Source: Candidatus Baldrarchaeum yapensis (GTDB lineage: Archaea > Asgardarchaeota > Baldrarchaeia > Baldrarchaeales > Baldrarchaeaceae). From it: a DNA stretch of 46,425 bases. The DNA lies in assembly GCA_016840465.1 (NCBI GenBank), contig JAEOSH010000013.1, forward strand, positions 1-46,425, in the 5' to 3' direction. Made by a program: the position numbers and the translations under genes. This document shows positions 1-46,425 of this stretch, in pieces (the stretch's first letter is position 1; every line of letters begins with the position of its first letter). The notes under the pieces are model-generated. The model made no database searches. It saw only the letters and a list, made by a program, of their open reading frames with translations, and was not told the origin of the DNA.

Positions 1-705
1 GCCGAACAGAAAGCTCACAATCTCCCTCCCGCGATACGCCCTCCTCACCTTCTCAAGCGTCCGCGCAAAGCTTCTAACCTCACTGGAGTAAATCCGGGAC
101 TTACACTCCCCCACCACTATTACCTCCCTGTCTCCTCTCCGCCCCACGCCGAAAAGGTTGATCTGCACCTCCTCCCCGTCCACCACTATAAACGAGGGAC
201 GTAACTCCTCAACATACACTCCCATATGCCGCTCAAGCCACCCCGGAACCATTACCCTCGCAATGTCCTCCAACCCGAACCCTATAACCGCACTCAGCCT
301 CCCAACCTCCTTCCTCAGCTCTCTGACCGCCTCCGATAATTTCCTAACCTCCTCCTCGGTTCTCCTCTGCGCCTCCGCCAGCTGTCTCACCTGCTCCTCC
401 GTCCTCCTCTGCGCCTCCGCGAGCTGGTCCACGCGCCTCGCGAGCTCATTCAGCCTCTCCTCCGTCCTTCGTTGCGCCTCCGCCAGCTGTCTCACCTGCT
501 CCTCCGTCCTCCTCTGCGCTTCCGCGAGTTCGTTCAGCCTCTCCTCGGTTCTCCTCTGCGCCTCCGCCAGTTCGGTTATCTTTTCGGACAGTCTGCTGAC
601 CTCCCTTGATAGCCTATCGAACTCCTCCCTCGTCACCTTTATGTCCTTAACCTTATCCTCAATTACCTTCACAATGAACTCATAAAGGTCGGAGCTTATC
701 GACAT
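1..705 (-). CDS. Coiled-coil protein with PD-(D/E)XK nuclease-like C-terminal domain (partial)
   Basis: This leftward gene is open from the ATG at 705 to the window edge (235 codons) and its 3' end is missing. The N-terminal ~50 residues are helical. Residues ~50-135 are an almost perfect tandem of 14-residue units of the type LAEAQRRTEEQVRQ or LAEAQRRTEERLNE, that is, paired heptads of a long coiled coil. The C-terminal part has a beta-strand pattern with VDGEEVQINLFG followed by VIVVGECKS, which fits the acidic residue plus E-x-K of PD-(D/E)XK folds. Archaeal DUF3782-type proteins have this layout. I infer a DNA-binding or nuclease-like protein; the substrate is unknown. The opposite strand is also open here because of the repeats, but encodes only low-complexity Ser/Cys/Leu sequence. 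The segment is visibly GC-richer than the genes to its right. Confidence 0.8.
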   Translation of the reverse strand, partial: MSISSDLYEFIVKVIEDKVKDIKVTREEFDRLSREVSRLSEKITELAEAQRRTEERLNELAEAQRRTEEQVRQLAEAQRRTEERLNELARRVDQLAEAQRRTEEQVRQLAEAQRRTEEEVRKLSEAVRELRKEVGRLSAVIGFGLEDIARVMVPGWLERHMGVYVEELRPSFIVVDGEEVQINLFGVGRRGDREVIVVGECKSRIYSSEVRSFARTLEKVRRAYRGREIVSFLFG

Positions 706-1135
706 GAGAACCACTCCACCCTAGAAAAAAGGAAAACAATATTTAACGTTTTCATTTCCACGAACCCGCCAAAAACCCACCGACGCTACCCCTATAGCCA
801 TCCTGGAGGCCACATCACAGTTTTGCAAGAGGCCATCCTCCCTTCAAATTATAAAACAAAACCTTGTCATCATCTACAATATCTCTCCAAATAGTTTTTA
901 ATAAAGCAGGGGCGCCCCTCCTCAATTAAAATTATGAAAACGGCCCTAGTTTAGAGAGTAACTTTTAATAAAAACCTTAATTAGTAACCTTAAACTAATC
1001 ACAAAATTCGGCCTCTTCAGAATACTAGTAGCGGAGATCCTCTCTACTACAGTTAAGGAATAAACATTCCTCAAATGCGATTGATAATTTTATATCGTTG
1101 GAAGTTAATTGGATTCTGCAAGAGGGTGTAAAAAC
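706..1135. other. AT-rich intergenic region with promoter for the 1136 gene
   Basis: This 430-base stretch has no credible coding frame. It lies between divergent genes and must hold promoters for both. A TATA-like TTTATAT at 1089-1095 lies about 25 bases before a likely start point near 1118, and a GAGGGTG ribosome-binding site at 1121-1127 precedes the ATG at 1136. The base composition switches here from GC-rich (left) to AT-rich (right). Confidence 0.5.
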
Positions 1136-1873
1136 ATGAAAGTGAACGCTTATATTACCATCGGATTTTGCATGATCATCTTTGGATCACTATTTGGTAC
1201 AGTATCTTATTTTGTTCTCTCCTCTACACCTCTTACGTCACTCGGCGTTTCAGCTATAATAATTGGATGCGTACTTATAGCAATAGGCATAGGCTCTCCG
1301 ATCGGCCCTCCAGATATAAGTAATCTAATGTTTGAAAGCAGTTTGGAGAATATTTCCGCTTTAATAGAGGAAATGGGACTTAAAAGCAATGCCATTTACT
1401 TACCTTCATCGATGGTCGAAAAGGGACCGCTAGCGCTCATTCCATTGAAAAACACCCCACTCGACGCAAAAATCACCTCTAAAATACCAAGGAGATTTAT
1501 AGTTAAATACGGAAGAGGTACAGAAGACTTAGGCATACTTATAGCAACCCCCGGCTCTATAGTCGCCAGAAATAATGAAATAGCAACAACCTCAACAATA
1601 AGCGATATAGAAGGCTTATTGAACTCCATAATTGCCAATAAGATGGAGCTTGCTGATAAAATATACGTCGAAGAAAGTGATAATACACTAATAATAGAGG
1701 CCTTAAAACCAAAATTCTGTGAACATCAATTACTTGCAAATAAAACCTTAGGAAGTATTCTAACAACCATTATAGCCTCCATAATAGCTGAGGCCTCAGG
1801 AAAACCCATTATGCTTCATAACGAGGAAAAAAGACGCGGAAAAATGATAGTAAAATTGAAATTCCTCGGGTGA
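1136..1873 (+). CDS. Two-TM membrane protein of unknown function, first gene of the MoxR/DUF58 cluster
   Basis: The product is 245 aa. Two hydrophobic segments (about residues 5-27 and 32-55) form a helical hairpin. They are followed by a soluble domain of about 185 residues, rich in short hydrophobic strands, which ends in a basic tail. I do not recognise a named family with certainty. The in-frame TTG at 1109 would lengthen the protein by nine codons, but the ATG at 1136 has the ribosome-binding site (GAGGGTG, 1121-1127), so I chose it. The next gene begins 4 bases after the stop, so the two are almost certainly co-transcribed. Its position ahead of MoxR, DUF58, DUF4129 and DUF4350 genes suggests a part in the same envelope complex; that is inference from context only. 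Confidence 0.75.
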   Translation: MKVNAYITIGFCMIIFGSLFGTVSYFVLSSTPLTSLGVSAIIIGCVLIAIGIGSPIGPPDISNLMFESSLENISALIEEMGLKSNAIYLPSSMVEKGPLALIPLKNTPLDAKITSKIPRRFIVKYGRGTEDLGILIATPGSIVARNNEIATTSTISDIEGLLNSIIANKMELADKIYVEESDNTLIIEALKPKFCEHQLLANKTLGSILTTIIASIIAEASGKPIMLHNEEKRRGKMIVKLKFLG

Positions 1874-1877
1874 GTAC

Positions 1878-2129
1878 ATGAAACCCCACGATCGATACCT
1901 TTTATCATTAGCAGCGGTGTTCACTTTAACGATAGTAGTGTTTTCAATGTACGGAGAAAATAGACTTGATCTATACTTTTCGTTACTCGTGCTGGAGTAC
2001 TTTATTATTACGTCATTACATTCTCCCTTTAAAAATAAGACAGAAAAAATGCTAAATTGCTTAGGCTTTGTGTTGTTTGCGATATTCATATACATAGTAA
2101 TTAATAGGATATTAAGCATCCTTTTCTAA
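1878..2129 (+). CDS. Small three-TM membrane protein
   Basis: This is an 83-residue, very hydrophobic protein with three likely membrane helices (residues ~8-25, ~32-48 and ~58-80) joined by short charged loops. The ATG follows the previous stop by 4 bases and the codon use matches the AT-rich neighbours. No catalytic motif is visible. Together with the upstream 2-TM protein it probably forms the membrane part of the cluster. It has no assigned function, and a spurious call is possible but unlikely given the clear helix pattern and the spacing. Confidence 0.65.
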   Translation: MKPHDRYLLSLAAVFTLTIVVFSMYGENRLDLYFSLLVLEYFIITSLHSPFKNKTEKMLNCLGFVLFAIFIYIVINRILSILF

Positions 2130-2288
2130 AACCGCATTTTCCTCCACTCACCCACTAACCAAATTATTTCGGATAATATCAGTGTTAAAATGTAAAAGTC
2201 CAGTCATTGCTTTTTTCGTGTAAAAGTTATATTCCAAACGTAGCTAATGCATAAATTAATTGAACAATAATCGTTTAGGGAGAGAATC

Positions 2289-4226
2289 GTGAAGGGGCTC
2301 CTCATACTTACCGTGATTGGATTATTGATAGTATCATCTCTCCACTTTGTAATCACTGCACAATATCCTAATAACCTAACTTATATTCCCCACGAAGACC
2401 CCAATACTGCGCAAGAACGAACAGATACAACTGGAATTCTCATGCTCTTCGTTAATATCTCCGAATTTGCCGCTTCAGAGAATTATGATGATGCTAAAAC
2501 GTTATTAGCGCAATTAAACAAGATCACCGTGTCTGAAGACCTCAAATACACCATTTGGAGACTTACAAATCTCTCAGCAGGACTCATCGACATATTACAA
2601 GAATTAAAGACCACATTACATCAAGCTGAAATACTATTAGATCAAATGTTGCTCAACGACTCCATTCCCTTAATAGAAAAAGCTGAAAACCTAACAAGAT
2701 CTGCAACGATTCTTCTGAGAGAAATAAAAGATGCTGTAGAAACCCTTTATTTGAGGCTTAATCTGCAGTCTGCAATGGAAATACACCTCAAAGACAAACT
2801 TGATAAACTTCTCGTCAAATTAGAAGACCTATTAAACAAGTATAAAAGCCTCTTAAACGATCTTAAAGAACGCGTCCACGAAATAAACGAAAGAAACCTT
2901 AATGAAACAATTCTTCTCCTGTACTGCAATACAACTAAAGCATTTGTTGGAAGTTTCGTAAAATTATATGGCACCTTGTCATGGAGCGGAGGAGCGCTCC
3001 CAGGTCGGCGGATTACCATCCTCTTGAATGAAGTCCCCCTACAGAACGTCACAACCGATAGTAATGGTAATTACGAGGTGATAGTAAAACTACCGTATAT
3101 CTATACAAATAGTATCTCCTTTAGAGCCTTATTTGTGCCGTCCGACGACGATAAACTCCACTTTTTGGGTTCTAAAAGTCCTCAGGTCACCGTGCAACTC
3201 CTCTTCTTCAAAACCTTCGTCAATGTAACAATAATGGGCGATGCCCATCCCGGCCTTCCCATAAATGTCACCGGAATAATACGTGTGAAAAATCAAACAA
3301 CACCGGGGAAAAAACTCTTCCAAATATTTATTGATAATAAACTCCTAGTAGAGGACCTCTCAAATCCAGATGGCACTTTCAACGTCTCTGTCACCTTAAA
3401 TCCTAATATTTCTGTCGGCCTGCATAAATTGACAGTACATGTAAAGCCGAATAAAACACACTCTGGGGCATCTGTAAACATAACATTCGCCGTGACGAAA
3501 TTACCGTTACACGTTCACTTAGATGCGCCATACCTCGTATTCGCACCATTAACAATGACAATTAAGGGTAATATATCATGGGAACAAGGCCCATTTTCTA
3601 ATGCAACAATAATAATAATGTGTGAAGACAGAATCTTTACGACAAAACCGGATGATCATGGATCCTTTAAGATCAATATCAATGTAGAATTCTTCCCCTC
3701 CATCATTATGGACGAAAAAATCGAGATCTTTATTAAACCAGTAGAACCGTGGTTCTCTGAAGAAAAAATCACAATTCGAATCGTGAAAATAAATATCGTA
3801 AATATGGGATTGCTTTTTATGTTTGCTGCTACATTCGGGTTTCTGGCCCTCCCTAAAAAGAGATTCACCATCAAGAAGCCAGCTAGAAAAGAGGAGTTGC
3901 CGGTGAAAGTCGAACCGCCCCATAAAACTATTCCGAGCGAAATGAAGATTAAAGTTTTGGAAAAAAACGTAAGGATGGTAGTTAAAATATACGAAGAGGC
4001 CTTAAAGACGTTACTCAGAAAATTAAACCTGAGAATTGAACCATATATGACTTTAAGAGAAATCCTAAAACTGGTATCCTCAGACCTTAAGGAAACTTAC
4101 AAGCCCTTCTCCAAATTGACTTTTATTGTCGAAAAATCTATTTACTCGATGCACCCTCCCTCAGAAAAAGAAATAGAAGAGGCAAGGCACCTCTTAGAAG
4201 ATATTAAGAGGGGGACTGGAGAGTGA
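2289..4226 (+). CDS. Secreted Ig-like repeat protein with TM anchor and DUF4129-like cytoplasmic tail
   Basis: The product is 645 aa starting at GTG 2289, after an AGGGAGAG ribosome-binding site. Residues 1-24 look like a signal peptide. Residues ~45-205 are helical and coiled-coil-like. Residues ~220-500 hold about three tandem beta-sandwich units of the Ig-like/carboxypeptidase-regulatory type, recognisable from repeated patterns such as N-V-T-T-D-S-N-G-N-Y and D-G-T-F-N-V. There are many N-x-S/T sites, as expected for a glycosylated exterior domain. One membrane helix (~515-533) is followed by a basic stretch and a cytosolic helical domain with the T-L-R-E-I pattern of DUF4129. DUF4129 domains commonly accompany MoxR and DUF58 genes, where they are thought to act in the envelope. 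The stop overlaps the next start by 4 bases (GTGA), so translation is coupled. Confidence 0.8.
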   Translation: MKGLLILTVIGLLIVSSLHFVITAQYPNNLTYIPHEDPNTAQERTDTTGILMLFVNISEFAASENYDDAKTLLAQLNKITVSEDLKYTIWRLTNLSAGLIDILQELKTTLHQAEILLDQMLLNDSIPLIEKAENLTRSATILLREIKDAVETLYLRLNLQSAMEIHLKDKLDKLLVKLEDLLNKYKSLLNDLKERVHEINERNLNETILLLYCNTTKAFVGSFVKLYGTLSWSGGALPGRRITILLNEVPLQNVTTDSNGNYEVIVKLPYIYTNSISFRALFVPSDDDKLHFLGSKSPQVTVQLLFFKTFVNVTIMGDAHPGLPINVTGIIRVKNQTTPGKKLFQIFIDNKLLVEDLSNPDGTFNVSVTLNPNISVGLHKLTVHVKPNKTHSGASVNITFAVTKLPLHVHLDAPYLVFAPLTMTIKGNISWEQGPFSNATIIIMCEDRIFTTKPDDHGSFKININVEFFPSIIMDEKIEIFIKPVEPWFSEEKITIRIVKINIVNMGLLFMFAATFGFLALPKKRFTIKKPARKEELPVKVEPPHKTIPSEMKIKVLEKNVRMVVKIYEEALKTLLRKLNLRIEPYMTLREILKLVSSDLKETYKPFSKLTFIVEKSIYSMHPPSEKEIEEARHLLEDIKRGTGE

Positions 4227-5134
4227 AATTACTTAAAGTACTCGCAATAACTTTACTCGCATCTTTGATCCTATCTGCATCTATAATATGGTTCTACCCC
4301 CAAACAGGAGACTTTAAACCGGATAACTCCTTCTGGAACGGCTCAAGCAAGTTCGTAAAGACATCAAATGCTACAATAATAAATTCTCTGAAAGACATCC
4401 CCTCAAATGCCAAATCTGTAATGCTACTAACAATTCCATACACGCATTATGACACGTGGGAGCTTGAAACGCTGAAAAGTTTCTTAACCGAGGGAGGTAT
4501 ACTGGTTCTTATGGACGACTACGGGTATGGAAATGAGTTGTTGGAGTATCTAAACTTAAGTGTAAGATTCTCAGGAAAACCCCTCTTGGATCCCCTCTTT
4601 AACTACAAAAATAAATGGTTCCCCAAAATAAGCATATTCTCAAATCACACAATCTTCCAGAACGTGACAACCGTACTTTTTAATCACGCAACGGCCCTCG
4701 TCAACACATCTGATGTCGAAGTTTTGGCTTGGTCTTCTAGTTTTAGCTTCTTGGATCTAAATGATGATGGAAAATACACATCAAATGAACCCATGGGCCC
4801 CCTCCCCGTTATAGCCAAAAAAGACTTTGGAAATGGATCACTGATACTAATTTCCGATCCTAGCATCATAATAAACTCCATGATCGATATGGAGGATAAT
4901 CAAAAATTCCTAACAAACCTCATAAACGTACACGGAAAACCCTTACACGTTCTTTTCGATATTTCACACCTGCCAAGGACAGCAATCGACGACGCTAAAG
5001 ACGCTCTCAGATACCTACGCGATATCGCCTTAACACCCCCTATTTCCTTCATATTAGTACTGATAACCGTAATCATCCTCCTAAAACCATTACAAAAGGG
5101 TGGAAAAAGATATGGATCAGAAAGAGGCAAATGA
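4223..5134 (+). CDS. DUF4350-type membrane protein
   Basis: The product is 303 aa starting at GTG 4223, which overlaps the upstream TGA. It has an N-terminal signal/anchor helix (~5-25). Its extracytoplasmic domain resembles a class I glutamine-amidotransferase-like Rossmann fold, with L-K-S-F-L-T-E-G-G-I-L-V-L-M-D-D near residue 90 and the n-E-L-L-E-Y-L pattern of DUF4350. A second membrane helix is at ~275-295. DUF4350 proteins are routinely encoded beside MoxR and DUF58 genes; no enzymatic activity is established. Its 3' end overlaps the MoxR start by 23 bases, supporting one transcript. Confidence 0.75.
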   Translation: MKLLKVLAITLLASLILSASIIWFYPQTGDFKPDNSFWNGSSKFVKTSNATIINSLKDIPSNAKSVMLLTIPYTHYDTWELETLKSFLTEGGILVLMDDYGYGNELLEYLNLSVRFSGKPLLDPLFNYKNKWFPKISIFSNHTIFQNVTTVLFNHATALVNTSDVEVLAWSSSFSFLDLNDDGKYTSNEPMGPLPVIAKKDFGNGSLILISDPSIIINSMIDMEDNQKFLTNLINVHGKPLHVLFDISHLPRTAIDDAKDALRYLRDIALTPPISFILVLITVIILLKPLQKGGKRYGSERGK

Positions 5135-6062
5135 AAAGATAAGAAGCATACTTAAAGAAATATCCAAGGTTGTAGTGGGAAAAGATTATGAGAAAAAATT
5201 GCTTCTGATAGCACTCCTAAGCGAAGGACATGTACTAATTGAAGGGCATATCGGTACTGGAAAAACAACATTGGCCAGAACGTTTGCTCAAGTTATAGGC
5301 ATGGAGTTTAAAAGAGTACAAATGATGCCCGATATGCTGCCGTCCGATATAATCGGGTTCTACATGTATAGCCTAGATGGATCATCAAAACTAATTAAGG
5401 GTCCTGTTTTCACAAATATACTGCTCGCTGATGAACTCAACAGAGCGTCGCCAAGAACTCAGGCCGCTCTGCTCGAAGCTATGCAAGAAGGCAGAGTAAG
5501 TATAGAGGGGCAGACTTTCGAATTACCTAAACCGTTCATGGTGATTGCAACCCAAATACCCTATGGAGGAGCAGGAACATATCCACTCCCCGAAACACAG
5601 CTGGATAGATTCATGTTTAGATGCTGGAGTGACCTGCCGAGCCCTGAGGAAGAAATTTCAATAATAGATAATATAGATCTCATAGAGGAATTCCGTACGG
5701 AACCAGTTATAACTCCAAACGAAGTACTGGAAATCATATCACTTACCAAAAGGGTATACGTTTCTGACGCCGTCAAGAACTATATAATCGAGATAATTAA
5801 CCGCATACGCCAAAACTCAGATGTACTTTCTGGCCCCAGCCCAAGAGGTAGTATTTCACTCTACAAAGGCTCTAGGGCTCTGGCCCTAATAAATGGACGT
5901 GACTACGTCATACCAGATGATATAAAAGAGCTTACTATACCAGCCCTCATTCATAGAATCCGATTAAAACCAGAAGCAGAGACAGAAGGCATAAAACCCG
6001 AAGATATAATAGAGAGGGCTTTAAAAGAAGTTCCTGTTCCAAAAGCGGGACTGAAAACCTAA
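5112..6062 (+). CDS. MoxR-family AAA+ ATPase
   Basis: The product is 316 aa, the usual MoxR length. The Walker A is GHIGTGKT at residues 45-52 and the Walker B is ILLADE (D107, E108), followed by the LNRASPRTQAALLEAMQE segment of the family. The ATQIP sensor and an LDRF arginine-finger region follow. MoxR ATPases act as chaperones that mature or activate partner proteins, often with VWA or DUF58 partners; the DUF58 gene is directly downstream here. The GTG at 5100 is in frame, but GGGTGG at 5098-5103 is best spaced for the ATG at 5112. The Walker A begins GHIG rather than the common GVPG, but the phosphate-binding Lys is present. Confidence 0.93.
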   Translation: MDQKEANEKIRSILKEISKVVVGKDYEKKLLLIALLSEGHVLIEGHIGTGKTTLARTFAQVIGMEFKRVQMMPDMLPSDIIGFYMYSLDGSSKLIKGPVFTNILLADELNRASPRTQAALLEAMQEGRVSIEGQTFELPKPFMVIATQIPYGGAGTYPLPETQLDRFMFRCWSDLPSPEEEISIIDNIDLIEEFRTEPVITPNEVLEIISLTKRVYVSDAVKNYIIEIINRIRQNSDVLSGPSPRGSISLYKGSRALALINGRDYVIPDDIKELTIPALIHRIRLKPEAETEGIKPEDIIERALKEVPVPKAGLKT

Positions 6063-6077
6063 AATGGAGGGAATATT

Positions 6078-7622
6078 ATTCTAAGAGCAAAAATTATTCC
6101 TGAAATCTATGCAGTGATTCTTTTCGCGACATCTGCAGTATTCACTCCTCTCGTAAATGCCATTATTTGCATTGCCTTTTCTCTTTTATACGCGTTCTCA
6201 ATAATAAGAGGATTAAAGCCGCATAATTCGATGATTGTAAATTTCCTGTCTATAACGCTTGGGTCGATGTGTATAAACCCACTTACGGGCTACCCTTTAT
6301 CTACAATTCTAACAGCACCGCTCTTACTTAACATAGATAATGACCTGAAAAACCTTGCACCTCAATGGCTGGAAGAAAATTCCGGTAAAGAACTCGCCAC
6401 TACAGCTTTTAAAAGCCTAGAAATTTCCTCTATAGCAACATTGCTCCTATCTATCATAATAAATAGTCATACATTGATGCTGAGCTCAGCTCTTATTCTT
6501 ATAAGTGTCCTTCTGATGACAGTTCACTCCATGATGAGGTTAAAGATTCCAGCAGTAGAAGTAAAGAGAAAAACTGTTAGAGTATTAGTAGGAGACGAAA
6601 AAACCATCCCCATCTCCATACATTCTAAAACCCTCATGACAATTTATGGAAAACTCGAAGAAGAGCACGACTGGATGAAAATACATCCCAAATACATTAA
6701 ATTGAATCAAAATGCGCAAGCAAAAATCACTATAAAAATAAAACCACCTCTTGCAGCACCAGTCAACCCTAAACTGAAAATCGTATGGACAGATACTAGA
6801 GGATTGATATTTAAGTATCAAGATGTAACCCCCATCGATCTACATATTATCCCAAAAGCCAAATACGCAGAATGGCTGGCAAGAAGATTCCTAGAAGGAG
6901 AACTCCCGGAAACCGAAAGCACCATCGCATTATCGGAAATAAAAGTAGTCACACACCAAAGAAGGGGAATCGAATTCTACAAAAATCGCCCCTACTCACC
7001 TGGTGACCCATTAAAAAATATAGACTGGAAAAAATCTATTAAATTAAGAGAGTTGATAACCAAGCAATTCGCAGGTATAGGAGAAAGTGCCGTCATGATG
7101 ATCATTTGCCTAACCGCTCAAAACGAAGAAGAGGCCGACCAATTATCCTACAACATGGTGGCCTCGGCACTCACTCTAGCAACGGAGGCCATCCCAACAG
7201 GACTTGTGGCTTACAATAATAAGGAAGTACTAATAACGTTGAAACCCGGAAACCCTATTGACGTATTAAAGAAAACACTCGACCTCACAAAAAAGATAAC
7301 GTTCGTACATGTACCGGAAAGAGTATTAGACCCACCAGACGCTCAAAATCTTGAAAAATTGCTGCAAAGGCTCGAAAAAGTCGAAAGCAAGCCCTTTAAG
7401 AAAGTTTTTGAAATACTCACACTCGAACAAAAATCCATAGAGGCTCACGCACGGTTACATCCAGCCTATGACGCACTTATAAAAGTACGATCACTGCTAC
7501 CTCCCCCCGCCACGCTCTTAATAATCTCCCCGTGGTCCCATGATGCTGAGGCACTTTCTGTCGGCTTATCAAAAATCTGTAAAAACTATACAGTATTACT
7601 CGTACCGCTTTCCCAATCATAG
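6078..7622 (+). CDS. DUF58 protein (MoxR partner), probable non-AUG start
   Basis: The product is about 514 aa if it starts at ATT 6078, or 502 aa from GTG 6114. Two hydrophobic hairpins lie in the first ~150 residues. A beta-sandwich region (~170-250) follows, then the DUF58 core, with the hallmark F-Y-K-N-R-P-Y-S-P-G-D-P followed by I-D-W-K-K-S. The C-terminal half has a VWA-like pattern. DUF58 proteins are the standard partners of MoxR ATPases in envelope-linked modules. Start choice: a strong GGAGGG at 6066-6071 sits 6 bases before ATT 6078, whereas GTG 6114 lies inside the first membrane helix and has no ribosome-binding site. The ATG at 6064 opens only a six-codon frame. Confidence 0.88.
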   Translation: MLRAKIIPEIYAVILFATSAVFTPLVNAIICIAFSLLYAFSIIRGLKPHNSMIVNFLSITLGSMCINPLTGYPLSTILTAPLLLNIDNDLKNLAPQWLEENSGKELATTAFKSLEISSIATLLLSIIINSHTLMLSSALILISVLLMTVHSMMRLKIPAVEVKRKTVRVLVGDEKTIPISIHSKTLMTIYGKLEEEHDWMKIHPKYIKLNQNAQAKITIKIKPPLAAPVNPKLKIVWTDTRGLIFKYQDVTPIDLHIIPKAKYAEWLARRFLEGELPETESTIALSEIKVVTHQRRGIEFYKNRPYSPGDPLKNIDWKKSIKLRELITKQFAGIGESAVMMIICLTAQNEEEADQLSYNMVASALTLATEAIPTGLVAYNNKEVLITLKPGNPIDVLKKTLDLTKKITFVHVPERVLDPPDAQNLEKLLQRLEKVESKPFKKVFEILTLEQKSIEAHARLHPAYDALIKVRSLLPPPATLLIISPWSHDAEALSVGLSKICKNYTVLLVPLSQS

Positions 7623-7638
7623 AAGAGGAGGAAAAAAC

Positions 7639-8274
7639 GTGAAAAAGAGAAAAATGAAAAGGAAGAAGAAAGTAACCCCTGAAGATAAACTTGGAGGAAA
7701 GAAAATTTCAGATTTTATACGCTCCCTAAACACGCCCATCACGCTATCCGAACTAATAGATATCCTCACAAAGAAATATGCAATTAAACTCGAAGAAGCA
7801 GCTAAAATGATCTATGTTGCATGGAAAAATGGAGAACTGGAAATGCTAGAACCAAAACCGCCCAGAAACCTCCTCTCATACACGTTTACATTAAGAAGTC
7901 TTTGGTTCTGGCTCCTCACAACCCTAATTGGAATAACTATAGCAATAGTACTCTACGTCTCAGAACCCCCTCTAATCTACCTCAGATACGTCCTCGGATC
8001 CGTATTCGTTCTTTACCTCCCCGGCGCAACATTAATAGAAGCCCTATACCCCAGAGGCGAAGATTTAGAACCTCTGGAAAGGCTCGCGCTCTCTATAGGA
8101 CTAAGCCTCGCAGTCGTGCCACTAATAGGATTAGTACTCAATTATACACCTTGGGGAATAAGACTCCAGCCCATCCTCACAGCATTGGCCCTTTTCACGG
8201 AATGCATGGCAATAGCAGCTCTAATCCGAAAATACAAATACTATAAACTGAGACTGGAGGAACTAAAGTTTTAA
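7639..8274 (+). CDS. DUF1616-like membrane protein
   Basis: The product is 211 aa from GTG 7639, preceded by GAGGAGG. The first ~45 residues are strongly basic (K/R runs). A winged-helix-like helical segment (~25-70) follows, then membrane helices at about 95-115, 125-145, 160-180 and 180-200. The stretch Y-L-P-G-A-T-L-I-E-A-L-Y-P through L-E-R-L-A-L-S-I-G-L-S-L-A-V-V-P and N-Y-T-P-W-G-I-R matches the DUF1616 signature. In archaea DUF1616 domains occur beside glycan and envelope genes. It closes the rightward MoxR/DUF58 run and converges with the leftward flippase gene. Confidence 0.8.
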   Translation: MKKRKMKRKKKVTPEDKLGGKKISDFIRSLNTPITLSELIDILTKKYAIKLEEAAKMIYVAWKNGELEMLEPKPPRNLLSYTFTLRSLWFWLLTTLIGITIAIVLYVSEPPLIYLRYVLGSVFVLYLPGATLIEALYPRGEDLEPLERLALSIGLSLAVVPLIGLVLNYTPWGIRLQPILTALALFTECMAIAALIRKYKYYKLRLEELKF

Positions 8275-8296
8275 TCACCGGATAACGAGAAAACAG

Positions 8297-9937
8297 TCAC
8301 TTTCTCTTTAAAAAGTTAGATGACTTTCCCAGCACTCGTAAGATCAGTTCTTCAAACCCCAGTAACAATCTCGCGAAAAACCTGACATACTTTATCTTCC
8401 CAAATATAAGGTATAAACTCTTGATGTCCCGCCCGTCTATCCCGCCCAGCACAGGAACTAATACCAAGTAACTCGGAATAAATACAACTGCTGCCAGAAA
8501 GATATCCGCTAGGTAACCAAACACATGCAACCCATTAAATAAACTCAGAGAAATACGGGTTAAGAAAAACGCTATGAACCCCGCCGCTAAAAGTCCGGGC
8601 AAATACCCCCACTCCACCCCCTTTCCTAATAACTTCATGGCTATAACCAACCCACACGCCGATGCCACAACCCACGCAACAATCATCGCAACAATCAACC
8701 CCACAACCCCATACCACATCGTAAGAACATAAAGCAACGGTATCATCAATGCGGCATTTATTACCCTAATCCATAACGTCAACTTGGTCCGCCCTACCCC
8801 GTTAAAGAATGTTAAAACTATTGTCCCCACTCCACTGAAAACATACATGACCAAAAGCAAAGAGAGGTATAAAGGGGCTGTCACGAAACTCTCTCCGTAG
8901 ACGAAATAAACCAACTCTCTCGACACCACCATGATAAACAATACCCCCGGCACCAAGAGTAACAATGTGTACTTTAACGAGAAACCGAAAAACTCCCGAA
9001 GTGTTTCCCGCTCTGTATCCAACTCAAACTTGGAAAACGCCGGAAATAGCGCCGTTGATATCGGCATTATCAAAATACCAAGTAGTGAAAGAAAATTCAT
9101 CGCCGCTTTGAAGTTCCCAATATCAAAGTTCGAAGCAAACCACGCCAAAACGATCATGCGATACTGATTTAAGAAATTCAATAGAAGGTTCGAAAGATAC
9201 AGCGGAAAACCATACCCTACCATCATCAATAGCCCATCTCTGAATCTCATTCTCTGTTTGCAGTTCCCGCCCGCATACTTCCTATAAAGAGAAACAACAA
9301 ATAATAGCGCCACGGCAACACCCATTAAGTACCCCGCTATGTGCCCCAAAAGCGCTCCCATAACACCCAAACCCCAAATTATCAGCAACAACGCTACCAC
9401 TAATTTGGTAATCGGTTGCAAAACCGCAACTACGGCACTCCAATCCATACGACCAGACCCTATAAAAACACTATTCGCAGTAGAATAGAGAGCCTGCAAC
9501 ACTATAAGAACAGATGCCAACCGGATGAGATCCTCAATATACGGACGATTCAGAAAATATTTTGCAAAAACATCCGCAAACACAAATGATAAAATGAAAA
9601 GTAAAATCGATATCGTGACCTTGGTCATAAAACCTATTCTGATGATATCTGCAACCATGTACTCCTTCCCCTCAGCTCTGAACTGCGCAGAATACTTCAC
9701 CAGAGCGGGACTTATTCCAAAATCGACAAAAATTATCAAAAACATGGGAACAATTAACGAAATAGAATAAATGCCATAACTCTCAGGACCTAAAAGTCGT
9801 GCGATGAGAATCGACGCAATCGCTAAAATTATCGTTCCAAGAGCAGTCCCCGACGCTAAGAATAACCCACCACGCACAGACTCCTCCGCAACCTCAAAGA
9901 ATTTTTCCCTATTGGCGGAGGCTATATCATCCCTCAT
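8297..9937 (-). CDS. Polysaccharide/lipid-linked oligosaccharide flippase (MOP superfamily, PST type)
   Basis: The product is 546 aa with about 14 predicted membrane helices. The N-terminal half has the G-P-E-S-Y-G-I-Y-S motif and the D-F-G-I-S-P-A-L-V-K-Y segment of Wzx/RfbX-type exporters. Such proteins flip lipid-linked oligosaccharides for surface glycans or N-glycosylation. The start at ATG 9937 is supported by GGAGGT just upstream. It is the last of three leftward genes with a surface-carbohydrate flavour. The 3' end converges with the DUF1616 gene, 22 bases away. Confidence 0.9.
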   Translation of the reverse strand: MRDDIASANREKFFEVAEESVRGGLFLASGTALGTIILAIASILIARLLGPESYGIYSISLIVPMFLIIFVDFGISPALVKYSAQFRAEGKEYMVADIIRIGFMTKVTISILLFILSFVFADVFAKYFLNRPYIEDLIRLASVLIVLQALYSTANSVFIGSGRMDWSAVVAVLQPITKLVVALLLIIWGLGVMGALLGHIAGYLMGVAVALLFVVSLYRKYAGGNCKQRMRFRDGLLMMVGYGFPLYLSNLLLNFLNQYRMIVLAWFASNFDIGNFKAAMNFLSLLGILIMPISTALFPAFSKFELDTERETLREFFGFSLKYTLLLLVPGVLFIMVVSRELVYFVYGESFVTAPLYLSLLLVMYVFSGVGTIVLTFFNGVGRTKLTLWIRVINAALMIPLLYVLTMWYGVVGLIVAMIVAWVVASACGLVIAMKLLGKGVEWGYLPGLLAAGFIAFFLTRISLSLFNGLHVFGYLADIFLAAVVFIPSYLVLVPVLGGIDGRDIKSLYLIFGKIKYVRFFARLLLGFEELILRVLGKSSNFLKRK

Positions 9938-10311
9938 TCCATAAACCTCCAGACGTTCCTCTCCTCATACATGCATCCACTTAAAGATTTCCCTTAAATG
10001 GCACTCCTGAAACTTTCTGAGGAACGGACCTTTCCCATCTGATCCCCCATTCCAGTTGCTTTCATCCGCGCGGCGAAATGCATACTGGCGACCTATAACC
10101 CCTTCGTATCTCGAGAAGAAGTTTCAGAAGTGCTAACAAACCGAAAAGAGTTAAATAGTATTCAATAAAAAACGATACTCAAAAATCAGAAAACCTGCGA
10201 AATAAAAAACGAAAAACATGTTTTGTGAGAACCTCTCGGCTAGCATTTTAGACCCTAAGAACATACTGAAATGCAGATAAACTGGAAAATGCCACCCAAT
10301 CGTATTATCCA
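9938..10311. other. Intergenic region, 374 bases
   Basis: I see no credible gene here. It separates the nucleotidyltransferase gene from the flippase gene on the same strand. A-rich stretches (10140-10230) could hold the flippase promoter or a T-rich terminator on the minus strand. No tRNA fold, repeat array or obvious box C/D RNA is visible. Confidence 0.4.
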
Positions 10312-11208
10312 TTAATAAGTCTCCCTAGTTAATTTAGATAACAATAAAGACCCGGCTCTGCTACTAAACAAAGACCCTAGAATCCTCATTGACGACCCTC
10401 TTAACGCTTTGTCCTTAATTAGTTTCTGCATAAGAACACCGGACCAGATAGCAAGAGGAATCCTGTATGGAGCCTCTATAAGTTCTTCTTCGATCTGCTT
10501 GTTCATCCTTAACGATAAATTCAACGCATCTCTACATACTACTTCTTCAGCAAGGCTCAAAGCCCTCCTGCTTAACCATCTTCTGATGGTAAAATAATCA
10601 TTTAATGTGTACAACTTCTCCTTGTACACCGCATGCGCCGCCGAAACGACAACCTCGGCATACCGCTCTAAAGTCGGTATTTCAACACCATAAAAATCAA
10701 TAGTCCTCGTGTGCTCAAACAGTTCCCTCCCATCAATGTAAATGAGGCTCCCACCAATGCTAGGGTGCGTGTAAATGTCAACTATGGCGACCTCTTTAGT
10801 TAGGGTAATGGTATATGGCTCCAAAACAACTACCCTAAAACCAAGCCCTACTAATGCCCTCACAGCTCTACCAACATAACTCTCCTCCACAAGAATGTCT
10901 ATGTCCGCAGGAACATAAAAGATGGGCTTCACAAACTTAAAAAAGACATATTCAGTGCCCTTCAAAACCTCTGAAATCTTCCTAACAGTGTTAATCGTAG
11001 CCTCAAATCTCCTCTCCTCCTCATCCGCCACCCCGCTACGTATACCAGCTGCCCTGAGAAAATGCAAAAGAACCTTGTTCTTTCTAGCACATCTTACAAG
11101 TACATCAACCTCATCGCTTTTAGGCCTATACCTGCCCTCAATCACGTCTATGACCTTCTTGCTCAATGTCAACACCCAAACACCCCAAAACCTCTTTAAA
11201 AGACTCAT
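10312..11208 (-). CDS. Nucleotidyltransferase-fold protein (NTP_transf_5-like)
   Basis: The product is up to 298 aa. A central P-A-D-I-D-I-L-V segment gives the paired acidic residues of the nucleotidyltransferase fold, followed by a beta strand and a G-x-x-x-Y-I-D-G-R-E-L-F pattern. Such proteins are common in exopolysaccharide clusters, with unknown substrates. The ATG at 11208 makes a 71-base overlap with the upstream kinase-like gene. TTG 11166, GTG 11175 and TTG 11172 would give a smaller overlap, so the first 11-14 residues are uncertain. The overlap shows that the two genes form one transcription unit. Confidence 0.7.
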   Translation of the reverse strand: MSLLKRFWGVWVLTLSKKVIDVIEGRYRPKSDEVDVLVRCARKNKVLLHFLRAAGIRSGVADEEERRFEATINTVRKISEVLKGTEYVFFKFVKPIFYVPADIDILVEESYVGRAVRALVGLGFRVVVLEPYTITLTKEVAIVDIYTHPSIGGSLIYIDGRELFEHTRTIDFYGVEIPTLERYAEVVVSAAHAVYKEKLYTLNDYFTIRRWLSRRALSLAEEVVCRDALNLSLRMNKQIEEELIEAPYRIPLAIWSGVLMQKLIKDKALRGSSMRILGSLFSSRAGSLLLSKLTRETY

Positions 11209-11788
11209 CCGGCCCCTTGTCCGAAGTATCTACAACACATGCACCCACAACCCTCGCTAAGACATTATATACGGCAAGCTGAAGAATAGCTCTACTAAAG
11301 GATAACTCGCCCCTCCTCCTGGAAACTAAAACCTCCGGCCGAGCCCTAACATACACCCCGGCTCCGCTTCTCATCGTAAGTGACAAAAGAAACTTGGCAT
11401 AAATAGACTTTAAGAACGAAAGATCCTTAGTGGTCATACAAATCCACACAATAAGGTCCAAAGCAGAACGCTCACTGACAATAACACGCCCCCAAAGCCT
11501 CGGAAAATAAAACCTGTGTAAAATTACCGGCAACGCGGAAACAACTTCAAGAAATTGCCACACCCTCCGAAATTTGGACGGAATCCTAATTTTATAATAG
11601 GGATTATCCTCACCCTTAAAAACAGCAAAACGCGATAAAAACTTGGCTAGTAACGACGAAAAAGTATGCGTGCCCCGCATCCACGAAATCTTTACCTTCA
11701 ACCCCCTCCTTCTCAAAAATTTAGAAAGAATCCTTGCAAGAGTCGTCTTGCCCGAACCATCAGGCCCAAAAAACAATATTAACAACAA
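11138..11788 (-). CDS. Thymidylate-kinase-like P-loop protein
   Basis: The product is 216 aa. It opens with a hydrophobic strand and a Walker A, GPDGSGKTT, at residues 8-16. V-S-E-R-S-A-L-D at ~105 corresponds to the DRY/ERS position of thymidylate-kinase-type nucleoside kinases. It lacks clear lid and thymidine-binding motifs, so a true dTMP kinase role is doubtful. Proteins of this kind sit beside nucleotidyltransferases in surface-glycan loci and may phosphorylate another substrate. TTG 11788 is the only sensible start, preceded by GGGGATGG. Confidence 0.7.
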   Translation of the reverse strand: MLLILFFGPDGSGKTTLARILSKFLRRRGLKVKISWMRGTHTFSSLLAKFLSRFAVFKGEDNPYYKIRIPSKFRRVWQFLEVVSALPVILHRFYFPRLWGRVIVSERSALDLIVWICMTTKDLSFLKSIYAKFLLSLTMRSGAGVYVRARPEVLVSRRRGELSFSRAILQLAVYNVLARVVGACVVDTSDKGPDESFKEVLGCLGVDIEQEGHRRD

Positions 11789-12299
11789 ATTTCCATCCCC
11801 GGAACCACTATCTCTTTCATAACCACCATTTTAGCCCTTCAATGTACTCTCCGTAACAATTCCTTTAAGCATTGCCCTGTGGAACTATTACGGAAAAGGC
11901 CATCTTAAATAAACATTTAGATAACTTGCTACGCCGATAACACCGCCTCCACTCAGGTTGCACAGCGGCCTATGCGGGTAGACAACGAGCGAACCTTCAG
12001 ATGTGGGACTTGAGGGTTATCCCGATCTAATAAAATTAAGAGTAGAGATGACGTTTACATTAAACCCTAAGTATCTTACACTCAGCATAAATATTTACCT
12101 GCTTTATGGCGCAAATATTCATCCTTCCTCCAAGAGTTCCAGGAATTAAACCTAAAACCTCTTGGTATATAGTTGAATGCAACAATAACTTCGTATATTG
12201 GCGATTCACAACATTATCTATTATTGCTTTCAGCTCCTATCCCCGAGAATCTCACGTTGCCCACCAAGGTATATGGGCCCACGTAAGTATCGGATACAA
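11789..12299. other. Non-coding stretch upstream of the glycan genes
   Basis: About 510 bases hold no intact gene. On the minus strand, 12060-12300 has a frame with few stops, which may be further decayed remains of the neighbouring acylase pseudogene or another lost gene; I could not identify it. The kinase promoter should lie near 11820-11880. Confidence 0.35.
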
Positions 12300-12594
12300 C
12301 CACACTATTACCTCTACGTGTACCAGTCCCTCATAAAACTTAGTTTTTTAAGTGACTATCCCTTCTAAGTGTGAACCCGTACGCGTCAACGAGGACGGTG
12401 ACTTTATGCTCTAGTCCCGGCACCTCTATTTTCCTTTCGGCCGAAGGCTTTGCGTTCAGGGCGTTATACCAGATGCCCGCCATCGGATCCGTTATTTGGA
12501 AGAGGCGATGCGGTGATGGCATCATGGGATATGGCACAATTAGCAGAATCAGAATTATGGCCGATACTATCAACCCTACTATGTTTCTCTTCAT
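12300..12594 (-). pseudogene. Penicillin-acylase family protein, N-terminal remnant
   Basis: From ATG 12594 the minus strand encodes a signal/anchor helix followed by D-P-M-A-G-I-W-Y-N-A-L-N-A and V-P-G-L-E-H-K-V-T-V-L-V-D-A-Y-G. This is the start of archaeal penicillin acylase (Ntn-hydrolase) precursors, which are normally about 700-850 aa. After Y-G the expected V-P-H-I-x-A is lost and the frame stops at 12340. Shifting frame just there gives F-Y-E-G-L-V-H-V-E-V-I-V-W, which lines up with the family's F-A-L-G-Y-V-H-A-x-D-R-L-W. The rest of the gene is absent. I conclude it is a truncated, frameshifted relic. Confidence 0.7.
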
Positions 12595-13065
12595 GGAATC
12601 TCCCCATCCCGGTCTTACGGGTGCTTCCACCATCCACGAAAGATATCATATCACGAACAGAACCCTATACTTTTCGCCCATTGGTATACGAAATACAACA
12701 AAGGAGATCGTATGCTGTCTGTCTAAATGATGACTCCTGATGATGTGCTTTGTGGAAAGCGCTTTCACTTGAGGATCTCGAGGACCTTCTAGCCGCAAAT
12801 CAAGATCCTAGGATGATTGCGAGGGCTTTCCGTCTATGAGATTCACTACCGAGACTCTTAAAGGGATAAACATTTTAATCGGTAGAAGCGCGTAGCAGGA
12901 AAACTTTTCTCATCGAACAATTTAAGAACTGCCGCTGCAAACTGATTACATGGACGTTTTTCTGCGAGTTGATGACATAAAGGGATGACTCTAGAAATGG
13001 TATTATCACAATCAATGATGTCGTTCGTGCGGAAATTATGAGTTCTAGTATGGAAGTGAAAATAG
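12595..13065. other. Intergenic region, 471 bases
   Basis: This is the divergent spacer between the acylase relic and the radical SAM gene. GGAAGTG at 13053-13059 serves as the ribosome-binding site for the ATG at 13066. Sequences resembling a C box (ATGATGA near 12726) lack properly spaced D boxes. Nothing else is supported. Confidence 0.35.
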
Positions 13066-13926
13066 ATGGAGATGGATAAGTATCCCCGCTATGTTACCCC
13101 CGGTTTTAAGCCATTTGACCCGGTGAAACTCGCGGAGTGGACGGAGAAGATCGTAACTCGAAGGACTGAGGCGGGTCAGGAACGGAAGTATACCGCTTTT
13201 TATGCAACTGGTGTTTACAGGGGGATCGCAACCGGGTACACCGTTGGATGTTGCCTCAGATGTATCTTCTGCTGGGTGGACTGGTCAAGAGATTTTCCCG
13301 AGCGGTTTGGTACGTTTTACTCCCCGGAAGCGGTATTCCAGAAGCTAGTGGAAACCGCACGCAAGTACGGGGTAAAGAAGGTTCGCATTTCGGGTGCCGA
13401 GCCCACTATAGGGAAGGATCATCTGCTTGCGGTCTTGGAGAGGATAGAGGAGTGCGACGAGATCAACTTATTCATTCTCGAGACAAATGGTATTCTCTTT
13501 GGGGTCGATAAGAAGTATGTGGAGAAGGTTGCCCAATTTTCCAAGGTGCACGTGAGGGTTTCCCTAAAGGCGGGAACTCCCGAGGCGTTCACCAGAAAAA
13601 CAGGTGCAATTCCGGAGGCCTTCGAGATACCCTTTAAGGCGATAGAGAACCTGCTGGATGTGGGTGCAAGTTTTCACGTTGCCGCGATGAGCGCAGATCC
13701 AAGAATAATGACGCCTGAGGAGCGCCTTAGCCTGATACAGCGCCTGGCGGAGATAGATCCGAGGCTCGTGCTGGAGCTTGAGGAGGAGGTCGTGGATCCC
13801 TATGACACTACGCTTCAGAGGCTGAAGTTCGCCGGGGTGGAACTCGAGTGGCCGTTACGCAAGATTTACGTGCCAGTGAGAGAGATGCTCATGGAGATGT
13901 TAAAGAAGAAGCGAGGCAAGAAGTGA
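13066..13926 (+). CDS. Radical SAM protein
   Basis: The product is 286 aa with a CX3CX2C cluster motif at C62, C66 and C69 (in G-C-C-L-R-C-I-F-C), binding the [4Fe-4S] cluster that cleaves S-adenosylmethionine. I-S-G-A-E-P-T (~108-114) is the SAM-binding GGEP-type element, and I-L-E-T-N-G-I follows in the next strand. There is no C-terminal auxiliary cysteine cluster, so it is a compact single-cluster enzyme. The N-terminal ~60 residues are specific to this subgroup. The ATG at 13066 has the best-spaced ribosome-binding site; ATG 13072 is an alternative. The substrate is unknown. It converges with the proteasome gene. Confidence 0.85.
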   Translation: MEMDKYPRYVTPGFKPFDPVKLAEWTEKIVTRRTEAGQERKYTAFYATGVYRGIATGYTVGCCLRCIFCWVDWSRDFPERFGTFYSPEAVFQKLVETARKYGVKKVRISGAEPTIGKDHLLAVLERIEECDEINLFILETNGILFGVDKKYVEKVAQFSKVHVRVSLKAGTPEAFTRKTGAIPEAFEIPFKAIENLLDVGASFHVAAMSADPRIMTPEERLSLIQRLAEIDPRLVLELEEEVVDPYDTTLQRLKFAGVELEWPLRKIYVPVREMLMEMLKKKRGKK

Positions 13927-14038
13927 CGTGATGCTCATGGAAAAATGTTCTTAAGCGCACAGCATATTAGTTTAAGTGGGGATGACGAAACTGATCTGCG
14001 CAGATCGGATGAAGAGATGCACCTCCTCCCGACCCGCC

Positions 14039-14680
14039 TCACACCAGCTTCTCCTGTGGTACAAAGCGTTCCTGAATCCCCTTCTTCGTTATTATTAGAA
14101 TGTCTATGCCAAGTCCGGTGGCAATGTCCCTCTTACTGGATGCTCTTATTGCCCGAATTGCCAGTTTCTCGGCCTCTTCCAGTGGCATGTCCTCCCGGTA
14201 CCATTCCTCAAGGGTGCCAAGCGCGGTCTCGGCGCCGGTTCCACACGCGGTAAATGGGTCTGCCAGCTGAGCACCAAGTAAGTCCAGTGATATTACCGTG
14301 GGTTTGTCATTTTCGTATCCGCCGACGACGCACTCGATAATCAGCGGGAAGTCTCTGCGGCTGTGGAGTATGGAGCCGGCGAGGGAGGCGAGGGCCTTGG
14401 CACCTATTTCCTTACCGGTGTCCATTTCGTAAAGGGTTGCATATCTCTGCAGAAGCTTGACAAAGTAGCCCATATCTCCCATTATTCCCATGCCGGCGAT
14501 TCCGACCCTCTCCGTGATCTTGAACACCTTCTTCATGTACCCTTGGACGTAGTTTCTGTATGCTGCCTTCCTATCCGCGGCGAGAATAACACCGCCCTTC
14601 ACCGCAATGCCGACTACGGTTCCACCTATGAAGAGGTCGAGCAGGTCTATTTGGTCCGTGTGTGAGCGCGTGTCCCACAT
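14039..14680 (-). CDS. psmB: 20S proteasome beta subunit, apparently lacking the catalytic Thr1
   Basis: The product is 213 aa from ATG 14680. A longer frame reaches 14755, but the TATA box at 14716-14723 lies inside it, and a GGGAGGGGGAG ribosome-binding site precedes 14680. The Ntn-hydrolase fold is evident: G-T-V-V-G-I-A-V-K-G-G-V-I-L-A-A-D-R, K-K-V-F-K-I (the Lys33 region), A-G-M-G-I-M-G-D and R-D-I-A-T-G-L-G-I-D. Counting back gap-free from the conserved Asp17, residue 1 is Gly and the Thr falls at position 2. The protein therefore looks like the non-catalytic, unprocessed beta type of crenarchaea, which pairs with a separate catalytic beta. The alpha and catalytic beta genes are not in the window. 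Confidence 0.92.
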   Translation of the reverse strand: MWDTRSHTDQIDLLDLFIGGTVVGIAVKGGVILAADRKAAYRNYVQGYMKKVFKITERVGIAGMGIMGDMGYFVKLLQRYATLYEMDTGKEIGAKALASLAGSILHSRRDFPLIIECVVGGYENDKPTVISLDLLGAQLADPFTACGTGAETALGTLEEWYREDMPLEEAEKLAIRAIRASSKRDIATGLGIDILIITKKGIQERFVPQEKLV

Positions 14681-14715
14681 GGTCCACTCCCCCTCCCAGA
14701 CTCCGGAGATCCCGT

Positions 14716-14723
14716 ATATAAAA
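14716..14723 (-). promoter_or_regulatory. TATA box of the proteasome beta gene
   Basis: On the minus strand this reads TTTATATA within GTTTTATATAC, about 36 bases before the ATG at 14680. It predicts a start point near 14690-14695 and a very short leader carrying the ribosome-binding site. It rules out the longer in-frame start at 14755. Confidence 0.6.
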
Positions 14724-14771
14724 CATTTGATTCTCCCATCAGACCGCGTATTCAACCACCAACAGGAAATA

Positions 14772-15995
14772 TCACTGTTCCTCCACCCTTATCGCCCTAC
14801 GGAATAACGTCTTGAACATGAGCACGTTCGCGCCCTGCCATCCGACGGTCTTCTTCCTCAGACCCGGGGGGACGACTATGCGCAGAGTTCCCTCCCGCTC
14901 CTCCACATCTATCGGCCTGAAGTCCAAGATTCTCTCGAGAACCCACTCCACGTCACTCAGCTTTATCTGGGGGATCCTATTTCTGCAATCATTTGGGCAG
15001 TTCACGCAGAAATTGGACATCCAGCACACGTTTGCGCATGTCACGTTTGCAGTATACGCATTTGCGCAGCATGCAGACTTGTATGCCAACAGTCCGACCT
15101 CCTGTGAAACCTTGAGCGCCCTTCGCTTGAGGTCCTCACCCCTTATGTAAACCTGCCTCCGCTCCACCCTTCCCACCCTCATCCTTATCTGCTTCATGTC
15201 TATGCCGGACGCGTACATTCTCTCTATGATCTTCTGAGAGACTCTCAGCGTGCCGATTATGACGCCCTCGGCACCAGCGTCCTTTGCCCTCCCGAGTATT
15301 TCCTCGAACTCTTGATCCGTCACTCCCGGAATTATTGGTCTCAGGAACAAGAACGGTTTTAACCCGGCATCCCTCAAATTAGAAATCGATTCAAACCTCT
15401 TGTCCGGCGAAGGGGCATGTTTTTCCAGATTTCTCGCATGTTTTATCGTCACTATCGTGATTAGTGGACAGATTGGTGTTCCATCGGCAACGTCAACGAT
15501 CCTGTCCGCGAGGTCTCTGCTTATGTACGACTTCGTCGAGAACTGTATGGGGTTCCCGAGATACTTCGAAAACGCCCTGATGTACTCTAGTGTCCTCTCG
15601 GCAACCTTCGGGTGGAAGGGCTCGGTTATGCTACCTATCGCTATGAACGTTCCGTACCTGCCCGGGACGAACCAAGGGTTCTCCAACAGGGCAAGAGTAA
15701 CCTCCTCTCCGCTCAGTTCATAGGGAGATGTTCTGTCGAGGGGCTCTCCCATCTCGGCTATGTAGCAGTAAAGACATCCATATGCGCAACCGTGCGCAGT
15801 GTGAATTGTTATGCCACACGGGCGCGGAGGCCTGCGTGCATGCCCGTCATTCACCGCCTTCTTTACACTTTTCCTACCGAGGTTTCTGCGCAGTTCCTTC
15901 ACCAACTCCGCCTTTAAATGGAGCATCGCAATAGGGTTTATTACTTCCGTCTTCACAATTCCTCCCTCGTACGAGTCGCGTGACGAAATTTCCAT
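14772..15995 (-). CDS. Spore-photoproduct-lyase-like radical SAM protein
   Basis: The product is 407 aa. CAYGCLYCY at residues ~70-78 is the CX3CX2C radical SAM motif. It is followed by I-G-S-I-T-E-P-F-H-P and S-T-K-S-Y-I, patterns of the SplB-like/Rv2578c subfamily. A second, unusual cluster of seven cysteines lies at about residues 308-335 (K-S-A-C-C, V-T-C-A-N-V-C, F-C-V-N-C-P-N-D-C) and could hold an extra Fe-S centre. AAGGAG seven bases upstream supports the ATG at 15995. The family includes DNA-repair lyases and enzymes of unknown substrate; I would not assign DNA repair here. Confidence 0.85.
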   Translation of the reverse strand: MEISSRDSYEGGIVKTEVINPIAMLHLKAELVKELRRNLGRKSVKKAVNDGHARRPPRPCGITIHTAHGCAYGCLYCYIAEMGEPLDRTSPYELSGEEVTLALLENPWFVPGRYGTFIAIGSITEPFHPKVAERTLEYIRAFSKYLGNPIQFSTKSYISRDLADRIVDVADGTPICPLITIVTIKHARNLEKHAPSPDKRFESISNLRDAGLKPFLFLRPIIPGVTDQEFEEILGRAKDAGAEGVIIGTLRVSQKIIERMYASGIDMKQIRMRVGRVERRQVYIRGEDLKRRALKVSQEVGLLAYKSACCANAYTANVTCANVCWMSNFCVNCPNDCRNRIPQIKLSDVEWVLERILDFRPIDVEEREGTLRIVVPPGLRKKTVGWQGANVLMFKTLFRRAIRVEEQ

Positions 15996-16240
15996 CTAGG
16001 AATCTCCTTGCCTGTTAACATACTGCAGTTATCACACTGCCACTTTTAGTCTATCCATTGCATCACTATACTTCTCCATCCTCGAAGTCCGGGGAAAACT
16101 TACAATCGACAAAAATTTTATGAATATGGCGAAAAACCCGCAAATGCAACTTTATATTTGGTCGCATTCTACGGATTTGAGGTATTTCTTCATCGGATCC
16201 TGCCTTAAAACACCCGTAGAGGTTTCAAACCTTGGTGAAC

Positions 16241-16855
16241 TCAAAGTTCCGCCTCAAGGCGCTCTAGAAGTGTCCGTTGTGCAAGTTCTCTGTTTTTCAA
16301 GCTCACATACAGCGGGACTTGCGGAAGGGGGAGTTTTCTTCCGATAATTACGCTCTTTAGCGCCTTTGAAAGCATTTCTATTCTTTTGATAGAGTCATCA
16401 GTTAGCATCGACGTTGATAGTATTTGCATGCTTGTCTTCCGCTTCATGAGCGAGATAACCTCCATGATCACGACCTCTACTGGCGTGATTCCCTTGTTGA
16501 TACCCCGGCACATGGAATGCACGTACACGTAGTACGTCTCTCCCATGAAGTCGAATCTTGCGAGGTAGCGGTCCTCCAGCCTCATAGGCTTCTTCTCGAC
16601 GTAAAAGGGCCAGAGCCTGCATGCCATCGGCTTGTCTCCTTGAATGCTGCATATTCTCTTGTCTTGGAATATGCACGCCCCGTTGACCTTCTTAAGATAG
16701 TACTTCCCCTTCCTCACGACAACAACTTCAGGGCCGTACTTCTCGATTAACCTTTTCGCCTCATGCGGGAGAAGGCGCACCTCGAACTTCCTGCAGCACT
16801 CTCCACAGAGGATACAGGACCACGTTTTCACGAGGCGCCAGGGGAGCAGTGGCAT
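16241..16855 (-). CDS. YkgJ-family cysteine-cluster protein
   Basis: The product is 204 aa. Near the N terminus it has C-x2-C-x2-CC (W-S-C-I-L-C-G-E-C-C-R). Further on come A-C-I-F-Q-D-K-R-I-C-S-I and the P-M-A-C-R-L-W-P-F motif that defines the YkgJ (Fe/Zn-chelating) family. The C-terminal half is helical and variable. Members bind a metal or Fe-S cluster, but no reaction is firmly known. A GGAGTGGTGG stretch lies just before the ATG. Confidence 0.85.
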   Translation of the reverse strand: MPLLPWRLVKTWSCILCGECCRKFEVRLLPHEAKRLIEKYGPEVVVVRKGKYYLKKVNGACIFQDKRICSIQGDKPMACRLWPFYVEKKPMRLEDRYLARFDFMGETYYVYVHSMCRGINKGITPVEVVIMEVISLMKRKTSMQILSTSMLTDDSIKRIEMLSKALKSVIIGRKLPLPQVPLYVSLKNRELAQRTLLERLEAEL

Positions 16856-17132
16856 TGACCACCACTCCCCGCATAAGTTTCAATTTGGACTCGCTGGTTA
16901 AGGATCATACTTCAGGATATAATAGAACATAATTAGATTTTTGTGATTGGTCGTATGAGAAGGGATCAGCAATTCTTCCGATCCTCATTCTCTATATTTT
17001 GACATTAAGCTTTGTTATACTTTTTCTTTAAACGAACGTTCTCAGGGTTTTAACAAGGTATCGATTTCACCGTGAGCGCATATAATGGTGCCCCTTAAAT
17101 CAAAATCGTCGTACATAAAAATGGGGGTAAGT

Positions 17133-17582
17133 ATGGAACCTATCATCTGGGAGGTTTACCTTTGCGATCTTTACGATCTGTTGAGATACGATCGTGGAGA
17201 AATATCATGGAACGACGTAAAAAAGAGGAAAGTAAGATGCCTAGTTGATACCGGAGCCAGTAGAACACTAATCACGAGAAAACACTTGAAAGGACTCTCG
17301 TACATTTCACGCGGGAAAAGGGAAATTCACGGAATATGTAAAGAGCCTGTTGATGCGAATTTGGTAAGACTTGGGATTGCAATTCGAGTAGATGACGAAA
17401 TATTAGGTGCCATAGATGACGTATTTCTGCTCATAGATGAGGAGGAGGGGCGCAGAATAACGGAAGTTCTACAAACCATGGATGCAGAGGCAATACTCGG
17501 GCGCACGTCGATGGACGCGCTCGGAATACGACCAGAACCTGCAACGAAGAAACCCCAGAGGGCACCAGCGGTGATACTGTGA
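17133..17582 (+). CDS. Retropepsin-like clan AA aspartic protease fold protein
   Basis: The product is 149 aa from ATG 17133 (165 aa from 17085). The L-V-D-T-G-A-S motif carries the catalytic Asp of retropepsin-type single-domain aspartic proteases, which work as homodimers. The later hydrophobic-hydrophobic-G element is I-L-G-R-T-S-M-D-A-L-G. Proteins of this type are widespread in archaea with unknown targets. GGGGGT at 17123-17128 fits the ATG at 17133; ATG 17121 is also possible. The gene stands alone between a leftward YkgJ gene and a leftward ATPase gene. Confidence 0.75.
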   Translation: MEPIIWEVYLCDLYDLLRYDRGEISWNDVKKRKVRCLVDTGASRTLITRKHLKGLSYISRGKREIHGICKEPVDANLVRLGIAIRVDDEILGAIDDVFLLIDEEEGRRITEVLQTMDAEAILGRTSMDALGIRPEPATKKPQRAPAVIL

Positions 17583-17670
17583 CCATAGACATCCGGCCGC
17601 GAAAGAATCAAGATAAGCGGTCATTTTAAGGATGGTTTATCATTCCCGTCCGATGATGTTTTTATCTCGC

Positions 17671-19089
17671 TCAAAACGGATGAAGTGGAGTGTTTTTCCT
17701 GATATTCCCGAGGACTTTTAAGTCCACCAAATAAATTCTCTTCTCCTTTAAAATTTCGGCGGCCTCACTACTAACTCCACCTTTATGGAAGATCACGAGC
17801 CGGGAGTGTGGGTACTCATCTAAGTGTTTTTCGAGTTGCTCTATTTTCCTTTTAGGGACATCGGTCCCGAAATAGCATTCACCTAACAGGGTTCTCCCCT
17901 CAAAGTCTATTGCTAAGACATCTATCTGCCCATATCTGCTCTTACCCATCCCAACGTACTTAAAGGGGCCGAGCACTAATTCTCTTCCGAGTGCGTCCTT
18001 AACCCTTATCTGCTTGCCGAGCGCACCGAGCGTTTCCCTAACAAGCGCCTCAAACCCTATTGTAGAAACTCTCTTGAAGAGTTCTATGTCCTTAGCCATC
18101 TGCGGTGTCGTAGTGAACAACACCCATGAGGCGAAGGTTCTGTCCTTCGCAACGTAAAAAACGTTCTTCCTAGATATGAAGACCTTGGATATGAGGTCTC
18201 TCTCGATAAGGTCGGAAAGCATCTGAGGAAGGTCACTTTCACCGATTGTGCTTTCTAGGTCTTCGTACTTCTTCCTGCCGATCGCCAGGTTGTAGATCAC
18301 GAGTCTTTCCGTGGGGTTCAGGTCTTCATAGAGTGAGAAAAAGTACTCGGCGAGTGTTCCTTCCGTGAATTCCATTCTTAAGGCCTCATCGAGGTCTCCG
18401 TAGAGGGCGTACGCTTTTGTTAGGCACTCCACGTAGAACGGAACAAAATCCGCCAGTATGACGATCCTATCCTTCACGTCGTCGGGAATTTTCCATCCGT
18501 ACTCCCGCTCCATCAGCGATATTAGCCCTAGGGAGTTGTTGAAGTCCAAGGGTCCGAGGTTCAGTATGAAGTCAAAAGTTCTGGCTAAGATCCTCGCCTT
18601 TCGAATTATCTTCCTTATCTCCGCAAGGCTACTCGAGGTTGCGATTACCGCCGCCCCGCAATCCATAATGCAACCTCTCAGTACCGCCGCGAAGTTCGTG
18701 ACATTTCCAAATTCCCTCTTCCTTCCCAGCGTCCTGAAGAGATTCGTAAACTCGTCCAGAACGATGACGTTCACGCCACGTTCCGAAACTTCCCTAAAGA
18801 AGTTCTCAAGTGCTGTTTTGTTATCCAGTCGTCCGACATCTACATCTTTCAGGCATAATTCCTCTGCCATCTGTCTCAGAAGATCTGATCCCCGCGTTAC
18901 AGTCGAACAATTTATGTATACCCCTTTGAAACCCTGCCCTTCAACCTCCTCGAGAACTTTTAACGCGAGAACCGACTTCCCTATCCCCCTTCGACCCTTT
19001 ATCAGGATCTTATCACCCCTCGTGATCATCAAGGAGAGTAACTCAAGTTCTCTTTCTCTATTAACAAAATACTTGACCTTCGGTCTCAC
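17671..19089 (-). CDS. Archaeal AAA/STAND-type ATPase with degenerate nuclease-like C-terminal domain
   Basis: The product is 472 aa. It has Walker A GRRGIGKS (residues 32-39) and Walker B VIVLDEF (D112, E113). An I-A-T-S-S-S sensor follows, then a helical/winged-helix region with L-N-P-T-E-R-L-V. The C-terminal domain has G-Q-I-D-V-L-A-I-D followed by L-L-G-E-C-Y-F, shaped like the D...E-x-K core of restriction-type nucleases but with Tyr where Lys is expected. Archaeal ATPases of this MNS/DUF234-like kind are abundant and little understood. The start is GTG 19089: a TATA box (19140-19147, minus strand) and GGGGG support it and exclude the longer frame to 19173. Confidence 0.82.
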   Translation of the reverse strand: MRPKVKYFVNRERELELLSLMITRGDKILIKGRRGIGKSVLALKVLEEVEGQGFKGVYINCSTVTRGSDLLRQMAEELCLKDVDVGRLDNKTALENFFREVSERGVNVIVLDEFTNLFRTLGRKREFGNVTNFAAVLRGCIMDCGAAVIATSSSLAEIRKIIRKARILARTFDFILNLGPLDFNNSLGLISLMEREYGWKIPDDVKDRIVILADFVPFYVECLTKAYALYGDLDEALRMEFTEGTLAEYFFSLYEDLNPTERLVIYNLAIGRKKYEDLESTIGESDLPQMLSDLIERDLISKVFISRKNVFYVAKDRTFASWVLFTTTPQMAKDIELFKRVSTIGFEALVRETLGALGKQIRVKDALGRELVLGPFKYVGMGKSRYGQIDVLAIDFEGRTLLGECYFGTDVPKRKIEQLEKHLDEYPHSRLVIFHKGGVSSEAAEILKEKRIYLVDLKVLGNIRKNTPLHPF

Positions 19090-19359
19090 CCTAATATCCC
19101 CCTTATTAATTGACCGAGAATAACATATCAAATGATAGGTTATAAAATTATAGGTTATCATATCATCTGTCATTATCCAACGATAAAGTTGCGGTCTTCG
19201 GTCACTTCCCGCGGAAACTCATTGATGAAACTCGATTTAGTTTTAGATATCTCCTTTTCTTCCAAGAAAATCTTAGTAAATGGTATTTATGATATTGAAA
19301 ATTGGTGATGATAGATATTGACGCTTTTTCAAGGGCGTGTTTTTTTCACCATCACAACC

Positions 19360-19390
19360 TTTATATCGAATTTTGTTCATATGCACAAAA
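19360..19390 (+). promoter_or_regulatory. TATA box plus inverted-repeat operator of the DUF5320-DtxR-DUF134 operon
   Basis: TTTATAT at 19360-19366 is followed at 19371-19390 by a near-perfect dyad with TTTTGT and ACAAAA arms around CATATG (9 of 10 pairs match). The dyad covers the expected transcription start, the classic place for an archaeal repressor. A closely matching dyad lies in the same place before the NifX-like gene at 22390. Confidence 0.6.
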
Positions 19391-19404
19391 TGGAGGTGAT
19401 ACCC

Positions 19405-19710
19405 ATGTGGTGGGGTGGCGGTCGCGGACGCGGCGGGCACCGATGGAGGTGGATGTTCTACCTTACGGGGCTACCCGGATGGATGAGGTTCGGGTTCTCG
19501 CCCGGATGGGTTGGAAGATCACCGAACGGGCTGCCTCCCTACTTAGCGGGTCGGATGTTTGGATTTCCACAGGTACCATTCCAGCAAATGCAGATGCAGG
19601 GCCTTTCTAAGGAGCAGATGAGGGAGTTTCTCAAGCAACAGCGCGAGATTCTGCGCGCCCAGCTGAGGGAGATAGAGCGCAGGTTGAAGGAGTTGGAAGA
19701 GAGCGAGTGA
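19405..19710 (+). CDS. DUF5320-like protein
   Basis: The product is 101 aa. The N-terminal half is rich in Gly, Arg, Trp and Pro (W-W-G-G-G-R-G-R-G-G). The C-terminal ~35 residues form a charged coiled coil (R-E-I-L-R-A-Q-L-R-E-I-E-R-R-L-K-E-L-E). This matches small archaeal/bacterial DUF5320 proteins, which recur beside NifX-like and Mrp genes. GGAGGTGAT at 19392-19400, a perfect ribosome-binding site, fixes the ATG at 19405. It leads an operon with the DtxR-like and DUF134 genes. A competing +1-frame reading through this region lacks a ribosome-binding site. Confidence 0.75.
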   Translation: MWWGGGRGRGGHRWRWMFYLTGLPGWMRFGFSPGWVGRSPNGLPPYLAGRMFGFPQVPFQQMQMQGLSKEQMREFLKQQREILRAQLREIERRLKELEESE

Positions 19711-19713
19711 TAG

Positions 19714-20109
19714 ATGAAGTACTACGTTTCTATTTGCAGTTTGGAGGACAGTGTTAGGAGGTTGCTCGCGCTAGGAGGCCACGTACGTTTCGTGAAGCTT
19801 GTCGAGTTTTCGAAATCTGCAAATCTTCCGCTATCCTCCGCTTTTCAGATTTTTAGGAAACTTCACGAGTTGGGACTCGCGAGGTACGTACCCCGGAAGG
19901 GTATAATGCTCACGGAGCACGGTATAAGGCTCGGGGTTTCGCTCCTCAAGAAACTTATCCTTACAAAAACGTTCCTAGTGTGTGCACTGGGGCTCGACGA
20001 GGAGGCCGCGGAGAGGGAGGCATGCACCTTAGAACATTATATAAATGAGCACGTCCTTACAAGGATAATAGAGTTCCTGAGGAACCACCATCTTCGGCAG
20101 ATTGCGTGA
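19714..20109 (+). CDS. DtxR/MntR-family metal-dependent regulator
   Basis: The product is 131 aa. The N-terminal winged helix (~10-60) carries S-S-A-F-Q-I-F-R-K-L-H-E-L-G-L. Then come L-T-E-H-G-I-R-L and the signature of the DtxR dimerisation/metal domain, L-G-L-D-E-E-A-A-E-R-E-A-C-T-L-E-H-Y-I. It has no C-terminal SH3/FeoA domain, so it is the short two-domain form. Members sense Fe2+ or Mn2+ and repress uptake or homeostasis genes. The ATG is 4 bases after the upstream stop. It is a prime candidate for binding the dyads at 19371 and 22349. Confidence 0.82.
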   Translation: MKYYVSICSLEDSVRRLLALGGHVRFVKLVEFSKSANLPLSSAFQIFRKLHELGLARYVPRKGIMLTEHGIRLGVSLLKKLILTKTFLVCALGLDEEAAEREACTLEHYINEHVLTRIIEFLRNHHLRQIA

Positions 20110-20150
20110 CACGGATCATTTTAACGACAATTACAATGGGAGGTTTGCCG

Positions 20151-20576
20151 ATGCCGCAGCACAGGCACAGATGGGGATGGAGAAGACGCGGCGAAATGCC
20201 GGAGGCTAGGGGCCCAGGGAGACCTCCAAAGCCGAGAGTTATCACCGCGCTCCCCACTGTTGCAAAGTTCTCACCCACTCTTCAGGAGAACGTTCCGGTC
20301 CAGCCAAAACCGCCCATTTTCCTGTCATATGATGAGTACGAGGCCCTCAGGTTGATAGATTACGAGGGCTTGACTCAAGAGGAAGCGGGGGAGAGAATGG
20401 GCGTGTCCAGGGGGACAATATGGCGCCTTATAAAGAGCGCCCGCAAGAAGGTGTCCTCCGCGCTGATAGAAGGGCGAGAACTGGTGATCGTTCCACAGGC
20501 CCCCATAATCCTAGAGGAGAAGTGTGAGAAGGAGGAAGTGCGTGAAGAGGTGAAGGAAGAGATAATACGCGGCTAA
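20151..20576 (+). CDS. DUF134 family DNA-binding protein
   Basis: The product is 141 aa. The basic, Pro-rich N terminus (R-G-P-G-R-P-P-K-P-R) is followed by L-S-Y-D-E-Y-E-A-L-R-L-I-D-Y-E-G-L-T-Q-E-E-A-G-E-R-M-G, then V-S-R-G-T-I-W-R-L as the recognition helix. This is a sigma-70-region-4-like helix-turn-helix typical of DUF134. The tail is acidic. DUF134 genes often lie next to NifX-like and Mrp genes and are assumed to regulate them. GGGAGGT at 20138-20144 fixes the ATG at 20151. It is the third gene of the operon starting at 19405. Confidence 0.88.
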   Translation: MPQHRHRWGWRRRGEMPEARGPGRPPKPRVITALPTVAKFSPTLQENVPVQPKPPIFLSYDEYEALRLIDYEGLTQEEAGERMGVSRGTIWRLIKSARKKVSSALIEGRELVIVPQAPIILEEKCEKEEVREEVKEEIIRG

Positions 20577-20581
20577 TAGCG

Positions 20582-21187
20582 TCATACGGATACTAAGGTT
20601 TTTAGTTCCTCGAGTGATCTTATTACCGGGGCTGAAACCTCCTCTTCCCGGCTCTCGCTCCTCCTGATTATGAACACCCGGCAACCAATCTCCCTTCCGG
20701 CTCTTGCGTCGTTCTCCCTGTCTCCGACGAATACCGCCTCCGAGGGCTCCACTTCCAGCATCTCGAGAACTCTTTGTAGCTGTACTTCTCTGAAAATAGA
20801 GTACTCGCGCGTGACGACGTTCTCCTCTCCGAAGAACTCTCCGAGTTGTGACATTGATAGGATTCTTCTGACGACCTTCCGCCCTTGAAGTGTAACGAGT
20901 GCAAGTTTTGCGCCTTTCCTGTCAAAATGCCTCAATACACCTATGGTATCGGGAAAGATCCTGACATTCTCCACCGCTCTCAACTCTTCCTCGTCCAATA
21001 TGCTTAAGACTCTCCTGTACATCTCAATGTTTCCCTCCCTCAAGAGTCCTACCAAGGTTCCGAAAATTGACGTTACATGCCGCCCCAACTCCTTCGAGAG
21101 GCGTATCTTCAGCAGGGAATAATTAACCGGCAACGCAAGCAACGTGCCGTCCATGTCGAAGATGAGTGCCTTCACTTTCACTTCCAC
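20582..21187 (-). CDS. HAD-superfamily phosphatase
   Basis: The product is 201 aa from GTG 21187. D-M-D-G-T-L (motif I, nucleophile Asp), L-V-T-L-Q-G (motif II), a Lys/Arg region and F-V-G-D-R-E-N-D (motif IV) are all present, with a helical cap between I and II. It resembles phosphoglycolate-phosphatase-type HADs; the substrate is unknown. A TATA box on the minus strand at 21231-21240 and GGAGAGG just upstream support GTG 21187 over the longer frame to 21262. GTG 21181 and 21175 are alternatives. The gene converges with the DUF134 operon, with 5 bases between stops. Confidence 0.85.
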   Translation of the reverse strand: MEVKVKALIFDMDGTLLALPVNYSLLKIRLSKELGRHVTSIFGTLVGLLREGNIEMYRRVLSILDEEELRAVENVRIFPDTIGVLRHFDRKGAKLALVTLQGRKVVRRILSMSQLGEFFGEENVVTREYSIFREVQLQRVLEMLEVEPSEAVFVGDRENDARAGREIGCRVFIIRRSESREEEVSAPVIRSLEELKTLVSV

Positions 21188-21390
21188 TTCCTCTCCTTTC
21201 CGAATGTTCAGGTTAAAGATGAGGACGAAATTATAAAATTTAGTGGGCAACCGCGAAGGCAAGGGTGTTTATAAAATTTGTTCGGAGAAAATAGAAATGA
21301 GATGTACAATGGGATTTTTGAAAGTGAAAGCACTTATATGGAACACATTTAAACTGGGATCGCGTCTTAGAGTTCGGTGCGGTGCGTACA

Positions 21391-22176
21391 ATGAGGACCT
21401 TTTATCGCCATGTGCTTAACATAATAGGCATACTGACCGTCGTATGGGTACTGTTGTTCCTGATAGTGCTGATACCCGTAAAGATTCTTGTCGTACCAAT
21501 ATCTGTTCCGAGAGACGTGCCCCATGCGGCATTGATCGAAGCTCTGCTCCAGTTAGCGCTCACCGGAGTTTTCGGGATAATATGGCTCGTAATATGGTAC
21601 TTCCTCATAAGGTGGTACTTCAACTACTCTCTCAGAAAACAGTACGGGAATATGCGGTCTCAAACCACCAACGGGGGTTCGGCGCAGAACTACAGCGAAA
21701 TAGTATACAGACCCATCGGGATCATCCACACCCCCTTCAAGGAACCGCGTGGGGTTCCGATACAGCCAAAGTATGCTAAGGGCATCAGGGGGACAGTTGA
21801 AGTATTCCCCGAATATGCGGAGGGCCTCCAAGACATTGAGGGCTTTTCCCACATAATTCTGATCTACCACTTCCACCTTGCGAAGAGGAAATCCCTTAAG
21901 GTAGTTCCGTTTCTTGATACAAAGCCACGTGGGATATTTGCGACGCGCGCACCTAGACGTCCTAACCCTATTGGAGTATCCGTAGTACGCCTTCTCAAGG
22001 TCGAGGGCAATATTCTCCATGTGGAAAACGTCGATATAGTGGACGGAACACCACTCCTCGATATAAAACCGTATGTCCCTGAATTTGACGCGGCGGAGAA
22101 TGTGAGGATAGGATGGCTGGAGGAAAGAGTGAAGCGTGGACGCCTCGCGAGAGACGACGGTAGGTTCATGAGGTGA
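21391..22176 (+). CDS. trmO: TrmO/TsaA tRNA-A37 methyltransferase domain fused to an N-terminal membrane hairpin
   Basis: The product is 261 aa from ATG 21391. Residues ~10-90 contain two or three hydrophobic helices. From ~105 onward it is a complete TrmO (TsaA/VirR) domain: Y-R-P-I-G-I-I-H-T-P-F, I-I-L-I-Y-H-F-H, R-A-P-R-R-P-N-P-I-G-V-S and I-V-D-G-T-P-L-L-D-I-K-P-Y. TrmO uses SAM to N6-methylate t6A37 of certain tRNAs. TrmO proteins are normally soluble, so the membrane extension is odd. An internal ATG near 21652 could give a soluble form. GTG 21382 is also in frame. Confidence 0.85.
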   Translation: MRTFYRHVLNIIGILTVVWVLLFLIVLIPVKILVVPISVPRDVPHAALIEALLQLALTGVFGIIWLVIWYFLIRWYFNYSLRKQYGNMRSQTTNGGSAQNYSEIVYRPIGIIHTPFKEPRGVPIQPKYAKGIRGTVEVFPEYAEGLQDIEGFSHIILIYHFHLAKRKSLKVVPFLDTKPRGIFATRAPRRPNPIGVSVVRLLKVEGNILHVENVDIVDGTPLLDIKPYVPEFDAAENVRIGWLEERVKRGRLARDDGRFMR

Positions 22177-22340
22177 CGATAATAAACGATAGTGTGGTAC
22201 ATTTTAGGGGTATTTACCTAGTTCTGGCAGATTTGCAGATTATCGAGCGGATGTCTTTTGCATCGATGTAATAGGGGGATGCCATACGCTCCGGTCGCGA
22301 AAACATCGGTGGTATGCCGTCACCGTCCCGATCAGATACT

Positions 22341-22366
22341 CTTTTAAAATTGTGCATAGACACAAT
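22341..22366 (+). promoter_or_regulatory. TATA-like element plus inverted-repeat operator of the NifX-like/Mrp operon
   Basis: CTTTTAAAA at 22341-22349 is overlapped by a dyad at 22349-22366 with perfect 6-base arms ATTGTG and CACAAT around CATAGA. The 16-base core matches the dyad at 19373-19388 at 13 of 16 positions, with identical arm spacing and the same placement between TATA box and start point. Confidence 0.6.
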
Positions 22367-22389
22367 ATCGTGCACGGGAGGTGCTACTA

Positions 22390-22803
22390 ATGCCACGGAT
22401 ACTAATACCCACGGAGGCACCCGGCGGTCTTGATGCTCCGGTTTCTCAGCACTTTGGCAGAGCGGAAACTTTTACAATCGTGGATGTGGAAGATGGAAAA
22501 ATAGTGCATGTTGAGGTTGTGGATAACAGGGGAATGCACTTCGGCGGAGGCGGACGTGCCGTACAGGTGGCACTTTCAGTGGGCGCCGATATCGTCATAA
22601 GCAGGGGGCTCGGAATCCGCGCCCTCTTCTTTCTGAAGAACATGGGGATAACAGTATTAACCGGAAACTTCAATACGGTTAGGGAGGCAATCTCCGCCTA
22701 CCTCAGGGGTGACCTCAGGTCCATGGAGGAAGAAGATGTCTGTATGGGTGGCCATCACCGGTCAGGTTTTTGTGATAGAGGATTCCCTCCGTTTCCATAT
22801 TAA
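22390..22803 (+). CDS. NifX/NifB-type dinitrogenase iron-molybdenum cofactor domain protein
   Basis: The product is 137 aa. The single domain shows P-V-S-Q-H-F-G-R-A-E-T-F-T-I-V-D, G-A-D-I-V-I-S-R-G-L-G and A-I-S-A-Y-L-R-G, the pattern of the NifX/NafY superfamily that carries Fe-S or metal clusters. Outside nitrogen fixers these are stand-alone Fe-S cluster or metal carriers. A Cys/His-rich tail (V-C-M-G-G-H-H ... F-C) could bind metal. GGGAGGTG at 22376-22383 fixes the ATG at 22390. It is followed 15 bases later by the Mrp ATPase gene, a widespread pairing. Confidence 0.9.
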   Translation: MPRILIPTEAPGGLDAPVSQHFGRAETFTIVDVEDGKIVHVEVVDNRGMHFGGGGRAVQVALSVGADIVISRGLGIRALFFLKNMGITVLTGNFNTVREAISAYLRGDLRSMEEEDVCMGGHHRSGFCDRGFPPFPY

Positions 22804-22818
22804 AAGTCGAAGGGGGTT

Positions 22819-23718
22819 GTGAAAACGGCGGAGAAACCGAATAAGGAACAGGTTGGGAGCGCCGCGCCGGAAAAAGCGCATCCTAAGATAAAGTACGTTA
22901 AGGGGCGAATTATCGTCGAGAATGAGAAAATAATGAAGAACATGGAGAGGATAAAGCACCCCATTGCGATAATGTCCGGAAAGGGCGGGGTCGGGAAGAC
23001 CACGGTCGCCGTGAATCTCGCAATAGCGCTTGCGTGGAGGGGTTATGTTACTGGAATTCTGGATGCCGATATTCACGGGCCCGATGTTCCAAAGATGATG
23101 GGGCTCGAGGGACAGAGACCGGTCGCGGTTCCGAACGGAATACTCCCAGTTTTCGGGCCACTTAACATAAAGGTAATGTCCATGGAGTTCCTCCTGGAAA
23201 AGCCCGACGTGCCAATAATATGGCGTGGACCACTGAAGATGCGCGCAATCGAGCAGTTCCTATCCGATGTTATCTGGGGCGACTTGGATTTCCTAATAAT
23301 AGACCTGCCGCCGGGAACCGGTGACGAACCCCTTTCTATAATGCAACTCATACCTAACCTCGAGGGCGTGATCATAGTGACCACCCCTCAGGAGGTCGCC
23401 CTCCTCGACGTGAGCAAGGCGATAATGATGGCAAAGCGCCTGAACGTCCGAGTGCTGGGTGTCATAGAGAACATGGCCGGTTTCGTGTGCCCTCATTGTG
23501 GAAAGAAGACTAACATATTCGGTTACGGTGGGGGAGAAAATGCAGCAAAGGAGTACAACATACCGTTCCTCGGAAGACTGCCCTTAGATCCACGGATAAT
23601 GTCGGTATCGGATAGGGGGCGCCCGTTCATAATAGAGAACCCGGATAGTGAGGCCTCGAAGGCGTTCATGGAGATTGTTAAGAACATAGAAAAAGAAGTG
23701 GGCGAACTATCGCAGTGA
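22819..23718 (+). CDS. mrp: Mrp/NBP35-type Fe-S cluster carrier ATPase
   Basis: The product is 299 aa. It contains the deviant Walker [29 protein letters not shown] and the C-P-H-C pair near residue 218 that bridges an Fe-S cluster at the dimer interface. The first ~45 residues are a charged extension. Mrp/ApbC proteins transfer [4Fe-4S] clusters to apo-proteins. The GTG at 22819 follows AGGGGG closely; a slightly different start is possible. It forms an operon with the NifX-like gene, under the dyad at 22349. Confidence 0.93.
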
Positions 23719-24111
23719 TTTCTCGTATAGATGGGTAACATAACACTCATTTTTACTCTTTATGAAGTTCCGTGTACTTGCCAATTTTTGTTTTACAGGT
23801 GCCCTTCCTGACATCCGGAGATTATTTCGGAAAAATGATTTAAAATTTGTAATTCCCAAAATGATTCTCCTTGAGTCATCTGCCTTATTTTCTAATTTTT
23901 CTAAACAGAGCATAGTCCCTTTCTTAATGCACTCTTTCATATTATCTGTTAATTGCCGTAACGAGGTTCCACATGACACCTTTTAGCTTAGTGAGACGGC
24001 ATCGTCAGGAATTCGATGAAGCGTGTTGCTTTGGTCAGGTTTACTGGGCCTTACATTTTAAAGCCTTAAGACGATCTTGCATATTGCATGCAAATGTCCT
24101 AAGACGTATGA
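23719..24111. other. Intergenic region without a convincing gene
   Basis: Overlapping short frames on both strands (minus 23707-23979, plus 23762-23986) have no recognisable motif and no ribosome-binding site, and neither is preferred. A 10-base palindrome TTGCATGCAA lies at 24084-24093. Confidence 0.35.
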
Positions 24112-24438
24112 ATGCATTGTACGCTGGCGATAAGACGAGAGGGAGAGAATAAGGGAATCAGAATTGAAGTCAATGACCTGAAAAAGGTCGCAATTTTTAC
24201 CTTCGTCAGTATCTGTATTGATATCAGCATCACTTTTTGTCTCTGGATAATGTTCGATAACGAAATGGTTCTCCTGACCCTACTCCTAATGGTGGTATTC
24301 GCGCTCACAGACCCTCCACTGTTGTACGTCTCACGTCGGCCGGAATCGACGAGAGGATTTTTAAGATCTTATCTGTACTCTCCTAGATATCGCCGAAGCA
24401 GTGGGCGTTTAGTAAATGGATGGGAGGACTCGCTGTAG
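24112..24438 (+). CDS. Possible small two-TM membrane protein
   Basis: The product is 108 aa. Two hydrophobic stretches (about residues 26-48 and 52-72) are flanked by charged segments and followed by an Arg/Ser-rich tail. I recognise no family. No strong ribosome-binding site precedes the ATG at 24112. It could be a real orphan or chance coding; the membrane-helix pattern is the only support. Confidence 0.35.
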   Translation: MHCTLAIRREGENKGIRIEVNDLKKVAIFTFVSICIDISITFCLWIMFDNEMVLLTLLLMVVFALTDPPLLYVSRRPESTRGFLRSYLYSPRYRRSSGRLVNGWEDSL

Positions 24439-24572
24439 CGAGAACAAGGGACGGGACATTCTATGTGATTTATACGTTTTATGTACTGCGGGTGGCGTGC
24501 GTACGCGGGGTTATCGTGGATAGAGGACGATTATCTTTCTCCAAATTTAAAAGACTCTAGTACTTAAGAACT

Positions 24573-24773
24573 ATGGAAGCGCCGCTCCGGGGATATGAAA
24601 AGTACGGAAACATAAAGGTTCATAGATCAAGAGGTACGTTTTTCATCCCTTCACTCGAACATACGGGCGAACTTTACGAGATTTCGGGTTCTAGGACATT
24701 AATACTGGCTGGAGAGATCGACCCGCGAGAAATTGTTGAAAACCTCAAAGCATTGTGCTTAGAGTTTTACTAA
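24573..24773 (+). CDS. Small hypothetical protein, leaderless
   Basis: The product is 66 aa. It looks like a small mixed alpha/beta domain (G-T-F-F-I-P-S, G-S-R-T-L-I-L-A-G-E-I-D-P-R-E-I-V-E-N-L). The TATA-like AAATTTAAAA at 24543-24552 ends about 20 bases before the ATG, so transcription should begin at or near the start codon, giving a leaderless mRNA. The family is unknown. Confidence 0.5.
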   Translation: MEAPLRGYEKYGNIKVHRSRGTFFIPSLEHTGELYEISGSRTLILAGEIDPREIVENLKALCLEFY

Positions 24774-24956
24774 GAGCTCCAAATAGACGCCTTTCAATAG
24801 AATAATTAATATTTTAATGTTCGTAACCTCCCCTTTACCTCCAATATACGTTATTTTTAGTCTCCGGCAACCAGCAAGAGTCATTTTTACACGGTCCGTT
24901 CATTAGACTCCCGCTATAGGCAAATTGAAATATTACAGCAATTGTATTACACTTAA

Positions 24957-25169
24957 GTGAATATCATATGTGTAATCACAATCAGGATAGATGACGAACT
25001 CATCAAGGAATTGGAGGCGATAAAGGAGAGATACAAGTTCAAGTCGCTCAGCGAGGTGGTGAGGAAGGCAATAAAGGAATTCGTTCTGAGCAGAACGCTA
25101 CCATGGAGTAGCCGCGAGGAAGTCTACCGCTACTTCCGCGAGAAAAGGAAGGCTGTGCAGGGGGTCTGA
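24957..25169 (+). CDS. vapB: Ribbon-helix-helix (CopG/VapB-like) antitoxin, 3' end replaced by repeat element
   Basis: The product is 70 aa. V-I-T-I-R-I-D-D-E-L-I-K-E-L is the ribbon strand, followed by two helices with S-L-S-E-V-V-R-K-A-I-K-E-F. It should dimerise, bind DNA and neutralise the PIN toxin encoded downstream. The last codon and the stop are supplied by the repeat element that begins at 25164. Beyond the element, E-D-L-H-E-E-E-D-T-L plus stop continues in a sensible frame and ends overlapping the toxin start. The antitoxin therefore probably once ran about 11 residues further. GTG 24957 lies in CACTTAAGTG (24950-24959), and inverted ATTACAC/GTGTAAT arms flank it, suggesting autoregulation. 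Confidence 0.75.
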   Translation: MNIICVITIRIDDELIKELEAIKERYKFKSLSEVVRKAIKEFVLSRTLPWSSREEVYRYFREKRKAVQGV

Positions 25170-25400
25170 AACAGTTTTCGGTTTAAGTAATTTTCAGGCA
25201 TTTTCGTAAAAGTTTAAATGGTATCGCTCCATTATTCGGTCAGGTCGAGGCCGATGAAAAGGACGAGGTTGATGAGTACGGGTGGGTTCCGCTTCGCCGA
25301 ACCAGTCCGGTGAGCGTGCGAGCGACCGGGAGCCGTGATGGCCCACTTGGTGGCTGAAAATTACTTTAAATTGCTGAATGCTACCAAGTGGGAGAACGGT
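25164..25400 (+). repeat. Long interspersed repeat, copy 1 (237 bp), candidate structured RNA or mobile element
   Basis: This is nearly identical to 36609-36881: about five substitutions plus one 36-base gap. It runs from GTCTGAAACAG to GAGAACGGT. It carries its own TATA-like TTTAAAT (25213-25219), a GGTTC...GAACC hairpin, and a 13-bp hairpin with arms at 25342-25354 and 25380-25392 (one G-T pair). It has no coding potential. It sits exactly between antitoxin and toxin genes that would otherwise overlap, which argues that it inserted there. The ends show no inverted terminal repeats and no clear target duplication. Confidence 0.85.
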
Positions 25401-25431
25401 TAGAGGACCTGCATGAGGAGGAAGATACGCT

Positions 25432-25912
25432 GTGATATATTTGGAGGCGTCGGCTCTCTGGACAATGTACTACGGCGAGCCCGGCGGGGATAACGTGATA
25501 TGGCTCCTTAAGAACTACAAGTGCTACACCGCGGAGTGGATGGTTCTGGAGTTGTGCAGAGCGGTTGCAAAGAAGTACAACCAGGGAGAAATAAATGATA
25601 AGGAGGCGCGCTCCCTCGAGATGTTCATACTGGCGGATATTGAGAGGCTGAAAAGGGAGGGGAGGCTGGAGTTAATAAGGATAACTTGGCCCCTGGATAA
25701 GGAAGGCATACCACCTCATTCTTCCACTCAACCTCTATGCATCCGATGCACTACACTTGGCGGCGCTTCACTCCGGCGCAAAGGTCATGCTGGTCGATGA
25801 CTTCCATTTTACGAGAATGGAGGATAAAGTTAAAGGTATACGCATAGTACTCATCACGGAGAAGAAAGATAACATTATAAAGGTAATTCACGACTCAAAA
25901 AACAGCGATTAG
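25432..25912 (+). pseudogene. vapC: PIN-domain (VapC-like) toxin, single frameshift
   Basis: From GTG 25432 (after GAGGAGGAAG) the frame gives I-Y-L-E-A-S-A-L, the first acidic residue of the PIN active site, then W-M-V-L-E-L-C-R-A-V with the second. It loses homology near 25700. One frame over, 25705-25912 encodes N-L-Y-A-S-D-A-L-H-L-A-A-L, then G-A-K-V-M-L-V-D-D-F-H-F-T, the conserved C-terminal PIN motifs, ending at TAG 25912. One extra base in about 25690-25705 (AAGGAAGGC) explains both halves. Intact, it would be a ~160-aa Mg-dependent RNase. The break could be real or a base-calling error. Confidence 0.8.
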
Positions 25913-26021
25913 ACACTCATGGTTGTTCTTCTATAAATTCGCCACATGCATCCAAGAATCCCTCGTTCTTATATGGCTATGGTGCAATATTTTGTTATGA
26001 GAATATCCTCGGGTGTATTCC

Positions 26022-27281
26022 ATGAAGAAAGTATTACTGCCACAGTGCGCATGGTTTGGAGACTTTGAAATGGAAATATCGTTTCCCGACGAGTGGGAGG
26101 TCAGCGTAAGGACTATGCAAGGGCATGGTAAAAGCTCGATAAGCGAGGAACAAATAAGGCATGCTTTGAGGAACCCTATAGGAACGATGCCCCTCAGCAA
26201 GCTTGCCGAGGGGAAGAAGGACGTTGTAATAATATTCGATGATTTGACGCGCCCAACAAGGGTGTACGAGATAGTGCCGCATATAATTGAGGAACTGAGA
26301 AAAGCGGGAATAAAGGACGAGAATATACGGTTCATATGTGCAAACGGGGCCCACGGGACGTACACCAGAGCCGATTTTACCAAGAAATTGGGAGAGAACT
26401 TCGTTGAGAACTTCGCGGTTTTCAACCATAACCCCTACGCAAACTTGGTCTACGTGGGGGACACAAGCTATGGAACACCAGTAGAGATAAACGCGGAGGT
26501 CATGGCGTGCGATTTGAAGATCGCCGTAGGATGCATAGTTCCTCACCCCTACTTCGGATACGGCGGAGGAGCAAAGATTGTACTTCCCGGCGTCGCGGGT
26601 ATGCGATCCATTTGCTTCAACCACGGGGACCTTGGAGGATACTCCACCGCAATGAACCATAGGAGGGTTCACCCTTCGTGCGATATGGCCTACGGGAGGG
26701 TAAATGAAGAAAACATACTTAGACGTGATGCAGAAGAGGCGGCAAAACTGGCGGGACTCGACTTTATAGTAAATGTGCTCGTGGATCTGCGAAGAAACTC
26801 CACAGACATATTTGCTGGGCACTTCATCGATGCCCAGAGAAGAGGTGTGGAAGTAGCAAAGGACCACTATCGGACACCAATACTGCCCAACGCGGACATC
26901 GTCATTTCAAATGCGTACTCCAAGGGAAGCGAGGCGGCAATAGCAGCGTGGCCGGTGATAACCCTGAAAGAGGGCGGGGACATGGTGATAATAGTGAATT
27001 CCCCAACGGGGCAGGTCCCACACTTCGTTCACGGAAGATGGGGGCTCAAGAGGAGAGGTGGGGACCTCTACCTTCCACCCCTGAGACTTCTGGAGAGAGC
27101 GGGAAGGATCATCCTATTCACACAGTACCCCGAAAAGCAGCCGCCCCTTGAGATCACGATCCCGGAGAAGACGATCACCCTTAAAAGTTGGGACGAGGTT
27201 CTGGAGGAACTCAAGAACAGACATAAAGGCCGAGTGAGAGTTGCAGTGTACCCGGATGCGACGATACAGAAGCCTTTCTAA
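26022..27281 (+). CDS. larA: LarA-family (lactate racemase-like, DUF2088) protein
   Basis: The product is 419 aa. It shows F-D-D-L-T-R-P-T, C-A-N-G-A-H-G, then I-V-P-H-P-Y-F-G-Y-G-G-G-A-K-I-V-L-P-G, which places the His residues and the Lys that carries the nickel-pincer nucleotide in LarA. LarA enzymes racemise or epimerise 2-hydroxy acids. The cofactor genes larB, larC and larE are not in this window. The family is functionally diverse, so lactate itself is not assured. The ATG at 26022 gives the natural N terminus K-K-V-L-L-P; a start at 26013 is also in frame. It stands as a single gene. Confidence 0.85.
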   Translation: MKKVLLPQCAWFGDFEMEISFPDEWEVSVRTMQGHGKSSISEEQIRHALRNPIGTMPLSKLAEGKKDVVIIFDDLTRPTRVYEIVPHIIEELRKAGIKDENIRFICANGAHGTYTRADFTKKLGENFVENFAVFNHNPYANLVYVGDTSYGTPVEINAEVMACDLKIAVGCIVPHPYFGYGGGAKIVLPGVAGMRSICFNHGDLGGYSTAMNHRRVHPSCDMAYGRVNEENILRRDAEEAAKLAGLDFIVNVLVDLRRNSTDIFAGHFIDAQRRGVEVAKDHYRTPILPNADIVISNAYSKGSEAAIAAWPVITLKEGGDMVIIVNSPTGQVPHFVHGRWGLKRRGGDLYLPPLRLLERAGRIILFTQYPEKQPPLEITIPEKTITLKSWDEVLEELKNRHKGRVRVAVYPDATIQKPF

Positions 27282-27345
27282 CTTACCGCCATTTCTTTAA
27301 TCACCCGCCCTCCGTCACTCTCGCAGATGGCGCATGTTGCGAAGA

Positions 27346-27359
27346 TCACATATATGTGA
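27346..27359. promoter_or_regulatory. Perfect 14-base palindrome upstream of the glutamine amidotransferase gene
   Basis: TCACATATATGTGA is fully self-complementary, lies in the 203-base spacer before the gene at 27485, and resembles a dimeric regulator site. It includes a TATA-like core, so it could equally be a promoter element; it is 126 bases from the start codon. Confidence 0.35.
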
Positions 27360-27484
27360 CGAGAAATTCTTAGACGGTTCTTTTTGACCATAAAACTTTT
27401 TTCTGGAGTGGAGACTATCTTGGTATTAGCATGTCCGAAAATCGATCGACAAATTTCTCGATATCGGATAAGTAAGGTGTTCAT

Positions 27485-28413
27485 ATGTGCGGAATTGCAG
27501 GATTGCTTTTCGCATCCGGATCGGGACCCGTTGGTGAGTACCTGATAACAATGCTCAGGGCTCTTCAGCATCGTGGCACGGACTCGACAGGGGCTGCCAT
27601 CTACAGGGATAATGGGAAATCTAGAGACCTGATACTGAGAGTTCTTGCCGAGGACGTGGTGGGGGCGCTTGCAAAGATATCATCCGCGATCGCCAGTGTC
27701 GGTGGAAACATAAGAAACGTGGAGATGAACGTTTCGATAAAGGAGGGATACGGTTACGACAGATACGAGGTCGCATATAACGGTAACATAAGGAGACTTG
27801 TGGAGGCGGTGGAAGGGACGAGGATTGCGAAGATAATAAGCGTAGGAAGATACGTGGAAATACTGAAGGATACTCTTCCGGTCGATGAGTTCAACTCCAC
27901 ATTCAAAGTTTTTAAGATGCAGGGAAGTCACGGACTCGGACATATCCGGTTCTCAACGGAGAGCCGAGTAGACCTCTTTCACGCACACCCATTCCAAGAC
28001 ATCGACAACCCTGATATCGTTGTTGTTCATAACGGCCAGATAACGAACTACTGGAAGATACGTAGAACCCTCGAAATGAAGGGCGTACGTTTCCTCACCG
28101 ACAACGACTCTGAACTAATAGTGCACTACATCGCTTACAAGATGAGCAAGGGAATGAACTTCGAGGACGCGCTAAAGTGTAGTATTCGGGAGCTGGACGG
28201 ACCATTTGCGTACATGATCGCAACACCTGATGCCCTCGGACTTGTGCGCGATAAGTTGGGACTACGCCCCTTAGTTATGGGAGTTAGTGAGGAGGTGCTG
28301 GTGGGGGCGAGTGAAGAGGGGGCATCCAAGCAATAGAGGCAATGTGCGGTTGTGAGTTCTCGAAGAAGTACTTAAGCCCAGGGGAGGTCGTGGTATGGCA
28401 TCTGAAAAGGTGA
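27485..28413 (+). pseudogene. Glutamate synthase GATase subunit (GltA1-like), frameshift near the 3' end
   Basis: M-C-G-I-A-G gives the Cys2 nucleophile of class II glutamine amidotransferases, and L-Q-H-R-G-T-D-S-T-G follows. An ACT-like insert (L-R-V-L-A-E-D-V-V-G-A-L-A-K-I-S-S-A-I-A) occupies ~50-125. Then come H-I-R-F-S-T, H-N-G-Q-I-T-N and T-D-N-D-S-E of the GATase core. The frame stops at 28336. One frame over, I-Q-A-I-E-A-M-C-G-C then S-P-G-E-V-V-V-W completes the domain to TGA 28413. The break lies at the G5 run around 28317-28322; one missing G explains it. Intact, it would release ammonia from glutamine for glutamate synthase. Confidence 0.8.
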
Positions 28414-28757
28414 TCACTGCAAGAGGAAGAAAAACGCGGGAGATAAACCGCATGATAAAGGAGTTCGTCAGGGAGGGAGTCGATAAGATAACGATACTCG
28501 ATCCCATGGGCATCGCCACCCAGGATCCGAGGTTACGGAGAAGACTGGACGTGGAAGTTGCAACAAGGAGGATCGAGAATTTGCTGAAGGCTATGATAAA
28601 GGAGATGTGCATGATCGCACAGCTGGCCGGGAAGACGAGTCCGCTAAATCTCGAAAAGGAGGATCTGAGGGCATTGACCGTGGATGCATCGGCGATCACC
28701 GGAGTGAAACTTGTGGGTTCGGAAAGCGTCGTGAACGGGGCGAATGGTTACGAATAA
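28395..28757 (+). pseudogene. Deletion fusion of glutamate synthase GXGXG (GltA3) start and FMN subunit (GltA2) end
   Basis: The product is 120 aa. Residues ~6-36 (I-T-A-R-G-R-K-T-R-E-I-N-R then E-G-V-D-K-I-T-I-L) match the beginning of the archaeal GXGXG alpha-type subunit. From ~37 (P-M-G-I-A-T-Q-D-P-R-L-R) to the end (K-E-D-L-R-A-L-T-V-D-A-S-A-I-T-G-V-K-L-V-G) it matches the C terminus of the FMN/Fe-S glutamate synthase subunit. Everything between, roughly 2 kb in a normal operon, is gone and the junction is in frame. The gene overlaps the true 3' end of the GATase gene by 19 bases, as expected for the original operon. The FMN-binding core is absent, so it cannot be active. Confidence 0.78.
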
Positions 28758-28821
28758 TTCTGCAAAATCTTTATTCCCCCGTTACCTAATTTACCTCAAA
28801 CTGTGGTGAGGTAGCGGCTAG

Positions 28822-30009
28822 GTGAGTGAGGAGAGGTCCTTCGATGTAATTGTTGTTGGTGCCGGTCCAGCAGGAAGCATGGCAGCGCGGGAGGCGGCAA
28901 GGAGAGGGGTCAGGGTTCTCCTGATAGACAAGGAGAAATTTCCGAGGTACAAGGTGTGCGGCGGTGGGGTTGCCCCCTGGGTCATAAAGAAACTCTCAGT
29001 GCCATCCGATATCATTGAAAGGCATGCTAAGAGGATGGGCGTGTGCGCTCCGCCCTCCTACGAGGTCCTGGAGTTCGAAATGCCAACGGGATACTATCTC
29101 GTATTCAGGGATAAGTTCGATAACTACCTTTTGAAACTGGCGAGGGAGGCAGGAGCAAAGGTTCTGGAAGGCGTCAGGGTAACCGATGTGATCTTCGAGG
29201 GAGATCTCGTTAGAGGTGTGAAAACAACGCGCGGAGAGTTTGAAGCGAAGGTCGTGATAGCATGCGACGGGGCAACTTCCGTGGTGGCGAGGAGAGCCGG
29301 ATTTTGGGATAAATGGTTCACAGAAAAGGGAGAAAGTTGGGAGGAGCACATGGCGTTCTGCGTCCAGAGCGAAATTGCACTGGACGATGAGATCATCGAC
29401 AACAGAATAGGCAATAAGCTTATGTTCTTCGCGGGGTCGAGGGTTGCGCCTCTGGGTTATGGCTGGATCTTCCCCAAGAGGGGAATCGTATCCGTCGGTC
29501 TCGGAAGTGCTGTAGGGGAGTTTGAGGAGAAGCCCACCGAATATCTGAGGAGGTTCATAGAAGAACATCCGGTTGCGTCGAGGCTGCTGGAGGGTGGCAG
29601 GATCGTCAGGGCAAAGGGCTCATACGTGCCTTTCAAGCATACTTTTAAGCCAAGCTATGATAATGGGATTCTCGTGGCGGGGGACGCGTGCGGACATGTG
29701 TCACCAATAACAGGAGAGGGGATTTTCTACGCCGTCAGGGCGGGCATGATAGCCGGGGAGGTTGCGGCAGAGAGCATTAGGAGAGGAGACCAGTCTGCCA
29801 TGTTCCTGAGAGAATACGAGAAGCGGTGGCAACGGGTGATAGGTGTGCATCTTGATGTCCAGGCAAAAATATTTGAGGAGACTTATGCAAAACTCAAAGA
29901 GGTCGAACCCGAGGATGTCGATAAGTACTACGGGGAGGTTCTGAAGGAGGCGTTCCTCAAGTTCATACAGTACCTCTTGTCGTACATTTCGAGGAAAAGG
30001 AAAGGATGA
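28822..30009 (+). CDS. Geranylgeranyl reductase family flavoprotein
   Basis: The product is 395 aa. The N-terminal G-A-G-P-A-G-S-M-A-A dinucleotide fold is followed by K-F-P-R-Y-K-V-C-G-G-G-V and the I-A-C-D-G-A-T-S-V-V motif. V-A-G-D-A-C-G-H-V-S-P-I-T-G-E-G-I lies near residue 290. This is the layout of archaeal FAD-dependent geranylgeranyl reductases, which saturate the isoprenoid chains of membrane ether lipids. Several paralogues usually exist, so the exact substrate is open. GTG 28822 is preceded by GAGGT. It may be co-transcribed with the glutamate synthase remnants, 64 bases upstream. Confidence 0.85.
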   Translation: MSEERSFDVIVVGAGPAGSMAAREAARRGVRVLLIDKEKFPRYKVCGGGVAPWVIKKLSVPSDIIERHAKRMGVCAPPSYEVLEFEMPTGYYLVFRDKFDNYLLKLAREAGAKVLEGVRVTDVIFEGDLVRGVKTTRGEFEAKVVIACDGATSVVARRAGFWDKWFTEKGESWEEHMAFCVQSEIALDDEIIDNRIGNKLMFFAGSRVAPLGYGWIFPKRGIVSVGLGSAVGEFEEKPTEYLRRFIEEHPVASRLLEGGRIVRAKGSYVPFKHTFKPSYDNGILVAGDACGHVSPITGEGIFYAVRAGMIAGEVAAESIRRGDQSAMFLREYEKRWQRVIGVHLDVQAKIFEETYAKLKEVEPEDVDKYYGEVLKEAFLKFIQYLLSYISRKRKG

Positions 30010-30723
30010 CTAACTTGTCATCTCTCTAAGGATGTTCATCATCTGCCTTCCGTTTACTAGCATCCCGGTGTCGTTGTTGAAGAAGACGTAAATTCTCCTA
30101 GGATTTTTTGACAGCATCTGCTCCGCAACTTCCCTTAATTCCTCCTCGCTGTACACGTGCGAGTACCATGCGGTTCTGCCATGCATCCTAAGGTAAATCG
30201 TCCCGTTGATTGCAAAGATCCTCCGGGGGAGATCCGGCGCATCCACGGAAACTAACGTTATCCCGAGATCTTCCGCCCACTTCTCCCACCTTTCCGAAAA
30301 CCACTCAACATGCCTCCACTCGAGGGCAAACCTGTCACCCAATTCCGCCCTTGAGACGAATCTCTCTATTCTCGCAACATACGTCTCGGAGGGCTTAATA
30401 AACGGGGGTAGTTGAAAGAGGTAAAAATCGACCTTGGGGTCAAGCGGTTCAAAAAGATTCCTGAACTTTACCCATGTTTCAAACGCGCGGTTGCTCATCT
30501 TAAAAACGTGAGTTACGAACCTGTTGACCTTCACTGCCCATCGGAACGATTCAGGGGACTTCCTTGCCCACCCTAAAACCTGATTTTTGAACGGGAACCT
30601 GTAGTAACTAGCATTCAACTCGACGCAATTTAAACCGGAATTCTTTACATACCAGTCGAAAGTTCCTCCCTTGTTCCAGTGATACATCCACCCCGACGTT
30701 CCAACGTAAATTTTCATTGACAT
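30010..30723 (-). CDS. DUF72 (YecE-like) protein
   Basis: The product is 237 aa from ATG 30723, supported by GGTGG 6 bases upstream; the frame extends to 30771 without support. K-I-Y-V-G-T-S-G-W near the N terminus, then C-V-E-L-N-A-S-Y-Y-R-F-P, A-L-E-W-R-H and Y-L-R-M-H-G-R-T-A-W-Y are the DUF72 signature of a TIM-barrel fold. The function is unknown. It converges with the reductase gene; the two stop codons abut. Confidence 0.9.
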   Translation of the reverse strand: MSMKIYVGTSGWMYHWNKGGTFDWYVKNSGLNCVELNASYYRFPFKNQVLGWARKSPESFRWAVKVNRFVTHVFKMSNRAFETWVKFRNLFEPLDPKVDFYLFQLPPFIKPSETYVARIERFVSRAELGDRFALEWRHVEWFSERWEKWAEDLGITLVSVDAPDLPRRIFAINGTIYLRMHGRTAWYSHVYSEEELREVAEQMLSKNPRRIYVFFNNDTGMLVNGRQMMNILREMTS

Positions 30724-31018
30724 CGATTCCACCTTCTGAAATACGCCCCATTGCCCGCCAGCAACACACAATGCGGTGCGCTACCGATACACACACTTGA
30801 TTTTTGCCGTCATAAATGTTAAAGTTCCGGATTCCCGCCGACATGCAGTTACATGTCCGTAAAACTCTGAAGTGTTATGATACAAACATATTGAATTAAA
30901 TGTATATACGACGTCATATTACCGTATACCTGTGGAGTGTGGGCAGCCTCCACGCCGTTGGTAGCCACCCTCATGGGCAAATTATTTGATCCGAGGAAGT
31001 GATCAGGAGGGATCGGCA

Positions 31019-32482
31019 TTGCCGGAAGCCGCGCCACTTACAAGCAGTTTGGAGGTGCTTAAGAGCACGATCGATAGAAGACTTGTAAGATTCATACTAA
31101 GGAAACTTTCAGGGCGGTGCTCGAAAGACGAAAAGAGCAGGCTGGAGGTTGCACTGGAACTGTATACCGGTGTGAGGGACAAGGCGTGCTGGACGTGCAC
31201 CCACATAGTTGCGCCGATAGTCAGATGGGCGGTGAGCCGTGGAGGGAAAGCATTCGGGGTAAGCGATGAGCAGCTGAAGGAGAGGTTCAAGGACGTTTAC
31301 TGGCGTAGGGGGCTGGTCAACGTAATAAGGGGAATTGCGAAGTTTGGCGTTAGGAAACCGTTCACACCGGGCGCACCGTTCCTTGTTGTATGGAACTACA
31401 CTCAGATGTGTAACCTTCGGTGTAAGCACTGCTACGCATCTGCTGGAAAGCCCCATCCCAATGAACTGAACACCGAGGAGGCGAAGAATGTCGTTAAAGA
31501 ACTCGCAGACACCGGAGTGACAATAATAGCGTTTTCCGGGGGAGAACCACTTATCAGGAAGGACTTCTTCGAGGTCGCGCAACTAGCGCACGATTACGGA
31601 ATATTCACCGCAGTTGCCACGAATGGAACCCTGATCACCGAGGAGGTTGCTAAGAAGCTTAAGGACATAGGAATAGGCTACGTGCAGATAAGCCTGGATG
31701 GCGCGACCCCCGAAACTCACGATAGCTTCAGAGGTCTTAAGGGGGTTTACGAAAAAGTCATCCGCGCGATAAAGAACTGCGTGAAGCAGGAAGTGTTCGT
31801 GGAAGTTGCAACAACAGCCACGAAGCTGACCTACAAGGAAATTCCTGAGGTCATAGAGCTCTGTGAAAGGCTGGGCGTCAACTGGTGGATGATGTACAAC
31901 TTTGTGCCCACGGGCAGGGGGAGATTCATAATCGAGAACGATTTGAGCCCCGAGGAAAGGGAGGAGTTGCTGAGATTCCTATGGGAGAGACTGAGATCCG
32001 GGAAGAGAATGCAAGTGCTGAGTACCGCACCGCAGTTTGCAAGGGTCGCTCTCCAGATGGAGAGAGTATACGGTAAAGGAGATGAGGAAATCATCGTTCC
32101 AACGCACTTCTATAACCCGCGTCTCCGAGGACAGTTGATAAACCTCAGCGAATTCATAGGGGGGTGCGGCGCCGGTAGGTTCTACTGCGCCATAGACCCC
32201 GATGGGACGATCACGCCTTGCGTCTTCTTCCCATTGCCAGTGGGTAACATTAAAGTGGACGATTTCGAGGAACTATGGGAGACGTGCGAGGTATTTGAGC
32301 ATCTGAGGAATAGGGACTTACTTAAAGGGAACTGTGGAAGATGTGAGTACAGGTATGTTTGTGGCGGATGCCGCGCAAGAGCCTACGGATACTTCAGGGA
32401 TTACCTTGCACCCGATCCCGGATGCATAAACAACAGAGACCTGTGGGAGAAGTTGAAACTCGCAGATGTCGCATCCCATTAG
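31019..32482 (+). CDS. Radical SAM/SPASM protein (AhbD/NirJ-like)
   Basis: The product is 487 aa from TTG 31019; GGAGGG at 31006-31011 with a 7-base gap picks this codon over TTG 30986. A ~115-residue helical N-terminal domain precedes the CX3CX2C motif in M-C-N-L-R-C-K-H-C-Y (~130-137). F-S-G-G-E-P-L follows. The C-terminal SPASM region has G-C-G-A-G-R-F-Y-C-A-I-D-P-D-G, T-P-C-V, N-C-G-R-C and Y-V-C-G-G-C-R, for one or two extra [4Fe-4S] clusters. The core resembles haem-biosynthesis and peptide-modifying enzymes, but no haem genes or precursor peptide are adjacent, so the substrate is open. Confidence 0.85.
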   Translation: MPEAAPLTSSLEVLKSTIDRRLVRFILRKLSGRCSKDEKSRLEVALELYTGVRDKACWTCTHIVAPIVRWAVSRGGKAFGVSDEQLKERFKDVYWRRGLVNVIRGIAKFGVRKPFTPGAPFLVVWNYTQMCNLRCKHCYASAGKPHPNELNTEEAKNVVKELADTGVTIIAFSGGEPLIRKDFFEVAQLAHDYGIFTAVATNGTLITEEVAKKLKDIGIGYVQISLDGATPETHDSFRGLKGVYEKVIRAIKNCVKQEVFVEVATTATKLTYKEIPEVIELCERLGVNWWMMYNFVPTGRGRFIIENDLSPEEREELLRFLWERLRSGKRMQVLSTAPQFARVALQMERVYGKGDEEIIVPTHFYNPRLRGQLINLSEFIGGCGAGRFYCAIDPDGTITPCVFFPLPVGNIKVDDFEELWETCEVFEHLRNRDLLKGNCGRCEYRYVCGGCRARAYGYFRDYLAPDPGCINNRDLWEKLKLADVASH

Positions 32483-32499
32483 CGAACTCTAAATAACTC

Positions 32500-32521
32500 T
32501 TATTTTTTGGTAATGTTTTTT
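32500..32521 (+). terminator. T-rich terminator after the SPASM gene
   Basis: Two T-runs on the plus strand (TTATTTTTT and GTTTTTTAT), 18 to 39 bases after the stop at 32482, fit archaeal intrinsic termination, which depends on T-runs rather than a hairpin. Confidence 0.5.
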
Positions 32522-32722
32522 ATCTGGACGCAACGGTATTCTTTCTGTTTGATCATTTTTCGTCCCTTTATTTACGGGGTGCAATATGGCATCATACCGT
32601 GAACCCGTGCGGGGTAATGGGCAAAGCGTCGGTGGTGTTACCGTTCTCCGTAATCGTACGATGTTACTTTGCAATGTTTATATGCCACTGGAGTATTTTT
32701 GTTCACAAAAGGGGGTTGCTGT

Positions 32723-34054
32723 ATGGGAAAGAAGGGAGATATCGGCGACTGGGAGGATATGGCAAAGAAGTGGCTCAAACTCGTGTATGACCTTATAGAA
32801 AAACCCGAGAAGAAAGAGTTCGAGAGAGCCATGAAACTGGTCGTTGAGACGAGAAAGCTTCTGGATGAGTGCGAGTTTCCGTTGCACCAAGCGCTTGTGA
32901 ATGACATGAGGATGCAACTTGCGACGGTCGTCAATAACACGAAGTACGTCTTGGAGAACGTTCCAAAGGGCAACTATTACATAGTGATGCCCGATTTTGT
33001 AACGCACCTGACAAGGCTCGTCCTCCTAATTGCAAAAGCGATACAAAACGTTTGGTCTGCAAAGAACGGAATAGCATACGAGTATGTGCCACCTGAAGCA
33101 TCAGTATACCTACCGGCATCGCAAGAGGGCTTTTTTCGTCCGGGAGTGACATCCACACCAGCAGCGCCTAGTCCGGCCCCAACTCCAACTGCAGCTCCCA
33201 TGGTTACTGCGGCGCCGACTCCGATGTCGGCATATACGGCTCCAATCCAGCCCCCGCCGTACCCTCCTCAGTATTACTACTCTAAGGCGTACAAGTATGC
33301 CTACTGGACTCCTCGTAGTAGTGCGGGGAGGAGACTTGCCGCATTATCACTTCTGACGTTCCTCCCGATGTTTCTCTCATTTCTGAGGTACAAGGCGGCG
33401 CGTGGCGGAATTTCCCCGCAGGATGTCAGCCTGTTGAAATCATTAATAGACAAATTCAATGTGCTAAGTCGTGGGGTTTCCATTCCAGGAGTAGACCTGT
33501 CGAGTGTGCAGAGTGCGCTTGCAAACGTCGCTAATACTTTGAGAAGCACCGATATTTCCGGGCTGCAGGCATCTCTCATGAGCGCAATCGACAACTTGCA
33601 GAGAACTATAAATCCGCTTGCAAAGCAAGCGGAGAGTTGGCTCAAGGAGAACATCCCCAAGGTTGTTGAAGAAGTCAGGTCTCTCGCGTCCAGCGGGCGG
33701 CTTCCACCCGTCGAATTGAATGACGTCATGATATCCCTTAGAAACGTGTCAAATCTGGTTGGAGACCAGATAAAGGAGATACCGGGAATCGTACAGAGCG
33801 GCGTGCAACAGTTGATTGAGGTTGCGAGGGCCGCCGCACCTGCAGTGACGCATGTAGGAAGGGAGGTTGCTGAAGGAGTCAGGAGAGCGGTAAGCGGCAT
33901 AGGGCTGGGTGGAATATCCCTTCCGTCTCCGGATCAGATAGACTTCGAGAAGATGACAAAGACGGCGGCGGACTTCCTTAAGGCGGCGGACAACGTGATT
34001 AAGCAGGCCACCGAGAATATAGGGAAGCTACTGAAAGACTTCTTAGGCTTTTAA
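32723..34054 (+). CDS. Pro/Ala-linker protein with long amphipathic helical C terminus, unknown family
   Basis: The product is 443 aa from ATG 32723. Upstream lie GGGGG and a TATA box TTTATAT at 32677-32683; ATG 32669 is upstream of the TATA box. Residues ~1-115 are an all-helical domain. Residues ~125-195 are a disordered Pro/Ala/Thr linker followed by a Tyr/Pro-rich patch. A hydrophobic stretch is at ~208-222. The last ~220 residues are strings of amphipathic helices (L-K-S-L-I-D-K-F, L-M-S-A-I-D-N-L, W-L-K-E-N-I-P-K-V-V-E-E-V) resembling apolipoprotein- or phasin-like surface coats. No signal peptide is seen. I recognise no family; a membrane- or lipid-surface role is inference. Confidence 0.75.
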   Translation: MGKKGDIGDWEDMAKKWLKLVYDLIEKPEKKEFERAMKLVVETRKLLDECEFPLHQALVNDMRMQLATVVNNTKYVLENVPKGNYYIVMPDFVTHLTRLVLLIAKAIQNVWSAKNGIAYEYVPPEASVYLPASQEGFFRPGVTSTPAAPSPAPTPTAAPMVTAAPTPMSAYTAPIQPPPYPPQYYYSKAYKYAYWTPRSSAGRRLAALSLLTFLPMFLSFLRYKAARGGISPQDVSLLKSLIDKFNVLSRGVSIPGVDLSSVQSALANVANTLRSTDISGLQASLMSAIDNLQRTINPLAKQAESWLKENIPKVVEEVRSLASSGRLPPVELNDVMISLRNVSNLVGDQIKEIPGIVQSGVQQLIEVARAAAPAVTHVGREVAEGVRRAVSGIGLGGISLPSPDQIDFEKMTKTAADFLKAADNVIKQATENIGKLLKDFLGF

Positions 34055-34062
34055 TTGTTAAC

Positions 34063-34073
34063 TTTTATTTTTT
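34063..34073 (+). terminator. T-rich terminator
   Basis: TTTTATTTTTT, 9 bases after the stop at 34054, is a typical archaeal T-run terminator for the rightward gene. Confidence 0.5.
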
Positions 34074-34213
34074 CGATACGCGAACTTTATACATGCTTTC
34101 TGAATTCTTTTTCGAAATAATATACGATATTCGTTCATGGGGTTCCCACTTCGGAAAACGGTGAGCATACAGATTTATGTTGACAAAGGGCCTCATTATA
34201 ACCGGGTGGGAGC

Positions 34214-35350
34214 ATGGACTTCGAAATAACTGAGAAGCAGAAGAAAATATTCGAGGAGGCCGTCGCTTTCGGCAGGGAGAAAATAGAGCCTGTAATTGCC
34301 GAGTATGATGAGAGGTGCGAATACCCCGTTGACCTCTTTAGGGAAATGGGGAAGCGCGGATGGCTGGGATTCAACATCCCGGAGAAGTACGGAGGAGCCG
34401 AGAGGGACACCATCTCCTACACAATGCTCGTAATGGCGATTTCAAAGTACTCGGCGTCCCTAGGGCTGGCGATAGACACGCATTACCTCCTGTCTGAGGC
34501 AATAAAACTCTACGGAAGCGATGAGATGAAGGAAAACTACCTGCCTAAGCTTGCCAAGACGGAAATCATAGGAGGATTCGCAATAACCGAGCCGACCGCG
34601 GGGTCTGATGCCGCCGGAATAGAGGGCACCGCGGTAAAAGAGGGGGATGAGTACGTCCTTAACGGTGAAAAGAGCATAATAGTGGGTGGCGCTGTTGCGG
34701 ATGCGGTAATTGCGTTCTTCAAAACGGCGCCGGAGGCGGGTGCCAAGGGAATAACAGCCTTTCTTGTCGATACAAAAACTCCTGGGATAAAGAAGGAACC
34801 GCTAAATCCCGTCGGTCTGAGGGCGTGTGGCCTCGCCAAGTACAAGTTTGAGAACGTTAGAGTCCCCAAGGAGAACGTTATAGGGCAAGAGGGACAGGGA
34901 CTTAGGATAGCCCTCTCTGTGCTGGACTTTGGAAGGATAGGGGTTGCATCCGTCGCCACAGGGATAGCGGAGGCGGCATTGGAGCGCGCCATCGAGTATG
35001 CCAAGAAGAGGACTCAGTTTGGACAGCCAATAATGAAGTTCCAAGGACTCAGGTGGATGCTGGCAGACATAAAATTAGGAGTAGAGGCGGCGAAACTCTT
35101 GACGTGGAAAGCAGCGTATCTTAGAGATAAAGGAGTAAGGTACACCGTAGAGGCGGCGATGGCTAAACTATTTGCGACCGAACTCGCAATGAAGGCTACA
35201 ATAAAGGCGATACAGGTGCATGGGCATTACGGCTTCCTCAAGGATCTGCCATTAGAGCGCTACATGCGAGATGCAAAAGGGCTCGAAATAGCGGAGGGCA
35301 CCTCGGAAATACAGAGATTCATAATAGCGAGGGCGCTATTCGGTGGATGA
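34214..35350 (+). CDS. Acyl-CoA dehydrogenase
   Basis: The product is 378 aa, the normal family length. F-A-I-T-E-P-T-A-G-S-D-A is the FAD/substrate signature. R-T-Q-F-G-Q-P-I and I-Q-V-H-G-H-Y-G-F lie in the C-terminal helical domain. I-A-E-G-T-S-E-I-Q-R supplies the catalytic Glu of short- and medium-chain enzymes. It oxidises acyl-CoA to enoyl-CoA with an electron-transfer partner. No other beta-oxidation or ETF genes are in the window, so the chain length and role are open. Confidence 0.93.
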   Translation: MDFEITEKQKKIFEEAVAFGREKIEPVIAEYDERCEYPVDLFREMGKRGWLGFNIPEKYGGAERDTISYTMLVMAISKYSASLGLAIDTHYLLSEAIKLYGSDEMKENYLPKLAKTEIIGGFAITEPTAGSDAAGIEGTAVKEGDEYVLNGEKSIIVGGAVADAVIAFFKTAPEAGAKGITAFLVDTKTPGIKKEPLNPVGLRACGLAKYKFENVRVPKENVIGQEGQGLRIALSVLDFGRIGVASVATGIAEAALERAIEYAKKRTQFGQPIMKFQGLRWMLADIKLGVEAAKLLTWKAAYLRDKGVRYTVEAAMAKLFATELAMKATIKAIQVHGHYGFLKDLPLERYMRDAKGLEIAEGTSEIQRFIIARALFGG

Positions 35351-35355
35351 GGATT

Positions 35356-36531
35356 TCAGATATGTGCTCCTGTATCCGTGACTCCCATGACCTCTTCATA
35401 AACCTCTACCACTCTATGAACCACACGATCCCAGCTGTACCGCTCCTCTACTTTCTCTCTCGCGTTCATTCCCATAGCTTCGAGTCTTGATTTGTCATTT
35501 AGAAGCCATATTATTGCATCGCTCAACTCTCTCACGCTATGAGGTTTCACGAGAATGCCGTCGATTCCGTCGTCTATTATTTCCGGGATTCCTCCAACGC
35601 GGGTTGCAATGACGGGTTTTCCCGCTGCCATCGCCTCTATTATCACTATGCCGAAGGCTTCAGCAAATATCGACGGACAGACGAATACATCGGCCGCCAT
35701 ATACAGTTTTACCAAGTTTTCTCGGTCGACGTAACCCCGCAGGTCGACGTTCCTCTCGATGCCATAGGCCTTCGCCTTGTACTCAAGATAGTCCCTGAGC
35801 ATGCCCTTGCCGACTATCACAAGACGTGCATCGGGGATTTCCTTGACTACGCTCCTGAACGCGTCCAGCAATACATGGACACCCTTCCTCACAACGAGCC
35901 TTCCAACGAATAGTATTATGGGGTTGTCTATCGGGAGACACAGCTCTCTGCGCAGCTCCTCCTTGCTTTTGTTCGGCTTGAACTCCTCGATGTCGACCGC
36001 ATTTGGTATCACGACGAATCTCTCATAGTCCGGGAGCAGGTGTTTCATGAAGCGGCGCACCGCCTCGCTTACGGTTATTATTCTATTGACATTCTCCAGT
36101 GTTTTCCTTATCGGGTACATGAAAACGCGAAGAAATCTCCAAAGGTAGTGATTTTCGTGAGCAACTCCGAGCGAGTGGGCGGTCAAAACGCTAGGTATTC
36201 CGTACTTTGATGCCACCGATACCGAGTACAGGGATATGGGTATGAAGGCGTGATGAACATGTATGATGTCGAATTTCTCACCGAGTAGGGCATCTTTGAC
36301 ATCGCTCAGACTCAGCGGGGAGAGTATCTTGAGCCCCGGTATCACCGCCCCGCTTACCCTTATCACCCTTACGTTATGATGGTTGGTGTCCTCTGCCTCC
36401 TCTACTTTCTTCACAGTTATGATCGTGACATCGTGCCCCCTCTTTGAGAGGCTCTTCGCCAGTTCCCTGATGTGCGAGGAGATTCCACCTACTTTCGAGT
36501 ACCAGTCACTACAAAGGGCAATTTTCATCAT
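35356..36531 (-). CDS. Glycosyltransferase family 4 (GT-B)
   Basis: The product is 391 aa. The N terminus D-W-Y-S-K-V-G-G-I-S-S-H-I-R-E-L is the acceptor-side glycine loop of PIG-A/PimA-type enzymes. F-V-G-R-L-V-V-R-K-G-V and E-A-F-G-I-V-I-I-E-A, an E-x7-E motif, form the NDP-sugar site. There is no membrane helix. It likely adds a hexose or N-acetylhexosamine to a lipid or glycan. The start is ATG 36531 or 36528, with GGTGGT upstream and a TTAAAA TATA-like element near 36578 on the minus strand. It converges with the acyl-CoA dehydrogenase, 5 bases apart. Confidence 0.92.
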   Translation of the reverse strand: MMKIALCSDWYSKVGGISSHIRELAKSLSKRGHDVTIITVKKVEEAEDTNHHNVRVIRVSGAVIPGLKILSPLSLSDVKDALLGEKFDIIHVHHAFIPISLYSVSVASKYGIPSVLTAHSLGVAHENHYLWRFLRVFMYPIRKTLENVNRIITVSEAVRRFMKHLLPDYERFVVIPNAVDIEEFKPNKSKEELRRELCLPIDNPIILFVGRLVVRKGVHVLLDAFRSVVKEIPDARLVIVGKGMLRDYLEYKAKAYGIERNVDLRGYVDRENLVKLYMAADVFVCPSIFAEAFGIVIIEAMAAGKPVIATRVGGIPEIIDDGIDGILVKPHSVRELSDAIIWLLNDKSRLEAMGMNAREKVEERYSWDRVVHRVVEVYEEVMGVTDTGAHI

Positions 36532-36608
36532 ACCACCGGGTCGAAAAACGACCTCACAATAACCTTATTCGGAAGATGTTTTAATAATGGCGCTTTGTGG
36601 TGAACGGA

Positions 36609-36881
36609 GTCTGAAACAGTTTTCGGTTTAAGTAATTTTCAGGCATTTTCGTAAAAGTTTAAATGGTATCGCTCCATTATTCGGTCAGGTCGAGGCCGAT
36701 GAAGAGGACGAGGTTGATTAGTACGGGTGGGTTCCGCTTCGCCGAACCAGTCCGGTGAGCGTGCGGGCGACCGCACGGGATGGACTGGGTAAGGCGGGGC
36801 GGGCGACCGGGAGTCGTGATGGCCCACTTGGTGGCTGAAAATTACTATAAATTGCTGAATGCTACCAAGTGGGAGAACGGT
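36609..36881 (+). repeat. Long interspersed repeat, copy 2 (273 bp), with RNA-like hairpins
   Basis: This is the full-length copy of the element at 25164-25400. It contains 36 extra bases bounded by an 11-base direct repeat (GCGGGCGACCG at 36763 and 36799), which explains the shorter copy as a recombination deletion. It has a TATA-like TTTAAAT (36658-36664), a nested stem CCAGTCC (36747-36753) with GGACTGG (36782-36788), an inner hairpin GTGCGG-GCGA-CCGCAC (36761-36776) with a GNRA tetraloop, and a 13-bp hairpin near the right end. It lies between the GT4 gene and the MiaB-like gene. A minus-strand frame across it (36639-36899) is Pro/Arg-rich and not credible. Confidence 0.85.
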
Positions 36882-36895
36882 ACGCGGCCCGTTAA

Positions 36896-38212
36896 TCATA
36901 GGGGGCGTATCGTGGAAATTACCTCTGCGTCGAGATAGAAGGTGTCTGCGCGGGTTATCCGGATCTCAAACTCGTAGCCTAGGTATTCTTCTCCGAGTTG
37001 GAGGACTATCGGTTTATAGGTGTAATTGCGCGAAACAACACCACCCTTTATCCCTATTCCGGAAACCAACACCTCTCCCCGCCATCCAACCCATCTCTGG
37101 TTCCTGCGGTAGCTTATCTCCTTCACGACCTTCGTCATGAGTCTGCTCCGCTCCTTTATTTTCCACCCCGGAACTTGAGGCTTCATCTTTGCCGCGGGGG
37201 TGTTTGGGCGGGGACCGAATCTTGAAATGTTCACAATGTCGGGCTCCAGTTCCTTGACAAGTTCAACTGTGTCCATGAACTGCTCCTCGGTCTCTCCCGG
37301 AAATCCCACTATCACGTCGGTCTCTATCGTCATCTCTGGAATCTTCCTCCTTATTTCCTTCACTATCTGCCGGAACTCGTCCACAGTATATGGCCTGTTC
37401 ATCCTGCGGAGAATCTCGTCGTTCCCCGACTGCACCGGTATATGTATGAACTTATACACCTTGGGGTGCTGGTACACCTCGAGCATCTCGTCGAGATAGT
37501 TGAGTAGGCGTCCAGGATTCATCATGCCAATGCGGATTCTGAATTTACCCGGCACTTCGACAATTTTGCTCAACAATTCTGGGAGTGAGGTTCCGATGTC
37601 CGCGCCGTAGGCTATGGTGTCCTGCGCGGTTATCCATATCTCCCTGCAACCCTCCCTGACAAACCTCTCCACCTCTCTCACTATCGCATCTGGAGGGAAA
37701 CTGAACAATCGTCCCCTGGCCAGCCTGACCGCGCAGTAGGTACAAGAGCCGAGACAGCCCTCACATATGGGAACTATCCCCACGACTTTGTTCTCCCTAA
37801 GTCGGGGTGTGCATACCTTAACCATCTTATCTGATTTTATGTCAATGATCCCCCTTTCTCCCTCCACAATCCGGCGTGCTATTTCATGAATCCTCTGATA
37901 GGAAAATGGCCCAACGATTGCTGCGAAGTTCGGGATGCTCTTTATGATGCCCTCGAGGTTTATTTTGGGAAGACATCCGGCAACTATAACGGGCTTCCCG
38001 GTCGATGAAAGCTTCCTAAGTTTGTTCAGCACCTTAAATTCCGTTGGTACCTTGACCCCGCACGTGTTAACCACTATAATATCGGCTTCGCTCTCTGAGT
38101 CCACAATCTTGAACCCGTGTTCGGCCAGAATGCCTCTTATTATTTCGCCGTCCGCCTTGTTCTGCGCACACCCGTATGTTATTACGTGAACCTTAGTGCC
38201 ATTTGAGGGCAC
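36896..38212 (-). CDS. MiaB-like tRNA methylthiotransferase (e-MtaB type)
   Basis: The product is 438 aa. The N-terminal UPF0004 domain supplies C15, C51 and C80. The radical SAM motif is C153-x3-C157-x2-C160 (G-C-L-G-S-C-T-Y-C), and a C-terminal TRAM-like domain is present. I-H-I-P-V-Q-S-G-N-D and D-V-I-V-G-F-P-G-E-T are family hallmarks. Archaeal members methylthiolate t6A37 of tRNA to ms2t6A using two [4Fe-4S] clusters. The start is GTG 38212 with AAGGAGGG six bases upstream, overlapping the stop region of the GNAT gene, so the two are co-transcribed. The tRNA-A37 enzyme TrmO is encoded elsewhere in the window. Confidence 0.92.
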   Translation of the reverse strand: MPSNGTKVHVITYGCAQNKADGEIIRGILAEHGFKIVDSESEADIIVVNTCGVKVPTEFKVLNKLRKLSSTGKPVIVAGCLPKINLEGIIKSIPNFAAIVGPFSYQRIHEIARRIVEGERGIIDIKSDKMVKVCTPRLRENKVVGIVPICEGCLGSCTYCAVRLARGRLFSFPPDAIVREVERFVREGCREIWITAQDTIAYGADIGTSLPELLSKIVEVPGKFRIRIGMMNPGRLLNYLDEMLEVYQHPKVYKFIHIPVQSGNDEILRRMNRPYTVDEFRQIVKEIRRKIPEMTIETDVIVGFPGETEEQFMDTVELVKELEPDIVNISRFGPRPNTPAAKMKPQVPGWKIKERSRLMTKVVKEISYRRNQRWVGWRGEVLVSGIGIKGGVVSRNYTYKPIVLQLGEEYLGYEFEIRITRADTFYLDAEVISTIRPL

Positions 38213-38224
38213 GGTAAACCCTCC

Positions 38225-39010
38225 TTAGTCTCGGATCATTATCCAGTAACGCCCGCCCGTGACCCTGTAGCCTAATGTCTCGTACAGATGTCTTGCAACC
38301 CCGTTATCAGAGTCCACATGCAACATTGCAATAGCTCCCGAGTTTATCGCCTTCTCGGTAACGGTTGACGTTGCCATCTTTGCAAATCCCCTTCTTCTAT
38401 ACTTCGGATCGGTGAATACGTCACCTATCAGCCACACCTCGTTCATTCTGAGGTAGCAACAGGCGATCGACGCCAGCACCTCGTTCTCGAATATTCCATA
38501 ATACGTCCATTTCCTTAGGCGCACTTCCGCACTCCTCTTATCCAACTTCTGCCCTTGAGTACTCTTAAGCTTAATGAAAGCTTCTATGTGCTCATCGGTC
38601 AGCCTCACCGCAACTTCCGGTTTGTACGGTTTAAACGTTTCCGAATCGGCTACCATGTTGAGGAATCTTTTGACGTCCAAGTTCAACCCCTTTTCCTCAA
38701 CCTTTCTGGTAACCACGTCAACCAGTTCATCGTTATACACCTGTATGACAGCTGCCCGCCGAACGGGGATGCGATCCACAAGAACGTCAGCATTCGATCC
38801 CCAAATGTGGACTCCGAGGAATCCCGTTGCCGGATCCTTCCATACGAGCAGATATCCGAGTATTTTGTCATTTCCCACGACTATGTGTATGTCGGAATTC
38901 TCAAGCTCGTATACAATATCGTACATCAGGTAAACGTGAGTTAGCGGATCGGATTTGTACAATTCGACTAGCATTCGCCAGACCGGGTAATTTAACGACT
39001 TTATGCTCAT
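38225..39010 (-). CDS. GNAT-family N-acetyltransferase, two-domain
   Basis: The product is 261 aa from ATG 39010; ATG 39019 is also in frame. The C-terminal GNAT core has V-W-L-I-G-D-V-F-T-D-P-K-Y-R-R-R-G-F-A, the R/Q-x-x-G-x-A acetyl-CoA loop, then H-V-D-S-D-N-G-V-A-R-H-L-Y-E-T-L-G-Y. The N-terminal ~120 residues look like a degenerate second GNAT half. The substrate is unknown. It leads the two-gene operon with the methylthiotransferase. Confidence 0.85.
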   Translation of the reverse strand: MSIKSLNYPVWRMLVELYKSDPLTHVYLMYDIVYELENSDIHIVVGNDKILGYLLVWKDPATGFLGVHIWGSNADVLVDRIPVRRAAVIQVYNDELVDVVTRKVEEKGLNLDVKRFLNMVADSETFKPYKPEVAVRLTDEHIEAFIKLKSTQGQKLDKRSAEVRLRKWTYYGIFENEVLASIACCYLRMNEVWLIGDVFTDPKYRRRGFAKMATSTVTEKAINSGAIAMLHVDSDNGVARHLYETLGYRVTGGRYWIMIRD

Positions 39011-39281
39011 GTACTCCATGTAATATCATCTCACGAGAATTTTGGAGATGAGTTGTCTTTTCTCCGGACTGAATGTTAGATGTGAGAAGTATCGAGGAGA
39101 AGGGATAGAGGGGCATCAGCACTCGGCAAATTCGTCATCTGTCCTCGGAGCGTCGTCCCAGCCCTCATCATCTGCATGTAGTAAAATGTGGATCGGTACT
39201 TTTAACTTCTGCGATTTCGCGATCGTTACGTATCCTTCTTAACTCCCATTTCATAATGAAGTAGGAAAAAGTACTTTCCTC

Positions 39282-39527
39282 TCAGCCTTTATATTCGATT
39301 CTCACCCGAATGACATCCCTGCGTATTTCCATGATTCCCTTTTCCTCCATGGCACTTACCACTTCCTTGGCCAATGCCGCAAGCCTCAGAACGTCTCTTA
39401 ATTGTCTTTTTGACCCTTTTCCCCTTCTACCCGCCCTCTCTCTCAACTCAAATATCTTTTTAAGTGCCGCTCTCAGTTTTTTGTAATCCCAGTACTCTCT
39501 CCGCAGATCTTCAAACCTTATTTTCAT
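39282..39527 (-). CDS. Small basic helical protein paired with a nucleotidyltransferase
   Basis: The product is 81 aa from ATG 39527 (ATG 39536 is also in frame). It is strongly charged, with two or three helices, a basic central patch (R-E-R-A-G-R-R-G-K-G-S-K-R-Q) and a terminal beta strand. It overlaps the 3' end of the nucleotidyltransferase gene, so the two are translationally coupled. A small partner of an MNT-like protein suggests a toxin-antitoxin or substrate-binding pair. I recognise no family. Confidence 0.6.
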   Translation of the reverse strand: MKIRFEDLRREYWDYKKLRAALKKIFELRERAGRRGKGSKRQLRDVLRLAALAKEVVSAMEEKGIMEIRRDVIRVRIEYKG

Positions 39528-40146
39528 CCTCTCCACCTATTCCCAAATCCTTAAGCACCGTTTGTAGGAAATCGAGGACTTTTTCCTCTTTTGCACGCTT
39601 AATCACGTACTGTTTATCAATCTTCTCCCATAATACGCTCACCAGCGCGTACACTTTATCCCTGTCCTCGAGACTCTCCCAGTATTTCCAAGCAGACAAA
39701 TACGTAATTATTAACTCTTCTGGGGGTTCCATGTAGATGTACTCTTCGTTTACAAATAGCTTTATCGGGCGCTTCCTCTTGCTATAGGAAGTTCCAACAA
39801 TATCTATACCCTTACTGCTGAATAAGATTTCTCGTAGGAGATAGGTCCTCCCGCAGGCTTCTGATGTGCGCTTAAAGAACTCCTCGAGCGCATGCCTTGC
39901 CACAACCCCCTCGACTATTATATCGATGTCGAGCGTCCTGTAAGTGGATCCAGTAAGAACCTCAACGGCAAATCCTCCTACGAGGATAATCCTACCTGCG
40001 CCTTCGTGCTCGAGCACAACATTCATCCACGAAATCAAGTATAGAAACCTATGCGTTTCCGATCCTATACTTTTCGCCCTTCTAATGACCTCATCAAATT
40101 CCGATAGAAGTCTCGCGACCAATTCCTTCACGTCCAATATCTTCAC
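39511..40146 (-). CDS. Nucleotidyltransferase (DUF6036/AbiEii-like)
   Basis: The product is 211 aa. I-L-V-G-G-F-A-V-E-V-L-T-G followed by T-L-D-I-D-I-I-V is the minimal nucleotidyltransferase signature, with GG in place of GS and a D-x-D pair. Later strands and a helical C terminus fit archaeal DUF6036-like or AbiEii-like proteins, which often act as toxin-type nucleotidyltransferases. A TATA-like sequence lies very close upstream of GTG 40146, so the true start may be a few codons later, for example GTG 40131. It is coupled to the small helical gene. Confidence 0.75.
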   Translation of the reverse strand: MKILDVKELVARLLSEFDEVIRRAKSIGSETHRFLYLISWMNVVLEHEGAGRIILVGGFAVEVLTGSTYRTLDIDIIVEGVVARHALEEFFKRTSEACGRTYLLREILFSSKGIDIVGTSYSKRKRPIKLFVNEEYIYMEPPEELIITYLSAWKYWESLEDRDKVYALVSVLWEKIDKQYVIKRAKEEKVLDFLQTVLKDLGIGGEDENKV

Positions 40147-40257
40147 TTCCTGCCTTTATACAAGGAGTCATAACTTTGTACAGAATGTTAAGAAGCAAAA
40201 TGCCGGAAGTAATTTTCGGAGATGTGCCAATAGCCTCTTAGAGCAACCCAATGATCT

Positions 40258-40715
40258 TTACGTGAACGTTATAATTAATTCTTCGGATGATCGGCACCAG
40301 AAGGGGGACGCATGCATACATGCGAAGAGGTCACGTCTCACGCCGTAGATTGTGACTCCCACTTCTTCGAAGCCCAGCGACATTACGAGTTCACGTGCCT
40401 CTATGTTGTGCTCGAGAACCTCGCACTCCACATATGATACTCCCTTTTCTTTAAAATACTTCGCAGCCTTTAGCATAAGCGCAGTTGCTATTCCCATTCT
40501 GCGGAAGCTCCTGTCCACTCCTATTGCGAGAACCACGCCCACCCTTCTTTCATCCCCATTCCGCGTCGTGAGCATTACGAAACCCGCGAGCACACTCTGC
40601 AGTACTCGGCGATGGATATCCCGTCTTTAGGAATCTTCTGAAGCTTTTCGACAGTCATATATTCGTAGGGATCGGGACTGTACTCGGAGACTCTATTGAA
40701 GAGGCCCACGAACAT
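40258..40715 (-). pseudogene. GNAT N-acetyltransferase, single frameshift
   Basis: From ATG 40715 (GGAGGGG 8 bases upstream) the frame reads M-F-V-G-L-F-N-R-V-S-E-Y-S-P-D-P-Y-E-Y and on to about 40605, where it meets a stop. One frame over it continues from S-V-L-A-G-F-V-M-L-T through A-I-G-V-D-R-S-F-R-R-M-G-I-A (the acetyl-CoA loop) and E-H-N-I-E-A-R-E-L-V-M-S-L-G-F to the stop at 40258. A one-base slip in about 40595-40610 (GCAGAGTGTGC) joins the two into one ~150-aa GNAT. It may be true decay or an assembly error. Confidence 0.72.
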
Positions 40716-40956
40716 TTCCTCATCCCCTCCTCAAATCTACGGATCACAAGTACTTTCGAGAGTCCGCTATCTCTTATTTTGTTCTTTCACTTCATCAGCA
40801 CCTTGAGCCCCTTTTCCATTTTCAGTACATACCTGTAATAGACGAGACGTTCGCGGGCCATCAATAGTCATCCCGAAATGTGCGGATATATCCGCATATA
40901 ACGGGTTTTTAGGTCAAAAATACGTAGAATATGGATAAATGCGCTTGCTCACGACG

Positions 40957-42768
40957 TTATAAGAACTCTATATATTCCTCAGCACTTCCTTCCTCAAGGA
41001 GGGAGAGAAGCCTATCGTTATACGCCCTTCTTATGTCTCCACGCGTTATTATGCCTATAAGCTTGTGAGTTATGGGATCCACGACCGGAAGCCTGCCTAT
41101 TTCGTGTTTCATCATCTTATCAAACGCATCAAGTAGCGTTTCGTCCGGATACGCCACTATGAGCTTCCGGCTCATCACATCCTTGACCTGAGTCTTCGGT
41201 CTCAGTTCAGCCGGAGTCCTGAGCACGTCTGTCAGTGTTATTATTCCCACAAGGTTACCCGTCTTATCAAGCACCGGTATCCCCCTTATTCCTCTCTGCG
41301 ACATTATCTCCGCGGCTCTGGAGACCGGATCATCCGGCCTTATCGTTATAACATCGCCTGTCATCGCCTCCTTCACGAGTATTGTTTTAAGAAGAGGAAT
41401 CTGGTACTCACCCCTGTGAGCGGGTGACTTATGCCTAGATCGCACCTGACTCCGGTAGATGGTGTTCCTCCCTGTAATGATGTATGCGATTATTGTGGCG
41501 ATCATGGAGGGGGCCAACAGGGTATAGGTTCCGGTCATCTCACTGACCATCAGGATCACGGCGATCGGGACCTTCCCGACCCCGCCGAAGAACGCCATCA
41601 TCCCCACAATGACAAAGGGGGCAACTCCCATCCCGAAATCGGGGAAAATCATCTTGCATATGAACCAGAGGAGAGCCCCGATAGATCCTCCTATTACCAG
41701 GGCGGGAGCAAATACTCCTCCACTTCCGCCGGATCCGACCGAGAACGCGGTTGCGAGTATTTTCGCGAACGGCAATATTATCAGTATTAACAACGGTATA
41801 TATGTGAAATCCTCGTAGATCATCATCTGCAACCATCCGTAGCCGGTTCCCAACACATGGGGGACAAACAGCGCAATTACGCCGACGACAAGACCGCCTA
41901 TTGCTGGCCTTAGGTATCCTGGTATGGAGAGCCTGCGAAACGTATCATGTACAAAGTAAAACGTGCGAATGTAAAGTATTCCGAAAAGTCCGCATAAAAT
42001 TCCAAGCACAGCGAAGAGTGGAAGGGTTAAAGGATCATGGAATATGTACTCGTTAGAACACTCGAATATTGGAGACCAACCAGTGAACGACGCTACTATG
42101 CAGTAGGCTATTACCGATGCTATGAAGGCGGGTATGAGGGCCTCGACCTCGAAGTCCGCGAGGTAAAGTATTTCGGCGGCAAGTATCGCACCACCAAGCG
42201 GTGCCTTGAAAATAGATCCTATTCCAGCACCTATTCCCACTGCGACAGCGATTCTTCTGTCATGTGCGTTTAGTTTCAGTACCTTCCCAAGAAGCGCTCC
42301 TATTCCCGCACCGATTTGTGCAATGGGTCCCTCTCTTCCCGCACTTCCTCCCGATCCTATTGTCACCGCCGATGCTGTCAGTTTAACGAGGGGGACGCGT
42401 GCCCTTATGAATCCCTTCTTTATATGGTAAGCCTCTATTGCTGCATCCGTTCCATGGCCCTCAGCCTCGGGTGCAAGAAACGACACCAAAAGACCACTTA
42501 TGAGGCCACCAAGAGTTGTGACTAAAGGTATCAGGAAACGTCTTTCTTCCGAGAACACAACCTCGGTGCTTCCCTCTCCCGCGGGCGCGGGTGGTGAATG
42601 ACCAGCTATAGTTCCTAGGAAGAAATCGGTACATACGTCTAATGCCACATAGAAGATACAGGCACCTAAACCGCAAACCATCCCTATCAGGAAAGAAATG
42701 GGGAACCATTTTTCGAGATATGTAAGAGCCTTCGAGATCGAATATGAACTTGAGCTTCGTGTGGTCAT
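40957..42768 (-). CDS. ClC chloride channel/transporter with C-terminal CBS pair (paralogue A)
   Basis: The product is 603 aa from ATG 42768. GTG 42780 and 42771 lie upstream and fit the TATA box at ~42797-42804 less well. About ten membrane helices carry G-S-G-G-S-A-G-R-E-G-P (gating Glu) and G-S-G-G-S-G-G-V-F-A-P (selectivity helix). I-Y-R-S-Q-V offers a Tyr at about the position of the ClC pore Tyr. Two CBS domains (M-T-G-D-V-I-T-I, M-S-R-K-L-I-V) occupy the last ~125 residues and usually bind adenine nucleotides. It probably moves Cl- or another anion. It is divergent to a close paralogue at 43655. Confidence 0.92.
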   Translation of the reverse strand: MTTRSSSSYSISKALTYLEKWFPISFLIGMVCGLGACIFYVALDVCTDFFLGTIAGHSPPAPAGEGSTEVVFSEERRFLIPLVTTLGGLISGLLVSFLAPEAEGHGTDAAIEAYHIKKGFIRARVPLVKLTASAVTIGSGGSAGREGPIAQIGAGIGALLGKVLKLNAHDRRIAVAVGIGAGIGSIFKAPLGGAILAAEILYLADFEVEALIPAFIASVIAYCIVASFTGWSPIFECSNEYIFHDPLTLPLFAVLGILCGLFGILYIRTFYFVHDTFRRLSIPGYLRPAIGGLVVGVIALFVPHVLGTGYGWLQMMIYEDFTYIPLLILIILPFAKILATAFSVGSGGSGGVFAPALVIGGSIGALLWFICKMIFPDFGMGVAPFVIVGMMAFFGGVGKVPIAVILMVSEMTGTYTLLAPSMIATIIAYIITGRNTIYRSQVRSRHKSPAHRGEYQIPLLKTILVKEAMTGDVITIRPDDPVSRAAEIMSQRGIRGIPVLDKTGNLVGIITLTDVLRTPAELRPKTQVKDVMSRKLIVAYPDETLLDAFDKMMKHEIGRLPVVDPITHKLIGIITRGDIRRAYNDRLLSLLEEGSAEEYIEFL

Positions 42769-43654
42769 CACCGAATACACCCTGCTTTATTGATATTTTT
42801 ATATGTCATTTGCCGATACTCTCGCGTGCTCGGTGCGTAATTATCTTTTATCTGGGCGTTTTTTGAGGATGTATGATACCGTGGGGAATCCCCCGTTGGA
42901 CGGGTTTTATGACAGTATTATTTGCGTTAATCCCCTGATACTGTTGTTAAACCATATTCAATTTTAATAACTGATTTTACATTCTTATTTACATTCTTAC
43001 AAATTCTCTCATCAGATACTTTTAAACTTTAGTTTAAAAGTACATTTTACGAAAAGTAATACGGCAAATATCCGTATAGGGCGGGCAGTGGCGTGAGATC
43101 CGATTACAACCAGTGAATTTGCAGCAGTTTTCCAAACAGTTAAATTTTCACATCCTACTGGCAGATGACGGAACCATAAGTATGATTTTTTGATGGTGAT
43201 GATTTATTTTATCATCATCTTATTGTCGCCCTTAACAACGTGAGTAAGAAGTCCGAAGAAAAGTAGAGTACTCAGCAAATCATGTAATACTCTTGTTAAC
43301 GTGGTTAACGTGCTGATATGGAATCCTGCTGAACACTTCTATCCGATTTCTAGTTATAAAACTCTAAGATGCTGAAAGAATTTTGATGACTTAAAATCGT
43401 TGTAATAAAGATTTTGATGACACAGATAAACTTCTCACTTTCTGTAATAGTTATGCAGTTATCCGACGTCAATAAAAAATGGTAGTATCTCTTCAGAAAA
43501 CCAAAATTTAAAAAACCTCTAAGGAAATGATCGTTTTGGACATGAAGTCCTTCAAAGCGGCATCTATGTTGCTTATTGCGGATACCACTGATCGTGCCAT
43601 CGCATTAAAGACGCCTTAGATAACGGTAATGCAAAAGCGCGGGTGATACATGCA
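42769..43654. other. Divergent intergenic region of the two ClC genes
   Basis: About 890 AT-rich bases hold no credible gene. Contents: a minus-strand TATA box near 42797-42804; a hairpin CCCGT-TGG-ACGGG followed by TTTT (about 42892-42909); a perfect 26-base inverted repeat (43017-43042); a TGATGAT/ATCATCA hairpin (43195-43219); and a direct repeat of TTTTGATGAC about 33 bases apart (43380-43425). The length and number of dyads suggest regulation or a small RNA. Confidence 0.45.
43017..43042. promoter_or_regulatory. Perfect inverted repeat between the ClC genes
   Basis: Arms TACTTTTAAACT and AGTTTAAAAGTA are exactly complementary and separated by TT. It could be a dimeric regulator site controlling one or both channel genes, or an A/T-rich hairpin. 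Confidence 0.5.
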
Positions 43655-45502
43655 ATGACGTACGAGAGACGTTCCGCTCCGGGAATATTAACGTATCTTG
43701 AAAAGTGGATTCCCATCTCCGTTCTAATAGGCATTTTCTGCGGATTCGGCGCAATAGTGCTTTATAAGTTTCTCGAGTTGTGTGTTCATTTCTTCCTTTG
43801 GGAGTTGGCCGGATACCATCCACCAGCACCCGCGGGGGAGGGCTCAACGAAAGTTATATTTTCAAATAAGGCTCTCCTGATACCGCTAGTGACAACGCTC
43901 GGAGGTCTTATCAGTGGGGTGATTGTTTACAAGCTTGCACCTGAAGCGGAGGGTGATGGTACAGAGGCTGCAATTAATGTTTTTCACAATAAGGGCGGAT
44001 ACGTGAGACCGCAGGTCCCCCTCGTGAAACTTGTGACATCGTCGATAACGATAGGTTCCGGAGGAAGTGCGGGAAGAGAGGGGCCCATCGCACAGATAGG
44101 AGCAGGTTGCGGATCACTGATCAGCAGACTTCTAAAATTGAATGCGCATGACAGGAGGATTGCCGTTGCAGCTGGTGTCGGCGCGGGAATGGGTGCAATA
44201 TTCAGGGCACCGCTTGGTGGTGCGATACTTGCCGCCGAAATACTTTACCTCGCGGACTTCGAGGTCGAGGCCCTCATACCCGCCTTCATAGCATCGGTAA
44301 TAGCCTATAGCATTTTTGCGTCAATCGTGGGGTGGTCTCCCATTTTCCTCTGCCCCGAGGAATCGATTTTTTTGGACCCGGTGATGCTTCTGCTTTCCGC
44401 GATTTTGGGGATCATGTGTGGGCTTTACGGAATCCTATATGCGAAGACCTTCTATTATGTTTCCGAGAAGTTCCACGAACTTCCCATTCCTAGGTATGCG
44501 AAGCCTGCATTAGGCGGGCTTCTGGTTGGTATAATGGGTATTTTCATGCCCCAGATACTCGGAACGGGGTATGGGTGGCTCCAGTTACTGATACTGGGTG
44601 ATTTCTCCGACATTGGCGCTCCATACATTTCGTCAAGTTCCCCACCTCCCATGTACATGCTAATACTGATATTGACAATACTACCTCTCGCGAAGATACT
44701 AGCGACCGCGTTGACCGTCGGGTCCGGGGGAAGTGGTGGAGTATTCGCTCCCGCCCTCGTAATAGGGGGATGTGTGGGAGCTCTTTTATGGGCCATCTGC
44801 AAGTGCCTATATCCCGATCTTAACATAAGTTTGCCCGTTTTTGTGGTAATCGGGATGATGGCGTTCTTCGGCGGGGTCGGGAAGGTCCCGATCGCCGTGA
44901 TCCTGATGGTCAGTGAGATGACCGGAACCTATACCCTGTTGGCCCCCTCCATGATCGCCACCGTGCTGGCATACGTGATCACTGGAAAAAACACAATATT
45001 CCCGAGTCAGGTCCGCTCTAGGGCGGACTCTCCAGCGCACAGGGGAGAGTTCTACATTCCGTTGCTGAGGACAATACTCGTAGAGGACGTGATGACGAGA
45101 GAGGTTATAACGATAGAGCCGGAGGCTTCCCTCTCAAAGGCCGCTGGGATCATGTCCCAGAAGGGGATCAAAGGGCTACCAGTTGTTGACAGAAATGAAA
45201 ACCTTGTGGGTATTGTGACGCTAATGGATGTTCTGAAAGTTCCAGCGGAAGTGCGGTCGGAGGTTCAGGTTAAGGAGGTTATGAGCCGGAGACTCATTGT
45301 AACGTATCCCAAGGAGACGTTGTTTGACGCGTTTGACAAGATGGTTAAGAACAACATCGGGAGACTGCCGGTTGTCGATCCGCAAACGAACAAGCTTGTC
45401 GGTATAATCACGCGCGGTGACATAAGAAGGGCGTACAGCGATAGACTATTCGAGATGCTATCCGAGTGGACAAGTACCGAATCGGTGGACTTCCTGTCTT
45501 GA
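43655..45502 (+). CDS. ClC chloride channel/transporter with C-terminal CBS pair (paralogue B)
   Basis: The product is 615 aa from ATG 43655, supported by GGTGAT 7 bases upstream; GTG 43643 is an unsupported longer start. It has the same architecture and motifs as paralogue A (G-R-E-G-P, G-S-G-G-S-G-G-V-F-A-P, two CBS domains). It carries Phe (I-F-P-S-Q-V) where paralogue A has Tyr at the likely pore-Tyr position, and it has a small insert near residue 330. Two stretches, 44206-44307 and 44852-44961, are identical base for base to paralogue A. Confidence 0.92.
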   Translation: MTYERRSAPGILTYLEKWIPISVLIGIFCGFGAIVLYKFLELCVHFFLWELAGYHPPAPAGEGSTKVIFSNKALLIPLVTTLGGLISGVIVYKLAPEAEGDGTEAAINVFHNKGGYVRPQVPLVKLVTSSITIGSGGSAGREGPIAQIGAGCGSLISRLLKLNAHDRRIAVAAGVGAGMGAIFRAPLGGAILAAEILYLADFEVEALIPAFIASVIAYSIFASIVGWSPIFLCPEESIFLDPVMLLLSAILGIMCGLYGILYAKTFYYVSEKFHELPIPRYAKPALGGLLVGIMGIFMPQILGTGYGWLQLLILGDFSDIGAPYISSSSPPPMYMLILILTILPLAKILATALTVGSGGSGGVFAPALVIGGCVGALLWAICKCLYPDLNISLPVFVVIGMMAFFGGVGKVPIAVILMVSEMTGTYTLLAPSMIATVLAYVITGKNTIFPSQVRSRADSPAHRGEFYIPLLRTILVEDVMTREVITIEPEASLSKAAGIMSQKGIKGLPVVDRNENLVGIVTLMDVLKVPAEVRSEVQVKEVMSRRLIVTYPKETLFDAFDKMVKNNIGRLPVVDPQTNKLVGIITRGDIRRAYSDRLFEMLSEWTSTESVDFLS

Positions 45503-45855
45503 TCTAGTTGCGAGACATGACGCTGACAAAACAAATTTCCCTCCTCAATCCCACCATTTTGATTGTGGGATCGAAGACTATTTGCGCCGGTAGATCCTGC
45601 TCTTAGATGAACACTTAAAGCATAATCAGATTAGAACGGAGATTTCGTGAATATAAGGATGTATTGCTGTTGCAGGTGAGTAGTTTCACAAAATTCATTC
45701 TTTGAACGGTAGTTTTTCTTACTATATGAGAATACCATTATATACATTATTTAGAACTCGAGTTTGCGGATTGGTGAGGTTAGGTGCTACATTAGGTCGT
45801 GTTGGGTTGATCGGATGCTGTTGTGGTCAAAAATATATGTCTAAGGGGAGTAATA
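45503..45855. other. Intergenic region after the ClC gene
   Basis: There is no credible gene. A hairpin at 45548-45571 follows the ClC stop. A TATA-like AAAATATATG at about 45826-45835 precedes the secreted-protein gene. An open frame at 45702-46013 overlaps the next gene and has no recognisable content. Confidence 0.4.
45548..45571 (+). terminator. Hairpin downstream of ClC paralogue B
   Basis: ATCCCAC and GTGGGAT form a 7-bp stem with a 10-base loop, 46 bases after the stop. No T-run follows, so a terminator role is weakly supported. Confidence 0.3.
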
Positions 45856-46425
45856 TTGTCAAGAAAAGTTTCGGGAGTGGGATGGTTGCCTGCATCCCGA
45901 AATACCCTCGCATCTTCGGTGATGTTACTTCTGACGTTATTCCTGATGGTACCAGCGCTTTCCTTTGCTCCGGCCAGTGCCAGTGTTGCTGGAATTACAG
46001 AAACAACTTATAACTACAGGGGGCCAGTGTACGAGTTCATTGATGTTATTGTGGGTAAGGGCAATTCCACAATCGTGAATGTTGCGTTCAGTGGCAACAC
46101 GACTCTCCCCATAAATCTGAGCAGCACGGCGTTTGAAAAGTGCCAATCGTTTCTGTTCGTCGTGACAAAGGGTTTCTATCCTCATAGGTACAGAAAGTTC
46201 TGGCCCAGGCCCCCTCTCCAAGCTCCCCCAGGTGGCCTCTTAAGGCTTGTATTTGTGGACGTGGAGGAGAACGAGTCAAAGCAGTTGGCCAGGGATATTG
46301 CGGATATGTTCAGAACCGCGTACGGTATCAGGCTTGTGCCGTTCTTCTACAGTTATGCGATGCAATCGAAGAGAGCCATTGTTGTGTTCTTGGCCCCTCC
46401 GAACAACGTGACGCCCGTGTTTGAC
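45856..46425 (+). CDS. Secreted protein, unknown family (partial, runs off the right edge)
   Basis: The frame is open for 190 codons from TTG 45856 to the end of the window. A signal peptide is clear: a basic start (S-R-K), then L-L-L-T-L-F-L-M-V-P-A-L-S-F-A-P-A-S-A. The exported part has N-x-T/S sites and a Pro-rich stretch (W-P-R-P-P-L-Q-A-P-P-G). AGGGGAG precedes TTG 45856, but the TATA-like element at ~45830 is so close that transcription may begin at or after it. ATG 45922 just before the hydrophobic core is the alternative start. I do not recognise the family; it may be a surface protein. Confidence 0.7.
   Translation, partial: MSRKVSGVGWLPASRNTLASSVMLLLTLFLMVPALSFAPASASVAGITETTYNYRGPVYEFIDVIVGKGNSTIVNVAFSGNTTLPINLSSTAFEKCQSFLFVVTKGFYPHRYRKFWPRPPLQAPPGGLLRLVFVDVEENESKQLARDIADMFRTAYGIRLVPFFYSYAMQSKRAIVVFLAPPNNVTPVFD

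What the first reader, a model, noticed from the sequence alone, without database searches (positions are those of the whole stretch)
19371..22366. Same inverted-repeat operator at two promoters of a metal/Fe-S regulon
TTGTTCATATGCACAA (19373-19388) and TTGTGCATAGACACAA (22350-22365) match at 13 of 16 positions, have the same arm spacing, and each lies just after a TATA element over the expected start point. They control DUF5320-DtxR-DUF134 and NifX-like-Mrp. A DtxR-type regulator and DUF134 are encoded in the first operon, so one is likely autoregulating and repressing the cluster. A DNA target for DUF134 is, to my knowledge, not established.
Basis: partly seen in the sequence, partly recalled or inferred. 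Interest (0 to 1): 0.75.

Follow-up and report, generated by a model that had tools for sequence, protein, structure and literature searches.

The report
DUF134 repressor and its conserved operator
A 16-base DNA palindrome that sits on the promoters of iron-sulfur storage and delivery genes in archaea and bacteria follows an uncharacterised protein family, DUF134, so closely that DUF134 is very probably the missing switch for these genes.

Summary
Both palindromes are real, and the expectation for such matches in the window is 0.03. The window lies in an Asgard archaeon. In its whole genome the only other near-perfect site precedes a DUF5320-NifX-NifX-MinD-MinD operon.

The consensus is TTGTGCATATGCACAA. 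It recurs directly before DUF134, NifX/IssA-like, MinD, Mrp or DUF5320 genes in Asgard archaea, Thermococci, Bathyarchaeota, Desulfobacterota, Bacillota, Spirochaetes and others.

The evidence favours DUF134 (UPF0251). The site tracks DUF134 proteins whose recognition helix reads SRGT (15/24 against 0/56 for other helices). A different DUF134 class carries a different operator (TTATGA-N8-TCATAA) at its own promoter. DtxR-type proteins are absent from nearly all site-bearing loci, and in Thermococci a separate DtxR-type box lies beside the DUF134 site.

The site lies between TATA box and start in archaea and on the -10 in bacteria, which points to a repressor. The controlled genes (IssA-like storage, MinD/Mrp carriers, a cation exporter in Thermococci) point to iron or sulfide sufficiency as signal; that step is inferred. 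I found no published function or DNA target for DUF134 in the library searched. No binding experiment was possible.

The parts
19360..19367 (+). TATA-like element of promoter 1 (TTTATATC)
   Evidence: read directly; TATA-like elements next to archaeal sites
19373..19388 (+). operator 1, TTGTTCATATGCACAA, 17 bp before the DUF5320 start
19405..19710 (+). DUF5320-like small protein, Gly/Arg/Trp-rich N-terminus and helical C-terminus
   Evidence: Pfam PF17253 E=2e-4, below its cut-off
19714..20109 (+). short DtxR-like protein (131 aa); only the dimerisation/metal domain matches Pfam
   Evidence: PF02742 E=6e-13; about 41% orthologue only in the same order among 21 genomes searched
20151..20576 (+). 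DUF134/UPF0251, proposed binder of the operators
   Evidence: PF02001 E=3e-24; AF2 model with sigma-region-4-like HTH
20406..20426 (+). SRGTIWR, start of the DUF134 recognition helix that defines the operator class
   Evidence: alignment, model helix 87-107, class association
22342..22349 (+). TATA-like element of promoter 2 (TTTTAAAA)
22350..22365 (+). operator 2, TTGTGCATAGACACAA, 24 bp before the NifX-like start
22390..22803 (+). NifX-like (Nitro_FeMo-Co) protein
   Evidence: PF02579 E=1e-18
22819..23718 (+). Mrp/NUBPL Fe-S carrier ATPase
   Evidence: PF10609 E=2e-103

Best explanation
DUF134 (UPF0251) is a small transcription factor built on a sigma-region-4-like helix-turn-helix. Proteins whose recognition helix begins SRGT, including the one in this window, bind the 16-bp palindrome TTGTGCATATGCACAA, presumably as a dimer. 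The site lies between TATA box and start point in archaea and across the -10 in bacteria, so bound DUF134 blocks assembly of the transcription machinery. In this Asgard genome it represses at least three operons: its own (DUF5320-DtxR-DUF134), NifX-Mrp, and DUF5320-NifX-NifX-MinD-MinD on another contig, and possibly a metallo-beta-lactamase-fold gene. Repression is probably relieved when iron or sulfide is plentiful, so that Fe-S storage and carrier proteins are made. Shown here by computation: site conservation, position, target genes, and association with DUF134 helix class. Inferred: direct binding, dimer, repression, and signal.
For: Own genome: the only other site with at most 1 mismatch precedes DUF5320-NifX-NifX-MinD-MinD. 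Asgard phylum, 228 genomes: 28 sites against 7 for the reversed palindrome; 17 of 24 site-bearing genomes have the site at target genes. Scan of 84,980 species for the exact 16-mer: 24 of the 117 stretches returned carry DUF134/NifX/MinD/Mrp, across archaea and bacteria. Helix class in family-sampled loci: SRGT 15/24 with a site, other classes 0/56, Fisher p=2e-10, inflated by relatedness. A second operator, TTATGA-N8-TCATAA, occurs near 22/55 non-SRGT and 0/24 SRGT genes, mostly 20-47 bp before the start, against 0.9/80 for shuffled half-sites. A fresh Bacillota sample upheld the prediction: 3/3 SRGT with the site at the gene start, 1 of 27 others, plus one hybrid. Thermococci: 60 of 81 genomes carry 1-3 sites, the reversed control matched in 1, and all 60 have DUF134; the 20 fetched DUF134 are SRGTVWR. 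Position next to TATA or -10 in 66 contexts. DUF134-NifX fusions.
Against: No binding data. Three Thermococci MAGs and one Desulfuromusa MAG carry sites but no clear DUF134; they may be incomplete, or another factor may bind. About a third of SRGT genes lack a recognisable site within 1.5 kb, though for three of these (L045, L046, L059) the site lies farther off or on another contig. In the sister genus DUF134 itself has no site. The class association uses related sequences. One SRAT-class protein also has the site.
Confidence: 0.85

Rival explanations
1. The DtxR-like protein of the first operon binds the palindrome as a metal-dependent repressor.
For: It is encoded in operon 1 and keeps the DtxR dimerisation domain. 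A DtxR-like orthologue also lies beside a site in the sister genus.
Against: No DtxR-like gene was detected in the 24 site-bearing target loci of the 84,980-species scan, and among Asgard site loci only in the same order. The true orthologue is limited to that order among 21 genomes. The palindrome is unlike the DtxR-type box TTAGGnnnnCCTAA, which exists as a separate element beside 16/30 Thermococci sites against 19/600 random windows and is absent from 19000-24000 of this window.
Confidence: 0.05
2. Another, unlinked transcription factor (for example a Tfx-like sigma-region-4 protein) binds the site, and DUF134 is only a co-conserved neighbour.
For: A few MAGs have sites without a detectable DUF134, and those Thermococci encode a weakly similar 131-136 aa protein.
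Against: Operator sequence changes with DUF134 recognition-helix class. DUF134 is the only DNA-binding protein detected in the shared loci. In the Thermococci sample 60/60 site-bearing genomes have DUF134.
Confidence: 0.07
3. DUF134 binds the site but acts as an activator or sigma-like factor that recruits RNA polymerase.
For: The fold resembles sigma region 4, which reads the -35 element.
Against: Sites lie downstream of TATA or over the -10, where binding blocks rather than recruits, and bacterial promoters keep their own TTGACA -35. DUF134 lacks other sigma regions.
Confidence: 0.12

Closest known systems
UPF0251/DUF134 (PF02001)
   Same: The window protein is a clear member and has the sigma-region-4-like HTH.
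   Different: The family had no assigned function or DNA target in the library searched; here a target and a class-specific operator code are proposed.
ORP complex operons of Desulfovibrio vulgaris (PMC6345978)
   Same: Related gene set: NifX-like Orp8, MinD-ferredoxin Orp3/Orp4, Mrp-type Orp9.
   Different: There a sigma54-dependent promoter with a cognate regulator controls the operons; here ordinary TATA or sigma70 promoters carry a palindromic DUF134 site.
IssA/SipA thioferrate storage of Pyrococcus furiosus (PMC5524996)
   Same: A Nitro_FeMo-Co protein with a glycine-rich C-terminus, induced by sulfide when iron is sufficient; Thermococci sites precede genes with such tails.
   Different: No regulator was named in the passages of that paper I read; identity of the site-controlled genes with issA itself was not checked.
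DtxR/IdeR family regulators
   Same: A DtxR-like protein is in operon 1; DtxR-type boxes lie beside the DUF134 site in Thermococci.
   Different: The operator sequence differs and DtxR is absent from nearly all site-bearing loci.

Membership tests
DUF134/UPF0251 (window 20151-20576) | Match to PF02001 above the curated cut-off | tested here: met
   86 bits against a cut-off of 27
DUF134/UPF0251 (window 20151-20576) | HTH with an S-x-x-T recognition helix | tested here: met
   SRGTIWR; helices 76-83 and 87-107, block pLDDT above 90
Dedicated repressor with palindromic operator | Conserved operator at promoters of linked operons, rare elsewhere in the genome | tested here: met
Dedicated repressor with palindromic operator | Direct binding and loss of repression in a mutant | not testable with these tools
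   needs gel shift and deletion
DtxR-family regulator as binder of this site | Operator of DtxR type (TTAGGnnnnCCTAA) | tested here: not met
   none in 19000-24000; window count not above chance
DtxR-family regulator as binder of this site | Regulator gene co-occurs with the site across genomes | tested here: not met
ORP-type regulation (sigma54 plus OrpR) | Sigma54 promoter with activator sites | tested here: not met
   archaeal TATA promoters here; bacterial sites sit on TTGACA / TATATT-like promoters
IssA-type storage proteins among targets | Nitro_FeMo-Co domain plus cationic glycine-rich C-terminus | tested here: inconclusive
   met for C3 NifXb and many Thermococci targets; not for the window NifX, whose tail is short; phylogenetic placement in the IssA clade not tested

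The most novel reading that the evidence does not exclude
DUF134 is a family of repressors shared by archaea and bacteria. Its recognition-helix classes read different but related palindromes around a common GCATATGC core. One class governs a conserved iron-sulfur storage and delivery regulon (IssA-like, MinD, Mrp, cation efflux) at equivalent core-promoter positions under both archaeal and bacterial transcription machineries.
Probability: 0.6. Interest if true: 0.85.

Novelty: new variant of a known kind. Interest (0 to 1): 0.74.

Why it matters
DUF134 is widespread in anaerobes and has no assigned function in the literature I could search. A predicted 16-bp target, a helix-to-operator correlation and a named gene set turn it into a regulator that can be tested in one gel shift. 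It also supplies a candidate regulator for Fe-S storage and delivery genes of anaerobes, including IssA-like proteins whose relative in Pyrococcus responds to sulfide and iron. The same operator working under archaeal and bacterial promoters is a useful case for how regulators cross domains.

Tried and rejected
Exact-string paper searches for the operators gave nothing, or only hits in unrelated subjects. A paper search for OrpR found nothing in the library. Locus ids are not accepted as a search centre. A DtxR-type box in the window was looked for and not found above chance. The 55-locus comparison against shuffled palindromes (17 against 0.7) is not used as evidence because some of its loci were picked by the motif. 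The long Bacillota DUF134 class gave no clear common palindrome, so the TTATGA code is claimed for Asgard and Desulfobacterota only. PDB sequence and fold searches gave only HTH matches, mostly sigma region 4, none significant by fold E-value.

Full report
The observation. With the consensus TTGTGCATATGCACAA obtained later from other genomes, the window holds exactly two matches within 3 mismatches, against 0.03 expected. Each lies a few bases downstream of a TATA-like element and 17 to 24 bases before a start codon. Pfam identifies DUF5320 (weakly), a DtxR dimerisation domain, DUF134, then Nitro_FeMo-Co and Mrp/NUBPL.

The genome. In the 2.27 Mb assembly the only other site with at most one mismatch is TTGTGCAAATGCACAA on contig C3. 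It lies just before an operon of DUF5320, two NifX-like proteins and two MinD ATPases with ferredoxin domains. A weight matrix trained without this order ranks these three sites top in the genome at 22-26 bits; no score of 18 or more occurred in 20 Mb of simulated sequence. The next site, TTGAGCATATGCTCAA on C12, follows a TATA-like element and precedes a metallo-beta-lactamase-fold gene. Homologues of that protein recur near DUF134/NifX clusters, so it is a possible fourth target.

Relatives. Other site-bearing genomes of the phylum are named Thorarchaeota and Hermodarchaeota, so the window is from an Asgard archaeon. DUF134 lies beside NifX, MinD, Mrp or DUF5320 genes in nearly every relative examined. 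Across 228 genomes of the phylum there are 28 sites with at most one mismatch, against 7 for the reversed palindrome. In 17 of the 24 site-bearing genomes the site is directly before target genes; the other 7 genomes are about what chance would give.

Beyond the phylum. Of these, 24 contain DUF134, NifX, MinD or Mrp genes beside the site. They come from Thermococci, Bathyarchaeota, Geoarchaeota, Desulfobacterota, Bacillota, Spirochaetes, Brachyspira, Melioribacteraceae, Fibrobacter and other lineages. In Thermococci, 60 of 81 genomes carry one to three sites, the reversed control matched in one, and every site-bearing genome of that sample has DUF134.

Which protein binds. DtxR-like genes were not detected in the site-bearing loci outside the window's own order, and the true orthologue is confined to that order among 21 genomes searched. 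DUF134 by contrast follows the site, and within DUF134 it is one recognition-helix class that does so. In loci chosen by family and not by motif, 15 of 24 SRGT-class proteins have a site within 1.5 kb, against 0 of 56 of other classes (p = 2e-10, uncorrected for relatedness). Other classes in Asgard and Desulfobacterota have TTATGA-N8-TCATAA near the gene, mostly 20-47 bases before the start: 22 of 55, against 0 of 24 in the SRGT class and 0.9 of 80 for shuffled half-sites. The two operators share the core GCATATGC in the bacterial examples. A fresh sample from Bacillota gave 3 of 3 SRGT proteins with the first operator at their start and 1 of 27 others, plus one hybrid site. The AF2 model places SRGT at the start of the recognition helix. 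This correlation between helix and operator is the strongest argument for direct binding.

Mode of action. In archaea the site lies next to the TATA box, mostly just downstream. In bacteria it overlaps the -10 of promoters with a good TTGACA. That position suits a repressor. Autoregulation is direct in this window and in many bacteria, but not in the sister genus, where DUF134 has no site of its own.

Signal. The controlled genes are NifX and IssA-like proteins with glycine-arginine-rich tails, MinD and Mrp carriers, and in Thermococci a cation efflux transporter. In Thermococci 16 of 30 sites have a DtxR-type box within 50 bases, against 19 of 600 random windows. That box suggests that iron control enters there through a second regulator. 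DUF134 fused to the Nitro_FeMo-Co domain occurs in bacteria, so sensing through a NifX-type domain is plausible. IssA of Pyrococcus rises with sulfide when iron is sufficient (PMC5524996). Iron or sulfide sufficiency as signal is therefore inference, at about even odds.

Known or new. The library has no function for DUF134 or UPF0251 and no paper with the operator in this context. Much of the subscription literature and regulon databases could not be searched, so a prior prediction elsewhere is possible. The ORP operons of Desulfovibrio carry a related gene set but are controlled through sigma54 (PMC6345978).

Limits. Nothing here shows binding. A few MAGs have the site without DUF134, which incompleteness or another factor could explain. 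Counts use related sequences.

Noticed in passing
L370-L375 and other Thermococci loci, within 50 bp of the site: A DtxR-type box TTAGGnnnnCC[TG]AA lies beside the DUF134 operator of MinD and IssA-like operons (16 of 30 sites), suggesting double control by an iron regulator and DUF134.
   Followed up: partly
L047 and L049, upstream of the NifXb gene: Two Asgard genomes have TTTAGGTTTACCTAAA and TTTAGGGATGCCTAAA, DtxR-like palindromes, before the NifX operon.
   Followed up: no
L389 1529-2389, also L379, L386, L387, L397: In Thermococci a cation diffusion facilitator (Pfam Cation_efflux) starts right after a DUF134 site, adding metal export to the regulon.
   Followed up: partly
G000:C12:63033-63048 (L004): Hybrid palindrome TTGAGCATATGCTCAA after a TATA-like element and before a metallo-beta-lactamase-fold gene; homologues recur near DUF134 clusters.
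   Followed up: partly
window 19405-19450; L044 9215-9736 and 10325-10717: DUF5320 proteins begin with a Gly/Arg/Trp-rich stretch that resembles the cationic glycine-rich tail of IssA-like proteins; DUF5320 might be a related Fe-S particle component.
   Followed up: no
L252, L260, L249, L278: DUF134 fused to a Nitro_FeMo-Co domain in bacterial genomes; L261 fuses DUF134 to DUF5320 and L267 to a weakly matching heavy-metal domain.
   Followed up: partly
G240, G241, G242 (loci L098, L122, L124): Three Thermococci MAGs carry the site before NifX genes but show no clear DUF134, only a weak sigma-region-4-like 131-136 aa protein.
   Followed up: partly
L044 11060-13000: Genes that look like an energy-coupling-factor nickel/cobalt transporter (judged by eye, no family scan) lie divergently next to the C3 NifX operon.
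   Followed up: no

Follow-up and report, generated by a model that had tools for sequence, protein, structure and literature searches.

The window analyzed here is a stretch of 46,425 nt, i.e., contig C68 of the 2.27-Mb draft genome (G000; 96% complete) of Candidatus Baldrarchaeum yapensis. It carries the same short non-coding sequence at two places, one of them within a toxin-antitoxin operon, which raises the question of what kind of sequence this is and how it came to be there. A sequence-only reading had proposed a transcribed, structured RNA with a private promoter, mobile and belonging to no named family, and had called for a search for further copies in the host genome. The two copies (25164-25400, 237 bp, and 36609-36881, 273 bp) are as similar as that reading stated, with 232 identities, 5 mismatches and one 36-base gap; both contain TTTAAAT and a 13-bp hairpin (25342-25354 with 25380-25392, and 36823-36835 with 36861-36873; 92% complementary), and only the full copy at 36.6 kb has the stems CCAGTCC/GGACTGG and CGTGCGG-GCGA-CCGCACG. 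Chance was excluded as the source of the repeat (E = 1e-149 for a copy against itself and 2e-93 for one window copy against the other); E-values are rough throughout, the evidence base consisting of draft MAGs and few sequences. Rather than being a meaningful variant, the 36-base gap in copy 1 is more likely a deletion between 11-base direct repeats (GCGGGCGACCG at 36763-36773 and 36799-36809, 36 bases apart), as recombination between these repeats would explain the loss. The search of the host genome returned eight full or partial matches, i.e., the two window copies plus six more on contigs C70, C63 (one copy seen as two matches), C83, C32 and C80, the last three being fragments located at contig ends or within about 300 bases of them. 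The repeat probably breaks the assembly at these places, and more copies may exist than the assembly shows.

Mobility, which the earlier reading had suggested from the location of copy 1, is demonstrated by an empty site in vapB. When the gap occupied by copy 1 is closed with four G residues, the vapB frame is restored to ..QGLEDLHEEEDTL, and its stop then overlaps with the beginning of the following gene; no other number of G gives this result. A matching acidic C-terminus of the GLE..(D/E)E(E/D) type was found in 11/11 Asgard VapB homologues, and it appears in the window only if the gap is closed with four G. As GG is present at both borders of the occupied site, the insertion brought a 2-base GG duplication without any longer target duplication, which is what an IS607 crossover leaves. 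At the level of the sequence, insertion of copy 1 into vapB is thus proven. The neighboring vapC-like gene showed no Pfam match and is named from its operon position and a homologous neighbor. The predicted promoter of copy 1 faces this gene (window positions 25213-25432), whose vapB is truncated and separated from it, and may drive the vapC-like gene without an intact antitoxin.

Two properties of the ends had been overlooked in the earlier reading. Both copies are bordered by GG, and both contain a subterminal inverted repeat (TTTAAGTAATTTTCAGGC.. / ..GCTGAAAATTACTTTAA) in which the left end pairs with the loop of the right hairpin. In copy 1, a 19-base inverted repeat is common to the left end (25182-25200) and to the loop of the terminal RNA hairpin (25351-25369); this one stretch would serve both as a recombinase site in the DNA and as a loop in the RNA. 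Overall, the left border has GG in 7/7 readable copies (in copy 2 at a distance of one base), and all readable right borders of the window-repeat subfamily have GAAC-GG, as is the pattern in IS607 (PMC10711439).

The class to which the host belongs was represented by four genomes, including a Candidatus Baldrarchaeota MAG of the same order as the window genome (G001). On contig C267 of G001, 1.2 kb separates the left end of the repeat from its right 230 bp, and the two flank a 345-aa tnpB that is read towards the left end; the G001 counterpart of the left arm of copy 2 is located just past the tnpB stop. Moreover, the C63 copy of the window genome retains approx. 25 bases of the tnpB 3' end and approx. 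27 bases of the tnpB leader on either side of a deletion. As the same ends bracket tnpB in G001 and tnpB remnants are kept in C63, the window copies are derivatives that lack tnpB. Like MITEs, they are short, non-coding and multicopy, share their ends with the G001 tnpB element and have an empty site (in vapB). The window repeats are thus very probably non-autonomous (MITE-like) derivatives of an IS607-type TnpB transposon, with a putative guide-RNA gene (Table 1). What the sequence-only reading said of structure, promoter, mobility and the lack of a named family is supported; the TnpB-transposon origin and the likeness to guide RNAs had escaped it.

The element on G001 C267 does not contain tnpA (a serine recombinase with MerR-like HTH), i.e., the parent elements are themselves without tnpA. 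Intact IS607-type TnpA genes are present elsewhere in the window genome, and mobilization by TnpA in trans is possible, judging from these genes. The inverted-type TnpB was not found in the assembly of the window genome (96% complete, with contigs that break at repeats), and a TnpB partner acting in trans within this host is hypothetical. Searches of phage and plasmid DNA gave no match, TnpB alignment against viral contigs found none, and the plasmid TnpB search found only Thermus TnpB-related proteins (approx. 24% identity). Weak DNA matches in two other Asgard genomes were rejected as chance similarity to GA-rich coding sequence.

Table 1. Positions in the window of the two copies, their predicted RNA parts and the neighboring genes
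Feature	Positions	Strand	Basis
vapB-like antitoxin (ribbon-helix-helix), shortened by copy 1	24957..25169	+	Pfam RHH_1; homologues extend past the insertion
GG core dinucleotide, left (TAM-side) border, copy 1	25162..25163	.	sequence; 4-G empty site restores VapB
Copy 1 in the vapB 3' end, non-autonomous element with RNA part shortened by a 36-base deletion	25164..25397	+	alignment, empty site
Archaeal TATA box (TTTAAAT), RNA gene of copy 1	25213..25219	+	position conserved in relatives
RNA scaffold, copy 1, middle stem damaged by deletion	25240..25399	+	model R1, E = 6e-38; folding z = -1.9
GG core dinucleotide, right (guide-side) border, copy 1; also the final two bases of the RNA scaffold	25398..25399	.	
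Predicted guide, copy 1: right flank, start of the vapB remainder	25400..25419	+	inferred from position of RNA 3' end and empty site
vapC-like gene, parted from vapB by the insertion	25432..25800	+	operon position, homologous neighbor
GG, left (TAM-side) border, copy 2, one A before the element	36606..36607	.	
Copy 2, non-autonomous element with intact RNA part, between glycosyltransferase and radical-SAM (MiaB-like) genes	36609..36878	+	
Left arm of subterminal inverted repeat (partner 36837-36859), likely recombinase-binding DNA	36628..36650	+	
Archaeal TATA box (TTTAAAT), RNA gene of copy 2	36658..36664	+	
RNA scaffold, copy 2, with a GA-rich hairpin (5'), a long stem (middle) and a hairpin (3')	36685..36880	+	model R1; z = -5.4
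RNA 3'-terminal hairpin, common to the canonical guide RNA of the G001 zinc-finger tnpB	36823..36873	+	
GG core dinucleotide, right (guide-side) border, copy 2	36879..36880	.	
Predicted guide, copy 2: right flank	36881..36900	+	inferred as for copy 1

Three elements are predicted in the fold of the right half of the repeat (approx. 200 bp), read outward: first a small GA-rich hairpin, then a long stem with interruptions and, at the very border, a 3' hairpin that CCGU/ACGG closes; in copy 2, this 4-bp closing stem ends at the element border. Minimum energies of the intact copies and of relatives were 3.7 to 6.5 SD below those of dinucleotide shuffles, and those of copy 1 and the C63 copy, which both look decayed, were only 1.9 and 0.9 SD below. 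Copy 1, with its broken stem, is probably non-functional, and the intact copies (in the window at 36.6 kb and on contig C70) could still be functional. A covariance model (R1) built from five close copies also found the RNA upstream of a tnpB in genome G002 (E = 9e-16) and a locus on G001 contig C162 (E = 1.9e-5); a further match, at L036 4116-4286, was attributed to chance, as it falls within a predicted reading frame and many of its pairs are broken. A total of 21 of 57 pairs were altered on both sides, as compared to 6.2 in shuffled and at most 13 in slid alignments, with 92% of cells paired; as they come from seven sequences (five of them close) and an alignment fitted to the structure, these counts lean towards the structure. 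Covariation and folding z-scores down to -6.5 on the outward strand thus support the structured RNA, and the position of the TATA box supports the predicted private promoter. On the other hand, the compact nested stems with a GNRA loop, which together with the promoter had suggested a structured RNA to the earlier reading, represent the variable apex of the long middle stem and not a conserved core; the GNRA hairpin is missing from copy 1 and from divergent relatives and was rejected as the functional core.

One could argue that the conserved right half acts as DNA only, i.e., that it is a palindromic transposon end bound by the recombinase and that the RNA fold is a by-product, since the loop of the terminal hairpin contains one arm of the subterminal inverted repeat and recombinase-bound ends can have palindromes. 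However, the long middle stem is located well inside the element, shows covariation and makes use of G-U pairs, folding is far stronger on the outward strand than on the complementary one (-87 as compared to -65), and the 5' GA-rich hairpin and the TATA box are kept in divergent relatives with different ends. We thus consider a DNA-only function quite unlikely and retain the reading of the right half as a structured RNA.

Regarding the family to which this RNA might belong, no Rfam gathering threshold was reached in the window, consistent with the earlier statement that there is no named family. A permissive Rfam search of the window gave weak snoRNA matches only, and box C/D snoRNAs (sR45 and snoZ206; E = 1.8 and 4.6 only) were rejected, as the proper boxes are missing. 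Among the relatives, one RNA (G001B; L027 255-328, minus strand) is weakly matched by the Sulfolobus sRNA Sso133 (E = 0.0027, below the Rfam gathering threshold). This match would fit a host antisense or regulatory RNA that arose from a transposon by domestication, the origin proposed for RNA-257 of Saccharolobus solfataricus, and so would the precedent itself, as RNA-257(1-4) are transcribed as standalone RNAs from their own promoters and derive from the distal part of a transposase gene of the resolvase-bearing ISC1904 (PMC3674436). Such domestication is quite unlikely here, as the RNA has kept its link with tnpB in five loci and terminates at the element border, and as the copies are young and occupy unrelated insertion places. 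A 4.7-kb IMG/VR contig contains a clear Sso133 (L080 2429-2502, minus strand) with its own TATA-like box and no recognized tnpB; direct sequence comparison of this locus with the G001B RNA gave a score of 28 (shuffle maximum 30), and the link represents a lead only.

We thus return to the transposon-borne RNA and its relation to tnpB. In five loci (two in G001 and one each in G002, G003 and G165), the RNA is located upstream of tnpB and is divergent from it, reading outward from a TATA-like box; in these loci, this RNA does not overlap the tnpB 3' end, as its homologue does in the C162 locus. In four Baldrarchaeota loci, the upstream RNA had z-scores of -6.5, -3.7, -4.5 and -5.1, and the last 170 nt of the tnpB strand folded no better than shuffles (z = -0.3, +2.5, -1.5 and +0.3). 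The scaffold ends at the element border with GAACGG or GAACCC, followed by a variable flank, as in TnpB guide RNAs, and the opposite border has a TAM-like GG or CC. Two loci (G001B and G003A) have CC at both borders (left borders placed by eye from an ACAGTT motif; the left border in G165 is not clear) and a closing stem of GGGU/ACCC instead of CCGU/ACGG. As CCGU/ACGG occurs with GG and GGGU/ACCC with CC, the stem and the crossover dinucleotide change together. With regard to the guide-proximal pseudoknot of TnpB guide RNAs, the predicted folds show local pairing of the 3' end; what is drawn as a 4-bp closing stem may actually be a pseudoknot, as in ISDra2 (PMC10097598).

The inverted-type TnpB matches TIGR01766 and keeps the RuvC D-E-D triad (D195/E259/D322 invariant), and its predicted fold (model pLDDT 77) is close to Cas12f and ISDra2 TnpB (Foldseek). 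The C4 zinc finger is absent from the four inverted-type proteins, in which cysteine pairs are missing from the stretch between PAYTS and GLD. A small ORF of DNA-binding type precedes tnpB and overlaps or abuts it in an antitoxin-like arrangement (L011 approx. 3396-3532, minus strand; L026, L027 and L028); named by eye, it is ribbon-helix-helix-like in G001A and AbrB/SpoVT-like in G002, G001B and G003A. TnpB-related genes with a long C-terminal read-through were also observed (G066, G069 and G227). An upstream, divergent TnpB guide RNA was not found in the literature searched; this search was partial and priority is not certain.

The locus on G001 C162 links these RNAs to canonical guide RNAs. 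Its RNA occupies the canonical place of an reRNA: it shares its strand with a zinc-finger tnpB reading, which is broken into several frames, and overlaps this reading at the 3' end. The terminal hairpin and GAGAACGG end of this locus align with the window over 58 bases with a score of 64 (maximum of 29 in 1000 shuffles), this strongest homology to a canonical guide RNA lying mainly in the 3' domain, which also holds the recombinase-binding repeat. A decayed tnpB copy on contig C5 of the window genome has the same kind of ending. The same genome contains a canonical IS607 element with tnpA and a zinc-finger tnpB (L036 6716-9301, minus strand); downstream of it is an RNA-like stretch that shares the 5' motif CGAGACCGATGA..TGAGGTTGATG (weak, E = 0.26 alone). 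An ORF resembling a LAGLIDADG-type endonuclease is located between this tnpB and the RNA-like stretch, and a similar ORF follows tnpB at L037 3718-4491.

As the window RNA occurs without tnpB, it might also have an origin of its own, as a mobile structured RNA with no relation to TnpB that a tnpB element captured. This we regard as very improbable, as the C63 copy keeps tnpB-flank sequence and the RNA accompanies tnpB at each of the five divergent loci and occupies the canonical position in C162. The window RNA is best read, from these comparisons, as a putative reRNA (omega-RNA) gene uncoupled from an inverted tnpB.

Under this reading as a guide-RNA gene, the RNA would start about 25 bases past TTTAAAT and cross the element end into the flank, so that by readthrough the flanking DNA would become the guide, and GG at the opposite element end would act as the TAM. 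For IS607, it has been published that the TAM is GGG, that crossover takes place at GG and that the scaffold includes the flanking base (PMC10711439). IS607 TnpA would move the element in trans, and TnpB, likewise in trans, would use the window RNA to cut the emptied site, so that the element returns, a last step modeled on the role published for TnpB (PMC8612924). In the parent elements, where tnpB is inverted relative to the RNA, the guide RNA would come from its own promoter and not from the tnpB message.

MITEs and standalone omega-RNA loci are non-autonomous and share ends or RNA with an autonomous element; the present case differs in that a complete, promoter-driven guide-RNA-like gene is located in an IS607-like non-autonomous Asgard element. 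As in the IS607 TnpB/reRNA systems (ISXfa1, PMC10711439; ISFba1 with its RAGATH-18-derived reRNA, PMC11061315), there is a GG-type recombination border, a fixed 3' dinucleotide of the RNA, an RNA that ends at the element border, a predicted guide in the flank and a GG-containing predicted TAM side. Unlike in those systems, tnpB is inverted and located upstream of an RNA with its own predicted promoter, tnpA is absent, TnpB has no zinc finger and the RNA has no Rfam match. ISDra2-type omega-RNA/reRNA (PMC8612924, PMC10097598) is similar in the RuvC fold with D-E-D and in a scaffold of 100-200 nt followed by a flank-derived guide; however, it overlaps the tnpB 3' end on the same strand, a place that is unstructured in the four loci tested here. 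The nearest published case of standalone copies with their own promoters is the RNA-257(1-4) set of S. solfataricus (PMC3674436), which also comprises short RNAs from an archaeal transposon with resolvase and transposase; those RNAs come from the distal part of the transposase gene and were described as antisense, whereas here both ends are kept and insertion is demonstrated.

Overall, we consider it somewhat better than an even chance that an Asgard TnpB lineage has uncoupled its guide RNA, with an inverted tnpB and a separate RNA promoter, that mobile guide-RNA genes without tnpB each program TnpB in trans against their own empty site and that the closing stem is tied to recombinase specificity. 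In the TnpB systems of the literature considered here (e.g. PMC8612924, PMC10097598), the guide RNA overlaps the tnpB 3' end, an arrangement that shapes current thinking about guide-RNA production and the origin of Cas12-CRISPR. A separate, promoter-driven RNA gene that is able to travel without the nuclease would be a natural model for the separation of the nuclease and RNA genes in CRISPR. Small synthetic constructs would suffice for testing this lineage with its separate RNA gene, and it offers a compact TnpB without a zinc finger from a host lineage that is probably heat-adapted. These data would also place TnpB-type guide-RNA elements in Asgard archaea.
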